Assembly: GCF_002954355.1 (NCBI RefSeq)
Contig: NZ_MQVV01000016.1
Coordinates: forward strand, 248,001-312,000
Length of the DNA stretch: 64,000 nt
Direction: 5' to 3'
Source: Nonlabens tegetincola
Lineage (GTDB): Bacteria; Bacteroidota; Bacteroidia; Flavobacteriales; Flavobacteriaceae
Below the pieces are notes generated by a model. It searched no databases, was not told the DNA's origin, and saw only the letters and a list, made by a program, of their open reading frames with translations. Both the position numbers and the translations under genes were made by a program. This document shows, piece by piece, positions 1-64,000 of the stretch. How positions within the stretch are numbered: position 1 is the stretch's first letter; each line of letters begins with the position of its first letter.

Positions 1-96
1 GCTAGTAAGGAAATCTTCGTATTTCTTTACTGCTTCCTTTACCTGATCTTCAGATAAAACGGGATTCAAAATGAAAACAGTTTCGTATTGATTCAT
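1..96 (-). CDS. rpsF: 30S ribosomal protein S6, N-terminal 32 residues (cut by window edge)
   Basis: The reverse strand reads MNQYETVFILNPVLSEDQVK and continues to the window edge. This is the first beta strand and helix of ribosomal protein S6, which binds 16S rRNA together with S18 in the platform of the small subunit. The ATG at 94-96 is the start; the gene continues to the left. It is divergent from the LytTR regulator, with about 300 bp of AT-rich DNA between. In Bacteroidetes rpsF normally heads an rpsF-rpsR-rplI operon, which would lie outside the window. Confidence 0.9.
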   Translation of the reverse strand, partial: MNQYETVFILNPVLSEDQVKEAVKKYEDFLTS

Positions 97-393
97 ATTA
101 ATTGTATTTAAACGGCTGCAAAAGTACACCTTTAATAATATTTATACAACTTGTTTTTATTCCTGCTTTAAAAAGTTAACAATTGATTATAATTATGTAA
201 ATGCTTAAAAATAAAAGTTTAAACAAAATTTTATTAACAATGTTATCATTAACAACTGATTAACAATGATTTAGAAGTCAAGTTTTTAAGAAGCAATTCG
301 TTTAAACATCAAATTTATTCGATAAAATGTACTTTTTTTTGCATTTCATCAGAAAAGTGTGTAGAATTGTCCAAGAAATCAAAAGTAATAAGT
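97..393. other. divergent AT-rich intergenic region
   Basis: About 300 bp between the starts of rpsF (leftward) and the LytTR regulator (rightward). It must hold the promoters of both. It is very AT-rich with several TTAACA/TGTTAA runs around 175-265, but I could not pick a convincing paired -33/-7 motif. No small ORF with coding character was seen. Confidence 0.5.
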
Positions 394-1098
394 ATGAGTA
401 ACGCAGTGCTTAATTGTTTTGTTGTGGATGATTCAAGTATCCAACGACTTTCAATCGTCAAATTAATAGAAGGTCACCCTAACCTTAGATTAGTAGGTGA
501 GTTTAGTAATGCAGTCGAGACTAAATCTGCTCTAGAGAATCAATCCGTTGATCTCATATTTTTAGACATCGAAATGCCCATACTTACAGGATTTGATTTA
601 TTAGATGATATCGCAGAAAAACCGGGAATTATTTTTGTAACTGGTCAAACTAAGTATGCCTTTAAAGCATTTGATTATGCGGCAATCGATTACTTACAGA
701 AACCAATAAAAAAGGATAGGTTTTTATATGCTGTAGAACGTGCACTATTAGCACACAAGGTGAAAAACGAAATGATTGAAGATCGTGGAGAATTCATCTT
801 TGTTAAAAGCAATCTTAAAAAACGTAAAGTGTACCTTAAAGAGCTACGATACATACAAGCTCTTGGAGATTACGTAAAGTTGATTACCGAGGAAGATAAT
901 CTTGTCGTACTCTCGACAATGAAGTCTTTTGAAAACCTTCTTCCAGAAGAAGATTTTATGAGAATTCACAAGTCTTACATTATAAATCTTAGAAAAGTAG
1001 AAAAGTTCAATTCCAAAGCGGTTGAATTAGGAACCGATGTGTTACCTCTTTCCCGCAACAGGAAATCAGAATTAGTTGAGGCGTTGTCTCAATTTTAA
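394..1098 (+). CDS. LytTR-family DNA-binding response regulator
   Basis: A two-component response regulator of 234 aa. Residues 7-120 form a receiver domain with acidic residues VVDD near the N-terminus, the phospho-acceptor D58 in FLDIEMP, and the conserved lysine K103 in LQKP. Residues about 133-232 form a LytTR DNA-binding domain (FIFVKSN, IQALGDYVKL, RIHKSYIINL). Such proteins bind direct repeats upstream of target genes. I chose the ATG at 394; a TTG nine codons upstream (367) is also open but adds only a lysine-rich, non-conserved tail. No partner histidine kinase is adjacent, so it is an orphan here; the LytS/YehU-type partner is presumably elsewhere. Confidence 0.85.
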   Translation: MSNAVLNCFVVDDSSIQRLSIVKLIEGHPNLRLVGEFSNAVETKSALENQSVDLIFLDIEMPILTGFDLLDDIAEKPGIIFVTGQTKYAFKAFDYAAIDYLQKPIKKDRFLYAVERALLAHKVKNEMIEDRGEFIFVKSNLKKRKVYLKELRYIQALGDYVKLITEEDNLVVLSTMKSFENLLPEEDFMRIHKSYIINLRKVEKFNSKAVELGTDVLPLSRNRKSELVEALSQF

Positions 1099-1122
1099 AT
1101 AGTAGGTTCAATTAGGATAAAG

Positions 1123-1149
1123 AAGCATCTCATTTGAGGTGCTTTTTTA
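1123..1149 (+). terminator. intrinsic terminator of the LytTR regulator gene
   Basis: A 9-bp stem AAGCATCTC / GAGGTGCTT (one G-T pair) with an ATTT loop is followed by a run of Ts. It lies 25 nt after the LytTR stop codon, just before a copy of the 16-bp palindrome. Confidence 0.8.
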
Positions 1150-1151
1150 GT

Positions 1152-1173
1152 TTACGCTTTCGCGAAAGCGTAA
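1152..1173. repeat. CGCTTTCGCGAAAGCG palindrome, copy 1 (intergenic)
   Basis: Perfect 16-bp palindrome extended by TTA on the left and TAA on the right to a perfect 22-bp palindrome. It lies between the convergent LytTR regulator and priA, right after the terminator of the former. One of 13 copies in the window. Confidence 0.95.
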
Positions 1174-1187
1174 TAGAACTCCATTTT

Positions 1188-3641
1188 TTAATAAGGGTCT
1201 ACATCTATCACACACCTCACTGATCTATATGGAGCTATGGTTTCAAAACTGGATTTGACTTTATTGATATGATTTTTAATAGAAGCAATACTGTGTTTTT
1301 TATCGGCCTTGAGAAAAATATTCATCAAATATTGATTTCTTATCCTGGCAACAGCAGGAAATTCTGGACCTAACAATTGAGCTACACTTTCTAAAGGTTG
1401 CAGACCTTTGTGAAACCAATTAGCAGCCTCTTGCACTCTAGTAATATCTTTGGCTTTAAAAGTTATTTTTATCATACGATAGTACGGCGGATATTTAAAC
1501 TGATACCTATCCTCTACTTGTTGTTTGTACATTGTATGATAGTCATAAACACTTACCTGTTGTAAAATTTGATGATCTGGTGAATAGCTTTGAATTAATA
1601 CTTTACCTCGCTTATTAGTACGACCACTGCGTCCTGCTACTTGAGTGAGTAATTGAAAACAACGTTCATGAGATCTAAAGTCAGGGAAATTAAGCATACT
1701 ATCTGCATTAAGAACACCAACTAGCGCTACATTTCTAAAATCCAATCCCTTAGTGAGCATTTGTGTTCCTACTAGACAGTCAACCTCTTGATTTTCTACT
1801 TGATTTATTATGGTTTGATAACTGTTTTTTCCTCGAGTAGTATCTAAATCCATTCTTAAGATACTATGATTAGGAAACAATTCTTTAAATTCTTGTTCAA
1901 CTTGTTCTGTCCCTAATCCTTTTGTTGATAAATCATTACTCGTACATGAGGCACATTGAGTAGGTGCTGCAGTATGAAATCCACAGTAATGACACCTTAA
2001 CTGTCCTTTATATTTATGATAAGTAAGAGAAACATCACACCTAGGGCATTGAGGAGAATGCCCACATGTATTGCATTCCATAAAGGGTGAATATCCTCTC
2101 CTATTTTGAAATAAAATTACTTGTTCTTGATTTTCAAAGCACTCTTGAATGGCCGTTATCAAGGTGTCTGAAAAATGTCCTTTCATTTTCTTTTTACGGT
2201 GTTTCTGTTTGAGATCCACCATATTGATTTCTGGCATTAAAACATTATTAAACCTTCTTTTTAACTCGGCTAAATGATATTTTGAGCTTTTTACATTATA
2301 ATAACTTTCTAATGATGGTGTAGCGCTTCCTAATAGGATTCTAGAATTAAAAAGTTGACCCAGAACGATTGCAGTATCTCGCGCATTATATCTAGGTGCA
2401 GGATCAAATTGTTTAAAACTTGATTCATGCTCTTCATCCACTATGATCAGGCCTAATTTAGAAAATGGTAGTAATACAGCACTACGTGCACCTATTATCA
2501 CGTAGGGTTCTTTTGAAGCTAGAATATGATTCCAGGTTTCTAGTCTCTCGTTAGTAGTATACCTAGAATGATAAACGAGTACTTTATGTTTAAAGTAATT
2601 TTGTAATCTAGAAATTAATTGAGTGGTTAAAGCGATTTCAGGTAGCAAATAAAGTACTTGATTTCCTTTTTCTAATTCTTCAAGTATTAGGCGTACATAA
2701 ACTTCGGTCTTACCACTTGAAGTTACACCGTGTAATAAAACGGGTTTAGAATTCTCAAATCCTAACTTAATATTATCTATAGCTTTTTGTTGATCTGTGT
2801 TTAAAGTTTTTAGTTCACTACCCTTTTCTTTATTTGACTTAACCCTATCAATTCTAAATGCTTCTTGTACAAGAATTTCTTTATCCAATAAGGCTTTGAT
2901 GGTATTACTAGATGATTGTGAGCGTTCTATTAAAACACTTCTTTTTATAAAGTCACCATATTTAGCCCTAAGCGTAAACAAGGCTAGTATAACATCTTTT
3001 TGCTTTGGAGCTCTTTCTAGAGTATTTAAAAGGGTTCTTAAATCATTATCATTAGCATAATTTTCGTGAAGTCGTACAAAATTTTCGGTCTTAGGCTTAT
3101 ATCTTTCTCTTACTTCCTCCTTTAAGGTTAGAATATCCTTTGCGATCAAATTATTGATGATAGGCATCACAGTTTTACGTTCTGTAATGCTCATAATATC
3201 TTCTATTTTAAGAACTGCCTTGTTCTCCAGGGCCTCAACGATTAAAAACTCATTATCAGTAAGATCTTCTTGAGAATAGATAGAATCCTCCTTTAAAACC
3301 AAGGTGGTTTCAGATTCAAGCAGAAAGGATTTGGGTAATGCTGCTTTCATTACTTGCCCCATACTACACATGTAATACTGGGAAATCCACTTCCATAATT
3401 TTAATTGTTCAATCGTAATGATAGGTTCTTCATCTAAGAAAAACTCAATAGATTTCACCTCATATTCCGTTGGGACATCATCAGTATAACCAACAACGAT
3501 ACCGGTTTGTATTTTATTCTTTCCAAAAGGTACCGCCACTCGTATTCCAATTTGCGCTAAATGAAAGGCATCAGAGCTTACCTCATAGGTAAAAATGCGA
3601 CTTAATGGAAGAGGCAATAGAACCAGTATATATTGTTTCAT
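1188..3641 (-). CDS. priA: primosomal protein N' (replication restart helicase PriA)
   Basis: PriA, 817 aa, a 3'-to-5' DNA helicase that recognises stalled forks and reloads the replicative helicase. Visible features are the N-terminal 3'-DNA-binding domain (ILVLLPLPLSRIFTYEV), Walker A GVTSSGKTE, Walker B/DEAH-type VDEEHESSFKQ, the paired zinc-binding CxxC clusters (CNTCGHSPQCPRC, CHYCG, CASC) and helicase C-terminal motifs GTQMLTKGLDF and QVAGRSGR. The start is placed at the ATG of MKQYILVLLP (complement of 3639-3641); the longer open frame upstream overlaps the divergent small gene and is not PriA-like. Length is normal for Bacteroidetes PriA. Confidence 0.95.
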   Translation of the reverse strand: MKQYILVLLPLPLSRIFTYEVSSDAFHLAQIGIRVAVPFGKNKIQTGIVVGYTDDVPTEYEVKSIEFFLDEEPIITIEQLKLWKWISQYYMCSMGQVMKAALPKSFLLESETTLVLKEDSIYSQEDLTDNEFLIVEALENKAVLKIEDIMSITERKTVMPIINNLIAKDILTLKEEVRERYKPKTENFVRLHENYANDNDLRTLLNTLERAPKQKDVILALFTLRAKYGDFIKRSVLIERSQSSSNTIKALLDKEILVQEAFRIDRVKSNKEKGSELKTLNTDQQKAIDNIKLGFENSKPVLLHGVTSSGKTEVYVRLILEELEKGNQVLYLLPEIALTTQLISRLQNYFKHKVLVYHSRYTTNERLETWNHILASKEPYVIIGARSAVLLPFSKLGLIIVDEEHESSFKQFDPAPRYNARDTAIVLGQLFNSRILLGSATPSLESYYNVKSSKYHLAELKRRFNNVLMPEINMVDLKQKHRKKKMKGHFSDTLITAIQECFENQEQVILFQNRRGYSPFMECNTCGHSPQCPRCDVSLTYHKYKGQLRCHYCGFHTAAPTQCASCTSNDLSTKGLGTEQVEQEFKELFPNHSILRMDLDTTRGKNSYQTIINQVENQEVDCLVGTQMLTKGLDFRNVALVGVLNADSMLNFPDFRSHERCFQLLTQVAGRSGRTNKRGKVLIQSYSPDHQILQQVSVYDYHTMYKQQVEDRYQFKYPPYYRMIKITFKAKDITRVQEAANWFHKGLQPLESVAQLLGPEFPAVARIRNQYLMNIFLKADKKHSIASIKNHINKVKSSFETIAPYRSVRCVIDVDPY

Positions 3642-3773
3642 ACAAGATGTAAAGATAAAATTCTTACAGTTAACCTGAGTAAAAAAGAAGCTGTTGACAA
3701 ACAATGGAAAACAACCTTAAAACTTATAAGCATTCATTTAGATTATCGTCTAATTTTAAACAAAACTACACTT

Positions 3774-4184
3774 ATGAAAACAAGAGACGCATATTTGGTT
3801 GCTTTAAGACCAGAAATACCCAATGCAAAAATTACGGAAGGAATGAGTGCAGATGAGTATTTTCAAAACAAAACATTACGACCAATTTCTAAACTACAAC
3901 ATGACCTATTGATACTTGTTTTTAAAAATTATGTCAAAAAACATAAAAACGTATTCTATGGGCTTGATGTACCTAAACGTATTGATTATATTGAAAATGC
4001 GGTAAATAAAGATCAAAAATTTAGAAACTCATTAAAAGGTATCATTATAGGTCAATTTACAACTGAAGAATATAAAACCTACATCACAAATAGTAGTGCC
4101 TTAAATAAAAGAATGATGAATATAGTTAGAGAACGATTGATCAATAGTCTTCAGGAGTTCTCAAATTCTGAGGTCTCACTGTAA
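3774..4184 (+). CDS. conserved hypothetical protein of Flavobacteriia type
   Basis: A 136-aa soluble protein starting MKTRDAYLVALRPEIPNAK, divergent from priA. It has no signal peptide or membrane segment and contains charged helical stretches (FKNYVKKHKN, ALNKRMMNIVRERL). I recognise it as a widespread small protein of flavobacteria, sometimes labelled glyoxalase in databases, but I see no glyoxalase metal-ligand pattern and do not endorse that name. The ATG at 3774 is chosen because the homology-like part begins there; the open frame upstream overlaps the priA start region. A strong terminator follows. Confidence 0.65.
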   Translation: MKTRDAYLVALRPEIPNAKITEGMSADEYFQNKTLRPISKLQHDLLILVFKNYVKKHKNVFYGLDVPKRIDYIENAVNKDQKFRNSLKGIIIGQFTTEEYKTYITNSSALNKRMMNIVRERLINSLQEFSNSEVSL

Positions 4185-4200
4185 AATATATACCATAAAA

Positions 4201-4231
4201 AAGCTGACTATGATAGTCAGCTTTTTTTTAT
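4201..4231 (+). terminator. bidirectional intrinsic terminator
   Basis: A perfect 10-bp stem AAGCTGACTA / TAGTCAGCTT with a 3-nt loop is followed by eight Ts, and preceded by As on the other side. It can end both the small gene on the plus strand and the convergent subtilase gene. Confidence 0.9.
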
Positions 4232-4251
4232 TCCTAAAAGATGGGTAGCCA

Positions 4252-6135
4252 TTATTCTATAACTAACTTTTGAGAAGTAATAGATGAACCATTACTTACT
4301 CTAACGATATAAATACCGCTATTTAAATTAGATATATCGATGGTTTCATCTAATGAACCATTTACGTTGTAGTTTTTACTAAAAACTCTCTGCCCTAGCA
4401 TATCATACATATCTACAACAGCTTTCTTACTGTCATTAAATGAAGAGGCTAAGATTGTTATAGATGATGTCGCCGGATTTGGATAGATTTGGAATTCTGT
4501 TCCTGCTACTTGAGATGAAGATAAAGTACCTGTATCGGCTCCAGTAATAACCATTGAAAAATCTAACCCATTAGTAGGTAAGTTATTTTTATGATTAACT
4601 GTTATCGTATAAGTCCCGTTAGGTACATCTATTTCAACTATTTCAACATTATCTACATTGTTTATTCCTTTAGTGGCTGCAGCAAAAGGAATAGAAGGAT
4701 CTAATTTCCAAGGAAAGAAATCATTACCGTTACTATCAGTCAACTTTAAATCTAAATCGTAAACAAGAGCTGGCGTCGAGTCATCTTCTGGACCGTTATT
4801 TTCAGTACCTGCTGCGTCTGTCCATGAAATAGCTACTTTTAAAGGACCATTGTTTGAAGTTACAGAAGAGGTATAAGTTCCTCCATTTGCTAAATTCAAT
4901 TCTTTGATATCAGAATCTCCATTAGCATTAAGAATAGCATTCGCCGCATTTTCAACACTCATATGTCCCCAACCGAATCTATAATCTGGACCAGGATCAT
5001 TACCTGCCTCTAAAGCGGTATTCAGAACTAAAGCCTTAACAGTTGCCGACTTCATAAAAGAAGTGTTTTGCTGATTGTACAATTGCTGTAATAGAAGAAT
5101 ACCACCAGTTACCATAGGCGCAGACATTGAGGTACCTTGTCTAACTCCGTAGCTCGTGTCGCTGTTAGCCGTTGTGCTATTTACACTAACCCCTTTGGCT
5201 ACGATATCTGGTTTAATTCGACCATCATCAGCAGGACCCCACGTGCTAAAATTACTCATTTGGACAGAACTAGGACCGTTATATGTTACAATTGTATTGA
5301 CAGCTCCTACCGTCAAAACGTTTTTAGCTAGTGATCTATCTGTCAACAAATCATAACCGTTGTCATTAAAATTTAGTCCACTATTCCTATCATTACCAGC
5401 GCTTACTACCGGTAAATAATATTCATTGAGAAAACATAACAAATCAAAGGATCTAGCAAAATTGTCATATTTACCATAAACCGAGATTGGTGTAGAAGAT
5501 GAAGAATCTAAACCATAGCTATGATTAGAAACTAGCATTCCAGATAAAGCTTGTTGTAACATTTCATTTGTATCAGAATCAAATCGATAGGATACAATAC
5601 TACCTTGCGGAGCAACTCCTCTCCTGGCTATACTATTATCACCAGAACTAATTATCGTTCCACCTACGTGTGTAGCATGATCGCTTAAAGATTTGTTAGG
5701 CTCCCCATATGTTACTCTGTTAATAAGATCTACGTGTGTTTGGCGTGTATATCCACCATCCCACACACCAGCTAACATTCCTTGACCTTCAATATTAAGC
5801 CCCAATGAACCTCCATTATACAGCTTTTCAGCACCCATCGCTCGAGCTCCAGTGAAATTCTCGGTAATCGTGTAAACCGGAATTCCCTCAACAACATCAG
5901 TTATCATTCTAACATTACCGTCTTCAGTAGTTTCTATTTGCTTTACATTATGCTCAACAAGGTATTGCTCAACACGTTGTTGCGCTTGCTGCTCTTTTTG
6001 TAAAAGTTCTGTATACAATTGATTAATAGCTTGTTTATCATAATCTTTAGTAATTTGAGCACGCTGTTCTGGTGTTTGTGCTATCATTACTTGTGATATG
6101 CAAGCTATGAAAAGTAAAAAGGAGATTTTTTTCAT
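4252..6135 (-). CDS. secreted subtilisin-like serine protease (S8) with T9SS sorting domain
   Basis: A 627-aa secreted protease. Residues 1-20 are a signal peptide ending MIAQ. A propeptide-like segment (20-110) is followed by an S8 peptidase domain with the triad D126 (GVWDGG), H153 (DHATHVGG) and S336 (GTSMSAP). Residues about 410-535 form a proprotein-convertase-type beta-sandwich (KVAISWTDAAGT). The last 80 residues are a type A type IX secretion C-terminal domain (FQIYPNPATSSITI, LNSGIYIVRV, QKLVIE). It should be exported through the Sec system and then the T9SS, and be released or anchored at the cell surface for protein degradation. Monocistronic: convergent with the gene to its left and divergent from dnaN. 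Confidence 0.93.
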   Translation of the reverse strand: MKKISFLLFIACISQVMIAQTPEQRAQITKDYDKQAINQLYTELLQKEQQAQQRVEQYLVEHNVKQIETTEDGNVRMITDVVEGIPVYTITENFTGARAMGAEKLYNGGSLGLNIEGQGMLAGVWDGGYTRQTHVDLINRVTYGEPNKSLSDHATHVGGTIISSGDNSIARRGVAPQGSIVSYRFDSDTNEMLQQALSGMLVSNHSYGLDSSSSTPISVYGKYDNFARSFDLLCFLNEYYLPVVSAGNDRNSGLNFNDNGYDLLTDRSLAKNVLTVGAVNTIVTYNGPSSVQMSNFSTWGPADDGRIKPDIVAKGVSVNSTTANSDTSYGVRQGTSMSAPMVTGGILLLQQLYNQQNTSFMKSATVKALVLNTALEAGNDPGPDYRFGWGHMSVENAANAILNANGDSDIKELNLANGGTYTSSVTSNNGPLKVAISWTDAAGTENNGPEDDSTPALVYDLDLKLTDSNGNDFFPWKLDPSIPFAAATKGINNVDNVEIVEIDVPNGTYTITVNHKNNLPTNGLDFSMVITGADTGTLSSSQVAGTEFQIYPNPATSSITILASSFNDSKKAVVDMYDMLGQRVFSKNYNVNGSLDETIDISNLNSGIYIVRVSNGSSITSQKLVIE

Positions 6136-6312
6136 TTGATTTTTGATATTTGTTGATAATTTAAGAAAACATAATTGGGTTATTAATTGTAACTTAGTTG
6201 TTTCTTATATTAAGTTCGCAATTTAATGTATTAATTACATTATTTTAAATAGTCCTTAATATTTATATAACAAAATAAGAGTAATCTTATCACGATTTAA
6301 TCACAAATAAAT

Positions 6313-7428
6313 ATGAAATTCATTGTTTCTAGTTCCTATTTGCAAAAAAACCTTCAATTAATAGGCGGTGTTATAAACAATAATAATACACTACCCATAT
6401 TAGATAATTTCCTGTTTGAGCTTTCTGGTAACACCCTAAAAGTATCAGCTAGTGATATGGAAACTACCATAATTACTAATTTAGAAGTAGAAAGTGGAGA
6501 AGATGGTAATACTGCACTTCCAGCTAAGCTAGTTTTAGATACTCTTAAAACCTTTCCTGAACAACCCTTAACCTTTCATGCAGAAGATCAAAAAATGACT
6601 ATCAGCCATGACAAAGGAAAGTCTGAAATAGCCTGTGCTAGCGCCGATGAATTCCCTAAAGCTGTTTCATTAGAAGACCCTTCTAAAACTGTCGTTATGG
6701 GCGATACACTAGCCACTGCAATAAACAAAACATTATTTGCAACGGGAAACGACGATTTGAGACCTGTGATGAGTGGTGTGTTCTTTCAATTCAACAATGA
6801 AAGCTTGACATTTGTAGCTACTGATGCTCACAAACTTGTACGTTATAGAAGAGAAGATCTAAAAGCTGATCAAACAGCAGAATTTATAATGCCTAAGAAA
6901 CCATTGAATCTTTTAAAGTCGATGTTAATGGGTAATGAATCTGAAGTGGATATTGAATACAATGACAGTAACGCACAGTTTAGCTTTGAAAATACTACAG
7001 TCATTTGTCGATTAATAGATGGTAAATACCCAAATTACGAAGCTGTTATCCCTAAAGAAAACCCTAATCGTTTAACTATATCAAGAACTCAATTCTTGAA
7101 CTCTGTAAGACGTGTAAGTATATTTTCCAACAAAACAACGCACCAAATTAGACTTAAAATGGCTGGTGCCGAACTTAATATAAGTGCCGAAGATCTCGAT
7201 TTCTCAAATAAAGCCGATGAGCGCCTTACTTGTGATTACCAAGGCGATGATATGCAAATAGGATTCAACAGTAGATTTTTAATAGAAATGCTTAATAATC
7301 TAAACTGTGATGAAGTATCTCTCGAAATGAGCTTACCTAATCGAGCAGGTATTTTAACACCATTAGACGGACTGGATGACGGTGAACAAGTAACCATGCT
7401 GGTTATGCCAGTAATGCTTAATCAATAG
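6313..7428 (+). CDS. dnaN: DNA polymerase III beta subunit (sliding clamp)
   Basis: DnaN, 371 aa, the homodimeric ring that tethers Pol III to DNA. Three clamp domains are visible: residues 1-120 (MKFIVSSSYLQKNLQLIGG), 125-245 (TGNDDLRPVMSGVFF, FVATDAHKLVRYRRE) and 250-371 (RVSIFSNKTTHQIRLKM), ending in the conserved MLVMPVMLNQ. Length matches the family. Unlike in many bacteria it is not next to dnaA or gyrB, which is normal in Bacteroidetes, so it does not mark an origin. A 180-bp AT-rich promoter region separates it from the divergent subtilase. Confidence 0.97.
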   Translation: MKFIVSSSYLQKNLQLIGGVINNNNTLPILDNFLFELSGNTLKVSASDMETTIITNLEVESGEDGNTALPAKLVLDTLKTFPEQPLTFHAEDQKMTISHDKGKSEIACASADEFPKAVSLEDPSKTVVMGDTLATAINKTLFATGNDDLRPVMSGVFFQFNNESLTFVATDAHKLVRYRREDLKADQTAEFIMPKKPLNLLKSMLMGNESEVDIEYNDSNAQFSFENTTVICRLIDGKYPNYEAVIPKENPNRLTISRTQFLNSVRRVSIFSNKTTHQIRLKMAGAELNISAEDLDFSNKADERLTCDYQGDDMQIGFNSRFLIEMLNNLNCDEVSLEMSLPNRAGILTPLDGLDDGEQVTMLVMPVMLNQ

Positions 7429-7440
7429 TAATCAAACATA

Positions 7441-7470
7441 AAAAAAATCCCGCAGTTGCGGGATTTTTTA
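7441..7470 (+). terminator. bidirectional terminator after dnaN
   Basis: Stem AAAAATCCCGCA / TGCGGGATTTTT with a 2-nt GT centre, followed by Ts. It lies between the convergent ends of dnaN and the DJ-1/PfpI gene. Confidence 0.92.
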
Positions 7471-7489
7471 TTTCAATAAGGTAAAGTGA

Positions 7490-8035
7490 TTAGGCATGTT
7501 GCTCTTCATGCTTACCTTCCATTACCTCTTCGACTAATTTGTCATTAAAAGCGTCAAGATCATCTGGAGTTCTACTGGTCGTAAATCCTTCATCTACTAC
7601 AACCTCTTCATCTACCCAGTTTGCCCCTGCATTTTCTAAATCTTTGCGCAATGATGGATAGCTTGTCAATTTTCTTCCATTTACCACTCCTGCATCAATT
7701 AACGGTTGTACACCATGACAAATTGCACTTACTGGTTTCTTTTGTTCAAAAAATGTCTGAATAAATTTTATAGCGTCTTCATTCATTCTCAACTGATCTG
7801 GATTTATAACACCACCAGGTAACATGAGTGAATGATAATCACTCGCATTTATTTCTGATAGAGTTTTGTCAACCTTATAACTCTCAGACCAATTACCATC
7901 TGCCCATGCTTTAATCTCTCCTGATTTAGGACTTACAATGTCTACTTGTACACCTGCATTTTCAAGAGCTTGTTTAGGACTAGTTAATTCTACTTCTTCA
8001 AAGCCATCTGTGGCCAAAATTGCAACTTTCTTCAT
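7490..8035 (-). CDS. DJ-1/PfpI family protein (type 1 glutamine amidotransferase-like)
   Basis: A 181-aa cytosolic protein of the DJ-1/PfpI superfamily, closest in layout to PfpI/YhbO/YajL-type proteins linked to stress defence and glyoxal or protein deglycation. It starts KKVAILATDGFEEVEL, carrying the conserved acidic residue near the N-terminus, and has the nucleophile elbow AICHGVQ with the catalytic cysteine and following histidine at about residues 105-106. Whether it acts as protease, glyoxalase or deglycase cannot be read from sequence. Single gene; an imperfect hairpin and a palindrome copy separate it from the Lrp regulator upstream. Confidence 0.88.
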   Translation of the reverse strand: MKKVAILATDGFEEVELTSPKQALENAGVQVDIVSPKSGEIKAWADGNWSESYKVDKTLSEINASDYHSLMLPGGVINPDQLRMNEDAIKFIQTFFEQKKPVSAICHGVQPLIDAGVVNGRKLTSYPSLRKDLENAGANWVDEEVVVDEGFTTSRTPDDLDAFNDKLVEEVMEGKHEEQHA

Positions 8036-8093
8036 TTTTTTTTTGTTTTTTTAGTTGTTACAAAGTTGACAATAGCACATGGTTATTTACACT

Positions 8094-8126
8094 AAGAGCC
8101 TGCTAAAATTGCTTTAGCAGACTCTT
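8094..8126. terminator. imperfect hairpin between Lrp regulator and DJ-1 gene
   Basis: The inverted repeat AAGAGCCTGCTAAA / TTTAGCAGACTCTT (14 bp, one mismatch) has a 5-nt loop. It lies downstream of the leftward Lrp regulator gene, so it is probably its terminator. The T-run is weak in both directions, so an operator role is not excluded. Confidence 0.5.
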
Positions 8127-8158
8127 AAAATATATTGATTTACATTAATTTATGTTAA

Positions 8159-8180
8159 TTACGCTTTCGCGAAAGCATAA
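8159..8180. repeat. CGCTTTCGCGAAAGCG palindrome, copy 2 (intergenic)
   Basis: Core GCTTTCGCGAAAGC is intact; the right arm reads GCATAA instead of GCGTAA, one change from the 22-bp consensus. It is located 16 bp after the stop of the Lrp-type regulator. Confidence 0.93.
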
Positions 8181-8195
8181 TAAGTAAAAATCTAA

Positions 8196-8669
8196 TTATA
8201 AATCTTGAAAAACTTTGTGTAGCAAACGCTTTTTATCATTAATACTTTCCTCTAGACTTATCATAGTTTCAGTGCGACTCACCCCATCTATGTCATCTAG
8301 TTGAAATATGATACGTTTTGCATGGGTAGTATCTTTGGCTCTTATTTTACAGAAAATATTAAATTTTCCTGTAGTAATATGTGCTACGGTAACAAAAGGA
8401 ATCTCCTTTATCCTACTCAACACAAATTGTGTAAGGCTCGTTTTTTCCAAATAAACTCCTATATAAGCGATAAAGGTGTAACCTAGCTGATGGTAATCAA
8501 CAGTTAAAGAAGAACCCTTTATAATACCCGATTCTTCCATTTTCTTTACTCTTACATGTACGGTTCCAGCTGATATGTTTAATCTTTTTGCTATATCCGT
8601 AAATGGAGTTCTAGTGTTTTCAATTAAAACATCAAGGATTTGCTTGTCTATTTCGTCTATTTTAGCCAT
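8196..8669 (-). CDS. Lrp/AsnC family transcriptional regulator
   Basis: A 157-aa feast/famine regulator. Residues 1-60 form the winged helix-turn-helix (IDKQILDVLIENTRTPFTDI, AKRLNISAGTVHVRVKKMEE) and residues 70-150 the RAM ligand-binding and oligomerisation domain (GYTFIAYIGVYLE, GKFNIFCKIRAKD, TMISLEES). Family members sense amino acids and form octamers that wrap DNA. No amino acid metabolism gene is adjacent, so the target is not given by context. It is transcribed away from the M14 peptidase region and preceded by an 80-bp AT-rich gap. Confidence 0.92.
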   Translation of the reverse strand: MAKIDEIDKQILDVLIENTRTPFTDIAKRLNISAGTVHVRVKKMEESGIIKGSSLTVDYHQLGYTFIAYIGVYLEKTSLTQFVLSRIKEIPFVTVAHITTGKFNIFCKIRAKDTTHAKRIIFQLDDIDGVSRTETMISLEESINDKKRLLHKVFQDL

Positions 8670-8746
8670 TTTATTAGTCTAACGTTATTCTTTTCAGGCA
8701 AAATTAATAGAAACAATACAAATATTCTTTCAAAATGGAGTTTTTG

Positions 8747-9826
8747 TTAAATAATTATCAAATTTTTAATACCTAAAACTTCAGATTTAACAATATTATT
8801 CTCGTCAATCTTCAAATCTTCAGGAAGTTGACCATCCACATCCATTATCCTATGTGCATTGCGCACCGTTTCTGGATTGATATCATTAACTCGCGGCGAG
8901 AGAATTAGTTGACCTTCTTCCAAAACCTCTTTATACATTAAGGATGTAAATACTGTTTTATCGTCTTGTTCATAGCGTAATACAATATCACAAAAGGTTT
9001 TAGAAATTTGAGGGATAGACAAATATGATTCAACTAGTTGATTATATGATGCATATTCTTTTTCATACAGTGATTGTAAAGCTGTAAGTATGGCATTCTT
9101 AATAATACTGGTTATCTCATCTCTATGATAATCTAATCCGGCATGACCGGCCTCAAAAAGCACGGTAGGAATATTTCTTGACGTTAAATAATCGCCAAAA
9201 CAATTTTCATTAAAATCATCAGAATATCTGCAGATGGCGGTATTTAAATCTGGTTGTAGTTGAGAATAAATAGAATTAATAACTTTTACAGCTTTTAGCC
9301 TAGCTGGATTAAACGACTTTTCATCATTCGAGGCAGGTGCCAAAAAAGATAATTGACATGGTTTACTGCCATCTTCTGTACCAAATATGGTGCGCTGCCC
9401 GTGTAAATTAAAGCACATATCGGGTTTTATAAGCTCAAGTTGTTCAAAGAAAATCATGGTTTCTGGTTGATCCTTTAAAACAGCATTTCTATTTAAATCA
9501 ACTTTATTGGCATTTTCTCTTGTCCAATTTTCAGCACCATCTGGATTCAAAATAGGAATAATATACAATTCTATTTTATCCAACAATGGTTTAAAATCAT
9601 CCTGATCTATCAAATCCAACAAGGCTCTTGTGGTTGTAGATTCATTACCATGCATTTGAGACCACATAAAAACCTTAATGGAACCTGACCCAGCTTGAAG
9701 TAAATAAATAGGTTTTTTAAGTACAGAATATCCAATGGTTTTTAAAGAAAAGGGAGAAGATTCTTTACGCACAATACGATCCAGTTCTTGTTGAAACAAT
9801 TCATATTTATAATATCTAGTTAACAA
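8747..9826 (-). CDS. M14 family zinc carboxypeptidase
   Basis: A 359-aa protein with the metallocarboxypeptidase signature: zinc ligands in the HxxE motif of MHGNEST near residue 77, substrate-binding arginine region NPDGAENWTREN, the DLNRN motif, the third zinc ligand histidine in FNLHGQR, and the catalytic glutamate in FEAGHAGLDY. No signal peptide is seen, so it probably acts in the cytoplasm, unlike secreted digestive carboxypeptidases. The C-terminal 100 residues are a separate small domain of unknown role. Its upstream region carries the operator-like repeat array shared with the XRE regulator, which suggests the regulator controls it. Confidence 0.88.
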   Translation of the reverse strand: MLTRYYKYELFQQELDRIVRKESSPFSLKTIGYSVLKKPIYLLQAGSGSIKVFMWSQMHGNESTTTRALLDLIDQDDFKPLLDKIELYIIPILNPDGAENWTRENANKVDLNRNAVLKDQPETMIFFEQLELIKPDMCFNLHGQRTIFGTEDGSKPCQLSFLAPASNDEKSFNPARLKAVKVINSIYSQLQPDLNTAICRYSDDFNENCFGDYLTSRNIPTVLFEAGHAGLDYHRDEITSIIKNAILTALQSLYEKEYASYNQLVESYLSIPQISKTFCDIVLRYEQDDKTVFTSLMYKEVLEEGQLILSPRVNDINPETVRNAHRIMDVDGQLPEDLKIDENNIVKSEVLGIKNLIII

Positions 9827-9870
9827 TGTATACAGCTTTTAAAGATTATATCAAAAGTAAGCATCAAACA

Positions 9871-10178
9871 GTTTACATAAGTAAAAACAGACATCTTTAC
9901 ATTTGTAAACAATGTAATTACACAATTGTAAACAGGTAAAATCTGATTGTCTTTTACATTTGTAAACTAATAGGCATTTTTTGATGTGTCATTGCTTCTA
10001 TTTTTCGTTAAAATGATTTTAAATATATTTATATTATTGTTTACTAGTTTTTATGTATATTTATCTAAAGTTTTAATTTAATATTTGGCTTATGATTTTA
10101 ATAGGATGTGATAATTAATTTCTTTTGTTTACATTTGTATAATATAAATCTTATACAAGATTGTTTACAATTGTAACA
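9871..10178. promoter_or_regulatory. array of GTTTACA/TGTAAAC operator-like repeats
   Basis: The 353-bp gap between the divergent M14 peptidase and XRE regulator genes contains at least five 16-bp sites resembling GTTTACA-NN-TGTAAAC. They are at 9871-9886 (GTTTACATAAGTAAAA), 9895-9910 (CTTTACATTTGTAAAC), 9952-9967 (TTTTACATTTGTAAAC), 10127-10142 (GTTTACATTTGTATAA) and 10163-10178 (GTTTACAATTGTAACA). A half-matching site lies at 9918-9933, and a separate inverted repeat TTGTATAA/TTATACAA at 10135-10158. The last site abuts the regulator ATG. Three sites contain TACATTTG, a perfect match to the Bacteroidetes -7 box TAnnTTTG, so binding would occlude promoters. Inference: autoregulated operators for the adjacent XRE protein. 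Confidence 0.65.
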
Positions 10179-10179
10179 A

Positions 10180-10611
10180 ATGAGTGACCCGACAAATATT
10201 GCTGAAAGAATTAAAGAGATTATTGAAAAAAATGATCTTACAGCTTCAACTTTTGCAGAGAAAATCAATGTAGGTCGTAGCAGTATCTCGCATATATTAT
10301 CTGGAAGAAACAAACCTAGTTTGGATTTCATCCTAAACGTAATGAAAGAATTTCCCGATGTGGATTTATACTGGTTGATGAATGGACAGAAAGCCAAAGC
10401 TTCCAAAGAGATCAAATCAACCTCTGCTCCTATTATTAATAATTCTCTTTTTGATCAGGACGTAGTAAAAGAACAATCTGTTCCAAAGGATGAAGAAAAG
10501 AATGAAATAAGTCCTTTACCATCTCACGTCAATTCACAAAAATTAGGGAAAAATATACAAAAGGTAATTTTGCTTTTTTCTGATGGAAGTTTTGAGAGTT
10601 ACGAACCCTAA
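10180..10611 (+). CDS. XRE-family helix-turn-helix transcriptional regulator
   Basis: A 143-aa regulator. Residues 7-62 form a Cro/CI-type helix-turn-helix (AERIKEIIEKNDLTASTFAE, GRSSISHILSGRNKPSLDFI) followed by DLYWLMNG, typical of flavobacterial XRE proteins. The middle is a low-complexity linker, and the C-terminal end (KVILLFSDGSFESYEP) forms a short conserved beta motif. Its start codon touches an operator-like site in the upstream array, consistent with autorepression. The downstream lipoprotein is 36 bp away and may be co-transcribed. There are no signs of a phage context. Confidence 0.85.
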   Translation: MSDPTNIAERIKEIIEKNDLTASTFAEKINVGRSSISHILSGRNKPSLDFILNVMKEFPDVDLYWLMNGQKAKASKEIKSTSAPIINNSLFDQDVVKEQSVPKDEEKNEISPLPSHVNSQKLGKNIQKVILLFSDGSFESYEP

Positions 10612-10647
10612 GATTTTTTTAAGATAACTGGGTAGTATTTTTGAATT

Positions 10648-11022
10648 ATGAAAAAACTCATTTATTACATTCCTCTTCTCTTACTTTTTTCAGCTTGTTA
10701 TCAAAATCAAGTAAACTGTGAATCATTTAAAGAAGGTACCTTCATTTGGGAACAAGAATCTGGTGGAAAAAAATTTAAAACTGAATTCACCAGAATCGGA
10801 AATTTGCAAATTGAAAAATTTGAAAATGAAATAGACAGTTCTCGCGTTGAATGGATAAATGATTGTGAATGGCGTATAATTCCTATTAATCCAGATTCAA
10901 ACGCCGATTCTCGAGCTTATCTTTTTAAAATATTGAACACATCAAAAGATTCTTATACCTTTGAATTTAAACAATCTGGTCGTGAACAAGTATATTCAGG
11001 AACAGCAACTAAAATCAAATAA
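10648..11022 (+). CDS. small lipoprotein of unknown function
   Basis: A 124-aa protein with a lipoprotein signal peptide MKKLIYYIPLLLLFSAC; the lipobox LFSAC places the lipidated cysteine at residue 17. The mature part has about 105 residues, is beta-rich and carries a second and third cysteine (VNCESF, NDCEWR) that could form a disulfide. Similar flavobacterial proteins are sometimes mislabelled as a topoisomerase IV subunit; nothing here supports that. It lies between the XRE regulator and terC, 8 bp before terC, so it may be in one operon with them. Confidence 0.7.
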   Translation: MKKLIYYIPLLLLFSACYQNQVNCESFKEGTFIWEQESGGKKFKTEFTRIGNLQIEKFENEIDSSRVEWINDCEWRIIPINPDSNADSRAYLFKILNTSKDSYTFEFKQSGREQVYSGTATKIK

Positions 11023-11030
11023 AACCCATC

Positions 11031-11867
11031 ATGTTTGAGATCTTCCAATCTGCCGATGCCTGGATGGCATTATTAACCTTAACCTTTCTTGAAATAGTTC
11101 TAGGAATTGATAATATCATTTTCATCTCACTAGCTTCTGAAAAACTACCAGACGACAAACGTAAAAAGGCAACCAATATTGGATTAATCCTTGCCATGGC
11201 TTTACGTATCGTATTACTTTTTGGAATAAGTATTCTTATTTCATTACAAAGTAGCTGGTTTACCTTTGATTATGGCTGGATATCAGGATCCGTTACTGGA
11301 CAGTCTCTAATTTTATTTGCTGGTGGTGTTTTCCTTTTATACAAAGCCACACAAGAAATTTATGAAAAAGTAGAAGACATAGGACACGATCAACGTGAGC
11401 TTAAAAAGAAAAGAACTGATACTTTAAGTAAAGTAATCTTTGAGATTACAATGATTAATATCGTTTTCTCATTTGATAGTATTCTGACCGCAGTAGGAAT
11501 GACTAGTGGATTAAGTGACGATCCCGATGGAGCTTTAATTCTTATGATAATTGCCGTTGTGCTTTCAGTAATTATAATGCTTCTGTTTGCACATCCAGTA
11601 GGTAAATTTGTAAACAAGCATCCATCGGTTCAAGTGCTAGGTCTGGCATTTTTATTACTGATAGGATTTATGCTTATTGCAGAAGGTGCTCATATGGCCG
11701 ATCTTGTCGTGTTTGGTAATGAGAGTGGAGTAATTCCTAAAGGATATTTATACTTTGCCATTTTCTTTTCCATGTTTGTTGAGTTTCTTAATTTCAAATT
11801 GCGCAGTAAATCAATTAAGAAAAAGAAAACAACTGATCTTCTGGAAGACGATGAAGTAATTAAATAA
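11031..11867 (+). CDS. TerC family integral membrane protein
   Basis: A 278-aa TerC-family protein (related to Alx/YgaP-type and tellurite resistance TerC) with about seven transmembrane segments. The family signature acidic motifs are present: FLEIVLGIDNIIFISL near residues 18-33 and NIVFSFDSILTAVGM near 142-156. Members are linked to manganese export and metalation of secreted proteins; the substrate here is inferred only from the family. The C-terminal tail is short, basic then acidic. A bidirectional terminator follows, shared with convergent mscL. Confidence 0.9.
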   Translation: MFEIFQSADAWMALLTLTFLEIVLGIDNIIFISLASEKLPDDKRKKATNIGLILAMALRIVLLFGISILISLQSSWFTFDYGWISGSVTGQSLILFAGGVFLLYKATQEIYEKVEDIGHDQRELKKKRTDTLSKVIFEITMINIVFSFDSILTAVGMTSGLSDDPDGALILMIIAVVLSVIIMLLFAHPVGKFVNKHPSVQVLGLAFLLLIGFMLIAEGAHMADLVVFGNESGVIPKGYLYFAIFFSMFVEFLNFKLRSKSIKKKKTTDLLEDDEVIK

Positions 11868-11880
11868 GTAGTAAGAAATA

Positions 11881-11908
11881 AAAAAACGGGCTCTAGGCCC
11901 GTTTTTTA
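11881..11908. terminator. bidirectional terminator between terC and mscL
   Basis: Stem AAAAAACGGGC / GCCCGTTTTTT with loop TCTAG. The mscL stop codon lies within its right arm. Confidence 0.92.
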
Positions 11909-12346
11909 TTGTTTATTCTTTAGCAATTCGTTTTGCTCCTTCATCAAAAGTTTAAGATCATTAAGAAGTTCAATATTTTTAGGAGTTGATACTTGTTTTT
12001 CTTCAGGGTTGTGCGACTTGTTTCTAAGTTTATTCAACATTTTAATAACAAAAAACACAGTAATACCAATTACCAAAAAATCAATACACACTTCAAATAG
12101 TTCGCCGTAGTAGATAGCTATTTCACTAGTTTCCTTGCCAGCTCCGTTAGTAGCTGCAGCTTTTAACACGTATTTTTTATCCTCGAAATTCAACCCATCA
12201 GTCAAATAAGCTAGTGGTGGCAATGCAACCTTTTTAACTAGGGTTTGAACTACATTATTAAAGGCAGTTCCTATTATAATTCCCACGGCCATATCGACCA
12301 TGTTGCCTTTAATGGCAAACTCTTTAAATTCATCAATTATTTTCAT
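11906..12346 (-). CDS. mscL: large-conductance mechanosensitive channel MscL
   Basis: A 146-aa MscL that opens under membrane tension and releases solutes in hypo-osmotic shock. It has the N-terminal amphipathic helix and first membrane helix (FKEFAIKGNMVDMAVGIIIG, TAFNNVVQTLVKK), a periplasmic loop, the second membrane helix (CIDFLVIGITVFFVIKM) and a charged C-terminal bundle helix (ELLNDLKLLMKEQNELLKNK). Length is normal for the family. The start overlaps the end of msrA by 14 bp, so the two are translationally linked and probably co-transcribed. Confidence 0.95.
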   Translation of the reverse strand: MKIIDEFKEFAIKGNMVDMAVGIIIGTAFNNVVQTLVKKVALPPLAYLTDGLNFEDKKYVLKAAATNGAGKETSEIAIYYGELFEVCIDFLVIGITVFFVIKMLNKLRNKSHNPEEKQVSTPKNIELLNDLKLLMKEQNELLKNKQ

Positions 12347-12872
12347 CGGCTAGTAGGGTGCTATATTGGTTTTTTAATTTTCTTATTTTGGGATCTATTA
12401 TGACTTGACAGTAACCTTGTTCCCTATTGTTTTTATAATAATCCTGGTGATAATCCTCGGCTGGATAAAAATCGGTTGCCGGTTCAACTTTTGTCACTAT
12501 GGGATCTGGGTAAGTTCCATCATTATTCAATTGTTCTATATAGTTTTCGGCGATTTGTTTTTGATTTTCATCCAGGTAAAATACAGCGCTCCTGTAATGT
12601 TCACCTACATCATAACCTTGTCTGTTTAATGTTGTAGGATCATGAGTTGCCATGTGTATTTTCAATAACGTTAAGTAATCAATTGTATCTGGGTCATAGC
12701 TTACAAGTATAGATTCTGCATGGCCTGTGCGACCTTGAACTACTTCCCTATACGGTGGATTTTTTATATGACCGCCACAAAATCCAGATACCACCTTCTC
12801 TACTCCTTTTAATTTTTGGAATACCGCTTCAGTACACCAAAAACAACCACCTGCAAAAATCGCTTCCTCCAT
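12333..12872 (-). CDS. msrA: peptide-methionine (S)-S-oxide reductase MsrA
   Basis: A 179-aa MsrA that repairs oxidised methionine (S epimer) in proteins using thioredoxin. The catalytic motif GGCFWCTEAVF is at residues 8-18 with the nucleophilic cysteine in GCFW. The conserved YDP and HDPTTLNRQG motifs follow, and a resolving-cysteine candidate lies in GYCQVI near the C-terminus. There is no signal peptide, so it is cytosolic, and no fused MsrB domain. It is first of a two-gene msrA-mscL unit, joining oxidative and osmotic stress functions. Confidence 0.95.
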   Translation of the reverse strand: MEEAIFAGGCFWCTEAVFQKLKGVEKVVSGFCGGHIKNPPYREVVQGRTGHAESILVSYDPDTIDYLTLLKIHMATHDPTTLNRQGYDVGEHYRSAVFYLDENQKQIAENYIEQLNNDGTYPDPIVTKVEPATDFYPAEDYHQDYYKNNREQGYCQVIIDPKIRKLKNQYSTLLADENN

Positions 12873-12954
12873 TTTTTTTACAGCAAGTTACTCACAATCC
12901 TTATATATAGCTGCATATTAACAAGTCTTTAAAATAATTAATGGATTCTGCGAC

Positions 12955-12962
12955 TAGTTTTG
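12955..12962 (+). promoter_or_regulatory. candidate -7 promoter box for the DUF5916 gene
   Basis: TAGTTTTG matches the Bacteroidetes -7 consensus TAnnTTTG and lies 9 bp before the ATG at 12972. I saw no good -33 TTG partner at the right distance, so this is tentative; use would give a very short leader. Confidence 0.3.
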
Positions 12963-12971
12963 CGATTAGAC

Positions 12972-15443
12972 ATGAAAAAACACCTCTTTTTTACTATTAT
13001 AATAGTTTTTGTAAGTTCCGCTTTCGCGAAAGCGTACTCACAAGAAACCCTAGATACATTAGAAATTCCTCGTAAAAAGTACCGAGCAACACGTATATAT
13101 GATGCTCCTAAAATTGACGGTAAACCGTTTGAAAAACAATGGGAAGGCGTGACTACCGGAGCTAATTTTGTTATGGTGGAACCTGTAAATCTACAGCCTG
13201 AAAGACAAAATTATCGTACCGAATTTAAAATTGCCTATGACGATGAAGCGGTTTATGTGGCTGGTTTTATGTATGACGAGAATCCTGAGGAAATATTGAG
13301 ACAATTTTCCCAGAGAGATCAAATAAATGTTCAGGCAGACTTATTTTCTATTTGGATAAATACTTACAATAACGGTATTGATCAAACTAGATTTTATGCT
13401 ACCAGTGCCAATGCGCTAGGTGATGCTAGATCAACAAATGGTGGAGAAGATTTTAGCTTTAATGTTGTTTTTTTAAGTGAAACCAGTATTGATGATAATG
13501 GCTGGTATGTTGAAATGAAAATACCTTACCGCACCTTAAGGTTTCCTGAAGTAAATGTTCAAGATTGGAGTTTCAATATTTTTAGAAGAATTAGGCATTT
13601 GAACGAGGACTACAGTTACAATCCTATTAATATTACTGAAGGAAACGTAAATCAATACGACGCGTTACTTACTGGTATTGAAGATATTGATCCACCATTA
13701 CGATTAAACTTATACCCTTTTGTAAGTACCCAAAGCGACTGGAACAAGCTTCAGTCAGAAACTGTCTTCAACGCTGGTATGGATATAAAGTATGGAATTA
13801 ATGATGCTTTTACCCTAGATGCTACATTAATACCAGACTTTGGTCAGGCTGCATTTGATAGAGTAGTTTTGAATTTAGGACCGTTTGAACAAGTTTTTGG
13901 AGAAAACAGACAATTTTTTATTGAAGGAACAGAACTTTTTAGAAAAGGAGATATTTTCTTTTCACGCCGTATAGGACAACGTCCTACGCAAAGAGGTAAT
14001 TTGGGACTTGAACAAGGTGAAACAGTAATAGAAAATCCAAGATCTGCCGATCTATTAAATGCAATAAAAGTTTCTGGTCGAACTTCAAAAGGACTAGGTA
14101 TAGGTGTACTTAATGCTGTTACTGGACCAACTGATGCTATCATTGAAGATTCTAATTCAGGTGATATAAGAGAAGTAAGAACTGAACCACTGGTGAACTA
14201 CAATGTACTGGTTCTTGATCAAACCTATGGAAATAATAGCGCAGTTTCACTTACTAATGCATCTACATTGCGAGATGGTAGTTTTACTGATGCTAATGCC
14301 ACAGCTATTGAAGTAACTCATAACAATAATCAAAATACCGTACGTTATTTTGGTCGTGCACGCATGACCAATCGTTTTTTAAGCGACGATACTTCTACGG
14401 GATTTTCAACCAGCGCTGTTGTTCAAAAAATTACAGGAAATTGGAGACCTAGAATTGAACATTATTTTGCTGATACTACATTTGATCCAAATGACCTCGG
14501 ACAACAATTTAGAAACAACTATAATAATTTCTCATTTGAGTTAGAATATAATAGATTCTTACCTCAAGGTATTTTTAATAATTGGAATATTGAACTAGAC
14601 ATAGATCACAATAGAGCCTATAACCCAGGAATTCATACAGGTAGTAGATTTAATATCAATCCATTTTTCTTTACTAAAGAGCGTTTTGCATTTGGAGCAA
14701 ATTTCACCTACGCTACAGAAAGTAAGGATCTTTTTGAAAGTAGAATTGATGGATTGTTTACCAACTATCCAGCTCGTTTTTTTATGGGTGGTTTTATTTC
14801 TAGCGATTATCGTAAAAAGCTGGCAATTGATGCCAATGCAGGAATTAATGAGCGTTTGAATGACGAGCAGCTTAGTTACGATTTTTCTATTTCTCCTCGT
14901 TATAGATTTTCTGATAAATTTTTACTGGTTTATAGGATAAATTGGTTTAAAAATGATGGCCGTTTAAGTTATGTTACACTTTTAAATGATGGTAACAGTA
15001 CACGCAGTATTTTTAGTAGACGATATGACCACAGCGTAGAAAATACGCTTACCGGTAATTTAAATCTGAGCAATCGATTGGCATTAAATCTAACATTCAG
15101 AAACTTTTGGCAACGATCAGATTTTGCCGAAGACTTACAAGAACTACAGGCAAGTGGCGATACCGCACCTTCAACCTTTAGACTAGACGAGGAAGACAAT
15201 CCAGATAGAGATTTTAATGTTTGGAATCTAGATTTAAGTTTCAGATACAGGTTTGCTCCAGGTAGTGAAGTAAGCGTTTTATACCGTAATAGGCTTAATA
15301 ATGTTGAACAACAAGCACAATTAGGATTCAATGAAAGCTTTGACAATTTATTAAAAGAAGATTTTAATCACACTATATCAGTTAGGCTATCTTATTTCCT
15401 TGACTTTAATAAAGCGCTACAAGTGATCAACAAAAATGCTTAA
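12972..15443 (+). CDS. DUF5916 outer-membrane protein with CBM9-like N-terminal domain
   Basis: An 823-aa secreted protein. The signal peptide (about residues 1-25) ends in SSAFAKAYSQ, encoded partly by a copy of the 16-bp palindrome. Residues about 40-220 resemble the family 9 carbohydrate-binding fold (IDGKPFEKQWEGV, AYDDEAVYVAGFMYDENP, WYVEMKIPYRTLRF). Residues about 230-823 are a DUF5916 region rich in alternating aromatic strands, probably an outer-membrane beta barrel, ending SVRLSYFLDF. Role unknown; possibly glycan binding or uptake at the surface. The ATG at 12972 is preferred over a TTG four codons upstream because the signal peptide starts MKKHLFF. Confidence 0.85.
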   Translation: MKKHLFFTIIIVFVSSAFAKAYSQETLDTLEIPRKKYRATRIYDAPKIDGKPFEKQWEGVTTGANFVMVEPVNLQPERQNYRTEFKIAYDDEAVYVAGFMYDENPEEILRQFSQRDQINVQADLFSIWINTYNNGIDQTRFYATSANALGDARSTNGGEDFSFNVVFLSETSIDDNGWYVEMKIPYRTLRFPEVNVQDWSFNIFRRIRHLNEDYSYNPINITEGNVNQYDALLTGIEDIDPPLRLNLYPFVSTQSDWNKLQSETVFNAGMDIKYGINDAFTLDATLIPDFGQAAFDRVVLNLGPFEQVFGENRQFFIEGTELFRKGDIFFSRRIGQRPTQRGNLGLEQGETVIENPRSADLLNAIKVSGRTSKGLGIGVLNAVTGPTDAIIEDSNSGDIREVRTEPLVNYNVLVLDQTYGNNSAVSLTNASTLRDGSFTDANATAIEVTHNNNQNTVRYFGRARMTNRFLSDDTSTGFSTSAVVQKITGNWRPRIEHYFADTTFDPNDLGQQFRNNYNNFSFELEYNRFLPQGIFNNWNIELDIDHNRAYNPGIHTGSRFNINPFFFTKERFAFGANFTYATESKDLFESRIDGLFTNYPARFFMGGFISSDYRKKLAIDANAGINERLNDEQLSYDFSISPRYRFSDKFLLVYRINWFKNDGRLSYVTLLNDGNSTRSIFSRRYDHSVENTLTGNLNLSNRLALNLTFRNFWQRSDFAEDLQELQASGDTAPSTFRLDEEDNPDRDFNVWNLDLSFRYRFAPGSEVSVLYRNRLNNVEQQAQLGFNESFDNLLKEDFNHTISVRLSYFLDFNKALQVINKNA
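13019..13034. repeat. CGCTTTCGCGAAAGCG palindrome, copy 3 (in signal peptide of DUF5916 gene)
   Basis: Perfect 16-bp palindrome read in the frame GCT TTC GCG AAA GCG, giving AFAKA at the signal peptidase region of the DUF5916 protein. Confidence 0.95.
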
Positions 15444-15463
15444 AGCGTTACATTTGTTGTACT

Positions 15464-16129
15464 ATGATTGAAGCAAGAAATATTCAAAAAACTTTTGGAG
15501 ACCTAAAAGTACTCAAGGGTGTTGATCTTACTATAGAAAAAGGTGAAATTGTAAGTGTTGTAGGTAGTTCTGGAGCTGGTAAAACCACTTTATTACATAT
15601 TTTAGGAACGCTAGAGCAACCAGATAAAAATAAGAACACCTCTTTACATATAAATAGCACCGATATTCTAAAACTATCTAGCAATCAATTGAGTAAATTT
15701 AGAAATGAGCAATTAGGTTTTATATTTCAATTTCACCAATTGTTACCCGAATTTACTGCTATCGAAAATGTATGTATTCCAGCATTTATCAAAAAAACAA
15801 GCAAAAAAACCGCCGAGAAAAGAGCTCAAGAATTATTGGAATACTTACAATTAAGCGATCGACTACATCATAAACCTGGTGAATTATCTGGTGGAGAACA
15901 GCAACGTGTAGCAGTTGCTCGTGCATTGATGAATAGTCCCGAAGTTATTTTTGCCGATGAGCCCACAGGAAATTTAGATACATCAACTGCTGATAATCTA
16001 CATCAATTAATTTTAAGTTTACGAGAAGAATTTCAACAAACCTTTGTTATCGTAACACATAATCAGGAGCTCGCAAATCTGGCTGACAGAAAGTTAACCA
16101 TGAGCGATGGACGTTTTTTAAATGAATAA
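15464..16129 (+). CDS. ABC transporter ATP-binding protein, LolD-like
   Basis: A 221-aa ATPase subunit of the MacB/LolD type, which powers lipoprotein release or similar export. It has Walker [13 protein letters not shown]-loop [21 protein letters not shown] signature [15 protein letters not shown], Walker [13 protein letters not shown] and the switch histidine in VTHNQ. No permease gene lies next to it, so the partner (LolC/E-type) is elsewhere; the name is by similarity. The stop overlaps the TIGR02757 start by 8 bp, indicating an operon. A TACATTTG -7-like box at 15449-15456 lies just upstream. Confidence 0.88.
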
Positions 16130-16889
16130 AAAAGAGCTTAAAGAATTCTTAGATAAAAAAGTAGAACAATATAATGTTCCTGACTTTATACCACTTGATC
16201 CTATAAAAATACCCTATCAATTCTCTGATAAAAAAGACATTGAGATCGCAGGATTTTTAACTGCTACTATTGCCTGGGGAAATCGCAAGTCTATTTTAAA
16301 CAACGCAAATAAAATGATGCAACTGCTCGATAATTCTCCGGCAGATTTCATTAAAAACTTTGAAGAAGCAGATTTAAAATCGATTACAAATTTTGTACAT
16401 AGAACCTTTAATAGTGAAGATTTGAAGACTTTCTTGAGAGCCTTACAACGTTTTGAAAATGAATACAGTGGTTTAGAGTTCGCTTTCGCGAAAGCGTTAA
16501 AATCTTCCACCAACCTTCTAGAAGCTATTTCTTTGTTTAAACATGATTTTTTTCAAATTGAACATTTAAATCGAACACAAAAACACGTGAGCGACCCTAT
16601 GAAAGGCAGTGCAGCCAAAAGAATTTTAATGTTTTTACGCTGGATGGTAAGAAAAGATAACGCTGGTGTGGATTTAGGCATTTGGAACGAAATACAAGCG
16701 AGAGACTTATACTTACCATTAGACGTTCATACCGGGAATATAAGTAGGCAGCTTAACTTGTTGACTCGTAAACAAAACGATGCTAAATCAGTGATTGAAA
16801 TCACAAATACGTTGAGAAAATTTGACCCAACAGATCCTATTAAATATGATTTTGCGCTATTTGGATTAGGAGTGTTTAAAGAATTGTAA
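16122..16889 (+). CDS. TIGR02757 family protein (DUF2400)
   Basis: A 255-aa conserved protein of unknown function found mostly in Bacteroidetes and spirochaetes. Diagnostic stretches are IEIAGFLTATIAWGNRKSI at about 42-58, KRILMFLRWMVRKD near 165-178 and the ending YDFALFGLGVFK. The WMVRKD and DPTDPIKYDFALFGLG motifs recall helix-hairpin-helix DNA glycosylase-like folds, but this is inference. It is fully soluble and translationally coupled to the LolD-like gene. Residues around 120-126 (EFAFAKALK) are encoded by a palindrome copy. Confidence 0.85.
   Translation: MNKKELKEFLDKKVEQYNVPDFIPLDPIKIPYQFSDKKDIEIAGFLTATIAWGNRKSILNNANKMMQLLDNSPADFIKNFEEADLKSITNFVHRTFNSEDLKTFLRALQRFENEYSGLEFAFAKALKSSTNLLEAISLFKHDFFQIEHLNRTQKHVSDPMKGSAAKRILMFLRWMVRKDNAGVDLGIWNEIQARDLYLPLDVHTGNISRQLNLLTRKQNDAKSVIEITNTLRKFDPTDPIKYDFALFGLGVFKEL
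16481..16496. repeat. CGCTTTCGCGAAAGCG palindrome, copy 4 (in TIGR02757 gene)
   Basis: Perfect 16-bp palindrome inside the coding region, read as AFAKA. The surrounding protein sequence is uninterrupted. Confidence 0.95.
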
Positions 16890-16999
16890 TTTTATTACGA
16901 TTAGAACAAACAAAATATTTGGTTATCTTTTCTTGTTAATAGAAAACTAATGAAACTTATTGTTGTATCTTTACTTAGTTTTTTTTAACAAACAACCTA

Positions 17000-18199
17000 A
17001 TGGCACTAGCACCACTACATACCGACGAGAAAGCAAGAATAGAGGTGCTTAAATCGTATCACATCGATCCTAGCAAACGAAAGGATTTTGATGAACTTAC
17101 AGAATTAGCTTGTAAACTGACCGATGTACCTAAAAGTTTGATAAGCATTGTTGACAAAGACGAAGTTTGGTTTAAATCACAACATGGATTACAACTTAAT
17201 TCTTCTCCTAGAGAGCTGAGCTTTTGCTCTCATGCAATCAATTCTAATCAAGAAGTATTTCTTATAGAAGACACAAGAAAGGAGCCAGAATTTGCAGATC
17301 ATCCATTTGTAAAAGCGGCAGATCCTCTCATTTTTTATGCTGGAGTACCGTTAAAAGATGGGAACGGTTTGCCATATGGAACTATTTGTGTTTTAGATAA
17401 TGTTCCTCATAAATTTACCGATGAGCAACGTAAAAACTTACTAATGGTTGCTGATCTTGCTCAAAGACAATTTGAATTAAAACGAGCTAATTTAAAATTA
17501 AAAGAAAAAGCAAGACAATTACAGGAAAATAACAAAATGCTTGAAAATTTTGCACACACTGTATCGCATGATTTAAAAATGCCTTTGGCTAATATAATTA
17601 TGACTAGTGATATGCTTAAAGCTTCATTGAATGGCAAGTTGAATGATAAGGATTCTCAATACCTTTCTGGAATGAAGGAGGCTGCTTTTTCAATGAGTGA
17701 TTACATTGAAAATATATTAAATCACTATGAAAGTGAGCAGTTGATTATCAATACTCAAGACGAGATTGATATTTATAGCTTGCTTGAGGATATAGAGGAT
17801 ATGATCGGGCAACGAGAGGATTTTAACTTTAAAATGCCTGAGAATAATTTGCAGTTAAAGTGTGATAGTTCGGCCCTACGACAAATTCTACTCAATTTGA
17901 TAGGAAATAGTATCAAGTACAATGATAAGGACCTTATTGAAGTTAGAGTTGAAACTAAAGAGACTCCGAAATTTTATTGGATAAGTGTAGAAGATAATGG
18001 CGTGGGAATACCTGACGACAAAAAAGATAAAATATTTGAGTTATTTACCACACTAAACACTGCCGATAGAGCAGGTAAAAAAGGTCATGGTATAGGACTT
18101 TCTACTGTAAAAATTTTAGTAGATAAAATGGGTGGTGTTATTAAATGTAGATCAAAAGTCAATGAAGGAACTACATTTACCTTTTCGATAAAAAAATAA
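17000..18199 (+). CDS. GAF-domain sensor histidine kinase
   Basis: A 399-aa soluble hybrid of a GAF sensor and a histidine kinase core. Residues 25-160 are the GAF domain (SLISIVDKDEVWFKSQHGL, FCSHAINSNQ, FYAGVPLKDGNGLPYGTIC). A coiled linker at 160-185 leads to the HisKA dimerisation helix with phospho-acceptor H190 (FAHTVSHDLKMPLANI). The ATPase domain has the N box (LNLIGNSIKYND), G1 box VEDNGVGIP, F box and G2 box KGHGIGLSTVKILV. There are no membrane segments, so it senses a cytosolic signal. No response regulator is adjacent. A TATCTTTA -7-like element lies in the 110-bp upstream gap. Confidence 0.92.
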   Translation: MALAPLHTDEKARIEVLKSYHIDPSKRKDFDELTELACKLTDVPKSLISIVDKDEVWFKSQHGLQLNSSPRELSFCSHAINSNQEVFLIEDTRKEPEFADHPFVKAADPLIFYAGVPLKDGNGLPYGTICVLDNVPHKFTDEQRKNLLMVADLAQRQFELKRANLKLKEKARQLQENNKMLENFAHTVSHDLKMPLANIIMTSDMLKASLNGKLNDKDSQYLSGMKEAAFSMSDYIENILNHYESEQLIINTQDEIDIYSLLEDIEDMIGQREDFNFKMPENNLQLKCDSSALRQILLNLIGNSIKYNDKDLIEVRVETKETPKFYWISVEDNGVGIPDDKKDKIFELFTTLNTADRAGKKGHGIGLSTVKILVDKMGGVIKCRSKVNEGTTFTFSIKK

Positions 18200-18223
18200 A
18201 GTAATATAGAACAAGATATTTAT

Positions 18224-18251
18224 TTTGGTTTGAGGTAAAGAATTATCTTTG
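18224..18251 (+). promoter_or_regulatory. candidate Bacteroidetes promoter upstream of batA-like gene
   Basis: TTTG at 18224-18227 and TATCTTTG at 18244-18251 (perfect TAnnTTTG) are separated by 16 bp, slightly short for the usual spacing. The box ends 17 bp before the ATG at 18269. Confidence 0.5.
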
Positions 18252-18268
18252 AACCAAGGTTATAATGA

Positions 18269-20158
18269 ATGGTATTTAAGAATCCTACACTTCTTTGGGC
18301 ACTTTTATTTTTAGCAATACCTATTCTTGTTCATTTATTTCAGTTAAGAAGGTTTAAAAAAGTAGCTTTTACAAATGTTGCTTTTCTCAAACCGTTAATT
18401 TCTCAGACCCGAAAAAGTCGCACCATTAAAAAATGGCTTACCTTATTAACGAGGCTATGCGCTGTTGCTTGTATTGTCCTTGCTTTTGCACAACCATTTA
18501 TACCTGGAAGCAAAACGGCTATTAAGGAAAAAGAAACCTCTATATACTTGGACAACTCATTTTCTATGCAAAGAGAGGCAGCTAATGGTAGTTTATTACA
18601 GCAAAGTGTTCAACAGCTTATAGAAACTATTCCTAGCTCAAAATCTTTTAATTTAATTACAAATGACAGTGAATTCAAGAATGTTACCTTAAAAGAAGTA
18701 AAAAATAATTTATTAGACCTTAATTACTCCAAAAAACCATTTGATCTAAATCAAGCTTTGCTCAAAGCGAATAGCCTTTTTAGTGATAAAAAGAATGTAA
18801 AGGAGATCATATTAATCTCTGACTTTCAAAAATTAAATGAAGAACCATTAGATACGTCAAAATTATCATCTGTAAGGATTATTCAGGTAAATGCACCAGA
18901 TAAAATTAACATTGCAATTGATAGTGCGTTTATTTTTAAGGAAACTGGTATAAATAAAGAACTTAAGGTTCTATTATCTTCAAGTTCACCTATTGAGAAT
19001 GCTATTTCCATAGCTCTAAATCATAAAGGAAAACTTATTGCAAAAACATCCATTGAGTTTGAAAACAATAAAGCGATAGCTCAATTCAATTATACTCTTG
19101 GTGAACCTTTAACAGGTCAACTTAATATACAGTCAAACGATTTAGAATTTGATAATACGTTGTATATAAGTGAACAAGAAAAACTACGTGTCAATATTCT
19201 TGCAATTAATAATGAAAAGGATGATTTTCTTAAAAAGCTATACAAGGGTGATGAGTTCAATCTAACAAGTGTTAATTCAAATCAACTTAATTATAATCTT
19301 ATACCCGATCAAAATCTTATAATATTAAATGAACTAGACGACTTCTCTAGTGAATTAGAATCGACATTGAGACGCTTTAAATTAAATGGAGGAAAATTGG
19401 TAATAATTCCTAGTTCAGAAATGACAACTGCTTTTTTAGGAATTACTCCTTTAAGCCAGCAGGTAAATGCAGACAAGAAAATTACAAATATCAATTTTGA
19501 GCATCCTTTATTCAAAGGAGTTTTTAATAAAAGAGTATCAAATTTTCAATACCCAACGGTTTCAAAAGTTATTTTACCATCAAAACCTGTTCCTTCCATT
19601 TTAACCTATGAGGATAATTCCTCCTTTTTGTACGAGGACGACGGTACCTATATTTTTACTTCTAGCTTAAATGAGTCCAATTCAAATTTTAAAAGCTCAC
19701 CTCTTATTGTTCCCATATTTTACAATTTTGCAATAAGTAGCTTGTCACCTTCTCGACTGTTTTACAAAACAAATCAATCGGATAAAATCACTATTCCTGT
19801 AAATGTAAAACAGGATGAGATTGTTACTATAAGTAATCAAGAAATCGAAGTAATTCCTCTACAAAAGGCTTTTAATAATAAAGTAGAAATTCAAACTGAT
19901 GGAATTGACTTATCAGCAGGAAATTATACCTTAAGTTATTCAGGTGTTGCTGTTGGAAATATTAGTTTTAATAATGATAGATTAGAAAATAAACAAAGTT
20001 TTTACGAATTACAATCTTTAGATACCTACAGCTCTGTCAAAGATTTAATGAGTCAATTAAGCAGCGAGGAAAATATAACATCATTATGGCAATGGTTCGT
20101 ATGCGGTGCATTACTTTTCTTTTTACTTGAAACCTTGATATTAAAATATTTGAAATGA
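18269..20158 (+). CDS. BatA-domain membrane protein
   Basis: A 629-aa protein beginning with the BatA-type double-membrane-helix domain (FKNPTLLWALLFLAIPILVH, LFQLRRFKKVAF) at 1-100. A von Willebrand A-like domain at about 95-215 has a DNSFSM motif in place of the DxSxS MIDAS and the threonine is not obvious. A further globular region and a final membrane helix (LWQWFVCGALLFFLLETLIL) follow. In Bacteroidetes such proteins belong to aerotolerance-like Bat systems or stand alone; no bat gene cluster or MoxR ATPase is here. It overlaps the next gene by the 4-bp ATGA, showing co-translation. Confidence 0.85.
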   Translation: MVFKNPTLLWALLFLAIPILVHLFQLRRFKKVAFTNVAFLKPLISQTRKSRTIKKWLTLLTRLCAVACIVLAFAQPFIPGSKTAIKEKETSIYLDNSFSMQREAANGSLLQQSVQQLIETIPSSKSFNLITNDSEFKNVTLKEVKNNLLDLNYSKKPFDLNQALLKANSLFSDKKNVKEIILISDFQKLNEEPLDTSKLSSVRIIQVNAPDKINIAIDSAFIFKETGINKELKVLLSSSSPIENAISIALNHKGKLIAKTSIEFENNKAIAQFNYTLGEPLTGQLNIQSNDLEFDNTLYISEQEKLRVNILAINNEKDDFLKKLYKGDEFNLTSVNSNQLNYNLIPDQNLIILNELDDFSSELESTLRRFKLNGGKLVIIPSSEMTTAFLGITPLSQQVNADKKITNINFEHPLFKGVFNKRVSNFQYPTVSKVILPSKPVPSILTYEDNSSFLYEDDGTYIFTSSLNESNSNFKSSPLIVPIFYNFAISSLSPSRLFYKTNQSDKITIPVNVKQDEIVTISNQEIEVIPLQKAFNNKVEIQTDGIDLSAGNYTLSYSGVAVGNISFNNDRLENKQSFYELQSLDTYSSVKDLMSQLSSEENITSLWQWFVCGALLFFLLETLILKYLK

Positions 20159-21396
20159 TACTGATAAAGCAAGCAAAAATTCTTGATGAATATTCTGATC
20201 ATCATTACACAATTCAAGATATTCTTATTGAAGATGGAATTATAAAAAAAATAGCTTCTAATATTAGTGAAGATCAACAAATTGAACATATCATAAACGT
20301 TGAAGGATTACACATTTCTATAGGCTGGATAGATAGTAGTGTATGTTCTGGTGAGCCTGGTTTTGAAGAAAGACAAACGCTTAAAAACCTTGTAAATGCA
20401 GCTTCAATTGGTGGTTTCACAACAGTATTACTTAACCCTAATAATCAACCTAATCCAGAAGAAGGATCGCAAATTAAATCCTTGAAAAACTATTTGAATG
20501 ATCAGCCAGTAGATCTTATACCTATTGGATCTTTGACCTTATCTCAAAAAGGTGAACATCTAGCAGAACTCTATGATATGATAGAAGCTGGTGCAGCAGG
20601 GTTTTATGACTTTAAAAAATCAATAACCAATGCCAACTTGATGAAAGTTGCTCTTCAATACAGTACAGGATTTAATGCTGTGATACAATCATACCCTGAA
20701 AATTCAGACCTAGCAGGAAAAGGTATGGTAAATGAAGATTCTACAACCGCCTTATTAGGTTTAAAGTCTAAACCAGCCATGGCCGAAACCGTTCAAGTGG
20801 CTCGAGATCTTCAAATTCTATCCTATACGGGTGGATTGCTCCACTTCCCAACGGTCAGTCTATCAGAGAGTGTAAATTTGATTGATGAAGCACGCAGTCA
20901 GGGATTATCTGCTTCATGTAGCGTAAGTATTAATAATCTTCTTCTAGACAGTCAAAGTTTATTAGGCTTTGAAGCCAATTTCAAATTAGATCCACCACTG
21001 CGTAATGAAGAAGAAAAAACAGCACTACTCCAAGATGTAAAATCAGGTAAGGTACAAATGGTTACATCTGATCATATACCACTAGATATTGAGCATAAAA
21101 AACTAGAATTTGATCGAGCTAAATCTGGTGCTACGGCTATAGAAGTAACATTTAAAGCATTAAACGCTGTCGTTGATACCTATACTAGTGTTAAGCTCCT
21201 CACAGGAGCTTATGATGTTTTTCCAATTGAGCGACCTCGAATACAAGCGAATCATAAAGCAGTAATAACGATGTTCACAGATTCAGAAAACGATACAATA
21301 ACTAGCACCGACCTAGTATCAACATCAAAGAATTGTGCTTTATTAGGATGTAAAACGCGTGGTCGCGTTTTAGGAATAATTAATGGAAAAAAATAA
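20155..21396 (+). CDS. dihydroorotase homologue, probably catalytically inactive
   Basis: A 413-aa amidohydrolase-fold protein of the multifunctional-type dihydroorotase (PyrC) family, with opening ILIKQAKILD, the GWID motif, and TSDHIPLD and AIEVTFKALNAV near the end. The zinc-binding DxHxH of active enzymes is replaced by D60-S-S62-V-C64, and the later metal lysine and histidines are not in place (GGLLHFPTVS). I infer a non-catalytic homologue, perhaps a structural partner of aspartate transcarbamoylase as described for Pseudomonas-type non-catalytic DHOases; a true dihydroorotase should exist elsewhere. The start overlaps batA by 4 bp. Confidence 0.82.
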   Translation: MILIKQAKILDEYSDHHYTIQDILIEDGIIKKIASNISEDQQIEHIINVEGLHISIGWIDSSVCSGEPGFEERQTLKNLVNAASIGGFTTVLLNPNNQPNPEEGSQIKSLKNYLNDQPVDLIPIGSLTLSQKGEHLAELYDMIEAGAAGFYDFKKSITNANLMKVALQYSTGFNAVIQSYPENSDLAGKGMVNEDSTTALLGLKSKPAMAETVQVARDLQILSYTGGLLHFPTVSLSESVNLIDEARSQGLSASCSVSINNLLLDSQSLLGFEANFKLDPPLRNEEEKTALLQDVKSGKVQMVTSDHIPLDIEHKKLEFDRAKSGATAIEVTFKALNAVVDTYTSVKLLTGAYDVFPIERPRIQANHKAVITMFTDSENDTITSTDLVSTSKNCALLGCKTRGRVLGIINGKK

Positions 21397-21402
21397 AAAT
21401 AT

Positions 21403-21756
21403 ATGAGTAATCCTCCTGGAAAAGGCCTTGCTATACTAGGCTATTGTAGTGTGTTTGGCCTATTTATACATATCTTCTTGTTCATAGCAATTTTAGGAAC
21501 TGCCATATTACTGAACAATGGTAAAGGTCAACAATTTGCTGCCTTTCATTTACGACAAATGTTTGGTATAGGGATAGTTGCAATTTTAATTAATGCTTTT
21601 ACACCTATAATAGAACAGGGCTGGCTTGCACTGCTTATCATTTCGCTTATTGTACTTGTCGCGGTTTTAGGCTTATTGAGCGCATTGCGCAATCAAATGA
21701 TAGCCTTACCTTTTATTGGTGATTACTTTCAAAAATGGTTTAGTTTTATAAAATAA
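21403..21756 (+). CDS. small membrane protein, DUF4870-like
   Basis: A 117-aa protein with three to four hydrophobic helices (LAILGYCSVFGLFIHIFLFI, GIGIVAILINAF, LALLIISLIVLVAVLGLL). The motif FAAFHLRQMFG between helices is typical of the DUF4870/Tic20-like small membrane family, for which no function is established. It begins 7 bp after the dihydroorotase-like gene and ends 1 bp before the esterase gene, so it is part of the same operon. Confidence 0.7.
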   Translation: MSNPPGKGLAILGYCSVFGLFIHIFLFIAILGTAILLNNGKGQQFAAFHLRQMFGIGIVAILINAFTPIIEQGWLALLIISLIVLVAVLGLLSALRNQMIALPFIGDYFQKWFSFIK

Positions 21757-21757
21757 T

Positions 21758-22429
21758 ATGACAAATACTTCTCTCTCCATCAAACATATAATACGTCCAG
21801 CAGTTCAAGAAAATGCTCCTTTACTCCTATTACTTCATGGATACGGTAGTAATGAGGAAGATTTATTTTCCTTTTCTTCCGAAATAGATCCTAACATCTT
21901 TGTGGTGAGTGCCAGAGCTCCTTATGAAATCCCACCTTATGGTGCAGCATGGTACGCCATTAATTTTGATGCAGCAGGAGGAAAATTTAGTGATCTCGAT
22001 CAAGCAAAATCAAGCATGGAACTGTTAGATACATTTATAGAAGAGCTTAAGAATTCCTATTCTATAGATCCTAATAACATTAATTTACTTGGGTTTAGTC
22101 AAGGTGCTATTTTGTCTTATGCGTTAAGTTTTAAACATTTGGGAATGTTTAATAATGTGGTTGCAATGAGTGGTTACTTAAATAAAGAGCTTATTGAAAA
22201 TGAGGATGATGTGGTGGCACGCTTTCGCGAAAGCGTAAAAAAGACCAATTATTTTATTTCTCACGGAACTATGGATCAAGTAATACCGCTGGATTGGGCC
22301 AGTGAAGCTCCTAAATTCATGAGTGAATTAAAAGCTGATTATCTTTATAAAAATTATCCAATAGGACATGGGGTTTCTAGAGATAATTTTTACGATATGA
22401 AGGAATGGTTAGAAAAACGCATCTTTTAA
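21758..22429 (+). CDS. alpha/beta hydrolase, phospholipase/carboxylesterase family
   Basis: A 223-aa esterase of the Abhydrolase_2 family (carboxylesterase/YpfH-like). It has the oxyanion region LLLLHGYGSNEEDLF at 24-38, the nucleophile elbow GFSQGAILSY (serine about residue 114), the acid in SHGTMDQVIPLDWA and the histidine in YPIGHGVSRDN. There is no signal peptide, so it is cytosolic. Residues RFRES near 156-160 are encoded by a palindrome copy. It ends the batA-dihydroorotase-DUF4870-esterase operon, and its stop overlaps the end of the convergent gene by 4 bp. Confidence 0.9.
   Translation: MTNTSLSIKHIIRPAVQENAPLLLLLHGYGSNEEDLFSFSSEIDPNIFVVSARAPYEIPPYGAAWYAINFDAAGGKFSDLDQAKSSMELLDTFIEELKNSYSIDPNNINLLGFSQGAILSYALSFKHLGMFNNVVAMSGYLNKELIENEDDVVARFRESVKKTNYFISHGTMDQVIPLDWASEAPKFMSELKADYLYKNYPIGHGVSRDNFYDMKEWLEKRIF
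22220..22235. repeat. CGCTTTCGCGAAAGCG palindrome, copy 5 (in esterase gene)
   Basis: Perfect 16-bp palindrome, read in a different frame from most coding copies: CGC TTT CGC GAA AGC gives RFRES. Confidence 0.95.
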
Positions 22430-22929
22430 CCACGGTTTTTGGTATATAAAACTGTCTCGATGGTTTCAAAAGTCACTTCCTGATCTTGATCAATTTCATA
22501 TTTAAGTAAAACATCACCCCATTGATCACCATCAGTAAAATTAGCTGCTATCCATTTATGGTTTAGGGTTTGTATTTGGTCAATAGCAAATCCTCGATTG
22601 GCTCCAATGTATGGGATCAAAGGGTTACCACCATCTTTAATATTGAGCTCTAGTAATTTATCATAAAGTAAGGCTTCAACTTGAGAACTTGTAAGATTGT
22701 ATTTAAGAAAATAATTTTCGGCTTCAGGATTGCCTTTTATCGTGATAAAGTCGGCTATGGCAATTTGGGCCTGAACTGTTTCTAGCTTTTCTTCTTGTTT
22801 ATCAGCTTCCTTTTTTAGTTCCACTATTTTTTGTTCTAGCTGGGTTTGATATTTTCTACCGTTTACATAAAAAATAAGAGCTATAAGTGAAGCAAAAATG
22901 AATAAATAGAGATAAAGATTCTTTTTCAT
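22426..22929 (-). CDS. hypothetical membrane-anchored coiled-coil protein
   Basis: A 167-aa protein with one N-terminal membrane helix (LYLYLFIFASLIALIFYV, residues 5-22). A coiled-coil stretch at 28-60 (LEQKIVELKKEADKQEEKLE) is followed by a small alpha/beta domain that ends VTFETIETVLYTKNRG. It is probably a periplasm-facing anchored protein. I do not recognise the family. It starts 3 bp after the MBL hydrolase gene stop, so the two form an operon. Confidence 0.65.
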   Translation of the reverse strand: MKKNLYLYLFIFASLIALIFYVNGRKYQTQLEQKIVELKKEADKQEEKLETVQAQIAIADFITIKGNPEAENYFLKYNLTSSQVEALLYDKLLELNIKDGGNPLIPYIGANRGFAIDQIQTLNHKWIAANFTDGDQWGDVLLKYEIDQDQEVTFETIETVLYTKNRG

Positions 22930-22932
22930 AGA

Positions 22933-23700
22933 TCAAGTCGTAATTTCTAAATTATCGTAAGCAAGGTACACATTATCTGGTAATGTGGGCTCTACTTCGG
23001 CATGAAAACCAAGATGATGACTTATGTGAGTAAAATAGGTTCTTTGTGGTGATATTTTATTAATTAACTCCAAAGCTTCATCCAAATTAAGATGCGTATT
23101 ATGAGGTTCGTGACGAAGCATATTAATTACAAGAATATCTAAGTTTTCCAGTTTTTTTAATTCTTTATCGGTAATGGTTTTTACATCGGTCATATAGGCA
23201 ACATCATTAATTCTAAAGCCATGAACTGGAATGTAACCATGATCTGCAAGAACAGGAATTACCCTAATACCTTTAACTTCAAACTCGTCTTTATCAAATT
23301 CATGAACATCTAGTGTAGCTACACCAGGATATTTATTGACGGTTTCAAACATATAGGAAAATCGTTGTTGTAAGGCCAGGTGTACACGATGAGTCATATA
23401 ACAATCAAGGTCACCTTGCCTGAAGTAAAATGGCCTTAGGTCATCTAGACCTGCTGTATGATCTGCGTGCTCGTGAGTAAAAAGTACAGCATCAATTTCA
23501 GTTACTTTATTGGTAAGCATTTGTTGTCTAAAGTCTGGACCTACATCAATGATAAATCTTATTCCTTCTGTCTCGATCATAGCGCTCACGCGCAATCTTT
23601 TGTCTCTAGGGTCATCACTTAAACATACTGGATGTGTGCTTCCTATTACGGGAATTCCTTGTGATGTACCTGAGCCTAATATGGTAATTTTCGTTTTCAT
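22933..23700 (-). CDS. MBL-fold metallo-hydrolase
   Basis: A 255-aa metallo-beta-lactamase-fold enzyme with the di-metal motif H76-x-H78-x-D80-H81 (FTHEHADHTAGLDDL), further ligands HGYIPVHGF and TYFTHISHHLGFH, and the leading ILGSGTSQGIPVIG typical of the PhnP/RNase Z-like phosphodiesterase branch. The PhnP resemblance suggests a cyclic phosphate or phosphodiester substrate, but no phn genes are near, so the substrate is unknown. It is divergent from the frame-disrupted gene; a clear promoter for the latter lies in the 85-bp gap. Confidence 0.88.
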   Translation of the reverse strand: MKTKITILGSGTSQGIPVIGSTHPVCLSDDPRDKRLRVSAMIETEGIRFIIDVGPDFRQQMLTNKVTEIDAVLFTHEHADHTAGLDDLRPFYFRQGDLDCYMTHRVHLALQQRFSYMFETVNKYPGVATLDVHEFDKDEFEVKGIRVIPVLADHGYIPVHGFRINDVAYMTDVKTITDKELKKLENLDILVINMLRHEPHNTHLNLDEALELINKISPQRTYFTHISHHLGFHAEVEPTLPDNVYLAYDNLEITT

Positions 23701-23728
23701 AATTTGGCTTAAAATTAGAGATAATTTT

Positions 23729-23758
23729 TTTGAGTACTACTGTGGTTTCATACCTTTG
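23729..23758 (+). promoter_or_regulatory. Bacteroidetes-type promoter (TTTG-N18-TACCTTTG)
   Basis: TTTG at 23729-23732 and the perfect -7 box TACCTTTG at 23751-23758 are 18 bp apart, matching the TTTG/TAnnTTTG consensus. It lies 27 bp before the ATG at 23786. Confidence 0.75.
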
Positions 23759-23785
23759 TACTAACAGATTTGTAATCGTACTAAT

Positions 23786-25251
23786 ATGCCTAGCAGTTTA
23801 CCTGGAGATCAGGATTTTGAATCCATCCCATCGTTAAAGAATAAAGCCTTAAGAATAAATCTTAACAAAAACATCTACGGAACATTTGCCGAAATAGGTG
23901 CTGGTCAAGAAACAGTTCGCCATTTTTTTAGATCTGGTGGCGCTAGTGGAACTATTGCAAAAGCTATGAGTGCTTATGATAAAGACTTCTCTGATGCTGT
24001 TTATGGTATTCAGGATGATGGTCGTTACGTAACCGAGGCTAGATTGCAACGTATGTTAGAATACGAAACAGAGCTTATTGAGGATCGTTTATCTAGAGAA
24101 AAGCATCCTGAGAAAATGTTTTTCACCTATGCCAATACAGTTGCAACCATAGACTTTGCAAAAAATATCTAGGTCATGGTTGGGTAGGTATTAAATTTCA
24201 AGCTTCGCCTGGTGAGGAATATTCAAAGATTATTCTGCACGTAAGGTTTAAGGAACGTGATGCTAGACTACAACAAATTACTTTAGGTATATTAGGAACT
24301 AATCTTATTTATGGTGCCTTCTATAAATATGATCAGCCTAAAAAATTATTGAAATACCTATACGATCACATTGATATGGATAAAATTGAAATTGATATGA
24401 TCAATTTCTCTGGTCCTAGATTTGAAAATGTAGACAACCGTTTGATGAGTTTACAGCTTATTAAAAACGGAATGACGGAGGCTGTTGTGTTTGGACCAGA
24501 TGGTAATAACATACTAGCTGCCCGCATACTTTATAAGAAAAATGTACTTTGTTTACGAGGTTCTTTCCGACCAGTGACCAAAGTAAATATGGATATGTAT
24601 GAAACTGCAAAAAAACGCTTTATACAATCTGGAACAGTAACTGAAGAAAAGCTGCAAACTTTATTTGAAATCACCCTTTCCAATCTTAAAGCTAGTGGTG
24701 AAATTGATGAAGAAGACTTCTTACATAGAGCAGAATTGCTTTGTTCACTAGGACACACAGTACTCATTTCAAACTTCAAAGAATATTACCGATTAGTAGA
24801 ATATCTTAATAATTATACCAAAGCTAGAATTGGACTAGTTATGGGAGTGAATAATCTGGTCGATATTTTTGACACCAAATACTATACTCATTTAAGTGGT
24901 GGAATTCTAGAAGCATTTGGTAAATTATTCTTTAAGGATTTAAGAGTCTATCTATATCCAATGAAAGACACTGAAACCGGAGAGATGATTACCAGTGAAA
25001 ACCTAAAAGTTCATCCTAGAATGAAAGAATTGTATAAATTCTTTAAATACAACGGAAAACTTAAAGACATAGAAGATTATGATGCCTCAATAGGACATAT
25101 ATTTTCTAGAGAAGTTTTACGTATGATTGAAAATGGAGAGGATGGATGGCAAGAAATGCTACCTAATGGAGTTGCAAATCTTATTGAGAATCAACATTTC
25201 TTTGGACACGAAAGTTCAGCAAAAGAGCAAAATGAAGATGCTCCTGTGTAA
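23786..25251 (+). pseudogene. conserved Bacteroidetes protein split by a -1 frame shift in an A-run
   Basis: Two adjacent frames encode one protein of about 488 aa. The first (23786-24172) runs from MPSSLPGDQDFESI to FAKNI and stops at TAG 24170-24172. The second continues GHGWVGIKFQ to the stop at 25251 without interruption. At 24160-24165 there are six As (GCA AAA AAT ATC TAG); one more A, or a -1 slip on A-AAA-AAT, would read FAKKYLGHGWVGIKF and restore the protein. The family is conserved in Bacteroidetes (diagnostic: YANTVATIDFAK, GILGTNLIYGAFY, ILYKKNVLCLRGSFRPVTKV, GVNNLVDIFD) and often carries doubtful names; I do not know its function. It could be a sequencing error, a fresh mutation or programmed frameshifting; everything else looks intact. 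Confidence 0.8.
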
Positions 25252-25273
25252 CTGAATTGATTTGATAAAAATA

Positions 25274-25311
25274 AAAAAAGCCTCAATTTCATTTAAATTG
25301 AGGCTTTTTTA
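25274..25311. terminator. bidirectional terminator
   Basis: Long stem AAAAAAGCCTCAATTT / AAATTGAGGCTTTTTT with a short loop, between the convergent ends of the frame-disrupted gene and bcp. Confidence 0.93.
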
Positions 25312-25325
25312 TCCTTGTACAATAC

Positions 25326-25781
25326 TTAATCGACTAATATTTGAGCTGTGTGATCTTTTGTTTTAACTTTTGATATCACATCCTCAATAATTCCTTCTTC
25401 ATTTATTACAAATGTTGTTCTGTGAATTCCGTCATACTCCTTACCCATAAATTTTTTAGGACCCCAAACACCATAAGCATTTAACAGCGTATGATCCTCA
25501 TCAGATAAAAGGTCGTAAGAAAGTTCATGTTTATTTTTAAAATTCAATTGTCTTTTTTGACTATCGGCACTTGCTCCTAAAATTTCGTATCCGCTTGCGC
25601 GAAAACGATCTACGTTATCACGTAAATTACAAGCTTCGGCAGTACATCCAGGAGTACTTGCTTTGGGATAAAAGAATAGGACAAGCTTTTTTCCTGCAAA
25701 ATCAGATAAAGAAATTTCCTTTCCGTCTTGGTTAGGTATAGAAAAATCTGGAGCTTTATCTCCGGCTTTTAAAGTGGTCAT
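25326..25781 (-). CDS. bcp: thioredoxin-dependent thiol peroxidase (peroxiredoxin, Bcp/PrxQ)
   Basis: A 151-aa peroxiredoxin Q that reduces hydrogen peroxide and organic peroxides. The peroxidatic cysteine C46 and resolving cysteine C51 lie in STPGCTAEACNLRD, the classical five-residue PrxQ spacing. The N-terminal GDKAPDFSIPNQDGK and the conserved arginine in RTTFVINEEG complete the site. Cytosolic and monocistronic, divergent from nth with only 34 bp between starts. Residues 59-63 (RFRAS) are encoded by a diverged version of the 16-bp palindrome. Confidence 0.95.
   Translation of the reverse strand: MTTLKAGDKAPDFSIPNQDGKEISLSDFAGKKLVLFFYPKASTPGCTAEACNLRDNVDRFRASGYEILGASADSQKRQLNFKNKHELSYDLLSDEDHTLLNAYGVWGPKKFMGKEYDGIHRTTFVINEEGIIEDVISKVKTKDHTAQILVD
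25592..25607. repeat. diverged palindrome copy (2 mismatches) in bcp
   Basis: CGCTTGCGCGAAAACG differs from CGCTTTCGCGAAAGCG at two positions and is no longer a perfect palindrome. It is read as RFRAS in Bcp, the same frame as copy 5. It may be a decayed or unfinished copy, or chance. Confidence 0.4.
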
Positions 25782-25815
25782 AATCGTATTTTTGTTTAAG
25801 CTCTAAATTACAACA

Positions 25816-26487
25816 ATGAACAAGGCAGACAAAGTTAATTTCGTCATAAATAAACTCGAGGAATTGTATCCAGAAATTCCTGTACCCTTAGACCATACTG
25901 ATCCTTATACGTTATTAATTGCTGTATTAATGAGTGCTCAAAGTACAGATGTGAGAGTTAATCAAATCACACCTCTATTATTCGATAGAGCTGATAATCC
26001 GTATGATATGGTAAAATTAAGCGTAGATGAAATAAGGGAAATCATTAAACCAGTAGGTTTATCTCCTATGAAATCCAAAGGGATTCATGGATTATCGCAA
26101 ATCTTAATAGACAAACATAATGGTCTTGTACCACAAACCTATGAAGAATTAGAAGAGCTGCCAGCTGTAGGTCATAAAACAGCTGCTGTAGTTCTTTCCC
26201 AAGCATTTGGGATACCAGCTTTTCCTGTTGATACCCATATTCACAGATTAATGTATCGTTGGAACTTATCTAATGGGAAGAATGTGGTACAAACAGAAAA
26301 AGATGCTAAACGCTTATTTCCAGAAGAAAAGTGGAACGACCTACATCTTCAAATAATATGGTATGGCCGTGAATACAGCCCTGCTAGAGGATGGAATTTG
26401 GAAAAGGATATCATCACAAACACCATAGGTAGAAAAAGCGTACTAGATGAGTATTATAAAAGCTTAAAGAAGAGGAAGAAAAAATAA
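25816..26487 (+). CDS. nth: endonuclease III-like DNA glycosylase lacking the iron-sulfur cluster
   Basis: A 223-aa base-excision repair enzyme that removes oxidised pyrimidines and nicks abasic sites. The helix-hairpin-helix LEELPAVGHKTAAVVL carries the catalytic lysine K121, and the catalytic aspartate is D139 in FPVDTHIHR. Canonical Nth ends in four cysteines (C-x6-C-x2-C-x5-C) that bind a 4Fe-4S cluster; here that region reads WYGREYSPARGWNLEKDI and the whole protein has no cysteine. I believe close flavobacterial homologues share this form. It should still be active as a bifunctional glycosylase, since the cluster is structural. Monocistronic. Confidence 0.9.
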   Translation: MNKADKVNFVINKLEELYPEIPVPLDHTDPYTLLIAVLMSAQSTDVRVNQITPLLFDRADNPYDMVKLSVDEIREIIKPVGLSPMKSKGIHGLSQILIDKHNGLVPQTYEELEELPAVGHKTAAVVLSQAFGIPAFPVDTHIHRLMYRWNLSNGKNVVQTEKDAKRLFPEEKWNDLHLQIIWYGREYSPARGWNLEKDIITNTIGRKSVLDEYYKSLKKRKKK

Positions 26488-26548
26488 TTTCTTCTAATTA
26501 GTTTAAACTTAATCATCTTTTTATAGTCAGAAAAGACAAATACCTCTC

Positions 26549-27646
26549 ATGAAATATTTATTCTTCCTCCTATTTCTATCTTTTTTAGCTTGTTCTAGTG
26601 ATGATAATAACGTTGATGATCAAATTCAAGAAACTGGAATGTATTTTCCTCCTTCTGATTCGAATGATTGGGAAACTCAATCTACACAATCCTTAAACTG
26701 GAACGATCAAAAATTAAACGACCTGTTTACTTTTCTAGAAAACAATGAAACAAGAGCTTTTATAGTTCTAGTGAACGGTAAAATAATAGTTGAGCAATAT
26801 TGGAATACAGACCTACAATCTCAGCCATTCACGGCAAATTCCAATTGGTACTGGGCAAGTGCATCAAAATCTCTTACAGGAACCATGGTAGGAGTTGCTC
26901 AAGAAGAAGGATTTCTGAACATTGCCGATAAAACAAGTGATTATCTAGGTCCAGGTTGGACAACCATGCCTAGTGATAAAGAAGATGAAATTAGCTTATT
27001 TCACCAATTAACGTTTACTACAGGAATAGATTATAATGTCTCAAATTCAGATTGTACTGATCCTGGATGTTTGACCTATTTATCAGATGCTGGTTCACAA
27101 TGGTATTATCACAATGCAACTTATACCCTACTTAAGGATGTTTTAGAAGTAGCTACTGGAACGTCGTTAAATAATTACACTGATAGCTCTATTGAAAATA
27201 AGATTGGGATGAATGGATTCTGGCTACCTTTAAGTGGTGGCTATGGAAGTACATATTATTCTACAGCAAGAGATGCGGCTAGATTTGGTCTATTAACTCT
27301 TAACGAAGGTCAATGGGATTCAACAACCGTACTGGGTGATTCTACTTATTTTAATGACATGGTATCCACCTCTCAAAACCTAAATCCTTCTTATGGCTAT
27401 TTATGGTGGCTTAATGGTAAAAACTCTATCGTTTTTCCTTCATCACCAAATTCTTTTCCTACCTCACTAACTCCATCAGCTCCTGACGATATGATCTGTG
27501 CATTAGGAAAAAATGGTCAGATTATCGATGTTATTCCTAGTCTGGATATGGTTGTTGTGCGTATGGGAGATAGCCCTGCCAATGAACTAGTACCTATAGT
27601 TTTTCACGATGAACTTTGGGAATTACTAAACCAAGTAATTAACTAA
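26549..27646 (+). CDS. lipoprotein serine hydrolase, class C beta-lactamase fold
   Basis: A 365-aa surface or periplasmic lipoprotein; the lipobox in FLACSSDDNN puts the acylated cysteine at about residue 15. The serine hydrolase domain has the SxxK nucleophile motif in ASASKSLTGT (about residue 110), a YxN-like tyrosine motif in WYYHNATYTLL, and conserved GLLTLNEGQW and YGYLWWLNG segments. The family includes penicillin-binding proteins, esterases and D-amino-acid peptidases; resistance is not implied. It lies between nth and the PIG-L cluster and is possibly monocistronic. Confidence 0.88.
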   Translation: MKYLFFLLFLSFLACSSDDNNVDDQIQETGMYFPPSDSNDWETQSTQSLNWNDQKLNDLFTFLENNETRAFIVLVNGKIIVEQYWNTDLQSQPFTANSNWYWASASKSLTGTMVGVAQEEGFLNIADKTSDYLGPGWTTMPSDKEDEISLFHQLTFTTGIDYNVSNSDCTDPGCLTYLSDAGSQWYYHNATYTLLKDVLEVATGTSLNNYTDSSIENKIGMNGFWLPLSGGYGSTYYSTARDAARFGLLTLNEGQWDSTTVLGDSTYFNDMVSTSQNLNPSYGYLWWLNGKNSIVFPSSPNSFPTSLTPSAPDDMICALGKNGQIIDVIPSLDMVVVRMGDSPANELVPIVFHDELWELLNQVIN

Positions 27647-27727
27647 GTAAGAATAACGCTATTTTGATTGTCAAAAGCACGCCTTTTACATTCATTATTA
27701 CCTCTTAAATTTTTATCTTCACACCGT

Positions 27728-30271
27728 ATGAAAAAGATCCTCCTTTTTGTATGCGGTATTTTGATTGCATACCCCATAATTGCACAAGAAAATCGCCTTA
27801 CTCCTAAACCAGTTACTACATCCCAAATTTTCCACGATATTGAAAAATTAGGGTTTCTGGGAACAGTACTTTACGTAGCAGCTCATCCAGATGACGAAAA
27901 TACAAGACTAATTTCTTATTTAGCCAACGAGAGAATGGCAAGAACTGCTTATCTATCTCTTACACGTGGAGATGGTGGTCAAAATCTCATTGGCCCACAA
28001 TTAAGAGAACAACTAGGAATGATCCGAACTCAAGAACTACTTGAGGCAAGAAACATAGATGGCGGCGAACAGTTTTTTACCAGAGCAAATGATTTTGGGT
28101 ATTCAAAACATCCAGATGAGACGATTGAAATTTGGAACAAAACTCAAGTTATGGAAGATGTTGTACGTATTATTAGACAATTTCGACCTGATATAATTAT
28201 CAATCGTTTTGATCATAGAACACCAGGCACCACTCATGGACATCATACAACTAGTGCTATTTTTAGTGTTGAAGCTTTTAAGGCTGCAGGAGATAAAAAT
28301 GCCTTTGGAAATCAATTAAAAACACTCGAAACTTGGCAACCTAGCAGACTGTTTTTTAATACGAGCTGGTGGTTTTATGGTAGTCAAGAGGCTTTTGAAC
28401 AAGCAGACAAGAAAAATTTACTCGCTATAAACTCAAATCCATTTTATGATTATAAAGGTTTGTCAAATCATGAAATTGCAGCATTAAGTCGAAGTGAACA
28501 CAAGTCACAAGGCTTTGGTAGTAGTGGAGACAGGTCGCCACAAAAGGAATATATAGAGTTTATAGATGGTGATTTTCCAACAGATAAATCTGATTTATTT
28601 TCAGGAATAAATACCACTTGGACAAGAGTCAAGGGAGGAAAAAAGATAAAAGATTTACATGAAAACCTGGTTTCAAATTACGATTTTAAAAATCCAGAAG
28701 CTAGCATTCCTTCACTACTAGAACTGCGATCAAATATTTCCAAAATTAAAAATGATCACTGGAAAACAATTAAATTAAAAGAAATTGATCATATTCTGAA
28801 TAATATTCTTGGAATTTATATGGTGGCATCTACCAGAAATGAACAAATTGCTATTGGTAATGAAAGTGATGTTTTTATCGAGATAACCAATAGGTCTAAA
28901 ATTGATTTTTCAATTGAATTCATCCCTAGCAACCTAGTAGAAATTAAAGAAAACAATATTATACTTTCAGAATATGAGTCAAAGCAACTAACCGGAAAGT
29001 TGAAGGTTCCTTCCTATTTTGAAACTACTACACCTTACTATCTTAAACAAAAAGGTACTGTAGGTATGTACGTAGTAAATGATCCAGAACAAATAGGAAA
29101 ACCAGAATTAGATAGTCCATTTTTAGTAAGAGGAATTATTAGGATTAAGGATCAAGCCATTCCTTTCAAAATACCCGTGATTCATAAAAGAACTGATCCT
29201 GTAAGAGGTGAGGTTAGAGAACCTCTTAAAATTACTCCAGAAGTATCTTTATCCATCGATAATCCTGTTTTTATCTTCACTCAAAGCCAAAAACAAAAGA
29301 TAACTGTTAATGTACACGCATATAAAAATTTCAGAAATGCGAAACTTGAATTATGTGTACCTACTGATTGGAAGGTAAAGCCAGAGCATATCACTATTGA
29401 TGACCTTTTAAAAGGATATCAAAAACAATATAACTTTATTGTAACTGCCCCATCACAAGCAAGTAAAGGATTAGCCAGCGCTATTTTAACCGTAAATGAT
29501 AAATCCTATACCCAAGAGGTAATTTCCATTAATTATGAACATATTCCTAATCAACAATGGGTGCGTAATAACGAAGTTCAACTCGTACAACCAGGTATAA
29601 CTAACTTTGCAAACTCGGTCGCATATATTAATGGTGCTGGTGATCAAGTAGGTCAAGCAATAGCTGCGATGGGCAGCCAGGTAAGCTTTTTTGATCCTTC
29701 AGAAGTTCCTGCAAATCTTTCAGATTATGATGCCGTAGTAATTGGAATAAGAGCCTTTAACGTTTACAAACAAGAAATGGCGGCGTTAAAGGATATCCTT
29801 GACACTTATGTAGCCTCAGGTGGAACACTCATCATGCAGTACAATACTAATCGCGGTATCGGTGATAATGAACTAGGACCGTTAGATATTACGCTTTCGC
29901 GAAAGCGTGTAACAGATGAAAATTCTGTTGTGACTTTTCTTGCACCAGATCACAGAATCATGAACCAGCCTAATAGCATTACGAATGAAGACTTTGAAGG
30001 ATGGGTTCAAGAAAGAGGTTTGTATTTTCCTGAAAAATGGAACGATAATTTTACACCTATTCTAGGTATGAATGACGCTGGTGAGCCTATGACCAAAGGA
30101 AGTTTACTAGTAGGTAAATACGGTGATGGACATATAGTTTACACAGGTTTGAGCTTATTTAGGGAATTACCTGCAGGAGTTTCTGGAGCTTATAAGTTGC
30201 TTGCAAACATGTTGAGTTTAAGTATCGAAAAGGAACCAATTAAACAGCAAGATGAAGAAAGGAAATTCTAA
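27728..30271 (+). CDS. secreted PIG-L family deacetylase with C-terminal glutamine-amidotransferase-like domain
   Basis: An 847-aa protein. The signal peptide (1-20, ending IIAQ) is followed by a PIG-L/LmbE N-acetylglucosaminyl deacetylase domain with the zinc motif AHPDDE at 52-57, RGDGGQNLIG and the distal HGHHTTS histidines. The middle (about 380-600) is a beta-sandwich region. Residues 610-830 form a ThuA/GATase-like domain (YDAVVIGIRAFNVYKQEM, GGTLIMQYNTN, GKYGDGHIVYTGLSLFREL). It is likely periplasmic and acts on N-acetylated sugars. The ATG at 27728 fits the signal peptide; a TTG 60 bp upstream is open but unlikely. It is followed by overlapping small-peptide and symporter genes. Confidence 0.88.
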   Translation: MKKILLFVCGILIAYPIIAQENRLTPKPVTTSQIFHDIEKLGFLGTVLYVAAHPDDENTRLISYLANERMARTAYLSLTRGDGGQNLIGPQLREQLGMIRTQELLEARNIDGGEQFFTRANDFGYSKHPDETIEIWNKTQVMEDVVRIIRQFRPDIIINRFDHRTPGTTHGHHTTSAIFSVEAFKAAGDKNAFGNQLKTLETWQPSRLFFNTSWWFYGSQEAFEQADKKNLLAINSNPFYDYKGLSNHEIAALSRSEHKSQGFGSSGDRSPQKEYIEFIDGDFPTDKSDLFSGINTTWTRVKGGKKIKDLHENLVSNYDFKNPEASIPSLLELRSNISKIKNDHWKTIKLKEIDHILNNILGIYMVASTRNEQIAIGNESDVFIEITNRSKIDFSIEFIPSNLVEIKENNIILSEYESKQLTGKLKVPSYFETTTPYYLKQKGTVGMYVVNDPEQIGKPELDSPFLVRGIIRIKDQAIPFKIPVIHKRTDPVRGEVREPLKITPEVSLSIDNPVFIFTQSQKQKITVNVHAYKNFRNAKLELCVPTDWKVKPEHITIDDLLKGYQKQYNFIVTAPSQASKGLASAILTVNDKSYTQEVISINYEHIPNQQWVRNNEVQLVQPGITNFANSVAYINGAGDQVGQAIAAMGSQVSFFDPSEVPANLSDYDAVVIGIRAFNVYKQEMAALKDILDTYVASGGTLIMQYNTNRGIGDNELGPLDITLSRKRVTDENSVVTFLAPDHRIMNQPNSITNEDFEGWVQERGLYFPEKWNDNFTPILGMNDAGEPMTKGSLLVGKYGDGHIVYTGLSLFRELPAGVSGAYKLLANMLSLSIEKEPIKQQDEERKF
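29891..29908. repeat. CGCTTTCGCGAAAGCG palindrome, copy 6 (in PIG-L gene)
   Basis: Extended by A/T to an 18-bp palindrome. It is read in the third frame: ACG CTT TCG CGA AAG CGT gives TLSRKR within the C-terminal domain. Confidence 0.95.
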
Positions 30272-30365
30272 AAAATGGAGCAAGGTATATATAGGTCTTA
30301 TAGCTGCAAACATTGTTTTTGCGGTGATTTTCTATTTAATTAGTATGAGGTATGGGAACAATTGA
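30252..30365 (+). CDS. 37-residue single-pass membrane peptide
   Basis: A short reading frame starting MKKGNSKKWSKVYIGLIAAN, with a basic N-terminus and one hydrophobic helix (about 12-31), ending ISMRYGNN. It overlaps the end of the PIG-L gene by 20 bp and the start of the symporter by 14 bp in different frames. This placement, and the resemblance to small KKWSK-type membrane peptides that accompany symporter genes in flavobacteria, argue that it is real. It may assist or regulate the symporter; this is inference. Confidence 0.6.
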   Translation: MKKGNSKKWSKVYIGLIAANIVFAVIFYLISMRYGNN

Positions 30366-32070
30366 TTGGTTTATTCTAGCCTCTACTCTAGCCTTTATTG
30401 TATTTTATGGTGTTTATAAAACTAGAGGAAAACAAAGTAGTGAACAATATTTAAAAGGAGGTGATGCCCGATGGTGGACTGTTGGGTTATCAGTCATGGC
30501 AACACAAGCCAGCGCTATCACTTTTTTAAGTACTCCAGGGCAAGCATATACAGAAGGAATGGAATTCGTTCAGTTTTATTTTGGTCTACCGATAGCGGTT
30601 GTGATAATTTGTATAAGTTTTATTCCTGTTTACCATAAACTCAAAGTTTATACGGCCTATGAATTTTTAGAGAATAGATTTAATGTACAAACGAGGTCTC
30701 TAGCCTCTATACTATTTCTTATACAACGTGGTCTTGCCGCAGGAATAACGATTTATGCACCGGCTATTATCCTAAGTTCCGTACTTGGTTGGGAACTGAA
30801 ATACCTAAATATTTTAATAGGAATATTAGTAATCATTTACACAGTCTCTGGTGGTACCAAAGCGGTTAATGTTACTCAAAAGCAACAAATGATTGTTATC
30901 ATGGCAGGAATGATTACAGCCTTTGTTTTAATTGTAACAGCATTACCAGAGAACGTAACCTTTGACAATGCGTTGCAAATGGCTGGTGATGCAGAAAAAA
31001 TGAAAATTCTAGACTTTGATTTTTCGTATCAAGATAGGTATAATGTGTGGAGTGCGTTATTTGGAGCAACCTTTCTTATGCTTAGTTATTTTGGGACCGA
31101 TCAATCTCAAGTACAGCGATATTTATCTGGAAAATCGGTAAAACAAATGAGAATAGGTTTGCTTTTCAATGGCTTACTTAAAGTCCCGATGCAATTTTTT
31201 ATTCTACTAGTAGGTGTAATGGTCTTTGTATTCTATCAATTTAATACTACACCACTAAACTTCAATCCAGCAGGAGAACAAGCCGTGTTAGAAAGCGAGT
31301 ATAAGCAGGAATACATTAAGTTACAGAATAATCACAAATCCATACTAGAAGAAAAGCAACAAACTCAAAAGCAATACGCTGCTATACTTGCTGATGGTTA
31401 TGAAAATAACAATTTAAAAGTAGAATTAAACCGACTGCGCGCCGAGGAAGAATACAATAGAAGTAAAGCAAGAATTCTTATTGAAAAGGCAGATGAAGGT
31501 ATTGAAACAAATGACAAAGATTTTGTATTTATACATTTTATCCTCAATCACTTACCTAAAGGTTTAATAGGATTATTACTTGCTGTTATCCTAAGTGCAG
31601 CGATGAGTTCTACTGCATCAGAATTAAATGCCTTATCGTCCACCACTGCTGTTGATATTTATAAACGATTCAGTAAAACAGAACGTGATGATGATCACTA
31701 CGTGCGTATGTCAAAGTGGTTTACACTGGCTTGGGGAATTGCAGCTATAGGATTTGCATCAGTTGTATCATTATTTGATAATTTAATACAGCTAGTTAAC
31801 TTTATAGGCTCCATTTTTTACGGTACTATCTTAGGTATCTTTCTTGTTGCTTTGTATATAAAACATATTAAAGGTAAGGCTATTTTTATTGCAGCATGCC
31901 TGTCACAAGTAATTGTAGCCACTTGTGCTATTTTACATGAATTTGTACCAGGTATCGAGATTTTACCTTTCTTATGGCTTAATCCACTAGGTGCAATATT
32001 AACGATTGTATTTGCTTTCCTAATTCAATTAGGCGATTATAATAATGAACCACACTTAAATAGAATATAA
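30352..32070 (+). CDS. sodium:solute symporter (SSS/SLC5 family)
   Basis: A 572-aa inner-membrane cotransporter with 13 or so predicted helices. The N-terminal part has the family features GDARWWTVGLSVMATQASAI and FYFGLPIAVVIICI, and the later part has the LeuT-fold motif AVILSAAMSSTASELNALSS. Between helices near residues 310-385 there is a hydrophilic, coiled-coil-like insert (YIKLQNNHKSILEEKQQTQK and following). The substrate is unknown; the linked PIG-L deacetylase suggests a sugar or sugar-derived product. The start overlaps the 37-aa peptide gene and the next gene follows 5 bp downstream. Confidence 0.92.
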   Translation: MGTIDWFILASTLAFIVFYGVYKTRGKQSSEQYLKGGDARWWTVGLSVMATQASAITFLSTPGQAYTEGMEFVQFYFGLPIAVVIICISFIPVYHKLKVYTAYEFLENRFNVQTRSLASILFLIQRGLAAGITIYAPAIILSSVLGWELKYLNILIGILVIIYTVSGGTKAVNVTQKQQMIVIMAGMITAFVLIVTALPENVTFDNALQMAGDAEKMKILDFDFSYQDRYNVWSALFGATFLMLSYFGTDQSQVQRYLSGKSVKQMRIGLLFNGLLKVPMQFFILLVGVMVFVFYQFNTTPLNFNPAGEQAVLESEYKQEYIKLQNNHKSILEEKQQTQKQYAAILADGYENNNLKVELNRLRAEEEYNRSKARILIEKADEGIETNDKDFVFIHFILNHLPKGLIGLLLAVILSAAMSSTASELNALSSTTAVDIYKRFSKTERDDDHYVRMSKWFTLAWGIAAIGFASVVSLFDNLIQLVNFIGSIFYGTILGIFLVALYIKHIKGKAIFIAACLSQVIVATCAILHEFVPGIEILPFLWLNPLGAILTIVFAFLIQLGDYNNEPHLNRI

Positions 32071-32075
32071 GCTCA

Positions 32076-32453
32076 ATGGAACAGCCAGAAGACCATAATC
32101 CTTTTAAGGATAATGAATTAATATCGTTACCTAAATCTAGAGTAAACCAAATAAAAACTAACCTCACTAGAAGTAGTTATATTTTAATAGGTGTCCTTAT
32201 TTTCATGTTGATACACCTAATTCTTATAAGCTTACTCAATTTAAATTTTAATAAAACTACTTACTTAATTCAATTTGCCGCAGGCATAGTTTACGGTTTT
32301 GTACCAATTGCACTTGCACTAGCAGTTACTAAGAAAAGTTTGAAAATTCCTGCTTTAGTTATAAGTATTTTAATTTGCCTTTTAATGATAGCTACTAGAA
32401 TTATCACGCTTGTCGAGATTTACCCATCTCTTGACACGATGTTTTATAATTAA
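32076..32453 (+). CDS. hypothetical membrane protein in the symporter operon
   Basis: A 125-aa protein with a 30-residue charged N-terminus and three predicted membrane helices (YILIGVLIFMLIHLILISLL, IQFAAGIVYGFVPIALALAV, PALVISILICLLMIATRIIT). I do not recognise the family. It follows the symporter by 5 bp and precedes a terminator, so it is the last gene of the PIG-L, small peptide, symporter operon. Confidence 0.7.
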   Translation: MEQPEDHNPFKDNELISLPKSRVNQIKTNLTRSSYILIGVLIFMLIHLILISLLNLNFNKTTYLIQFAAGIVYGFVPIALALAVTKKSLKIPALVISILICLLMIATRIITLVEIYPSLDTMFYN

Positions 32454-32477
32454 AACTTGTTATAACTATAAAGCGGT

Positions 32478-32514
32478 AAAAAAAAACGCTGTTCAGTTGA
32501 ACAGCGTTTTTTTT
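32478..32514. terminator. bidirectional terminator after the symporter operon
   Basis: Perfect stem AAAACGCTGTTCA / TGAACAGCGTTTT around a 2-nt centre, flanked by A and T runs. It serves the plus-strand operon and the convergent DUF2911 gene. Confidence 0.93.
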
Positions 32515-32527
32515 AATAAGATCCAAC

Positions 32528-33376
32528 TTACATCGCGCCCCAGCGCTTTAAGTTGTCTTCATTTATTTTTACATAATCAGCATTTTTCTGATCCTTTGCT
32601 AAGGCTAGGGCTGTTTTAGCAGACTTTATAGCGTCTTTCTTTTTACCCAGCTTCTCTTCTATTAAGGACTTCCTAGTGAACATCCAGAAAGCCTTATCAT
32701 TCATTTCTGTTGCTTTGGTAATCCATTCTAGAGCTTGTTCTAGGTTCGTTCCCGCTTCATAGTAAAAAGCGGCTGCACTATAATAATCATTAACCGATGG
32801 TTGTGCCTCGCCAGACATTACTTTCATGATACTTTCCTCGGTTTTCTTCTTAGTAGGTACGGTAATTGGAATAGCTACTAATGAATTTTCCCAACTAATT
32901 TGCAAATGAGCGCTATCCATAGATAATTCATTAATCCCTATTGTAAAACTTTCTTGAGTTAAGTTCATTTCTTGAACTGGCACTGTTGCAGTTGCCACGA
33001 CTAATGATTCGTCCCAAGATCTTGGTGCACCCCAATTGTCTGTTTTACTATACAGGTAAACATCCCATTGTTTTTTACCAGGTTTAGTAAATACAGCATA
33101 AGTTCCTGCTTTAACATCTGTCCCACCAAAGGTAAAATCATCTCCAACTGTGATAGTCGTATTTGCATTTGCTCCTGTGCGCCATATTTTGTCAAATGGT
33201 ACTAAGTCTCCAAATATCGTACGACCTCTCATTGCTGGTCTAGAATATTCAACAGTAATATCTGTTAGACCTACCTTTTGCATGACCTTTGCCGCAGGAC
33301 TAGGTTGCGGAGTTTGTATTTGTGCTGTAACAGCTGTAGTTGCACAAATCAATAAGAATAAAAATAAACGTTTCAT
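32528..33376 (-). CDS. secreted DUF2911 protein
   Basis: A 282-aa protein with a signal peptide (MKRLFLFLLICATTAVTAQ). The DUF2911 domain at 25-165 has the diagnostic SPAAKVMQKVGLTDITVEYS, RGRTIFGDLVPFDKIWRTGA and NTTITVGDDFTFGGTDVKAG. The C-terminal 90 residues look like TPR-type helices (AAAFYYEAGTNLEQALEWIT, AIKSAKTALALAKDQ). The function of the family is unknown; the proteins are periplasmic and common in Bacteroidetes. The start at 33376 is chosen because it begins the signal peptide; the open frame extends 11 codons upstream without coding character. Confidence 0.88.
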   Translation of the reverse strand: MKRLFLFLLICATTAVTAQIQTPQPSPAAKVMQKVGLTDITVEYSRPAMRGRTIFGDLVPFDKIWRTGANANTTITVGDDFTFGGTDVKAGTYAVFTKPGKKQWDVYLYSKTDNWGAPRSWDESLVVATATVPVQEMNLTQESFTIGINELSMDSAHLQISWENSLVAIPITVPTKKKTEESIMKVMSGEAQPSVNDYYSAAAFYYEAGTNLEQALEWITKATEMNDKAFWMFTRKSLIEEKLGKKKDAIKSAKTALALAKDQKNADYVKINEDNLKRWGAM

Positions 33377-33450
33377 GTATTTTAATATTTTGATGATATA
33401 AAAATACAAGTAAATAAATCTTGAATTGGCATTTAAGATACTTTTAATAT

Positions 33451-33858
33451 CTATTCGGCTGGCTTTGCCTGCGAGAAGAAAATCATTTTAATAGCAACAA
33501 TTATTAAAACAACCCCAAATATTTTTTTTAAAGTTTGCTGGTCTATTTTGACTGCTATCTTTGAACCAAAATAGCCACCTATTACAAAGGCTGCTGCAAT
33601 TACTAGGGCATATCGCCAGTCTAATCCTTCACCAGCTTTATGATAATTATAAGCTGCTAAAAAGGTCACTGGAACCGCAAGAACTGCAAGACTTAATCCT
33701 TGTGCATCATGTTGATTGTAACCTAAGAACCAAATAGCTAATGGCACCATGATAACACCACCGCCTACGCCCACGCTACCGCTCAATAATCCAGCAAGTA
33801 ATCCTAAAAGAAGTAATAATAAAATAGTTGTAAGAGACATTTTGGCTTTTGGTTTCAT
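33451..33858 (-). CDS. half-length TauE/SafE (TSUP) membrane protein
   Basis: A 135-aa membrane protein with four predicted helices and the TSUP signature GLLAGLLSGSVGVGGGVIMVPL near the N-terminus. Full TSUP transporters (about 250 aa) have two such repeats; single-repeat versions are frequent in flavobacteria and probably dimerise. The family exports sulfite, sulfoacetate or related anions; the substrate here is unknown. Translation may begin at the ATG of MKPKAK or six codons later at MSLTTIL. It starts 1 bp after the cardiolipin synthase stop codon, so it is co-transcribed. Confidence 0.82.
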   Translation of the reverse strand: MKPKAKMSLTTILLLLLLGLLAGLLSGSVGVGGGVIMVPLAIWFLGYNQHDAQGLSLAVLAVPVTFLAAYNYHKAGEGLDWRYALVIAAAFVIGGYFGSKIAVKIDQQTLKKIFGVVLIIVAIKMIFFSQAKPAE

Positions 33859-33859
33859 G

Positions 33860-35341
33860 TTATAATAATGGAGCCCACAATCTACAAAAAGACTCTTTAA
33901 ATTTGTTCAGTTTATTTCTTTTTTCCCACCTTTCTAGTATAATTTGTTCACTGTCAAGTAAATCCTTATCAAATAAATCATTTAATTCTTTACTTATTCG
34001 TTCATTATACATCAAAGCATTGATTTCAAAATTTATATCAAAACTACGGTAATCCATGTTTGAAGTTCCTATCGTAGCAAAGTGATCATCAACCACCATA
34101 GTTTTTGCATGTAGCATTCCTTTAGTGTACCAGTACAACTTAACGCCACTTTCTAATATTTCGGTGAAATAAGACCTACTAGCATATCTTGCAGCCCAAC
34201 TATCACCTTTTCTAGGAACAAGAATTTCTATTTCAATTCCAGATCTTGCAGCACTTTTTAAAGCGGTTAAAATGGATTCATTAGGTATAAAGTAAGGAGT
34301 GGTAATCCTCACACATCGTTGCGCGGTATTGATCGCAATAAAAAGTGCTTCCATTATATTGGCCCAATCAGTATCGGGACCGCTTGCAGCTATTTGAACA
34401 GCGACATCTTCTACCTCATCAATTTCGGGAAAATAACTTGATGGTATTTCATGTGGTAGTTCCTCTTTGTCACATTGACAAACAAAATACCAGTTTAACA
34501 ACCACTGTACTTGTAACGATTTTACTGCATGACCTTCAATACGACAATGAGTATCTCTCCAGTATAATCTTCCAGTATCTCCTTTCTTATTTACGTAACT
34601 ATCGCTTACGTTAATTCCTCCTAGATATCCTATATGGCCATCTATGATACATATTTTACGATGGTTTCTATAATTGGCTTTTCTCGTAAAATCTGAAAAC
34701 AACACTGGCATGAAAGAATGATAATCAATACCAGCATCTCTCATACGATTTTTACCTGCTCGTGATAAATCACTACCTACAGAATCATAAATAAGCTTGA
34801 CCTCTACCCCACGATTTCTAGCCTCTTTTAACTTATCAATAAACGCATTCCCAATATTGTCGTCATTGAAAATAAAATATTCTAGATGAATGTGATCTTG
34901 GGCTTCATCAATATCCTTAAATATGGATTCAAAAGTGGCGTTTCCATTAATTAAGACCTTGACGTCATTTTTCAGAGTTAGATAGGCGTTTTGGTTATGT
35001 TTGAGCAACTTAACCATTTTTAAACGATCCATTAGGGCTTGATCATCCAGCTCATGAATACGTTGATCTGAGATTTGTAAACGCTCGTTCCATTCTTTTA
35101 CTAAGACATTAGCATCTAAGTCCTTACGTTTAAAAATTTTAGACTTCCTATATTCTAAACCAAAAAAGTAATAGATTATAAGACCAATAAATGGAAGCGC
35201 AATAAGAAAGAGAAGGGATGAAACCGTTTTACGTGGGTTTTGATTGCTTTTTATTAAAAAAAAGGCACCTGTCAACGCTACTACATAATTAAGTACTAGT
35301 GCTGTAAAAAACCAATTACGGTAAACCCAATCTAAAATCAT
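33860..35341 (-). CDS. cls: cardiolipin synthase (phospholipase D family)
   Basis: A 493-aa membrane enzyme that joins two phosphatidylglycerols into cardiolipin. Two N-terminal helices (NWFFTALVLNYVVALTGAFF; SSLLFLIALPFIGLIIYYFF) are followed by the two HKD phosphodiesterase motifs, HRKICIIDGHIGYLGG (about residue 230) and HAKTMVVDDHFATIGTSNMD (about residue 410). The PLDN domain YFFGLEYRKSKIF links them. Length is typical of ClsA types. The ATG shares one base with the lytic transglycosylase stop (TGATG), so translation is coupled. Confidence 0.93.
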   Translation of the reverse strand: MILDWVYRNWFFTALVLNYVVALTGAFFLIKSNQNPRKTVSSLLFLIALPFIGLIIYYFFGLEYRKSKIFKRKDLDANVLVKEWNERLQISDQRIHELDDQALMDRLKMVKLLKHNQNAYLTLKNDVKVLINGNATFESIFKDIDEAQDHIHLEYFIFNDDNIGNAFIDKLKEARNRGVEVKLIYDSVGSDLSRAGKNRMRDAGIDYHSFMPVLFSDFTRKANYRNHRKICIIDGHIGYLGGINVSDSYVNKKGDTGRLYWRDTHCRIEGHAVKSLQVQWLLNWYFVCQCDKEELPHEIPSSYFPEIDEVEDVAVQIAASGPDTDWANIMEALFIAINTAQRCVRITTPYFIPNESILTALKSAARSGIEIEILVPRKGDSWAARYASRSYFTEILESGVKLYWYTKGMLHAKTMVVDDHFATIGTSNMDYRSFDINFEINALMYNERISKELNDLFDKDLLDSEQIILERWEKRNKLNKFKESFCRLWAPLL

Positions 35342-36288
35342 CAGTTATAATAGCCTGCTTCAGGAATTTTAATTTGGTACACTTTTCTAGATTGATTGTT
35401 CAATTTGCCTTCTCGCAACCACGGATTGTGAATCTTTAAAATTTTGTAGTTGATATTTTGCGCTTTCGCGAAAGCGGACAAATCTTCAATTTCATAATCA
35501 ACTGTTACATCCTTTGTAGGAACTAGTTCATACGCATGATCTGGTTCAACATTGAAACCAAACTTTTCTGGAGCTTGCAAAATCTCTTTGATGGCCATTA
35601 TTCTGAACATATAGCGACCCGTTTCTGGATTAAGTGCAAGGTCATAATAATTATCCACTTGTTGTTTTTCTAACTCTCGATTAATGCCTGCGTTACCAGC
35701 ATTATATGCTGCTGCAGCAAGAGTCCAACTTCCAAAGCGCTCTTTACTATTCTTAAGATATTCACATGCTACACGTGTTGCTTTTTCAATGTGAAAACGC
35801 TCATCGACATTACTATTTACTTCTAGACCATACTCCTTTCCTGTTGCCTTCATTATTTGCCAAAAGCCGCTGGCGCCAGCAGGTGAAGTAACTGGTTGTA
35901 GACCACTTTCAATTACGGCTAGATATTTAAAGTCATCGGGAATATTATATTCACGTAAAATGGGTTCAATGATTGGAAAATATTTTTGAGCTCGTTTAAT
36001 TAACAAAATACCATTAGACTGCCAGTAGGTATTTACAAGGAATTCTCTATCGGCACGTTCTCTAATATCTGGCATATTTAAAGGAACTGTTTCACCAGCA
36101 AAATTTAGGTTTTCAGGCACATTGAAACTGTAAACGTTGTAATCATTTACCAGTTTTTTATCCGTCTTTAGAGTTGGTGTTTTTTCAATTGTTACCGATT
36201 CGTCGCTATCGCTTGTTTGGATCATGCTTAATCCAATAACAGTAACCATACCTAATCCTATACCTATAAGTAGTTTCTTCATCTTCAA
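35341..36288 (-). CDS. lytic transglycosylase (SLT domain, MltD-like)
   Basis: A 315-aa exported muramidase that cleaves peptidoglycan to 1,6-anhydro products. The N-terminal hydrophobic segment (LLIGIGLGMVTVIGLSMI) is a signal peptide or anchor. The SLT domain at about 100-225 has the catalytic glutamate in AVIESGLQPVTSPAGASGFW, the GFWQIM motif and AAAAYNAGNAGI. The C-terminal end (YKILKIHNPWL, YQIKIPEAGYY) resembles a LysM-like region. Residues around 270-275 (AFAKAQ) are encoded by a palindrome copy. Co-translated with cls. Confidence 0.9.
   Translation of the reverse strand: MKMKKLLIGIGLGMVTVIGLSMIQTSDSDESVTIEKTPTLKTDKKLVNDYNVYSFNVPENLNFAGETVPLNMPDIRERADREFLVNTYWQSNGILLIKRAQKYFPIIEPILREYNIPDDFKYLAVIESGLQPVTSPAGASGFWQIMKATGKEYGLEVNSNVDERFHIEKATRVACEYLKNSKERFGSWTLAAAAYNAGNAGINRELEKQQVDNYYDLALNPETGRYMFRIMAIKEILQAPEKFGFNVEPDHAYELVPTKDVTVDYEIEDLSAFAKAQNINYKILKIHNPWLREGKLNNQSRKVYQIKIPEAGYYN
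35461..35476. repeat. CGCTTTCGCGAAAGCG palindrome, copy 7 (in lytic transglycosylase gene)
   Basis: Perfect 16-bp palindrome; read on the minus strand as AFAKA near the protein C-terminus. Confidence 0.95.
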
Positions 36289-36339
36289 AATTTTGTTTAA
36301 AAATATAATTTTAACCAGACTAGTGGTTAATCGATAGTG

Positions 36340-36993
36340 TTAATTATCCAAAATAAGTTGGGGTAAATGCTCATTAAACCATCTAAATCTATTTATAATC
36401 ATAACGTGTGTTCCTCCTTCAACAGTAATACAGTTTTCAATATATTTAATGGGGAAAACTGGGTCACTATCACCATGGATATGAATTAAGTTATCTGGTG
36501 CTTTTTCTTGGTCCCAGTTAATGATTGTGTTCAAGGCCCAGTCCATATATAATGGATCATTTACAGATAGGTATTTATTATACATTTCTATCTTTTTAGG
36601 TGCCAATATTTTTGAGTAAGAAGCGATAGTCCCAAAATGCTTAATGAGAGTTGTAGGTAACGCCTTGTGAAGATGAGTAACTTTACTTAACCTCATGCGT
36701 CTAGGGAACTCTTTGTTAGATTTAACGGAAGAAATGATAATCATTTTTTTTACAGGTAGCAGTTTTGAAAGTTCTTGGACTATCACACCACCAAATGATA
36801 CTCCTATTAAAACAGGATTTTCATGCTTTATTTGATCTAGAAGTCTGATACAATAGTTCCTTATAGATTCATTTTTAACAGGCAGAATCCATTCCATTAG
36901 ATGAACATCAAATTGTTTTGATGGCAATTTTATGTATTCAAAAATTTGAGGTGATGCTGCCATTCCTGGCATGAAATATACCGAACACTTCAT
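36340..36993 (-). CDS. alpha/beta hydrolase
   Basis: A 217-aa cytosolic hydrolase with the nucleophile elbow GVSFGG (serine about residue 67), an acid candidate in HGDSDPVFPI and the catalytic histidine in GGTHVMIINR. The N-terminal PGMAASPQIF forms the oxyanion loop. It lies 50 bp upstream of the lytic transglycosylase gene on the same strand. The substrate is unknown; flavobacterial relatives are annotated only as alpha/beta hydrolase. Confidence 0.82.
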   Translation of the reverse strand: MKCSVYFMPGMAASPQIFEYIKLPSKQFDVHLMEWILPVKNESIRNYCIRLLDQIKHENPVLIGVSFGGVIVQELSKLLPVKKMIIISSVKSNKEFPRRMRLSKVTHLHKALPTTLIKHFGTIASYSKILAPKKIEMYNKYLSVNDPLYMDWALNTIINWDQEKAPDNLIHIHGDSDPVFPIKYIENCITVEGGTHVMIINRFRWFNEHLPQLILDN

Positions 36994-37038
36994 TGAAACT
37001 TATATATCTGATTTATAAATAATTACACAGACCTTAAC

Positions 37039-37067
37039 TTGTATATGTCTGTTTTTTAGTATATTTG
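37039..37067 (+). promoter_or_regulatory. candidate promoter upstream of the GNAT gene
   Basis: TTG at 37039-37041 and TATATTTG at 37060-37067 (perfect TAnnTTTG) are 18 bp apart. A leader of about 95 nt follows with two small inverted repeats (CTACC/GGTAG at 37098-37126; ATCAGAA/TTCTGAT at 37134-37151). Confidence 0.55.
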
Positions 37068-37166
37068 TAATTCAACTATTCAAAAAGCTTTACTAACCTA
37101 CCAGTAATATAATCAAATATAGGTAGTAAAACGATCAGAATTTCTTCTGATTTTAAATAAGAGAGA

Positions 37167-37478
37167 ATGAGTACAAAGGTAAATTTAGAAATTACTGACA
37201 ATGAGTTTTTACGTCAGTATGAATGTATTGTGGATGGAGAAATGGCTCGTATTGAGTATGCTCAACAAGATCGCAAAATATTTTTAACCAAATTAATTAT
37301 CCCTGAAGTTCTAGAAGAGAACTTTTCTTTCAAGGATGAATTTCTTACAGCTGTTTTTGACAACATTAAATTTGAAAAAGAATTAAAAGTTGTACCTACT
37401 CACCCTAAAATTGCTGGATTTGTGAGAAAAAATAGAATTAAATACAAGGAAATGTTACCCGTAGGAATCGCTATTTAG
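37167..37478 (+). CDS. small GNAT-type N-acetyltransferase (YjdJ-like)
   Basis: A 103-aa minimal acetyltransferase of the Gcn5-related type 2 family. Visible hallmarks are the N-terminal strand NEFLRQYECIVDGEMARIEY, the beta strand LTKLIIPEVLEE, and the CoA-binding end VVPTHPKIAGFVRKN that replaces the usual P-loop region. Such small proteins lack a defined substrate. It is convergent with kdsB; the stop codons overlap by 8 bp. Confidence 0.8.
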   Translation: MSTKVNLEITDNEFLRQYECIVDGEMARIEYAQQDRKIFLTKLIIPEVLEENFSFKDEFLTAVFDNIKFEKELKVVPTHPKIAGFVRKNRIKYKEMLPVGIAI

Positions 37479-38208
37479 AGCAGTCCCACAATTTATTTGC
37501 TTCAATTAAATCATCTGGTGTGTCAATTCCAATACTAGATTTTTGAGTGCGCACCATTTTAATCTTTTTCCCTTGCTCTATATAGCGCAAGCATTCTAGT
37601 TTTTCTAACAATTCTAGTGGTGTTGCCTTACTGCGATAAAAGTCAAGTAACGCTTGTTTCCTAAACGCATAAATCCCTATATGCTTGTAGTAGGTAGCTG
37701 GTAATAATTTATCTCGATGATAAGGTATGGGCGACCTTGAAAAGTAAATAGCGTGATCATTTTCATCAACTATAACTTTTACATTATTAGGATTAGATAT
37801 CATTTCCTCACCTTTAATTTCATGCATTAAAGATGAGAGTGATATATTTTTTGAAGGGTCATTCTTGAACACTTCTATTAATGAGGCTAGATCATCTTTA
37901 TTAGTAAACGGTTCGTCTCCTTGAACGTTGATAACAATATCGGCAGATATGTTTTCGACTGCTTCGGCGATACGATCACTACCGCATTCATGATTTTTGG
38001 TGCTCATTACCGCTTTACCTCCATTCTCCTCAACAGTTTTGTAGATGGTTTCACTATCGGTTGCAACCATTACATCATCAAATAGACCTGTTTGTTGAGT
38101 GGCCTGCATGGTGCGTATAATTACAGGTTTACCACCTAGATCTTTCATTAATTTACCTGGAAATCTGCTTGCTTCATAGCGTGCAGGTATTACGGCTATT
38201 GTTCTCAA
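37471..38208 (-). CDS. kdsB: 3-deoxy-manno-octulosonate cytidylyltransferase
   Basis: KdsB, 245 aa, activates KDO to CMP-KDO for lipopolysaccharide inner core assembly. The N-terminal nucleotide-binding motif IPARYEASRFPGKLM and further stretches HECGSDRIAEA, NVQGDEPF, YFSRSPIPYHRD and HIGIYAFRK are all present. Length is standard. It implies a KDO-containing lipid A. The ATG overlaps the DUF4126 gene by 4 bp (ATGA), so the two are co-translated; the link between them is not functional as far as I know. Confidence 0.96.
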   Translation of the reverse strand: MRTIAVIPARYEASRFPGKLMKDLGGKPVIIRTMQATQQTGLFDDVMVATDSETIYKTVEENGGKAVMSTKNHECGSDRIAEAVENISADIVINVQGDEPFTNKDDLASLIEVFKNDPSKNISLSSLMHEIKGEEMISNPNNVKVIVDENDHAIYFSRSPIPYHRDKLLPATYYKHIGIYAFRKQALLDFYRSKATPLELLEKLECLRYIEQGKKIKMVRTQKSSIGIDTPDDLIEANKLWDCSK

Positions 38209-38813
38209 TTTGTTAGTTTTTTGTTAGTTTGCTTTCGCGAAAGCGAACTTCTTTTAAACAATTTTTTATATAACTTTCTCATGGCGAGAAAGATCAATAT
38301 TACAATAATGACAGCGACAACTGGAGCGAGTAAGGAGAGAATTGATAGAATACCGCTTAATCCAGCCTCGGCTGTGCTTACTACTGGATTACCTAATCCA
38401 CCAGTAGCTGCTGTGCTTGTTGCGCGTGCTGCGGTTGTAGTGCTTGATATAGCAGCTGCTGTTCCACCACCAGCTATAATGGCCAATGTCCACGTATAAA
38501 CTGGGTCCAAATCTCCTACGACACTTACCATTACTGCAGTACCTGCTATAGTTGCAAGAGGAACCGAAATAGTGTCCAAAAGATTATCTACATAAGGTAT
38601 GTAATAGGCAAGAAGTTCTACTACGGCTGCAACTGCTAGGACAATTACAGCTGTTAAACTACCTGCCCAGGACCAATCTTCATTTAAGGGTATCCAACCC
38701 ATGTATCCGGCAAAGCTCAAAAACAACAAAGGAACGAATACTCTAAATCCTGCACTGGCAGACAATCCTATACCCAAACAAACGCTGGTGAAAATGCTAA
38801 AAAATGTTTCCAT
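38205..38813 (-). CDS. DUF4126 membrane protein
   Basis: A 202-aa membrane protein with about five helices and many Gly/Ala/Val residues (SAGFRVFVPLLFLSFAGYMG, AGGGTAAAISSTTTAARATS, LSLLAPVVAVIIVILIFL). The family is conserved in Bacteroidetes and others with no known role. The C-terminal tail is very basic and Ser/Lys-rich (FKRSSLSRKQTNKKLTN) and partly encoded by a palindrome copy. Translationally coupled to kdsB by ATGA; its start lies 2 bp after the broken helicase gene stop. Confidence 0.8.
   Translation of the reverse strand: METFFSIFTSVCLGIGLSASAGFRVFVPLLFLSFAGYMGWIPLNEDWSWAGSLTAVIVLAVAAVVELLAYYIPYVDNLLDTISVPLATIAGTAVMVSVVGDLDPVYTWTLAIIAGGGTAAAISSTTTAARATSTAATGGLGNPVVSTAEAGLSGILSILSLLAPVVAVIIVILIFLAMRKLYKKLFKRSSLSRKQTNKKLTN
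38231..38244. repeat. GCTTTCGCGAAAGC palindrome, copy 8 (3' end of DUF4126 gene)
   Basis: The 14-bp core is intact, with the outer C/G broken on one side (T...G). It is read as LSRKQ in the basic tail of the DUF4126 protein, just before the kdsB start. Confidence 0.92.
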
Positions 38814-38815
38814 AA

Positions 38816-40242
38816 CTATGATTCAATAAAATGATCCTTATTGAAGCCTATAAGATACAAATTTGTTTTGGCTCTTGTACATGCTGTGTACAACCACCTT
38901 AAATAATCCTTGCTAGGTCCATCTGGTAAATAGGGTTGCTCAACGATCACATTTTCCCATTGTCCTCCTTGAGATTTATGACAAGTAATCGCATAAGAAA
39001 ATTTTACTTGTAGAGCATTAAAATACTGATTGGCTTTAATTTCTTTATACTGCTTCCATTTAGGTAATTTAAGATAATCCATCCTTACCTCTTGATACAA
39101 TTTGTTGCTTTGCTCATAGGTTAAACTAGGCGATTCTGATGTTAATGTATCAAGTAACAACGTGGTTTCAAAGGGTTTCATGTCAGGATAATCTACCATA
39201 CGCACCTTAACATTAGCAAATTTGAAACCATATAATTCTTTAAATGAGAATATCTCTAATATTTCTATGATATCACCATTTGCAATAAATCCAGCATCAC
39301 TTGTAGGTTTGAGCCAATGGTAATTATTTTTTACGACCATTAGGAAGTCGCCGGCACTTAGCTCGCTTTCCCTGAATAAAATTCTTGATCTTATTTGTTG
39401 GTTATAAAGGTTTGCCCGTTTATTTGATCTTACAATTATTGCTGTTTCTTCATGACCGTTGATATCATAGGCACTATTAATAGTATCAATGATTTCATGT
39501 CCATCAATTAATCGTTTAATATCATTATAAGGCTGTACGTTGAATTTAAAATTATAATCTTGTTCCTCTATATGATTACGTATACCTGTAGCATTAAATA
39601 AGATACCAGATTTATCGGTTTGTCGTTTAACCTCGTCTAATTCAATACTTGTGACTTCTTTTAAATAACGTTGTTCAATTATTCTTTCATCAAGAGCTGG
39701 ACTTACTTCTAGTTTTACTGGCGGTAATTGTGCTGTATCTCCAATGATCAGTAATTTACAATTAATTCCCTCGTAGACATATTGTATAAGGTCGTCCAGT
39801 AATGATCCCGTAGCTCCAAATAATTTGCCTTCGGAGACTACATCTGGTATCATAGACGCTTCGTCTACTATAAATAAAGTATTACGATGTTTATTTTTTT
39901 TAAGTGTAAACTCTACACTGCCGCTACCTTGACCTTTTGGATAATAAATTTCTCGATGAATGGTGGCTGCCTGTCTGGATGAATAATTGCTTATTACTTT
40001 GGCGGCTCTACCTGTAGGTGCTAGAAGTACAGTTCCTACTCTTACTTTCCAAATAGCCTTAACTAATACACTAATAAGAGTAGTTTTTCCGGTACCTGCG
40101 TAACCTTTTAATAAAAAAGTACGGTCTTTATTTTTTTATCTAAAATGAAATCACTTAACTGATGAAGCGCTATATCTTGTTGATTTGTAGGCTCAAAGGG
40201 AAATTGATCTTTTAATACTTTATAGAAAGAGGATACGTCCAT
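38816..40242 (-). pseudogene. RecD-like AAA helicase gene split by a -1 frame shift in an A-run
   Basis: Reading leftward, an ATG at 40240-40242 begins MDVSSFYKVLKDQFPFEPTN and runs 44 codons to a stop at 40108-40110. The adjacent frame, open from at least 40126 to 38816, continues DRTFLLKGYAGTGKTTLISV with Walker A GYAGTGKT, Walker B VDEAS, GDTAQLPPV, and the UvrD/RecD C-terminal motif ITCHKSQGGQWENV plus LYTACTRAK. Seven As at 40131-40137 join the two; an eighth A, or a -1 slip, reads DKKNKDRTFLLKGYAG and restores an approximately 475-aa helicase of the RecD/Pif1-like superfamily 1 type. The rest is intact, so it is a recent mutation, a homopolymer sequencing error, or slippage-dependent expression. 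Confidence 0.8.
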
Positions 40243-40289
40243 ATAAGGTTTGTAGAAAAACTGTGGGTAAACTTAACCCAAATTTCACA

Positions 40290-40306
40290 CTAGTCGTTAG
40301 GACTAG
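40290..40306. repeat. small inverted repeat CTAGTC/GACTAG between divergent genes
   Basis: CTAGTC-GTTAG-GACTAG, a 6-bp perfect inverted repeat with a 5-nt centre, lies 14 bp upstream of a -7-like box. It may be an operator; it is too short to be sure. Confidence 0.3.
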
Positions 40307-40319
40307 ACAAAAAATATTG

Positions 40320-40327
40320 TAGATTTG
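40320..40327 (+). promoter_or_regulatory. candidate -7 box for the 40362 gene
   Basis: TAGATTTG matches TAnnTTTG and lies 34 bp before the ATG at 40362. No clear -33 partner. Confidence 0.4.
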
Positions 40328-40361
40328 TTTGCTTTGAAAACAAGTAAAAACTTTTGAACAT

Positions 40362-41105
40362 ATGTTGACTTTTGTACTATCAGTATTAGCAGGTTTAGTC
40401 GTTCTGATACTGTTTGCTGTATTTATTAACAAAATTCCTAAGAAAGCACACCCTATATTTATTCTTATACTTTTAGGTTTAAGCGGATTCTTTGGATACA
40501 AGCTGTATCAATCCATTGCCGAACCCGTAGAATTTGAAAAAGTAAAAGAAGAAAGGTATAAAAAGGTAATTAGTAAACTTATAAAGTTAAGAGAAGCTCA
40601 AACAGCTCACAAACTTATTACTGGTAAGTATGCAGAGAACATCAATAACCTTACACAATTTGTAGATACTGCTCAATTTGCTCTTACTACTAAACGAGAT
40701 AGTACTGTTGTAGATAGAGAACGTAACATCAAATTTAGATTAGATCCTGAAACAGGTGGATATACTAAAGAGGTTACTATTATTGACACGTTAGGCTTTA
40801 AATCTGTTAAAGATTCATTATTCAAAAATACTGACGTTGCAAAACTTCTTGATTATGGTATAGAAAATGCTCCAGGTAAAATCAAATTGGAAACAGGTCT
40901 TGTACCTGATAAAGACCAAATGATACCTGTATTTAAAGCTACAGCCGATAAAAAAGAAATACTTTTTGATCAGCCTGAAAAGCTCGTAAAAGCAGAACTT
41001 GAGGTAAAAGCTGTTGAGGCTGTAAATGGATCTACTATCTATGTAGGTAGCTTGGATGAAATTACAACAAGTGGTAACTGGCCTAGAAAGTATGCAGATA
41101 ACTAA
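40362..41105 (+). CDS. conserved membrane-anchored protein of unknown function
   Basis: A 247-aa protein with two N-terminal membrane helices (LTFVLSVLAGLVVLILFAVF; PIFILILLGLSGFFGYKLY) and a 190-residue domain, probably periplasmic. That domain has a helix (RYKKVISKLIKLREAQTAHK) resembling the pseudopilin-type linker and several beta strands. I recognise it only as a gene that precedes the DUF3822 and rsmD genes in flavobacteria. It overlaps the DUF3822 gene start by 14 bp, so the three form an operon. Confidence 0.75.
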   Translation: MLTFVLSVLAGLVVLILFAVFINKIPKKAHPIFILILLGLSGFFGYKLYQSIAEPVEFEKVKEERYKKVISKLIKLREAQTAHKLITGKYAENINNLTQFVDTAQFALTTKRDSTVVDRERNIKFRLDPETGGYTKEVTIIDTLGFKSVKDSLFKNTDVAKLLDYGIENAPGKIKLETGLVPDKDQMIPVFKATADKKEILFDQPEKLVKAELEVKAVEAVNGSTIYVGSLDEITTSGNWPRKYADN

Positions 41106-41844
41106 TAAGTCTGAAAATATTTTAAAAGAGTTGTCCGTTCTGATTCATCAGAATGGACTTTCTTTTTTTACTCATATAGGTAATCGCGTAGAAAACAGTT
41201 ACGATAAGAGCTTTAAATACTCCAACAATCCTATAGAACTTTTTCAAGAGATAGAATTAATTTATAACGAAGAAGATTTTGTAAACAAATCTTTTTCCAA
41301 AGTAAATATCTATTACCACCACCCTATTTTCACCTGTGTTCCCAATGCCTACTTTGATCCGTCAAATAGCGCAGACTACCTTAAATACACAACTCAATTA
41401 TTAGAAACTGATGTAATCAGTCATGATAATCTCAAAGAACTAACTACGGTTTATATTGCATATAGCAATTTGAATAACTTCTTTTTTGAAAAACACGGCG
41501 ATCTTAACTACTACCACTTAAGTACTCAAATATTGAAAAAAGAAGAAAACATTGAAAGGCAAAACCATGCTTATTTAAACCTTCTTCCTAATCATTTTTA
41601 CTTAAGTGTTTATAAAGACGATAAATTAGTTGCTCATAACAGCTACCCTTATGAGTCCAAAGAAGATTTACTATACTATACCGTATTTTCGTTACAACAG
41701 TTTAATTGCGATGTAGAAACCACAGTAGTAACCGTAAAAGGTGAAAAAATTGATGAAGAATTATTTGATGTACTGTATAAATATATACAACATGTGGAAA
41801 AAAATGAAAACATCAATTATCTCAAAGAATTAATATGCGCATAA
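41092..41844 (+). CDS. DUF3822 family protein
   Basis: A 250-aa soluble protein. The ATG at 41092 begins MQITNKSENILKELSVLIHQ; an upstream ATG in this frame lies deep inside the previous gene and is unlikely. Family features are the repeated strand-helix pattern (FTHIGNRVENSYDKSFKYS) and GDLNYYHLSTQIL in a fold that resembles an ASKHA-type ATPase, though no nucleotide motif is visible. Its fixed place before rsmD is the main clue; function unknown. It overlaps both neighbours (14 bp before, 10 bp after). Confidence 0.8.
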   Translation: MQITNKSENILKELSVLIHQNGLSFFTHIGNRVENSYDKSFKYSNNPIELFQEIELIYNEEDFVNKSFSKVNIYYHHPIFTCVPNAYFDPSNSADYLKYTTQLLETDVISHDNLKELTTVYIAYSNLNNFFFEKHGDLNYYHLSTQILKKEENIERQNHAYLNLLPNHFYLSVYKDDKLVAHNSYPYESKEDLLYYTVFSLQQFNCDVETTVVTVKGEKIDEELFDVLYKYIQHVEKNENINYLKELICA

Positions 41845-42386
41845 TTTCTGGAATACATAAGGGAAGAAGAATACAAGCTCCAAAAAATCTACCTGTTCGT
41901 CCTACGACAGATATGGCTAAGGAAGCTCTATTTAATATTTTAAGACATCAGATTGAAATACATGATGCCAGAGTATTAGAGCTATTCGCAGGTAGTGGAA
42001 ACATGAGTTATGAATTTTGTAGTCGTGGAGCAAGTAGTTCACTAGCAGTTGATAAACATGCTGCATGTACCAGTTTTATCAAAAAAACTGCAACCGATCT
42101 CGACTTAAATATTGACGTTGTAAAGGCCGATGTGTTCAGTTTTTTAAGCAAACATAAAGGTAAGTACGATCTCATTTTTGCAGATCCTCCTTACGGTTTC
42201 AGTGATGAGGAATTTCTTAAAGTACCAGAATTAATCTTTCAGCAAGAATTACTAGATACAAATGGAATGCTTATAGTAGAGCATTCAAAACACTCAGATT
42301 TAAGTACTCATTCATACTTTAAAGATAGTCGTCGATATGGTGGCACAGTTTTTAGTTTCTTTTATCATGAAGATGAAGAAGAATAA
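41835..42386 (+). CDS. rsmD: 16S rRNA (guanine-966 N2)-methyltransferase
   Basis: RsmD, 183 aa, uses SAM to methylate G966 of 16S rRNA in the assembled small subunit. N-terminal motif MRIISGIHKGRRIQAPKNLP, the SAM-binding VLELFAGSGNMSYE at about 53-66, and the catalytic DPPY motif in DLIFADPPYGF are intact; the N-terminal RPTTDMAKEALFNIL is characteristic. Length is normal. It overlaps the DUF3822 gene by 10 bp. The RNase P RNA gene is convergent, 4 bp beyond the stop. Confidence 0.95.
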   Translation: MRIISGIHKGRRIQAPKNLPVRPTTDMAKEALFNILRHQIEIHDARVLELFAGSGNMSYEFCSRGASSSLAVDKHAACTSFIKKTATDLDLNIDVVKADVFSFLSKHKGKYDLIFADPPYGFSDEEFLKVPELIFQQELLDTNGMLIVEHSKHSDLSTHSYFKDSRRYGGTVFSFFYHEDEEE

Positions 42387-42390
42387 AAAA

Positions 42391-42720
42391 GCAGGTCTAT
42401 AAGCCGGATTCTGTATCTCATTATTGAGACCCTTATCATTTATCTGGGATAAGTATTACTACTTACCTCTATCTGCCTACCCATCAAAATCGCGCGGATA
42501 ACGCTCAAACTCTGACCTACATGACATTGCACCGCATAGAGTTTACCTGGTTTCACTACAGCATTATCTGTACATACTTTCTGTTGCACTAGTCCTATTG
42601 CTATTACGATTACGCTTTCGCGAAAGCATAACAACAACGACGGCCATTAACCGTTATGCTATCCTGTGGTGTCCGGACTTTCCTTTCCTGTAAATACTGG
42701 AACGATAAGGCGACCTGCGC
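42391..42720 (-). ncRNA. rnpB: RNase P RNA (rnpB)
   Basis: The minus strand carries the catalytic RNA that trims the 5' ends of tRNA precursors. The P1 helix pairs GACCTGC (complement of 42391-42397) with GCAGGTC (complement of 42712-42718). Conserved blocks are GGAAAGTCCGGAC (CR-I/P4 5' strand), GTGAAACC in the centre, and the 3' block ACAGAATCCGGCTTA (CR-V/P4 3' strand). A T-run after P1 can terminate transcription. About 330 nt, type A. A variable stem between 42600 and 42640 is formed by a copy of the 16-bp palindrome. Ends are estimated from P1 pairing. Confidence 0.9.
42611..42630. repeat. CGCTTTCGCGAAAGCG palindrome, copy 9 (inside rnpB)
   Basis: The core is intact; the right arm is GCATA, so in the rnpB transcript TATGCTTT-CGCG-AAAGCGTA forms an 8-bp hairpin with one G-U pair. 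It occupies a variable helix of RNase P RNA (likely P12 by order; not proven). Confidence 0.9.
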
Positions 42721-42798
42721 AGCAAAATTACCTATTTTTTTGTTGATAAATCAATAAAAAACAAACTCAAAATAAACGGCAAAATAATGTTCTACGTA

Positions 42799-42806
42799 TA
42801 TCTTTG
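42799..42806 (+). promoter_or_regulatory. candidate -7 box for dnaX
   Basis: TATCTTTG (perfect TAnnTTTG) ends 4 bp before the dnaX ATG, which would give a leaderless mRNA. No convincing -33 element; tentative. Confidence 0.35.
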
Positions 42807-42810
42807 ACCT

Positions 42811-44634
42811 ATGGAACCGTTTATAGTAAGCGCACGTAAATACAGACCCGAAACCTTTGAAGATGTTGTTGGTCAAAGGGCAATTACTCAAACTCTAGAG
42901 AATGCTATAAAAAGCAATCATCTAGCGCAGGCGTTACTATTTACAGGACCTAGAGGTGTAGGAAAAACTACATGTGCCAGAATTCTTGCCAAAAAAATAA
43001 ATCAAGAAAGTGGAGATTATAGTCCAGATGAAGACTTTGCTTTCAATATTTTTGAATTAGATGCTGCCTCAAACAACGGTGTAGAGCACATACGTAGTAT
43101 TGTCGATCAAGTACGTATTCCTCCACAAGTGGGAAAATATAAAGTATATATCATAGATGAGGTTCACATGCTATCAAATGCTGCCTTCAATGCGTTTTTA
43201 AAAACCCTTGAAGAACCACCATCTCATGCTATTTTTATTTTAGCCACTACCGAAAAGCACAAAATTATCCCTACCATATTATCTAGATGTCAAATATTTG
43301 ATTTTAAAAGGATTACGGTAGGCGCTATGAGAGATCACCTTAAAAGAATAGCTCAACAAGAAGGTATAAACGCTGAGGAAGAAGCGTTGCAAATAATAGC
43401 TCAAAAAGCAGATGGTGCACTGCGTGATTCCTTGTCGATTTTTGATAGAGTGGTAAGCTTTTCTGGTAAAGATCTTACTGTACAAGCTGTAACAGAAAAT
43501 TTAAATGTTTTAGATCGTGATACGTATTTCAAGGTAACCGATTTGATTCTAGATGGCGACATCCCTAATCTTCTTGTCACTTATGATGAAATACTAGCTA
43601 AAGGTTTTGATGGTCATCATTTCATAAGTGGTCTGGCAAGTCATTTTAGGGACCTCATGGTTTGTAAAGATGAACGCACTATCCAGCTTTTGGAATTAGG
43701 TGAAAAAACTAAAGCAAAATATAAAAGTCAGTCTTCTCATACAGATTTAGGTTTCCTGCGTGAGGCTATAGAAATAGCAAACAACGCCGATTTTAACTAT
43801 CGTGCTAGTAGAAATCAACGATTACATGTCGAACTAGCTATAATGAAACTAGCCTCTGTCCTTCAGGATGGAGAAAAAAAAAACTCCAATAGCTACATAG
43901 TAGGTCCTGAAAAGTTTACAGAAACCCTAATAGATGATGTAAAACCTACTGAGGAACAAAAACAGGAAACAGCTCACGTTACGAAAGCAGCACCTTCAAA
44001 AGTAATATCTGAAGAGCCATCAACTTACAGGAATTCTGAAAAGCCTATAGAATCAACCAGTCCTGTACCAGAGAAGACACCTCATTTGAATTCCCAAAAC
44101 TTTGTGGATACCTATGATCGTGAAGCTCAATTAAAAGCTGCTAGAGCAAGATTGTCTTCTAAAACTAAAGAAACTGTAAGTAGTAGTTCTATCAAAGCGA
44201 TACAGGTAAAAAATGAGCACGTCGCCAAAGCTGCTCAAAAAGTAATTAAACATGATGAATTACCTACAAAACCCTTTAGTCAAGAGGAGTTAAATCTAGT
44301 ATGGAATAAATACGTGGATTATTTAGAGAATAAAGGCCAGCGTATTTTAGCTAGTATTCTCAATGCAGATGATCCTGAATTGATAGAAAAATCAGGTATA
44401 CGCCTAAAATTTCCTAACAAATCAATGAAAGAGGATCTTGAAAAAAATCAAGGTACGGTTTTGGAACATTTGAAAAGGGAGTTAAACAATTACAATATTT
44501 ATTTTGATATCATAGTAGATGAGCAGGTAACCAAAAAATATGTATTTACAGAGCAAGAGAAGTATCAAAAATTGTCTGAGAAAAATCCTGCGCTAGAATT
44601 ACTAAGAAAAACATTTGATCTCGATTTTAAATAA
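42811..44634 (+). CDS. dnaX: DNA polymerase III subunit gamma/tau
   Basis: A 607-aa clamp-loader ATPase. Walker A GPRGVGKT at 46-53, Walker B IIDEVHML, sensor 1 ATTEKHKIIPTILSRCQ and the arginine finger SRC motif are present, and domain III ends near residue 350 (HVELAIMKLASVL). The zinc module (CxxC cluster) of E. coli DnaX is absent between KKINQESGDY and FNIFELDAAS, as I recall for other Bacteroidetes. A run of ten As spans codons 355-358, exactly after domain III; slippage there gives a stop within a few codons. The region beyond about 360 is a low-complexity linker, then the tau C-terminal domain (FSQEELNLVWNKYVDYLENK). Confidence 0.95.
   Translation: MEPFIVSARKYRPETFEDVVGQRAITQTLENAIKSNHLAQALLFTGPRGVGKTTCARILAKKINQESGDYSPDEDFAFNIFELDAASNNGVEHIRSIVDQVRIPPQVGKYKVYIIDEVHMLSNAAFNAFLKTLEEPPSHAIFILATTEKHKIIPTILSRCQIFDFKRITVGAMRDHLKRIAQQEGINAEEEALQIIAQKADGALRDSLSIFDRVVSFSGKDLTVQAVTENLNVLDRDTYFKVTDLILDGDIPNLLVTYDEILAKGFDGHHFISGLASHFRDLMVCKDERTIQLLELGEKTKAKYKSQSSHTDLGFLREAIEIANNADFNYRASRNQRLHVELAIMKLASVLQDGEKKNSNSYIVGPEKFTETLIDDVKPTEEQKQETAHVTKAAPSKVISEEPSTYRNSEKPIESTSPVPEKTPHLNSQNFVDTYDREAQLKAARARLSSKTKETVSSSSIKAIQVKNEHVAKAAQKVIKHDELPTKPFSQEELNLVWNKYVDYLENKGQRILASILNADDPELIEKSGIRLKFPNKSMKEDLEKNQGTVLEHLKRELNNYNIYFDIIVDEQVTKKYVFTEQEKYQKLSEKNPALELLRKTFDLDFK
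43874..43883 (+). other. A10 tract in dnaX, candidate slippage site for a gamma-like product
   Basis: Ten consecutive As (GAA AAA AAA AAC) sit at codons 355-358, at the border between the AAA+ clamp-loader core and the tau-specific part. A -1 shift reads AAA CTC CAA TAG; a +1 shift also ends in TAG six codons later. The resulting protein of about 360 aa would equal gamma. Confidence 0.55.
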
Positions 44635-44663
44635 AAAAAAAGCAGCTCTACGGCTGCTTTTTT
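44635..44663. terminator. bidirectional terminator after dnaX
   Basis: AAAAGCAGC-TCTACG-GCTGCTTTT stem-loop with flanking A and T runs, between convergent dnaX and the OMP gene. Confidence 0.92.
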
Positions 44664-44684
44664 GATATCATAGGACAACTGATT

Positions 44685-45251
44685 TTATAACTTGTAAGCT
44701 ATACCTAATTGAAAGTATCTGTTATTCGCTTCAGCTATTTCACCAAATTCCCTATCAAAAATGTTAGCGAATCCATAACTATATCTCAAGTCCAAAGTCC
44801 AATTTTCATCTAGGTTGTACCCTATTCCACCTACACCAGCAATATCCCAGTTATAATAATCATTATTATCACGTTCAGTAACGTTTACTCCTGCTTGTGG
44901 TCCTAACAATAGATAAATTTTTTCTCCTAAATCTACTTTGGCAAGAACACCTACTTGTAACCAATTTGTTTTAAATTGAACGTTATCTCCGTTTTCTAAT
45001 CGCAGCTCTTCTTCATTAACACCTATTGCAGAAAGTCCAATTTCAGGCTGTAAACTAAAGGAATCACTTAATGGTACAACAGCAAAGAAATTTGCATGTA
45101 ACCCTAATCTAGAATCGGCATCCTCAATATCACCCGATAAATTTGAGTAATTAAGACCTAACCTAAATCCATACTGAGCTTCACCGTTTACCTGAGAATA
45201 GGCATTCAGAGAAATAAATATCACAAATAAGGATAAAATAATATTTTTCAT
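44685..45251 (-). CDS. outer membrane beta-barrel protein (PorT-like)
   Basis: A 188-aa protein with a signal peptide (MKNIILSLFVIFISLNAYSQ) and a small eight-stranded barrel built of alternating aromatic strands (AQYGFRLGLNYSNLSGD, LDLRYSYGFANIF) ending in the aromatic-leucine FQLGIAYKL. It belongs to the OMP_b-brl family widespread in Bacteroidetes, in which PorT is one member. No substrate or partner can be deduced. Transcribed alone, with a 70-bp gap from the ppx gene. Confidence 0.87.
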   Translation of the reverse strand: MKNIILSLFVIFISLNAYSQVNGEAQYGFRLGLNYSNLSGDIEDADSRLGLHANFFAVVPLSDSFSLQPEIGLSAIGVNEEELRLENGDNVQFKTNWLQVGVLAKVDLGEKIYLLLGPQAGVNVTERDNNDYYNWDIAGVGGIGYNLDENWTLDLRYSYGFANIFDREFGEIAEANNRYFQLGIAYKL

Positions 45252-45322
45252 GTGTTCTAATTATTTAATTCAAAAGTACTGTTTAATAGTTTAATGCTGC
45301 TTAAATATATTCCTGCCAAGAA

Positions 45323-46222
45323 TTATATCCGATTATCTGCATTATATATCGATTTAATGATACCATCGGACAATCCTATCTTCGGTACATAAATATTTTT
45401 GGCCATACTCCATTTCATTGCTCTTAGATAAATTCTACAAGCAGGTATAATAACATCTGCACGATCTTGATTCATATTCAAACTGTAGATACGTTCTTCA
45501 TAAGTATACGATTGTAACTTTTCATAGTAACTAGCTAGATAAAAGTAAGAAAGTGGTTTTCCTTGAGATTTACCGCTACTTTTAAATATGTTATTAATAT
45601 TACCACCAGAACCTATTAATTCAATTTTGGAATATGGCTTACAAACTTCTTTTACCCAATTCTCTGCCTCTGCCCAAAGAGAGTTATTTACCATATCATT
45701 AAGTAGTCTAACAGTACCTATTTGGAAGGAACGAGAAACGACCTCTTTCCCATAAGCGAAAAGAGTAAATTCCGTACTACCACCACCTACATCGACATAT
45801 AAATAAACCTTTCTTTCGTCTATCACATTATGTAAATCGGTCATTGCAATTATAGCCGCTTCATGGGATCCATCAATAATTTCGATCTTAATACCGCAAT
45901 TCTCTTTAATATAATCTGCGATTTCTTGGCCATTTTGGGCACCTCTCATGGCACTCGTTGCATAGGCTTTATACTTTTCAACCTTATGCACTTGCATGAG
46001 CAGTTTGTATGCCTTCATGGCGTCTACCATACGATTGAAATTTACTTCACTTATTTCACCAGTAGTAAATACATCTTGACCTAATCTAATAGGTACCCTT
46101 ACCAAACTTATTTTTTTAAAGTTTGGTGGATTTCCTGTCATAGTATTTGCTGTTGCGATAAGCAGTCTAATTGCATTAGAACCTATGTCAATGGCACCAT
46201 ATTTAACAGATTTAAAACTCAT
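45323..46222 (-). CDS. ppx: exopolyphosphatase / Ppx-GppA family phosphatase
   Basis: A 299-aa single-unit Ppx/GppA protein (sugar kinase/Hsp70 fold). It has the phosphate-binding loop YGAIDIGSNAIRLLIA at 7-23, the second nucleotide motif YLYVDVGGGSTEFTLFAYG and the GSGGNIN motif. It lacks the C-terminal HD half of E. coli Ppx, as is usual in Bacteroidetes. It should hydrolyse polyphosphate chain ends or pppGpp. The ATG shares one base with the ppk stop (TAATG), so synthesis and degradation enzymes of polyphosphate are made from one mRNA. Confidence 0.92.
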   Translation of the reverse strand: MSFKSVKYGAIDIGSNAIRLLIATANTMTGNPPNFKKISLVRVPIRLGQDVFTTGEISEVNFNRMVDAMKAYKLLMQVHKVEKYKAYATSAMRGAQNGQEIADYIKENCGIKIEIIDGSHEAAIIAMTDLHNVIDERKVYLYVDVGGGSTEFTLFAYGKEVVSRSFQIGTVRLLNDMVNNSLWAEAENWVKEVCKPYSKIELIGSGGNINNIFKSSGKSQGKPLSYFYLASYYEKLQSYTYEERIYSLNMNQDRADVIIPACRIYLRAMKWSMAKNIYVPKIGLSDGIIKSIYNADNRI

Positions 46223-48264
46223 TATTGATTCTTAAGATAAGTATAGGTTTCGTATTGCGATCTTACAGATTTGTCTTCTAAAAGTTTTACATAATTATTA
46301 TTTTGATTCTCATCAATAAGTCTAGCTTTTACGTTGTCATTCCAACAAATCTCTAAAGTTTCTAATATTTGTCTTTTCACTTCGTTATCATAAATGGGAC
46401 AAGCTATCTCTACTCTATGGTCTAGATTTCTAGTCATGAAATCTGCACTTGAGATATACAATAGATCATTCCCATCATTGTGAAAGTAGTAGGCTCTAGG
46501 ATGCTCTAAATATCTATCTACAATACTTTTGACTGTGATATTTTCACTCATTCCAGGAACTCCTGGTATCAGACAACAAATACCACGTACAATTAATTCT
46601 ATTTCAACACCTGCATTTGACGCCTGGTACAATAAATCAATCATCTTGAAATCGGATATCGAATTTAATTTACACCTTATGAAGGCTTTTTTTCCCGCTT
46701 TCGCGAAAGCGATCTCTTTACGAATCAATCGTTCAATACCGTTTCTTAAATAATGTGGTGCAACAAGTAAATGTTTATATCTATGTAATTTATAATTAAC
46801 TTCAAAAAAGTCAAAAACTCGTTCTACCTCTTTGAGAACTTTCTTGTTAGATGTAAAAATGGTGTAATCGGTATAAATCCTAGCGGTTGCTTCATTAAAG
46901 TTTCCGGTTGAAATGAATCCAAGTCTAGTGTTTTTACCTTTAATAACCTTGTTTACTACACATGCCTTACAATGTACTTTAAGCCCAGGAACTCCAAATA
47001 TGAGTTTAACTCCTTCCTCTTGCATGAGTTCTGCATAATTGATATTTGCCTGTTCATCAAATCGCGCTTGTAACTCTATCGATACTGTGACTTGTTTTCC
47101 ATTCTTAGCAGCATTTATCAATGCAAAGGCTACCTGTGATATTTCTGCAAGTCGATAAATAGTTATTTTAATGGTAGTAACGTATGGATCTAGTGCAGCC
47201 TCTCGTAGAAACCTAATTGTATTGGAAAACGTATGATAAGGCGTGTATTGTAAGATGTCTTTTTCTTGAATTATCTTAAAAATAGAACCTCTTGCTGGTA
47301 TGTCCAATACCGGTAAAGGCGATTTCTGTTCGTACAATAAATCCGTTCTACCTAGACTTGGGAATTTTAAGTAATCCCTACGGTTATGATACCTACCACC
47401 AGGAATTATGGAATCTACGTCGTCAAGATGTAGTTTATTTAGAAGAAATTCTAAGGTTTTATTATTTATTTCCTTGTCATACACAAATCGTACTATATCA
47501 CCATCTTTTCTATCCTTTACACTACGTCTTATTTTCTCTAAAAGGCTTTGTTTTAGGTCAATATCCATTTCCAGCTCTGCATCAAGAGTAACTTTGATCA
47601 TATGAGCTTCGATATATTTATAATCAAACATATCAAATGTATAATGTAAACGATGTCTAATTACATCATCCAATAAAATTACATATTGATTATCATCATT
47701 TTCTAATCTAGGAAGAACAACAAATCGATTTAAGTATTTTGGTATTTCAATAATGGCATACTGCGTTGTTTCATTTTTTAAAACCATTCTTACTGCGAGA
47801 TATCCCAAACCATCTCTCAAACTAGGTAGCGGCTGATTCGGTTTAAGAACAATGGTTGAAATTGCGGTACTTATTTTTTCATTGTAAAAATTTCTTATAA
47901 AGCCTTCATGTTCCTTTGGCAATTCCTTTTCATCTACAATTAATACATTTTTTTGCTTTAATTCGTTTTCCAGCTGTTCTAAAACGGTAAAACTTCTCGC
48001 CTGGATTGATATAACCTCTTTATTAATCTCTTCTAATAAATCTCCGGCTGATATTCCTCCTAACGATTTAGTTGCATTTTTTCCTGCCTTATATATTCTT
48101 TGAATGGTGGCATATCGGACCCTAAAAAACTCATCTAAATTATTGGAAAAAATCCCTAAAAACCTAAGTCTTTCAATTAAAGGTACCGATTGGTCTTCTG
48201 CCTCTTGGAGTACTCTTTCATTGAATTTTAACCAACTTAATTCACGATTGTAGTAAGTATTCAT
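46222..48264 (-). CDS. ppk: polyphosphate kinase 1
   Basis: A 680-aa enzyme that makes polyphosphate from ATP with an autophosphorylated histidine. N-terminal NRELSWLKFNERVLQEA and the head domain precede two phospholipase-D-like domains carrying the catalytic histidine in KVHCKACVVNK and the second histidine motif in NLDHRVEIACPIYD; the ATP-contacting HTFSNTIRFLREAALDPYVT is present. Length is typical. Residues near 523-527 (AFAKA) are encoded by a palindrome copy at a site where related PPKs also read AKAGK. It is coupled by TAATG to sixA upstream and ppx downstream. Confidence 0.97.
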   Translation of the reverse strand: MNTYYNRELSWLKFNERVLQEAEDQSVPLIERLRFLGIFSNNLDEFFRVRYATIQRIYKAGKNATKSLGGISAGDLLEEINKEVISIQARSFTVLEQLENELKQKNVLIVDEKELPKEHEGFIRNFYNEKISTAISTIVLKPNQPLPSLRDGLGYLAVRMVLKNETTQYAIIEIPKYLNRFVVLPRLENDDNQYVILLDDVIRHRLHYTFDMFDYKYIEAHMIKVTLDAELEMDIDLKQSLLEKIRRSVKDRKDGDIVRFVYDKEINNKTLEFLLNKLHLDDVDSIIPGGRYHNRRDYLKFPSLGRTDLLYEQKSPLPVLDIPARGSIFKIIQEKDILQYTPYHTFSNTIRFLREAALDPYVTTIKITIYRLAEISQVAFALINAAKNGKQVTVSIELQARFDEQANINYAELMQEEGVKLIFGVPGLKVHCKACVVNKVIKGKNTRLGFISTGNFNEATARIYTDYTIFTSNKKVLKEVERVFDFFEVNYKLHRYKHLLVAPHYLRNGIERLIRKEIAFAKAGKKAFIRCKLNSISDFKMIDLLYQASNAGVEIELIVRGICCLIPGVPGMSENITVKSIVDRYLEHPRAYYFHNDGNDLLYISSADFMTRNLDHRVEIACPIYDNEVKRQILETLEICWNDNVKARLIDENQNNNYVKLLEDKSVRSQYETYTYLKNQ
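46696..46711. repeat. CGCTTTCGCGAAAGCG palindrome, copy 10 (in ppk)
   Basis: Perfect 16-bp palindrome; read on the minus strand as AFAKA within EIAFAKAGKKAF. Confidence 0.95.
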
Positions 48265-48749
48265 TAACGAAGTTGTTTTGGGAAAATATGTGAAATCGTT
48301 TTACCAGGATTCAAGTCTTTCCATGAATTAATTGAAAATTCAAGGGTTACACAGCCCGTAGTAGGAATATTATCAAAGTAAATATCCCCAAAGTGATTTA
48401 CAAATTCAGTAATTCCATGATTATGAGAGAATATTGTGATGTGATCAAGGTCGTCATTTGCATTGAGAACAACTGATTCTAGTTCTTCCATACTAAAAGT
48501 ATATAAACTTCTATTGATTGAAAGAGAGTTTAAATTATAATCAAGATACTCGCAAACGAGAGTTGCAGTTTGTAGTGCACGTGCTGCACTACTTGACATG
48601 TAAATATCTGAATTAAATGAATTTTTTTTCAAATAGCTACCTATCAAATGTGCATCTTGTATACCACGTTCTTTAAGAACCCTGTCGTGATCTCTTACTT
48701 GATATTCCCAAGTAGATTTACCGTGCCTGATGAGCGTTAATTTTTTCAT
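48264..48749 (-). CDS. SixA-type histidine phosphatase
   Basis: A 161-aa phosphohistidine/phosphoglycerate-mutase-fold phosphatase. It has the RHG catalytic motif in KLTLIRHGKSTWEYQVRDHD, the SSAARALQTA motif and the second histidine in FSHNHGITEFVNHF. I place the start at the ATG sharing one base with the pdxH stop (complement of 48747-48749); a longer frame adds nine residues without family character. In other bacteria SixA dephosphorylates histidine phosphotransfer proteins; here no such gene is near. It sits between pdxH and ppk in a tightly coupled operon. Confidence 0.9.
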   Translation of the reverse strand: MKKLTLIRHGKSTWEYQVRDHDRVLKERGIQDAHLIGSYLKKNSFNSDIYMSSSAARALQTATLVCEYLDYNLNSLSINRSLYTFSMEELESVVLNANDDLDHITIFSHNHGITEFVNHFGDIYFDNIPTTGCVTLEFSINSWKDLNPGKTISHIFPKQLR

Positions 48750-49402
48750 TAAGGTTGTAGTCTTTTCATTTCCCAAATTGAATTTACCTGTTCAAAAAGT
48801 AGTCTATCGTGCAATCTATTTGGCCTTCCCTGCCAAAATTCAAAACTATACGGTTTACAAATAAAACCTCCCCAAAATTCTGGCATTGGAATTTTTGAAG
48901 TGTTTTCAAATCTTTCTCTAACAGTCTTGAGTTTGGATTCCAGCTGTTCCCTAGATGCTATCTGTGAACTTTGTTCACTAGCCCAAGCACCTAACTGACT
49001 TTCTCTAGGTCTCTTTTTAAAATAATTCTCAGAATGTTCTTTAGATATCTTTGAAATAGTAACCTTTATAATAATTTGTTTTTCTAAAGCAGGCCAAAAA
49101 AAATGTAAACATCCTTTTTGATAATTTCCAATAGCTTTTGATTTTTCGCTTTCATAGTTTGTGTAAAAAACAAATCCATTATCAAGAATTTCTTTGAGTA
49201 ATACAATTCTATTTTTTGGAAAACCATCACTACCTAATGTCGCAATAGACATAGCGTTTGCTTCTTCAATTTTTGGATGTTCTTTAGCCATTTCAAACCA
49301 ATCCTTAAATAACAAAAAAGGATTATTAGGAACATCTGATTCTATCAATTCACTTTTTTGATAGTTTTTACGTAAATCGTGTAATTCAGTTTTCATGGGC
49401 AC
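48749..49402 (-). CDS. pdxH: pyridoxamine 5'-phosphate oxidase
   Basis: PdxH, 217 aa, an FMN enzyme that oxidises pyridoxine/pyridoxamine phosphate to PLP. It has the FMN-binding motif NRIVLLKEI, FYTNYESEKSKAI, substrate region FKKRPRESQLGAWASEQS, and the C-terminal signature EFWQGRPNRLHDR. Length and all conserved residues are normal. Initiation is at the MPMKTEL ATG or at the second methionine two codons on. First gene of the pdxH-sixA-ppk-ppx operon, joined at each step by a one-base TAATG overlap. Confidence 0.96.
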   Translation of the reverse strand: MPMKTELHDLRKNYQKSELIESDVPNNPFLLFKDWFEMAKEHPKIEEANAMSIATLGSDGFPKNRIVLLKEILDNGFVFYTNYESEKSKAIGNYQKGCLHFFWPALEKQIIIKVTISKISKEHSENYFKKRPRESQLGAWASEQSSQIASREQLESKLKTVRERFENTSKIPMPEFWGGFICKPYSFEFWQGRPNRLHDRLLFEQVNSIWEMKRLQP

Positions 49403-49481
49403 AATAGTTCATATGCAATTTACAAAATGCATAGTTGAATTATTGAGATTAGTAATTAAAAGAATTTAAATAAGACAAATA

Positions 49482-49513
49482 AAAAAGCCTTATCAAATAA
49501 TGATAAGGCTTTA
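49482..49513 (-). terminator. terminator of the tRNA-Ser/tRNA-Pro transcript
   Basis: On the minus strand AAAGCCTTATCA / TGATAAGGCTTT (12 bp, 5-nt loop) is followed by a T-run. It lies 3 bp after tRNA-Pro. Confidence 0.88.
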
Positions 49514-49515
49514 AG

Positions 49516-49590
49516 TCGGGGTGGCAGGATTCGAACCTGCGACCTCCTGCTCCCAAAGCAGGCGCGATGACCGGGCTACGCTACACCCCG
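49516..49590 (-). tRNA. tRNA-Pro (anticodon TGG)
   Basis: The minus strand folds as a full cloverleaf. The acceptor CGGGGTG pairs with CACCCCG plus discriminator A, the D-stem is GCG/CGC, the anticodon stem is CCTGC/GCAGG with loop TTTGGGA (anticodon TGG), and the T-stem is GCAGG/CCTGC with loop TTCGAAT. 75 nt; CCA is not encoded. Follows tRNA-Ser by 20 bp in the same transcript. Confidence 0.96.
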
Positions 49591-49610
49591 AAAAACATTG
49601 GAGAATGCTG

Positions 49611-49694
49611 CGGAGAGACCGGGACTCGAACCCGGGCAACGCTTGCGCGTTGACAGATTAGCAATCTGCTCCATTACCACTCTGGCACCTCTCC
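49611..49694 (-). tRNA. tRNA-Ser (anticodon GCT)
   Basis: Minus strand; the acceptor GGAGAGG pairs with TCTCTCC plus discriminator G. The anticodon stem GCAGA/TCTGT encloses loop TTGCTAA (anticodon GCT). A long class II variable arm CAACGC-GCAA-GCGTTG and T-stem CCGGG/CCCGG are present. 84 nt; CCA is not encoded. Confidence 0.96.
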
Positions 49695-49780
49695 AAAAAT
49701 TTAAGAACTTACTTCAATTTCTCAAAGCGGTTGCAAATCTACGGCAAAGAATTAGTTTTCACAAAACATTTTTACGTTTT

Positions 49781-51751
49781 TTATTCGGGATATTCAATTC
49801 TAACATGATAAATACTGTTTAACTTCTTTTTTATCAATAGTTTGACCTTTTTAATTTCTTTTAAAGTTAAATCAGAATTATCAAACTGACCACTATTTAA
49901 ATGTCCATCTATAACAGTTTCCACTAGTCTATCAAATTTTTGTGCAGTCGGTTGTTGTACACTCTTTGAAGCTGCTTCTATACTATCACTTATCATTAAT
50001 AATGCTGTTTCTTTACTGAATGGTTTAGGACCCGGATAGCTAAAATTCTCTTTAACTGTGTTTGGATCGAGCTCTTTGTTTTTATGATAAAAATATTTGA
50101 CAAGAGAATCTCCATGATGGGTTCTTATAAAGTCAATTATTCTATCAGGAATATTGTACTCCTTAGCTAACTCTACTCCTAGTAATATATGGTTTATTAT
50201 TATCCTTGCACTTTCTTTGGGTGCTAGATCATCATGAGGATTAATTCCATTAGTTTGATTTTCGATGAAAAGAGTCGGATTGCTAATTTTTCCTATATCG
50301 TGATATAAAGCACCGACTCTAACCAACATCGAATTTGCTCCGATTTCACTTGCAAGATATTCTGCTATATTAGCTACATTCAAAGAATGATGAAAGGTTC
50401 CTGGCGCTTCGTTGGATAATCTTTTTAACAATGGAGCATTGGTATCTCCTAATTCAAGTAATGAAATATCACTCGTCATATTAAAAACTTTTTCATAAGC
50501 ATATATGAGAGGATAAATCATTAGGACGAGAATACTACTGATTACTATCTGCCCTAATTTTTCCCATTTAATAGTGAAATCCGCATCACTAAATAATGAA
50601 AATGAAATCCAAATAATTGTAGATACAATTAGAATTTTAACAACTACTACAAATAAATTAGCTCGATTATAAATTTTTGCATTTGAGGTTAAGGCTACAA
50701 TTGAAATCAATATTTTTTGTGTTATAAAAATAAGGGGATTTAAAACATTAAGGCTTATGACAAGTGTTACTAAGACACTACAAAATAAAGCCAATCTTGT
50801 TGAAAAAAATGATTGAAGAATCAAAGAATAAATTACAAAAGGTACAATTAATATATAATCAGGATAACTATACGAGAAAAATATTCCTAAACAAATGAAC
50901 AATAATGTATTGAATAAAATGAAAATAATATTCTTATTAATCAATAAAAGTGCTCCATTAAATTTTTTGATATACAGATAAAACGCTAGTAATAGAACAT
51001 AAATTATTGCTCCTTTACTAATTTTACTAATCAGTCGATCTTTGACGTCTGAATTCTTTACATAATTTCGATTTAAGGAATCTAGCACTTTCAACTTTTC
51101 ACCTTGAACTATTTCACCTTTAGCTATTATTCTACTATTTTGTTTCACCCAATAGTCAATAGGTAAAATATCTGAAATAGCAGTATTAATCCTCTTATTC
51201 GTTTCTTCCTTATCAAAGAAAATATTTTCTTCAGGGACATTAAAAACATTAAATAATGAATCAGGAAGTAAATTTCTTATTTTCTTTTTTAGTTCAGTTC
51301 TTCTAATAAGTTTATCCGTATTAATAATACTTTCCTCACCATTCTTAACTAATATGATAGTTCGATTGATCAAGGTATCAGAAATAACACCTGTTTCGTA
51401 AGAGTTAAGTATTATTTCATTTATATCATTATTCAGATTTTCACTAATAACTTTTTCACTATTCGCAAGAATAAGATTTTTATTTTCAAGTGATACTTTC
51501 TTAAAAGTATATATCGGAAATTGACTTTCTATTGCTTGTTTTTTTTCTGAAATTAATTCCTCATTCGTTTTGTAAACAGGGAAATCAAATGGCGCGTATA
51601 AAACATCCTGTGACCAAGGTTCACCGTTTTGATATCGCAATGAAAATCTATTACTTTCCGGAGTTAATAGAACAATTAAAACCGTAGACAGAAACAAAAT
51701 GACAAATAAGGCCAAATGTTCAATTTTAAAATATTTTTTTATAATCGACAT
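49781..51751 (-). CDS. 7TM-HD family phosphohydrolase (PgpH-like)
   Basis: A 656-aa membrane phosphohydrolase with an N-terminal helix, an extracytoplasmic 7TMR-HDED domain (about 60-255), a seven-helix membrane region and a C-terminal HD domain (about 425-640). HD ligands are seen in TFHHSLNVANIAEYLASEIG, GALYHDIGKISNP, NHILLGVELAKEY and FIRTHHGDSLV. The family homologue PgpH of Listeria degrades c-di-AMP, so a role in second-messenger turnover is likely. There is no downstream partner on the same strand. It is divergent from the thiolase gene with an 83-bp gap. Confidence 0.92.
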   Translation of the reverse strand: MSIIKKYFKIEHLALFVILFLSTVLIVLLTPESNRFSLRYQNGEPWSQDVLYAPFDFPVYKTNEELISEKKQAIESQFPIYTFKKVSLENKNLILANSEKVISENLNNDINEIILNSYETGVISDTLINRTIILVKNGEESIINTDKLIRRTELKKKIRNLLPDSLFNVFNVPEENIFFDKEETNKRINTAISDILPIDYWVKQNSRIIAKGEIVQGEKLKVLDSLNRNYVKNSDVKDRLISKISKGAIIYVLLLAFYLYIKKFNGALLLINKNIIFILFNTLLFICLGIFFSYSYPDYILIVPFVIYSLILQSFFSTRLALFCSVLVTLVISLNVLNPLIFITQKILISIVALTSNAKIYNRANLFVVVVKILIVSTIIWISFSLFSDADFTIKWEKLGQIVISSILVLMIYPLIYAYEKVFNMTSDISLLELGDTNAPLLKRLSNEAPGTFHHSLNVANIAEYLASEIGANSMLVRVGALYHDIGKISNPTLFIENQTNGINPHDDLAPKESARIIINHILLGVELAKEYNIPDRIIDFIRTHHGDSLVKYFYHKNKELDPNTVKENFSYPGPKPFSKETALLMISDSIEAASKSVQQPTAQKFDRLVETVIDGHLNSGQFDNSDLTLKEIKKVKLLIKKKLNSIYHVRIEYPE

Positions 51752-51834
51752 CCTTTACTTTAAGGTTGAATTAACCACTTTACAATTTTAAAAAGCAGTG
51801 TTTTTATGTATTTTCGCAGGTAAAGATAAACATC

Positions 51835-53010
51835 ATGAATAAAGTAGTAATTGTATCCTACGCAAGAACACCTATTGGTAGCTTTATGGGAAAGTTATCA
51901 ACCATCCCTGCAACACAATTAGGTAGCATAGCAATCAAAGGAACAATAGATAAATCTGGGATTGATCCAAACCTCGTTCAAGAAGTTTTTATGGGTCACG
52001 TTGTTCAAGCAAATACGGGTCAAGCACCTGCTAGACAAGCAGCACTAGGAGCAGGTATATCAAAAAACACTCCTTGTACTACTGTAAATAAAGTTTGTGC
52101 GAGTGGAATGAAATCTATAATGATGGCAGCACAATCAATAGCTTGTGGAGACGCTGATATTGTCATTGCAGGTGGAATGGAAAACATGAGTCAAATACCA
52201 CATTATACACACTTACGCAATGCTACAAAGTTTGGCCCTAGCACTCTAGTCGATGGAATGCAGCGAGATGGATTAATTGATGCCTATGATAAAAATGCTA
52301 TGGGAGTATGTGCTGACCAGTGTGCTATAGACCATAGTTTTACAAGAGAAGATCAAGACAAATTTGCAATTCAATCTTATAACAGATCTAGTGAAGCTTG
52401 GTCAAATGGAAAGTTTAGTGATGAAGTAGTTCCAGTTCATGTCCCACAGCGCCGTGGTGATGATTTGGTAGTTGATAGAGATGAGGAATACTCTAATGTT
52501 AAAATGGATAAAATACCTTCATTACGCCCTGCATTTACTAAGGATGGTACTGTGACAGCGGCAAACGCCTCTACGATCAACGATGGTGCTGCCGCGTTAC
52601 TTTTGATGAGTGAAGATAAAGCTAAAGAATTAGGTCTTAGTCCAATTGCTTACGTAAAAGGATATGCAGATGCAGCACTGAGTCCTGAGCATTTTACAGT
52701 TGCTCCTGCAAAAGCTTTACCCAAAGCTTTAAGTAAAGCAGGTGTTTCTCAAGATGAAATAGATTATTTTGAATTCAATGAGGCTTTTTCAGTTGTTGGA
52801 TTAGCAAATATGAAGCTATTGGGACTTAATGATAAGAACGTTAATGTGTATGGTGGTGCGGTTTCACTAGGGCATCCATTAGGCTGTAGCGGTGCTCGTA
52901 TAGTAACTACATTATTAAGTGTACTTAAACAAGAAGACGGAAAATTAGGAGCTGCTGCTATTTGCAACGGCGGCGGCGGTGCAAGCGCTATGGTTATAGA
53001 AATGTTATAA
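51835..53010 (+). CDS. acetyl-CoA C-acetyltransferase (thiolase)
   Basis: A 391-aa thiolase, condensing two acetyl-CoA or cleaving acetoacetyl-CoA and longer beta-ketoacyl-CoAs. The acylated cysteine C88 lies in VNKVCASGMKS, the histidine in GGAVSLGHPLGCSGARIV, and the second cysteine in AAICNGGGGASA. The N-terminal VIVSYARTPIGSFMGKLS and length fit degradative or biosynthetic type 2 thiolases; the sequence alone does not settle which. No other fatty acid genes are close. It ends 3 bp before the NlpC/P60 gene, so they are co-transcribed. Confidence 0.95.
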   Translation: MNKVVIVSYARTPIGSFMGKLSTIPATQLGSIAIKGTIDKSGIDPNLVQEVFMGHVVQANTGQAPARQAALGAGISKNTPCTTVNKVCASGMKSIMMAAQSIACGDADIVIAGGMENMSQIPHYTHLRNATKFGPSTLVDGMQRDGLIDAYDKNAMGVCADQCAIDHSFTREDQDKFAIQSYNRSSEAWSNGKFSDEVVPVHVPQRRGDDLVVDRDEEYSNVKMDKIPSLRPAFTKDGTVTAANASTINDGAAALLLMSEDKAKELGLSPIAYVKGYADAALSPEHFTVAPAKALPKALSKAGVSQDEIDYFEFNEAFSVVGLANMKLLGLNDKNVNVYGGAVSLGHPLGCSGARIVTTLLSVLKQEDGKLGAAAICNGGGGASAMVIEML

Positions 53011-53013
53011 TAC

Positions 53014-53766
53014 ATGAGATACGGTATTTGCCCAATTTCAATTGCTCCGTTAAGAGCTGAAGCTAGTGACAAAAGTGAGCTAGTATCTCAGGTACTATAT
53101 GGGGAAATATTCAAAATTATCGAACCAAGAAAAAGTTGGTCTAGGATACGACTTTCACATGATAAATATGAAGGTTGGATAGATAATAAACAATTGAGGG
53201 AAATTGAGTCAGAAGACTATCATAGCATTCATCAACTTCCCAAATCATATTGTACTGATTTAATTTCTCATGTAACACATGAAGATGGATCGTTATCTAC
53301 AATATGTATTGGTGCGCAAATAAGCTCTTCTGCTTTTTTAGGAGACACGTTTAATGGAGAATATCGTGATTTTGCAGAAATTGAAAAATCTAAAATAGTC
53401 GAAAACTCTTTACTCTTTTTAAATACATCATATTTATGGGGTGGACGTAATCCATTGGGTATCGATTGCAGCGGATTTACACAATTAGTGTATAGATTGA
53501 ACGGGCATTCCATTCCTAGAGACGCTTCACAGCAAGCAAATATTGGCGAAGCTTTAAGCTTTATAGAGGAATCAGAACCAGGTGATTTAGCCTTTTTTGA
53601 TAATAAAGAAGGCTTAATAACTCATGTAGGAGTCGTTATGCAAGATAATTACATAATCCATGCCCACGGCAAGATAAGAATAGATCGCTTAGATCAAAGT
53701 GGTATCTTCAATGTAGAAAGTAATTCGCATACTCACAAGTTAAGGGTAATCAAAAAAATTATCTAA
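53014..53766 (+). CDS. C40 family peptidase (SH3 + NlpC/P60)
   Basis: A 250-aa cell wall peptidase. Residues 1-65 are an SH3b-type domain (ICPISIAPLRAEASDKSELV, SRIRLSHDKYEGWID) and residues 130-250 the NlpC/P60 domain with catalytic C152 in GIDCSGFTQLVY, histidine in ITHVGVVM and the third polar residue in IIHAHGK. Such enzymes cut between D-Glu and the diamino acid of peptidoglycan stem peptides. There is no signal peptide, so it may process recycled muropeptides in the cytoplasm, like YkfC-type enzymes. Operon with thiolase. Confidence 0.9.
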   Translation: MRYGICPISIAPLRAEASDKSELVSQVLYGEIFKIIEPRKSWSRIRLSHDKYEGWIDNKQLREIESEDYHSIHQLPKSYCTDLISHVTHEDGSLSTICIGAQISSSAFLGDTFNGEYRDFAEIEKSKIVENSLLFLNTSYLWGGRNPLGIDCSGFTQLVYRLNGHSIPRDASQQANIGEALSFIEESEPGDLAFFDNKEGLITHVGVVMQDNYIIHAHGKIRIDRLDQSGIFNVESNSHTHKLRVIKKII

Positions 53767-53767
53767 T

Positions 53768-53803
53768 TAAAAAAGCCTCTCATAATATTGAGAGGCTTTT
53801 TTA
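53768..53803. terminator. bidirectional terminator after the NlpC/P60 gene
   Basis: AAAAAAGCCTCTCA / TGAGAGGCTTTTTT-type stem with loop TAATAT, between convergent NlpC/P60 and TPR genes. Confidence 0.92.
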
Positions 53804-53819
53804 ATAATCTTTATTTTAA

Positions 53820-53833
53820 GCTTTCGCGAAAGC
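53820..53833. repeat. GCTTTCGCGAAAGC palindrome, copy 11 (intergenic)
   Basis: The 14-bp core is intact; the left outer base is A rather than C. It lies between the bidirectional terminator and the end of the TPR gene, in a position like copy 1. Confidence 0.93.
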
Positions 53834-53849
53834 GTGAAATTTAAACTTT

Positions 53850-55022
53850 TTATTTTCCTTGAAGAGCATCGATTTTATCTTGCATTTCAAGTGCTCCGTA
53901 TAAGCTTAATAAAGTACCTTTTACGTTTGCGTTTTCCGGCTTGATTTTTAAAGCTTTTTCAAAAACATCGATTGCGCTTTTGTATAACTTTTCTTGATCA
54001 TCATACGAAGTAGAATCCAAGTTTCCTTTTTCTAAATATATAGCGCCTAAATTATATAAGGTAACAAAATTATCAGGGTTCTTAGATAAACTTAAATTAA
54101 AATATTTAATAGCTTCATCATAATTTTTATTTTGAACGGCGGCTAATCCAAGATTATCAAAAACTTTTGGGTCCGAAACTTCATCTACAAGCGCCTCAGT
54201 AGCTTTTTTATATTCATCCATCATACCCAAGGTTAAATACATATCTGCCTTGTTTATTTTCAAAGATTCATCATTTGGATATCTATCAAACGCATTTACA
54301 AAAACCTCTTTTGCTTTGGCATCTTGACCAGAGTTTTTGTAAAGCCAGATTAAATTACTAACTATTACTCCTCTATTAGAAGGTGATTTCTCAACTATTA
54401 AATTTTTGTATTCTCCCTTAGCAATAGCAGCTTCTACTAAGACTTTATTAGGAAATATCTCCTCTTTCCCATCCTTTACCCTAGTAGCTTTAAAAATATC
54501 TTGCTCTCCTGAGAAACCATTATTAAACAATTCTTCATAGTAAAATAAAGCCTCATCAAATTCTCCAGTGGAGTACGCTAAATTAGCAGCATTAAATTTC
54601 ATTGAATGATCATCTGGATAAAAGGAAGCTAGTTTTTTAACTATTGAAAGAGCTTTTTGCGGATTTGAATTTGCTAATTTACTTGCATTTTTAACTAGCA
54701 ATTGTCTTCCTAAACTTTCAACAAAACTAAATTTAACCTCATCATCAAATCCTAACTCTTCAGCTTTTTTCAATTCATCCATAGCTAATAATAGCTGATC
54801 AACATCGTCAGGTGCATTTGTAAAAAGAGTGAATGCATTGTAAAATGCATATTCATCTTTATAATCAGCTTCTATTTCATTTTCATTTAGAGTATTGAAA
54901 ATTTCCATTGCAGTTGCGATGTCATTTCTATCTACTGCCTTTGCTATTTTTTTGAATTGCTTCTTTTGGGCAGTGGCAATTACTGCACAAAAAAGAAACA
55001 TAATAGTTACTATTTTTTTCAT
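53850..55022 (-). CDS. secreted tetratricopeptide repeat protein
   Basis: A 390-aa protein with a signal peptide (MKKIVTIMFLFCAVIATAQ) and a run of TPR units, e.g. VFDNLGLAAVQNKNYDEAIK, VTLYNLGAIYLEKGNLDSTS and AIDVFEKALKIKPENANVKG. It is probably a periplasmic scaffold; the partner is unknown. The start is set at 55022 where the signal peptide begins; the open frame upstream overlaps the gyrA 3' end and is not coding. It follows gyrA by 13 bp on the same strand, so it is co-transcribed with it. Confidence 0.85.
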   Translation of the reverse strand: MKKIVTIMFLFCAVIATAQKKQFKKIAKAVDRNDIATAMEIFNTLNENEIEADYKDEYAFYNAFTLFTNAPDDVDQLLLAMDELKKAEELGFDDEVKFSFVESLGRQLLVKNASKLANSNPQKALSIVKKLASFYPDDHSMKFNAANLAYSTGEFDEALFYYEELFNNGFSGEQDIFKATRVKDGKEEIFPNKVLVEAAIAKGEYKNLIVEKSPSNRGVIVSNLIWLYKNSGQDAKAKEVFVNAFDRYPNDESLKINKADMYLTLGMMDEYKKATEALVDEVSDPKVFDNLGLAAVQNKNYDEAIKYFNLSLSKNPDNFVTLYNLGAIYLEKGNLDSTSYDDQEKLYKSAIDVFEKALKIKPENANVKGTLLSLYGALEMQDKIDALQGK

Positions 55023-55035
55023 TTTAAAATTTTTG

Positions 55036-57546
55036 TTATTCTTCGCTATCATCGGTAACAACAGTTGTGCCATCGTTTTCCGTTGCCTCAAGGCTATCGT
55101 CGTCGTTTTCATCTTTAACAACTTTTGCAACTGCAGCAATCGAATCGTTACCTTTTAAGTTTATAAGCCTTACTCCTTGTGTTGCTCTTCCCATAACTCT
55201 TAGGTCAGAGACATTGATTCTAATCGCAACACCAGACTTATTGATAATCATTAAATCATCAGAGTCAGTTACATTTTTAAGAGCCACTAAACTTCCTGTT
55301 TTTTCAGTAACAGAGATTGTTTTTACACCTTTTCCTCCACGATTAGTTTCTCGATAATCTTCTAGGCTTGACCTTTTACCGTATCCTTTTTCAGAAACGA
55401 CAAGAATATTAGAATCCATATCATTTACAGATACCATTCCTATAACCTCATCATCGTCGTGCGCAAGTCTTATTCCTCTAACTCCACTCGCACTACGACC
55501 CATAGGTCTAGTTTTTGATTCATCAAATCGAATTGCTTTACCGCTCTTCAATCCTAACATTACATGGCTATCTCCAGTCGTTAGTTTTGCTTCTAACAAG
55601 GTATCCCCATCCTTAATAGTAATTGCATTAATACCATTTGAACGAGGTCTTGAGTACTGTTCTAAAGAAGTTTTCTTAACCTGACCTTTTTTAGTAGCCA
55701 TTATCACATAATGACTATTAATATAGTCTTCGTCTTTAAGATCTTGAGTACAAATTACTGCCTTAACCTTATCGTCTTGCTCAATATTAATTAGATTCTG
55801 TATAGCTCTACCTTTGGAAGTACGACTACCTTCTGGTATTTCATAGACTCTCATCCAGAAACACTTACCTTTTTCAGTAAAGAAAAGCATGTATTGATGA
55901 TTTGTTCCTATAAAAATATCTTCCAGGAAATCTGCATCACGCGTTGTACTTGCCTTCTGTCCTACTCCACCTCTATTCTGAATTTTATATTCATTCAAAC
56001 TAGTACGCTTAATGTAACCTGCATGTGAAATTGTGATTACAACTTGCTCATCTGGTATCATATCTTCGATACTCAAATCACCACCAGCATACTCGATTTT
56101 TGATCGGCGCTCATCACCAAATTTCTCTTTAACCTCGAGAAGTTCTTCCTTAATAATAGCCATTCTACGCTCTTTTTTAGCAAGAATATCTTTAAGGTCT
56201 GCGATGGTTTCTAAAAGGTCGTTATACTCTGATCGTAATTTATCTTGTTCTAGTCCTGTAAGCTGTCTCAATCGCATTTCAACGATAGCTCTAGCTTGAA
56301 TTTCAGAAAGTTCAAAACGTTTAATTAGCTTTTCTCGCGCTTCTTCTCCATTTTTACTAGAACGTATAAGTGCAATAACCTCATCGATATTATCACTAGC
56401 AATAATTAATCCTTCAAGGATATGTGCACGTTCTTCAGCTTTACGCAATTCAAACGTTGTTCTACGAGTTACTACTTCATGTCTGTGCTCCACAAAATAG
56501 TGGATCATCTCTTTAACATTAAGTAATTGCGGTCTACCGTTTACAAGAGCAATGTTATTCACACTAAAACTTGATTGTAAAGCAGTATGCTTATACAATT
56601 TATTAATTACGATATTAGGTATAGCATCCCTTTTAAGAACATATACGATACGCATACCTTTACGGTCGGATTCATCTCTTATGGAGGAGATTCCTTCAAG
56701 TTTTTTCTCGTTGATAAGATCGGCTGTTTTCTTAATCATATCAGCTTTATTTACCTGATATGGCAGCTCATCAACGATAATACACTCACGTCCTTTTACC
56801 TCTTCGATACGTGCTCTACCTCTTATTTTAACGCGACCACGCCCAGTATGCATGGCCTCTTTTACTCCATCATAACCGTAAATAATTCCACCTGTTGGAA
56901 AATCTGGTGCTTTTACATGGTTTATGAGTTCATCCACTGTAATATCGTTATCTTCAATGTAGGCAATTGTACCATCTACCACTTCAGATAAGTTATGAGG
57001 TGGCATATTAGTAGCCATACCTACTGCAATACCGCTAGCTCCATTTACGAGCAGGTTAGGTATTTTTGTAGGAAGAACAGTAGGCTCGCTTAACGTATCA
57101 TCAAAATTAAGTTGAGTATCTACAGTTTCCTTATCGATATCAGCGAGCATTTCCTCACTTATTTTACGCATTCTGGCTTCAGTATAACGCATGGCTGCAG
57201 GTGGATCTCCATCTACACTACCAAAGTTACCCTGACCATCAACCATCATATACCTCAATGACCATTCTTGAGCCATACGTACCATTGTATCGTATACCGA
57301 TGTATCTCCATGAGGATGGTACTTTCCAAGTACCTCTCCTACAATTCTTGCACTTTTTTTGTAAGCTCTATTAGATAGTACACCTAGCTCGTACATTCCA
57401 TAAAGAACCCTACGGTGAACTGGTTTTAGCCCATCGCGCACATCTGGCAGTGCACGTGACACTATGACCGACATCGAGTAATCGATGTATGCTGACTTCA
57501 TTTCATCCTCGATATTAATCGGGATCAACTTTTCTCCATCTGCCAT
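55036..57546 (-). CDS. gyrA: DNA gyrase subunit A
   Basis: GyrA, 836 aa, the DNA-cleaving and wrapping subunit of gyrase. Catalytic tyrosine Y121 is in AMRYTEARM, the quinolone region reads [12 protein letters not shown], and the C-terminal beta-pinwheel has the expected blades. The GyrA box is QNRGGVG rather than the canonical QRRGGKG; a second NRGGKG occurs later. The acidic tail ([14 protein letters not shown] and following) is typical of flavobacteria. gyrB is not adjacent. The 318-bp upstream gap, shared with clpC, holds palindrome copy 12. Confidence 0.97.
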
Positions 57547-57864
57547 GAATTATCAGTGTTTTAAATTATGAACAAGCAAGATAAGCAAACAGCTAGTATT
57601 TATAAGGGTTTAGGCCTACTTTATCCTGTTTTTTATTAACACATTTTAAGAAATCCTGTTTATAAGTTTTAACTTAGATTAACGATGCCTAAAATCATGT
57701 TTTAAAGTTAGACTACTTGCGTTTAAACAGTTTCAAATCAGGTGTTTTATTACGCTTTCGCGAAAGCGAACCCAACCACTAAACTTTATATTAACCGTAA
57801 TTTATAAAACGGTACGGCTTTTGAACAATTTAATTCATTAAATTTAGCCAAAGAAGCAAGTTAT
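57547..57864. other. divergent promoter region between gyrA and clpC
   Basis: A 318-bp AT-rich gap without a coding frame. It contains palindrome copy 12 at 57753 and, closer to clpC, a TTTTG and TAAATTTAG combination (about 57818-57847) that resembles a -33/-7 pair. No heat-shock CIRCE or CtsR-type operator was recognised. Confidence 0.5.
57753..57768. repeat. CGCTTTCGCGAAAGCG palindrome, copy 12 (intergenic)
   Basis: Perfect 16-bp palindrome, with the TTA left extension but GAAC on the right. In the divergent promoter region of gyrA and clpC, about 100 bp from the clpC ATG. Confidence 0.95.
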
Positions 57865-60414
57865 ATGGATGATAATTTTTCACCGAGAGTCAAAGACGTG
57901 ATAGCCTATAGCAAAGAAGAGGCGTTAAGGTTAGGTCACGATTTTATAGGCACTGAACATCTTATGTTAGGTCTTTTGAGAGATGGAGATGGAAAGGCCA
58001 TTCAAATTTTAGGAAATTTAAGTGTCGATTTAGATTTACTACGTAGAAAAGTAGAAATATTGAGTCCGGCAAATCCTAGTTCGGAATTGAATGCAAATGA
58101 AAAAAAGAATTTGCACCTCACTAGACAGGCAGAAAGAGCACTTAAAACAACCTTTTTAGAAGCAAAGCTGTTTCAAAGTTCCTCTATTAATACTGCACAC
58201 TTACTATTGTGCATTTTACGCAATGAAAACGATCCTACGACTAAATTGCTCAACAAAATGCAAGTAGATTACGATGGTGTAAAAGAGGAGTTTAAAACCT
58301 TATTGTCTGAAGATGATAATTACACTGATGAACCACTCGCACAAAGTTTTAGCGATGATGATTCTAACGAAGCAGGTAAGGATGATGGAGAAAACTTATT
58401 CTCAGGAAATGCCGATAAAAAAGGGAGCAAGAAAAGTAAGACACCTGTTTTAGATAATTTTGGACGTGATTTAACCAAACTAGCAGAAGACGATAAACTT
58501 GATCCTGTTGTAGGTCGTACGGAAGAAATACAACGTGTATCTCAAATTTTGAGTAGACGTAAAAAGAACAATCCTTTATTAATAGGTGAACCTGGAGTTG
58601 GTAAAAGTGCAATAGCCGAAGGTCTAGCCCTAAGAATCGTTCAACGTAAAGTTTCACGTATTTTATATGATAAAAGAGTGATAACTCTTGATCTTGCTAG
58701 TCTAGTTGCTGGTACGAAGTACAGAGGTCAATTTGAAGAACGTATGAAAGCGGTGATGAATGAGCTTGAAAAAAATGATGATATTATATTATTCATTGAT
58801 GAAATTCACACCATCGTCGGTGCTGGTGGTGCTGCTGGGTCATTAGATGCTTCAAACATGTTTAAACCAGCGCTAGCACGTGGTGAGATACAATGTATAG
58901 GTGCAACAACTCTTGATGAATATCGTAATAGTATTGAAAAGGATGGCGCTCTTGAACGACGTTTTCAAAAAGTAATGGTAGAACCAACTAGCGTTGAGGA
59001 AACTATAGCTATTCTTAACAATATTAAAGAGAAATATGAAGATCATCATAATGTAGAGTATACGCCTGAGGCTATTGAAGCGTGTGTAACGTTGACCAAT
59101 AGATATATGACCGATAGGTTTCTTCCAGACAAGGCTATAGACGCTTTAGATGAAGCAGGCTCAAGAATTCATATTACAAATATCGAAGTTCCAGACCAAA
59201 TTGTCGAAATAGAACAAAAGCTGGAAGAAGTACGCGAGGAGAAGACTAATGTTGTTAAAAAACAAAAGTATGAGCAAGCTGCCCGATTAAGAGACGATGA
59301 GAAAAAGCTAGAACAACAGCTTAAAGACGCTCAAGATGCTTGGGAAGAAGCTTCTAAAAATCATAAGGATACAGTTACCGAAGAAAACGTGGCTGAAGTT
59401 GTAAGCATGATGACAGGTATTCCGGTTAACAGAATAGCTACCCAAGAAATGAAGAAATTGAGCAATCTAAATGAGACTATAGGTAGTTCAGTAATTGGGC
59501 AAGAAAAGGCTGTAAAACAGGTAGTAAAAGCTATTCAACGTAATCGAGCTGGTTTAAAAGATCCTAATAAACCAATTGGATCTTTTATATTCCTAGGGCA
59601 AACTGGTGTAGGTAAAACACAACTTGCTAAAGTTTTGTCCAAAGAGCTATTTGATTCTGAAAACTCATTAATCAGAATTGATATGAGTGAATACATGGAG
59701 AAATTTGCTATAAGCAGGCTTATAGGTGCGCCTCCAGGATATGTAGGTTATGAAGAAGGTGGACAGCTCACTGAAAAAGTACGTAGAAAACCATATAGCG
59801 TGGTTCTATTGGATGAAATTGAGAAAGCTCACCCAGATGTTTTTAATATGTTATTGCAAGTTCTTGACGATGGTTACATTACCGATAGTTTAGGACGCAA
59901 AATCGATTTTAGAAACACCATCATAATTATGACAAGTAATGTAGGTGCTAGACAACTTAAAGATTTTGGATCAGGTGTAGGATTTGGTACAGCAGCCCGT
60001 AAGAGTGCTGCAGATGAGAATGCGCGTAGTGTTATTCAAGCTGCCCTTAAAAAGACATTTGCTCCTGAATTCTTAAACAGAATTGACGATGTAATTGTGT
60101 TTAACGCTTTAGAAAGAGAGGATATTCATAAAATTATTGATATCGAGCTAGAAAAATTACTAGCACGTATCAAAGATTTAGGATACGAATTAAAACTAAG
60201 CGAGAAAGCAAAGGATTATATTGCCGATAAAGGTTTTGACAAACAGTACGGTGCTAGGCCTTTGAAAAGAGCTATTCAAAAACATATTGAAGATACTCTT
60301 GCAGAGGAAATTGTTAATAATCAACTTCAAGAAGGAGATTCAATATCTATGGACTTGGATGAAAAAACCAATGAACTTGTCATTAATATTGAAAAAGCAA
60401 GTACGACGGAATAA
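57865..60414 (+). CDS. clpC: ATP-dependent Clp protease ATP-binding subunit ClpC
   Basis: An 849-aa Hsp100 unfoldase that feeds substrates to ClpP. The N-domain is a double Clp repeat (1-150; [35 protein letters not shown]). NBD1 has Walker [14 protein letters not shown] and [15 protein letters not shown]; the UVR-type linker region [19 protein letters not shown] is at about 470-490; NBD2 has [25 protein letters not shown] and the R finger region. This makes it ClpC rather than ClpB or ClpA. No mcsA/mcsB/ctsR genes are nearby. Monocistronic with its own terminator. Confidence 0.96.
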
Positions 60415-60435
60415 GTTATTTTTAATATATGCTAT

Positions 60436-60470
60436 AAAAGGCTACTCTTTTTTAGAGTGGCCTTTTTTTA
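60436..60470 (+). terminator. terminator after clpC
   Basis: AAAAGGCTACTCT / AGAGTGGCCTTTT stem (one G-T pair, TTTT loop) followed by Ts. Confidence 0.85.
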
Positions 60471-60611
60471 TTTATTGCACAATTGTTAAAAACAAATAAC
60501 TTCAAATCCTAAAAACATGTTTTTAATCGAATAGTAAGCTAAATGATTTTCCAAAATTAATAATGATTAGGTATCAAAATACTTTTACTCCATCAATTAA
60601 AAATAGGGAAT

Positions 60612-61019
60612 ATGAAAACAGTAGATTTAGATTTTGGCCGCTTTGAGTTTTACCCAGATCTTGTAATTGGAACAATCAACGAAGGAGTTCACTTTGATAA
60701 AAAATTGAACGAGACTTTAAGAAATAATATCGTTTATCATTATGGGGTTCATCATCCTATAGGTTATATAAGTGTAAGAGAGAACAACTATTCTGTAGAC
60801 CCAATGATACATTTAGAAAATAAAAAGTTTGACAATCTATGCAGTGTGGCAATAGTTGAAAATAGAATTTATGGAATGAGTAGCATCGCTCTAGAAGCAA
60901 AGTTTTTTAAGCCAGGAAAGCTTAAATCATTCATTACCCCAGAGGATGCACTTATATGGACCAATAAACAAATTGAAAACTCTATAAGAAATAAAGAGCT
61001 CAAATATCAATTGGTTTAA
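60612..61019 (+). CDS. hypothetical protein, possibly STAS-like
   Basis: A 135-aa soluble protein starting MKTVDLDFGRFEFYPDLVIG. The beta-alpha pattern (PIGYISVRENNYSVDP, LCSVAIVENRIYGMSSIAL, then a helix FITPEDALIWTNKQIE) recalls SpoIIAA/STAS-type domains that are common as single small proteins in flavobacteria; this is inference. A 200-bp AT-rich gap separates it from clpC, including the clpC terminator. Its stop overlaps the end of the convergent hutH by 4 bp. Confidence 0.65.
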   Translation: MKTVDLDFGRFEFYPDLVIGTINEGVHFDKKLNETLRNNIVYHYGVHHPIGYISVRENNYSVDPMIHLENKKFDNLCSVAIVENRIYGMSSIALEAKFFKPGKLKSFITPEDALIWTNKQIENSIRNKELKYQLV

Positions 61020-62506
61020 AAATCAATTTTAGTTTCTTCTAGAAATATTCTAGCAGCTTTTATATCGCTATACATGATACGATCCTCATCGAGTTGAGAC
61101 ACATTATCACGTAAAGAATTAACTATCCTCTTCAGAAATGGAGAGGTTTGTTTTTTTCTAAAAGAAAGAGATTCTGCTCCAGCGATAAGTTCAATTCCCA
61201 AAACAGTTTGACAATTATCTAAAAGTTCATATAATTTAACTGCTGCATTTGCTCCCATGCTCACATGATCCTCCTGCCCATTTGAGGATACTATACTATC
61301 AGTAGAACTAGGATTAGCTAGAGATTTATTTTTACTTACAATACTGGCTGCAGTATACTGCATAATCATCATCCCACTATTCAAGCCTGGGTTGTGCACC
61401 AGAAAAGAAGAGAGTCCTCTTTTACCACTCATTAACTGAAAGATACGTCGCTCACTTATGTTTGCGATTTCACTAAGAGCGATTGCCATATAATCCAAAG
61501 CTAAGGCAAGTGGTTGACCATGGAAATTACCAGCAGAAATCACTTCATCTGAATCTGGAAAAACATTAGGATTATCAGTAACTGAATTGAGTTCTGTAAC
61601 AATGGTTTTAGTAACAAAGTTTAAAGTATCCTTGCTAGCACCATGTACCTGTGGTACGCATCTAAAACTATATGGATCTTGTACATTATCCTTAGCATCC
61701 TGTGCTATCTCACTTCCATCTAGTAAGTCTAGTAATAATTGAGCGCTTTCTAATTGTCCAGCATGTGGCCTAATTAGATGACTTTGCGGTAAAAATGGAG
61801 ATAAAGAACAATTAAATCCATCGATTGATAATGAAGCGGTGATATGAGACCAGTTCCATAGCTGTTCTGCTTTCAATAATCCATAAATAGCATAAGCAAG
61901 CATGAATTGAGTACCGTTTATAAGGGCCAAACCTTCTTTAGATTTCAAGTTCAAAGGCTTCACACCATAATCGTTTTTCAAGGCGCTAGCATCTCTCACT
62001 TCATTGTCGATATATATTTCCCCTAAACCTAGCAACGGTAAAGCCATGTGCGCGAGTGGCGCTAGATCACCACTAGCTCCTAATGAACCTTGTTCATAAA
62101 TAACGGGTAATAAATCATTATTAAAGAAAAAAATCAACCTTTCAACAACTTCTATACTTACTCCACTATGACCATACGATAGACTTTGTATTTTACAAAA
62201 AAGCATGATCCTTATAATCTCCTTAGGAACAGGTTTGCCGGCACCACAAGCATGTGATATGATTAAGTTTTTCTGTAACTTCTCTATATCTTGTAGTTCA
62301 ATGCGAGTGTCACATAAGGAACCAAACCCAGTATTGATACCGTATGCAGTAGGCGCCTCTATGGCGCCATATTTTTCATCGAGGTACTTGCGACCTTTTA
62401 AAATTCGTTGCTTGGCATCTTCCGATAGTTCTAATTCAGTTACCTGAAAAGCAATCTCGGATAGTTTGTTTTTATTAATATGAGCAGATGATATTGTATG
62501 CTTCAT
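61016..62506 (-). CDS. hutH: histidine ammonia-lyase
   Basis: HutH, 496 aa, converts L-histidine to urocanate and ammonia. The MIO electrophile forms from Ala-Ser-Gly 144-146 in GSLGASGDLAPLAH; GINTGFGSL, the substrate-binding QDAYS-equivalent QDPYSFRCVPQVHGA, and the FHGQPLALALDYM and SSNGQEDHVSMGANA motifs are intact. Because HAL and tyrosine lyases share the fold, the histidine assignment rests on the overall match. hutU, hutI and hutG are not in the window, so the rest of the pathway is elsewhere. Confidence 0.92.
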   Translation of the reverse strand: MKHTISSAHINKNKLSEIAFQVTELELSEDAKQRILKGRKYLDEKYGAIEAPTAYGINTGFGSLCDTRIELQDIEKLQKNLIISHACGAGKPVPKEIIRIMLFCKIQSLSYGHSGVSIEVVERLIFFFNNDLLPVIYEQGSLGASGDLAPLAHMALPLLGLGEIYIDNEVRDASALKNDYGVKPLNLKSKEGLALINGTQFMLAYAIYGLLKAEQLWNWSHITASLSIDGFNCSLSPFLPQSHLIRPHAGQLESAQLLLDLLDGSEIAQDAKDNVQDPYSFRCVPQVHGASKDTLNFVTKTIVTELNSVTDNPNVFPDSDEVISAGNFHGQPLALALDYMAIALSEIANISERRIFQLMSGKRGLSSFLVHNPGLNSGMMIMQYTAASIVSKNKSLANPSSTDSIVSSNGQEDHVSMGANAAVKLYELLDNCQTVLGIELIAGAESLSFRKKQTSPFLKRIVNSLRDNVSQLDEDRIMYSDIKAARIFLEETKIDF

Positions 62507-62549
62507 AAGTCTTGGTAGATGTTAAGTTTTGTAGTTTTGATTAAATAAT

Positions 62550-64000
62550 TTATTGCTGCTGTGGTGGTTGTTGCTGTGGTTGTCTAAATAAATTAAGAAT
62601 GGCTGGTCCTATAAAATTGCTAATAATGCTAGCTTTAAGACCTTCATGTGCATAGGTTTGAACAGCTAGATCACCACTAGCTCCATGCAGATAAACACCA
62701 AACAATGTGGCAGTAATTGGATCATACTTTTGTGCAAGAAATGCCGCTATTACACCGCTTAATACATCACCACTTCCTGCTGTTGCCATACCTGGATTGC
62801 CAGAATCATTAACAAACATACCTTGTGGTGTAACGGTAAAAGTGAATGCTCCTTTAAGGACTAAAATGACTTTATGTTCCATAGAGAATTTTTGAGCCTT
62901 TGATAATTTATCATAGCTCCCTTTCCACTCTCCTATTAAACCTTTAAGTTCTCCATCATGCGGCGTGAGAATAGAGCTTTCTGGAATTTTCTTTAAAAGG
63001 TCTAGATCTCTTGACAGTAAATTGATTCCATCGGCATCAATAACCACCGGTGATGCTTGTTTAGATATCGCTTTCGCGAAAGCGGTGAAAGTATCATCTT
63101 TTAATCCCAGACCAGGACCTACACATAAAACATAATTCTGTAATTCGTGATCAAAATTAGTTATGTGAGATTCACCAGAACTTAAAATGCTCATTACCTC
63201 TGGAACCGAGCATTGTAATATAGTATTACCGTCTTCTGGAATAAGAGCCGTAACTTTTCCAGCACCTGCATTTATTGCTGCCCCAGAAGCAAGAACTGCC
63301 GCTCCCATTTTGCCTTCGCTACCAGCCATAACAAGCACATGACCGTAATCTCCTTTATGAGAAAAAGGGTTGCGATTTTTATACATGCGCTGGGCTAGAT
63401 CCTTGTCTACAAGGTTTGCAAGTGGCTGTACCTGCATCATATATTCCGGATCTAGTCCAATATTAATCACTTCATAAGTACCTACTAAATTTCCTGTTTC
63501 GGGAAGGAAAAAAGATAGTTTAGGAGTTTGAAAGGTAAAAGTATGATTGGCACGAATAACAGGCGCATCATTTTGCGCTTGATCTGCAAATAAGCCGCTA
63601 GGCATATCAACAGCTACTTTAAAGGCTCTTGAATTATTAATGTGCTCAACAAATTCTGCCATCCAACCATCAATGGGCCTATTTATTCCTGTACCAAAAA
63701 TCGCATCTATCACGATGTCTTGTTGACCAATTTCTGGAAAGTCATCTTTACAACTTAATAGAATAGGCCAATCTTTTGTAACCTCCTTAATTCTATCATA
63801 GTTTACAAGGAAATCCTTACTGCGCTTTTTACTGCAGTTGGTAACATAAGTGGTTACATGATATCCATGCTGGATGAGATGTCTTGCGATTGCTAGACCA
63901 TCACCACCATTATTACCTATTCCGCAAAATACTTTAATAGGAACAGGAGCTCCATTAAGTCGTTGATGTAAACGTTCAAAGACAAGAGTGGCAACACGCT
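62550..64000 (-). CDS. nnr: bifunctional NAD(P)H-hydrate repair enzyme (epimerase/dehydratase), 5' end cut by window edge
   Basis: The frame is open to the window edge (first full codon at 63998) and gives about 483 residues. The N-terminal part is the YjeF epimerase (PIKVFCGIGNNGGDGLAIAR, IVIDAIFGTGINRPIDGW), which interconverts R/S NAD(P)HX. The C-terminal part is the ADP-dependent dehydratase (HKGDYGHVLVMAGSEGKMGA, VIDADGINLLSRD, LTPHDGELKGL, NPGMATAGSGDVLSGVIAAF). The protein ends in a short P/Q-rich tail (QPQQQPPQQQ). A GTG at 63713 is internal and not the start. Contains palindrome copy 13. Confidence 0.95.
   Translation of the reverse strand, partial: RVATLVFERLHQRLNGAPVPIKVFCGIGNNGGDGLAIARHLIQHGYHVTTYVTNCSKKRSKDFLVNYDRIKEVTKDWPILLSCKDDFPEIGQQDIVIDAIFGTGINRPIDGWMAEFVEHINNSRAFKVAVDMPSGLFADQAQNDAPVIRANHTFTFQTPKLSFFLPETGNLVGTYEVINIGLDPEYMMQVQPLANLVDKDLAQRMYKNRNPFSHKGDYGHVLVMAGSEGKMGAAVLASGAAINAGAGKVTALIPEDGNTILQCSVPEVMSILSSGESHITNFDHELQNYVLCVGPGLGLKDDTFTAFAKAISKQASPVVIDADGINLLSRDLDLLKKIPESSILTPHDGELKGLIGEWKGSYDKLSKAQKFSMEHKVILVLKGAFTFTVTPQGMFVNDSGNPGMATAGSGDVLSGVIAAFLAQKYDPITATLFGVYLHGASGDLAVQTYAHEGLKASIISNFIGPAILNLFRQPQQQPPQQQ
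63069..63084. repeat. CGCTTTCGCGAAAGCG palindrome, copy 13 (in nnr)
   Basis: Perfect 16-bp palindrome; read on the minus strand as AFAKA in TAFAKAISKQ of the dehydratase domain. Confidence 0.95.

Follow-up and report, generated by a model that had tools for sequence, protein, structure and literature searches.

A conserved A10 run in dnaX of Nonlabens tegetincola as a likely slippage site giving two forms of the clamp-loader protein

The dnaX gene of Nonlabens tegetincola, encoding the gamma/tau subunit of DNA polymerase III, carries a run of ten As (A10) directly past the sequence for domain III, and comparison with related genomes indicates that this run is likely to be a programmed slip site through which one gene yields the clamp-loader protein in both a short and a long form. 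The gene lies in a stretch of 64,000 nt from contig NZ_MQVV01000016.1, hereafter the window, to which all positions refer (Table 1).

Table 1. Features of the dnaX locus in the window
Feature	Position	Strand	Remarks and basis
Sequence TATCTTTG 5' of dnaX	42799..42806	+	ends 4 nt before ATG; resembles presumed Bacteroidota -7 promoter element
dnaX, DNA polymerase III subunit gamma/tau	42811..44634	+	607 aa; tau in frame 0
Clamp-loader core, residues 1–350 (ATPase domain, lid, domain III)	42811..43860	+	Pfam, model helix
A10 slip site (putative), codons 355–358, GAA AAA AAA AAC	43874..43883	+	sequence, conservation
Poorly ordered linker opening the tau extension	43884..44112	+	low pLDDT
TAG, first -1-frame stop past the run	43890..43892	+	6 nt after the run; 360-aa gamma-like product
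TAG, first +1-frame stop past the run	43898..43900	+	14 nt after the run; 362-aa gamma-like product
Tau C-terminal part, predicted folded, residues ~435–607	44113..44631	+	AlphaFold2 model

The dnaX product matched the NCBIfam gamma/tau model NF011531 with 704 bits against a cut-off of 685. Its core comprised matches to PF13177, PF22608 and PF12169, the last covering domain III (residues 223–350). Structure was predicted with AlphaFold2 from 36 aligned proteins, giving a mean pLDDT of 68.5 with the first 170 residues modelled poorly. In this model the last core helix spans residues 336–349, pLDDT falls below 50 at residues 355–360 and 376–437, and the predicted C-terminal part of tau consists of two helices (435–452 and 458–476) and an alpha/beta part (491–602). 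The run is located at 58 % of the gene length, within GGA GAA AAA AAA AAC TCC (codons 354–359). A preliminary description made from the window sequence had placed the run at codons 355–358, immediately following the final domain III helix, and had both shifted frames stopping almost at once to give products of about 360 residues. All of its coordinates were found to be correct, and both the end of PF12169 at residue 350 and the model helix agree with its placement of the run, as do the two nearby TAG codons and the predicted product lengths.

Upstream of the gene, TATCTTTG resembles the -7 element of Bacteroidota promoters. The motif TAnnTTTG was present 4–7 nt upstream of the dnaX ATG in all 22 loci of the genus and no more than 12 nt before it in 33 of 98 family loci, compared with 0.016 in shuffled sequences. 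A promoter motif so near the ATG suggests a leaderless dnaX mRNA.

Under the proposed mechanism, RNA polymerase copying the run would generate mRNAs with A9, A10, A11 and so on. Those with A10, or with A10 +/-3, would be read through to the 607-aa tau, and the remainder would shift translation to the -1 or +1 frame and end it at the corresponding TAG shortly past the run. The off-frame product would be a gamma-like protein of 360–362 aa, comprising the clamp-loader motor without the tau tail, and both products would be expected to enter the clamp loader. Slippage of this kind would give all three frames whatever the run length near 10, so that a one-base change in the DNA would only swap the product encoded in frame 0; with such buffering of run length, frequent flips would be nearly neutral. 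Replacement of the run with GAGAAGAAGAAC would leave tau only. From the comparisons below we infer that slippage takes place in N. tegetincola, mainly at the level of transcription.

For the genus, 23 genomes were searched and 22 gave a dnaX match. An A-run was found at the same place in all 22 loci (18 A10, 3 A11 and 1 A8), and both short frames stopped within 24 nt in every case. Eighteen loci, including that of the window, were tau-first, with tau in frame 0. The other four (L018, L019, L022 and L023) were reversed, or gamma-first, with frame 0 stopping 0–5 nt past the run to give a gamma of 357–360 aa. Tau was in the -1 frame in L018 and L019 (both A11) and in the +1 frame in L023 (A11) and L022 (A8). 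With L018 and L019 drawn from two genomes and separated from their tau-first relatives by more than run length, simple homopolymer errors do not explain them. L022, from a genome 86 % complete, and L023 could be assembly homopolymer errors.

The family was represented by 149 genomes, one per genus except for two of the window's genus, of which 148 gave a match, and all 148 loci were read. Run lengths were A10 in 127 loci, A11 in 15, A9 in four and A13 in one, with no run in the remaining locus (L273), such that A9 or longer was present in 147/148 loci (147 genera). Tau was in frame 0 in 125 loci, in -1 in 20 and in +1 in three, and 22 of these 23 gamma-first loci had A9 or longer. Both off-frames stopped within 20 nt in 94 % of the tau-first family loci, compared with 20 % of 2361 control positions. 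As the loci are related by descent, these counts are not independent.

A similar pattern was observed across much of the phylum. Among the best 80 of 593 relatives found in species genomes, which formed the named set, 72 had A9 or longer, and runs of at least 9 occurred in named Flavobacterium, Chryseobacterium, Pedobacter, Mucilaginibacter, Rufibacter, Hymenobacter and Dyadobacter and in several Bacteroidales. The eight of the best 80 in which A9 was absent included six labelled Bacteroidales, Bacteroidaceae or Bacteroides. The phylum search covered 118 genomes, two of them without a match, and A9 was absent from 2 of 28 further loci found in it. For 33 distant loci of other classes, hand-picked for spread over families and so not a random sample, A9–A10 was present shortly past the core in 18 and absent in 15, and eight were gamma-first, all with tau in -1. 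Not all of the phylum has the run, so dnaX can be functional in its absence. Six named loci (L059, L072, L076, L086, L087 and L100) were tau-first with no long A-run just past the core, and gamma in these may be absent or otherwise made; L087 has an A10 289 nt past the core end. L102, from one metagenome bin, lacked an A-run and had gamma in frame 0 and tau in +1, an arrangement that could reflect assembly error or another mechanism.

Removal of duplicates reduced 276 loci to 271, of which 259 had A9 or longer, 217 had exactly A10 and 28 had A11–A13. One short frame extended beyond 30 nt in 9 of the 259. For L279 and L093 the tblastn match to tau disagreed with the longest frame, and the latter was used to count both as frame 0; L261 was cut by a contig end.

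In an AT-rich genome, a Glu-Lys-Lys-Asn linker might be encoded by such a run by accident, without any function. The probability of A10 in a gene given its amino acids is indeed not small (median 0.46), and the two lysines following the core (K356 and K357) do not vary among 36 aligned tau-first proteins, so part of the run conservation could be at the protein level. With proteins held fixed, however, synonymous shuffles of all 125 tau-first loci among the 148 family loci predicted A10 or longer in 55.7, and it was observed in 124; the nominal z of 12.9 is overstated because the loci are related, although the direction is not in doubt. The first Lys-Lys pair past the core was encoded by AAA-AAA in 125/125 of these loci, compared with 286/571 for Lys-Lys pairs elsewhere in the same genes, in a test that picks codons by amino acid only. 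In addition, the 259 runs of A9 or longer were kept in all three codon phases (209, 31 and 19 loci), A9–A10 was found in 6/6 loci of family f15 of another class, where locus GC is 50–59 %, and the gamma-first relatives require a frame change. On this evidence a functionless accident is very improbable, and a run arising by chance or driven by amino acid content was rejected on the synonymous nulls and the Lys-Lys test. The lysine codons that fall entirely within the run are AAA in 259/259 cases, but this must be so by construction and was discarded as evidence.

It had been noted from the window alone that many alternatives to the linker codons were available, and conservation of the run and of nearby out-of-frame stops in relatives had been named as a check. 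Both are conserved in the family loci, and an examination of the 125 tau-first loci for a run broken by AAG found the AAA-AAA pair intact throughout.

Within the window, long A-runs are avoided, with dnaX as the exception: for the 58 ORFs of at least 100 aa, synonymous shuffles predicted 5.9 sense A-runs of at least 9 and only that of dnaX was present. T-runs of at least 9 were expected 3.7 times in the same ORFs and none was seen. The 3.03-Mb genome contains nine A/T runs of at least 10, both strands taken together (15 overlapping matches). The dnaX run is one of five that fall on stop-to-stop ORFs of at least 80 aa, and another of these (window 8035) is located just upstream of the first Met. 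The remaining three are an A11 inside a 317-aa ORF on a 7.8-kb contig (L280, 808–818), an A10 inside a 213-aa ORF (L284, 806–815) and a T10 inside an ORF of more than 500 aa (L286, 807–816).

The reversed relatives were used to assess whether tau is retained when it lies out of frame. For the out-of-frame tau tail, dN/dS was 0.12 for L018/L019, 0.12 for L043/L045, 0.04 for L089/L090, 0.17 for L040/L043, 0.11 for L022/L023 and 0.30 for L138/L141, and the tau tail of L023 compared with that of tau-first L017 gave 0.14; three of the ten pairs were saturated in dS. The out-of-frame tau is thus under purifying selection in the pairs tested. An untranslated tail would be expected to decay, and the low dN/dS values therefore indicate that a frame change at the run is needed in the reversed relatives, with which the window gene shares both the run and its position. 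The generation of a gamma-like subunit by slippage, as put forward in the preliminary description, is supported by these relatives, which cannot make tau without a frame change and from which we infer slippage in the window gene. Among the 57 gamma-first loci with A9 or longer, tau needs a -1 change in 50 and a +1 change in seven.

On a tree of the 271 loci, 36 changes of arrangement were counted, compared with eight changes in the presence of a run of at least 9. The tree was built with FastTree from core proteins only, and misplacements inflate the figure of 36. The arrangements were nevertheless clustered, as 100 label shuffles gave a mean of 55 changes. This clustering bears on the idea that the run is a contingency (phase-variation) locus at the DNA level, with strains switching between tau and gamma by replication slippage. 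Close species of the genus do differ in run length (A10 in L016 and L017, A11 in L023 and A8 in L022), but clustered arrangements argue against such switching. Moreover, the tau tail of E. coli binds the polymerase and the helicase, so that all-or-none loss is unlikely to be tolerated, and we regard phase variation as extremely improbable.

The frame change could take place during transcription or translation. In PMC3711429, mixed frame directions among orthologues are taken as a sign of transcriptional realignment. The bias to -1 suits a ribosomal shift equally well, which leaves the transcriptional argument to the minority of +1 genes, and these are few (7 loci). The 50:7 bias would also fit insertion-favoured slippage by RNA polymerase on A7–A11: a study cited in PMC6260861 found the efficiency of insertion on such runs to be no less than double that of deletion. 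According to the same paper, poly(A) is less prone than poly(T) to slippage by E. coli RNA polymerase, and deletion, not insertion, predominates on an A11 tract in vitro with the E. coli polymerase.

A less likely route to gamma, to which we assign a small but appreciable probability, is an E. coli-like shift of the ribosome to the -1 frame on A_AAA_AAA or A_AAA_AAC. The run holds -1 slippery heptamers, and the preponderance of tau in -1 is as expected for this route, whereas the seven +1 loci are not. A GGAG at 43870–43873 in the window adjoins the run; in E. coli the Shine-Dalgarno stimulator precedes the slippery sequence by about 10 nt. Downstream RNA structure was not enriched, with a mean z of -0.38 for 123 tau-first loci and -0.31 for 21 gamma-first loci compared with -0.27 at +200 nt, and no stem-loop signal was detected past the window run (z -1.03, 31/200 shuffles as stable); a downstream structure acting as ribosomal stimulator was therefore rejected for both the window and the family. 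Seven As would suffice for a heptamer, yet ten are kept. An AAG lysine codon closes the run in only 18/125 tau-first family loci, although A_AAA_AAG is described as by far the most shift-prone of such sites in E. coli (PMC5009743), and the in-frame A_AAA_AAG heptamer is absent from the window site, GAA AAA AAA AAC.

Ribosome sliding on poly(A), which would require no programmed signals and make both off-frames, is improbable. In E. coli systems, ribosomes sliding on iterated AAA are described as terminating at out-of-frame stop codons (PMC4363877), but with little product on A9/A10 and robust product on A11, and exactly A10 is present in 217/271 loci; the 28 loci with A11–A13 lie outside this argument. 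Slippage by RNA polymerase of the Thermus type, preferred over the E. coli type in the preliminary description, thus remains the likely mechanism, as suggested by the occurrence of both frame directions, the lack of an enriched hairpin and the small number of AAG-ended runs.

The family locus without a run, L273, belongs to genus g18, for which 21 genomes were searched, many of them incomplete, and 17 gave a match (L320–L336). In each of the 17 loci, all gamma-first, gamma ended exactly 30 nt past the core and the tau tail was in -1, and no A-run was found in any of them, the longest having 3–5 As. The 14 loci nearest to g18 in the set all had A10 or A11. Codon columns indicated -1-frame selection from about 15 nt past the core with the frame-0 stop retained. 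The third base was invariant in 7 of 185 conserved columns with synonymous freedom. Six of these seven were in the last stretch (GAA-TTA-TGT, CAA and TCT-CTC), and one creates a -1-frame ATG in 17/17; for comparison, the next best of the 28 leucine columns ends in A in 14/17. The ORF from this ATG is 201–234 aa in length, and 16/17 tail ORFs matched the window tau tail with E 3e-10 or better. A -1 slip at A_AAG followed by the stop was rejected because -1-frame selection begins upstream of that site, which is better fitted by an internal start or a shift at TCTCTCC. The favoured reading is that the g18 gene is truly split, with the tau tail probably made as a separate polypeptide from its own internal ATG inside the gamma end; alternatively, TCTCTCC may be a new shift site.

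Taken with this presumed split in g18, the run and its flanking stops may amount to a freely reversible, indel-tolerant gamma/tau switch in much of the phylum, consisting of an A10 between stops in two frames that persists as the gene alternates between the tau-first and gamma-first arrangements. We hold this broader interpretation tentatively, at slightly less than even probability.

The proposed outcome resembles that of E. coli, where a shorter gamma is likewise made from within the tau frame. In the E. coli site, A_AAA_AAG is combined with a stem-loop and, on its 5' side, a Shine-Dalgarno stimulator, whereas the window has A10 followed by C and no stem-loop signal. A closer parallel is dnaX of Thermus thermophilus, for which PMC1088944 and PMC5009743 report transcriptional slippage on A9 from experiment. 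Tau is in frame 0 there also, with a sense A-run and near stops in both other frames, and gamma is made from slipped transcripts. The Thermus run is A9 and located seven-eighths through the gene (PMC1088944), whereas that of the window is A10 at just over half, and slippage is reported from experiment in Thermus and predicted by comparison in the window gene. The Thermus type is further characterised by mRNA of heterogeneous A length and a gamma:tau ratio of about 1:1. The window gene has a sense run of at least 9, tau in frame 0 with two near stops and a run conserved in relatives, as in the Thermus type.

A cluster of split dnaX genes found with GeneTack is described in PMC3711429, comprising 17 genes with 10 As in 12 genera, all -1, for which transcriptional realignment was proposed. 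These have the same arrangement as L018, L019 and other gamma-first family loci, and the window gene shares their A10 run. The cluster is gamma-first and -1 only, whereas the window gene is tau-first and both arrangements and both directions occur among its close relatives. In Blochmannia, a dnaX frameshift in a homopolymer is located within the tau-only region (PMC3017870). In a literature search covering mainly open-access papers without their supplements, no published account in this group was found among the papers listed, of which PMC3711429 was judged the only directly relevant one apart from general reviews and work on Thermus or E. coli. The window gene is therefore a further case of the Thermus type, a kind already known from Thermus and PMC3711429. 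Apparently new are the near-fixation of A10 in the family, the flips in both directions within the genus (among about 36 changes overall) and the run-less dnaX of g18.

Whether a separate gamma is important is a long-standing point of debate, based largely on E. coli (PMC5009743). Retention of the run in 147/148 family loci, together with the flipped loci in which tau requires a frame change, suggests strong selection for producing both forms. Transcriptional slippage as a regular part of gene expression could readily be studied in this family, by comparison as well as by experiment, and dnaX ORFs in this group that end near residue 360 need not be broken genes.
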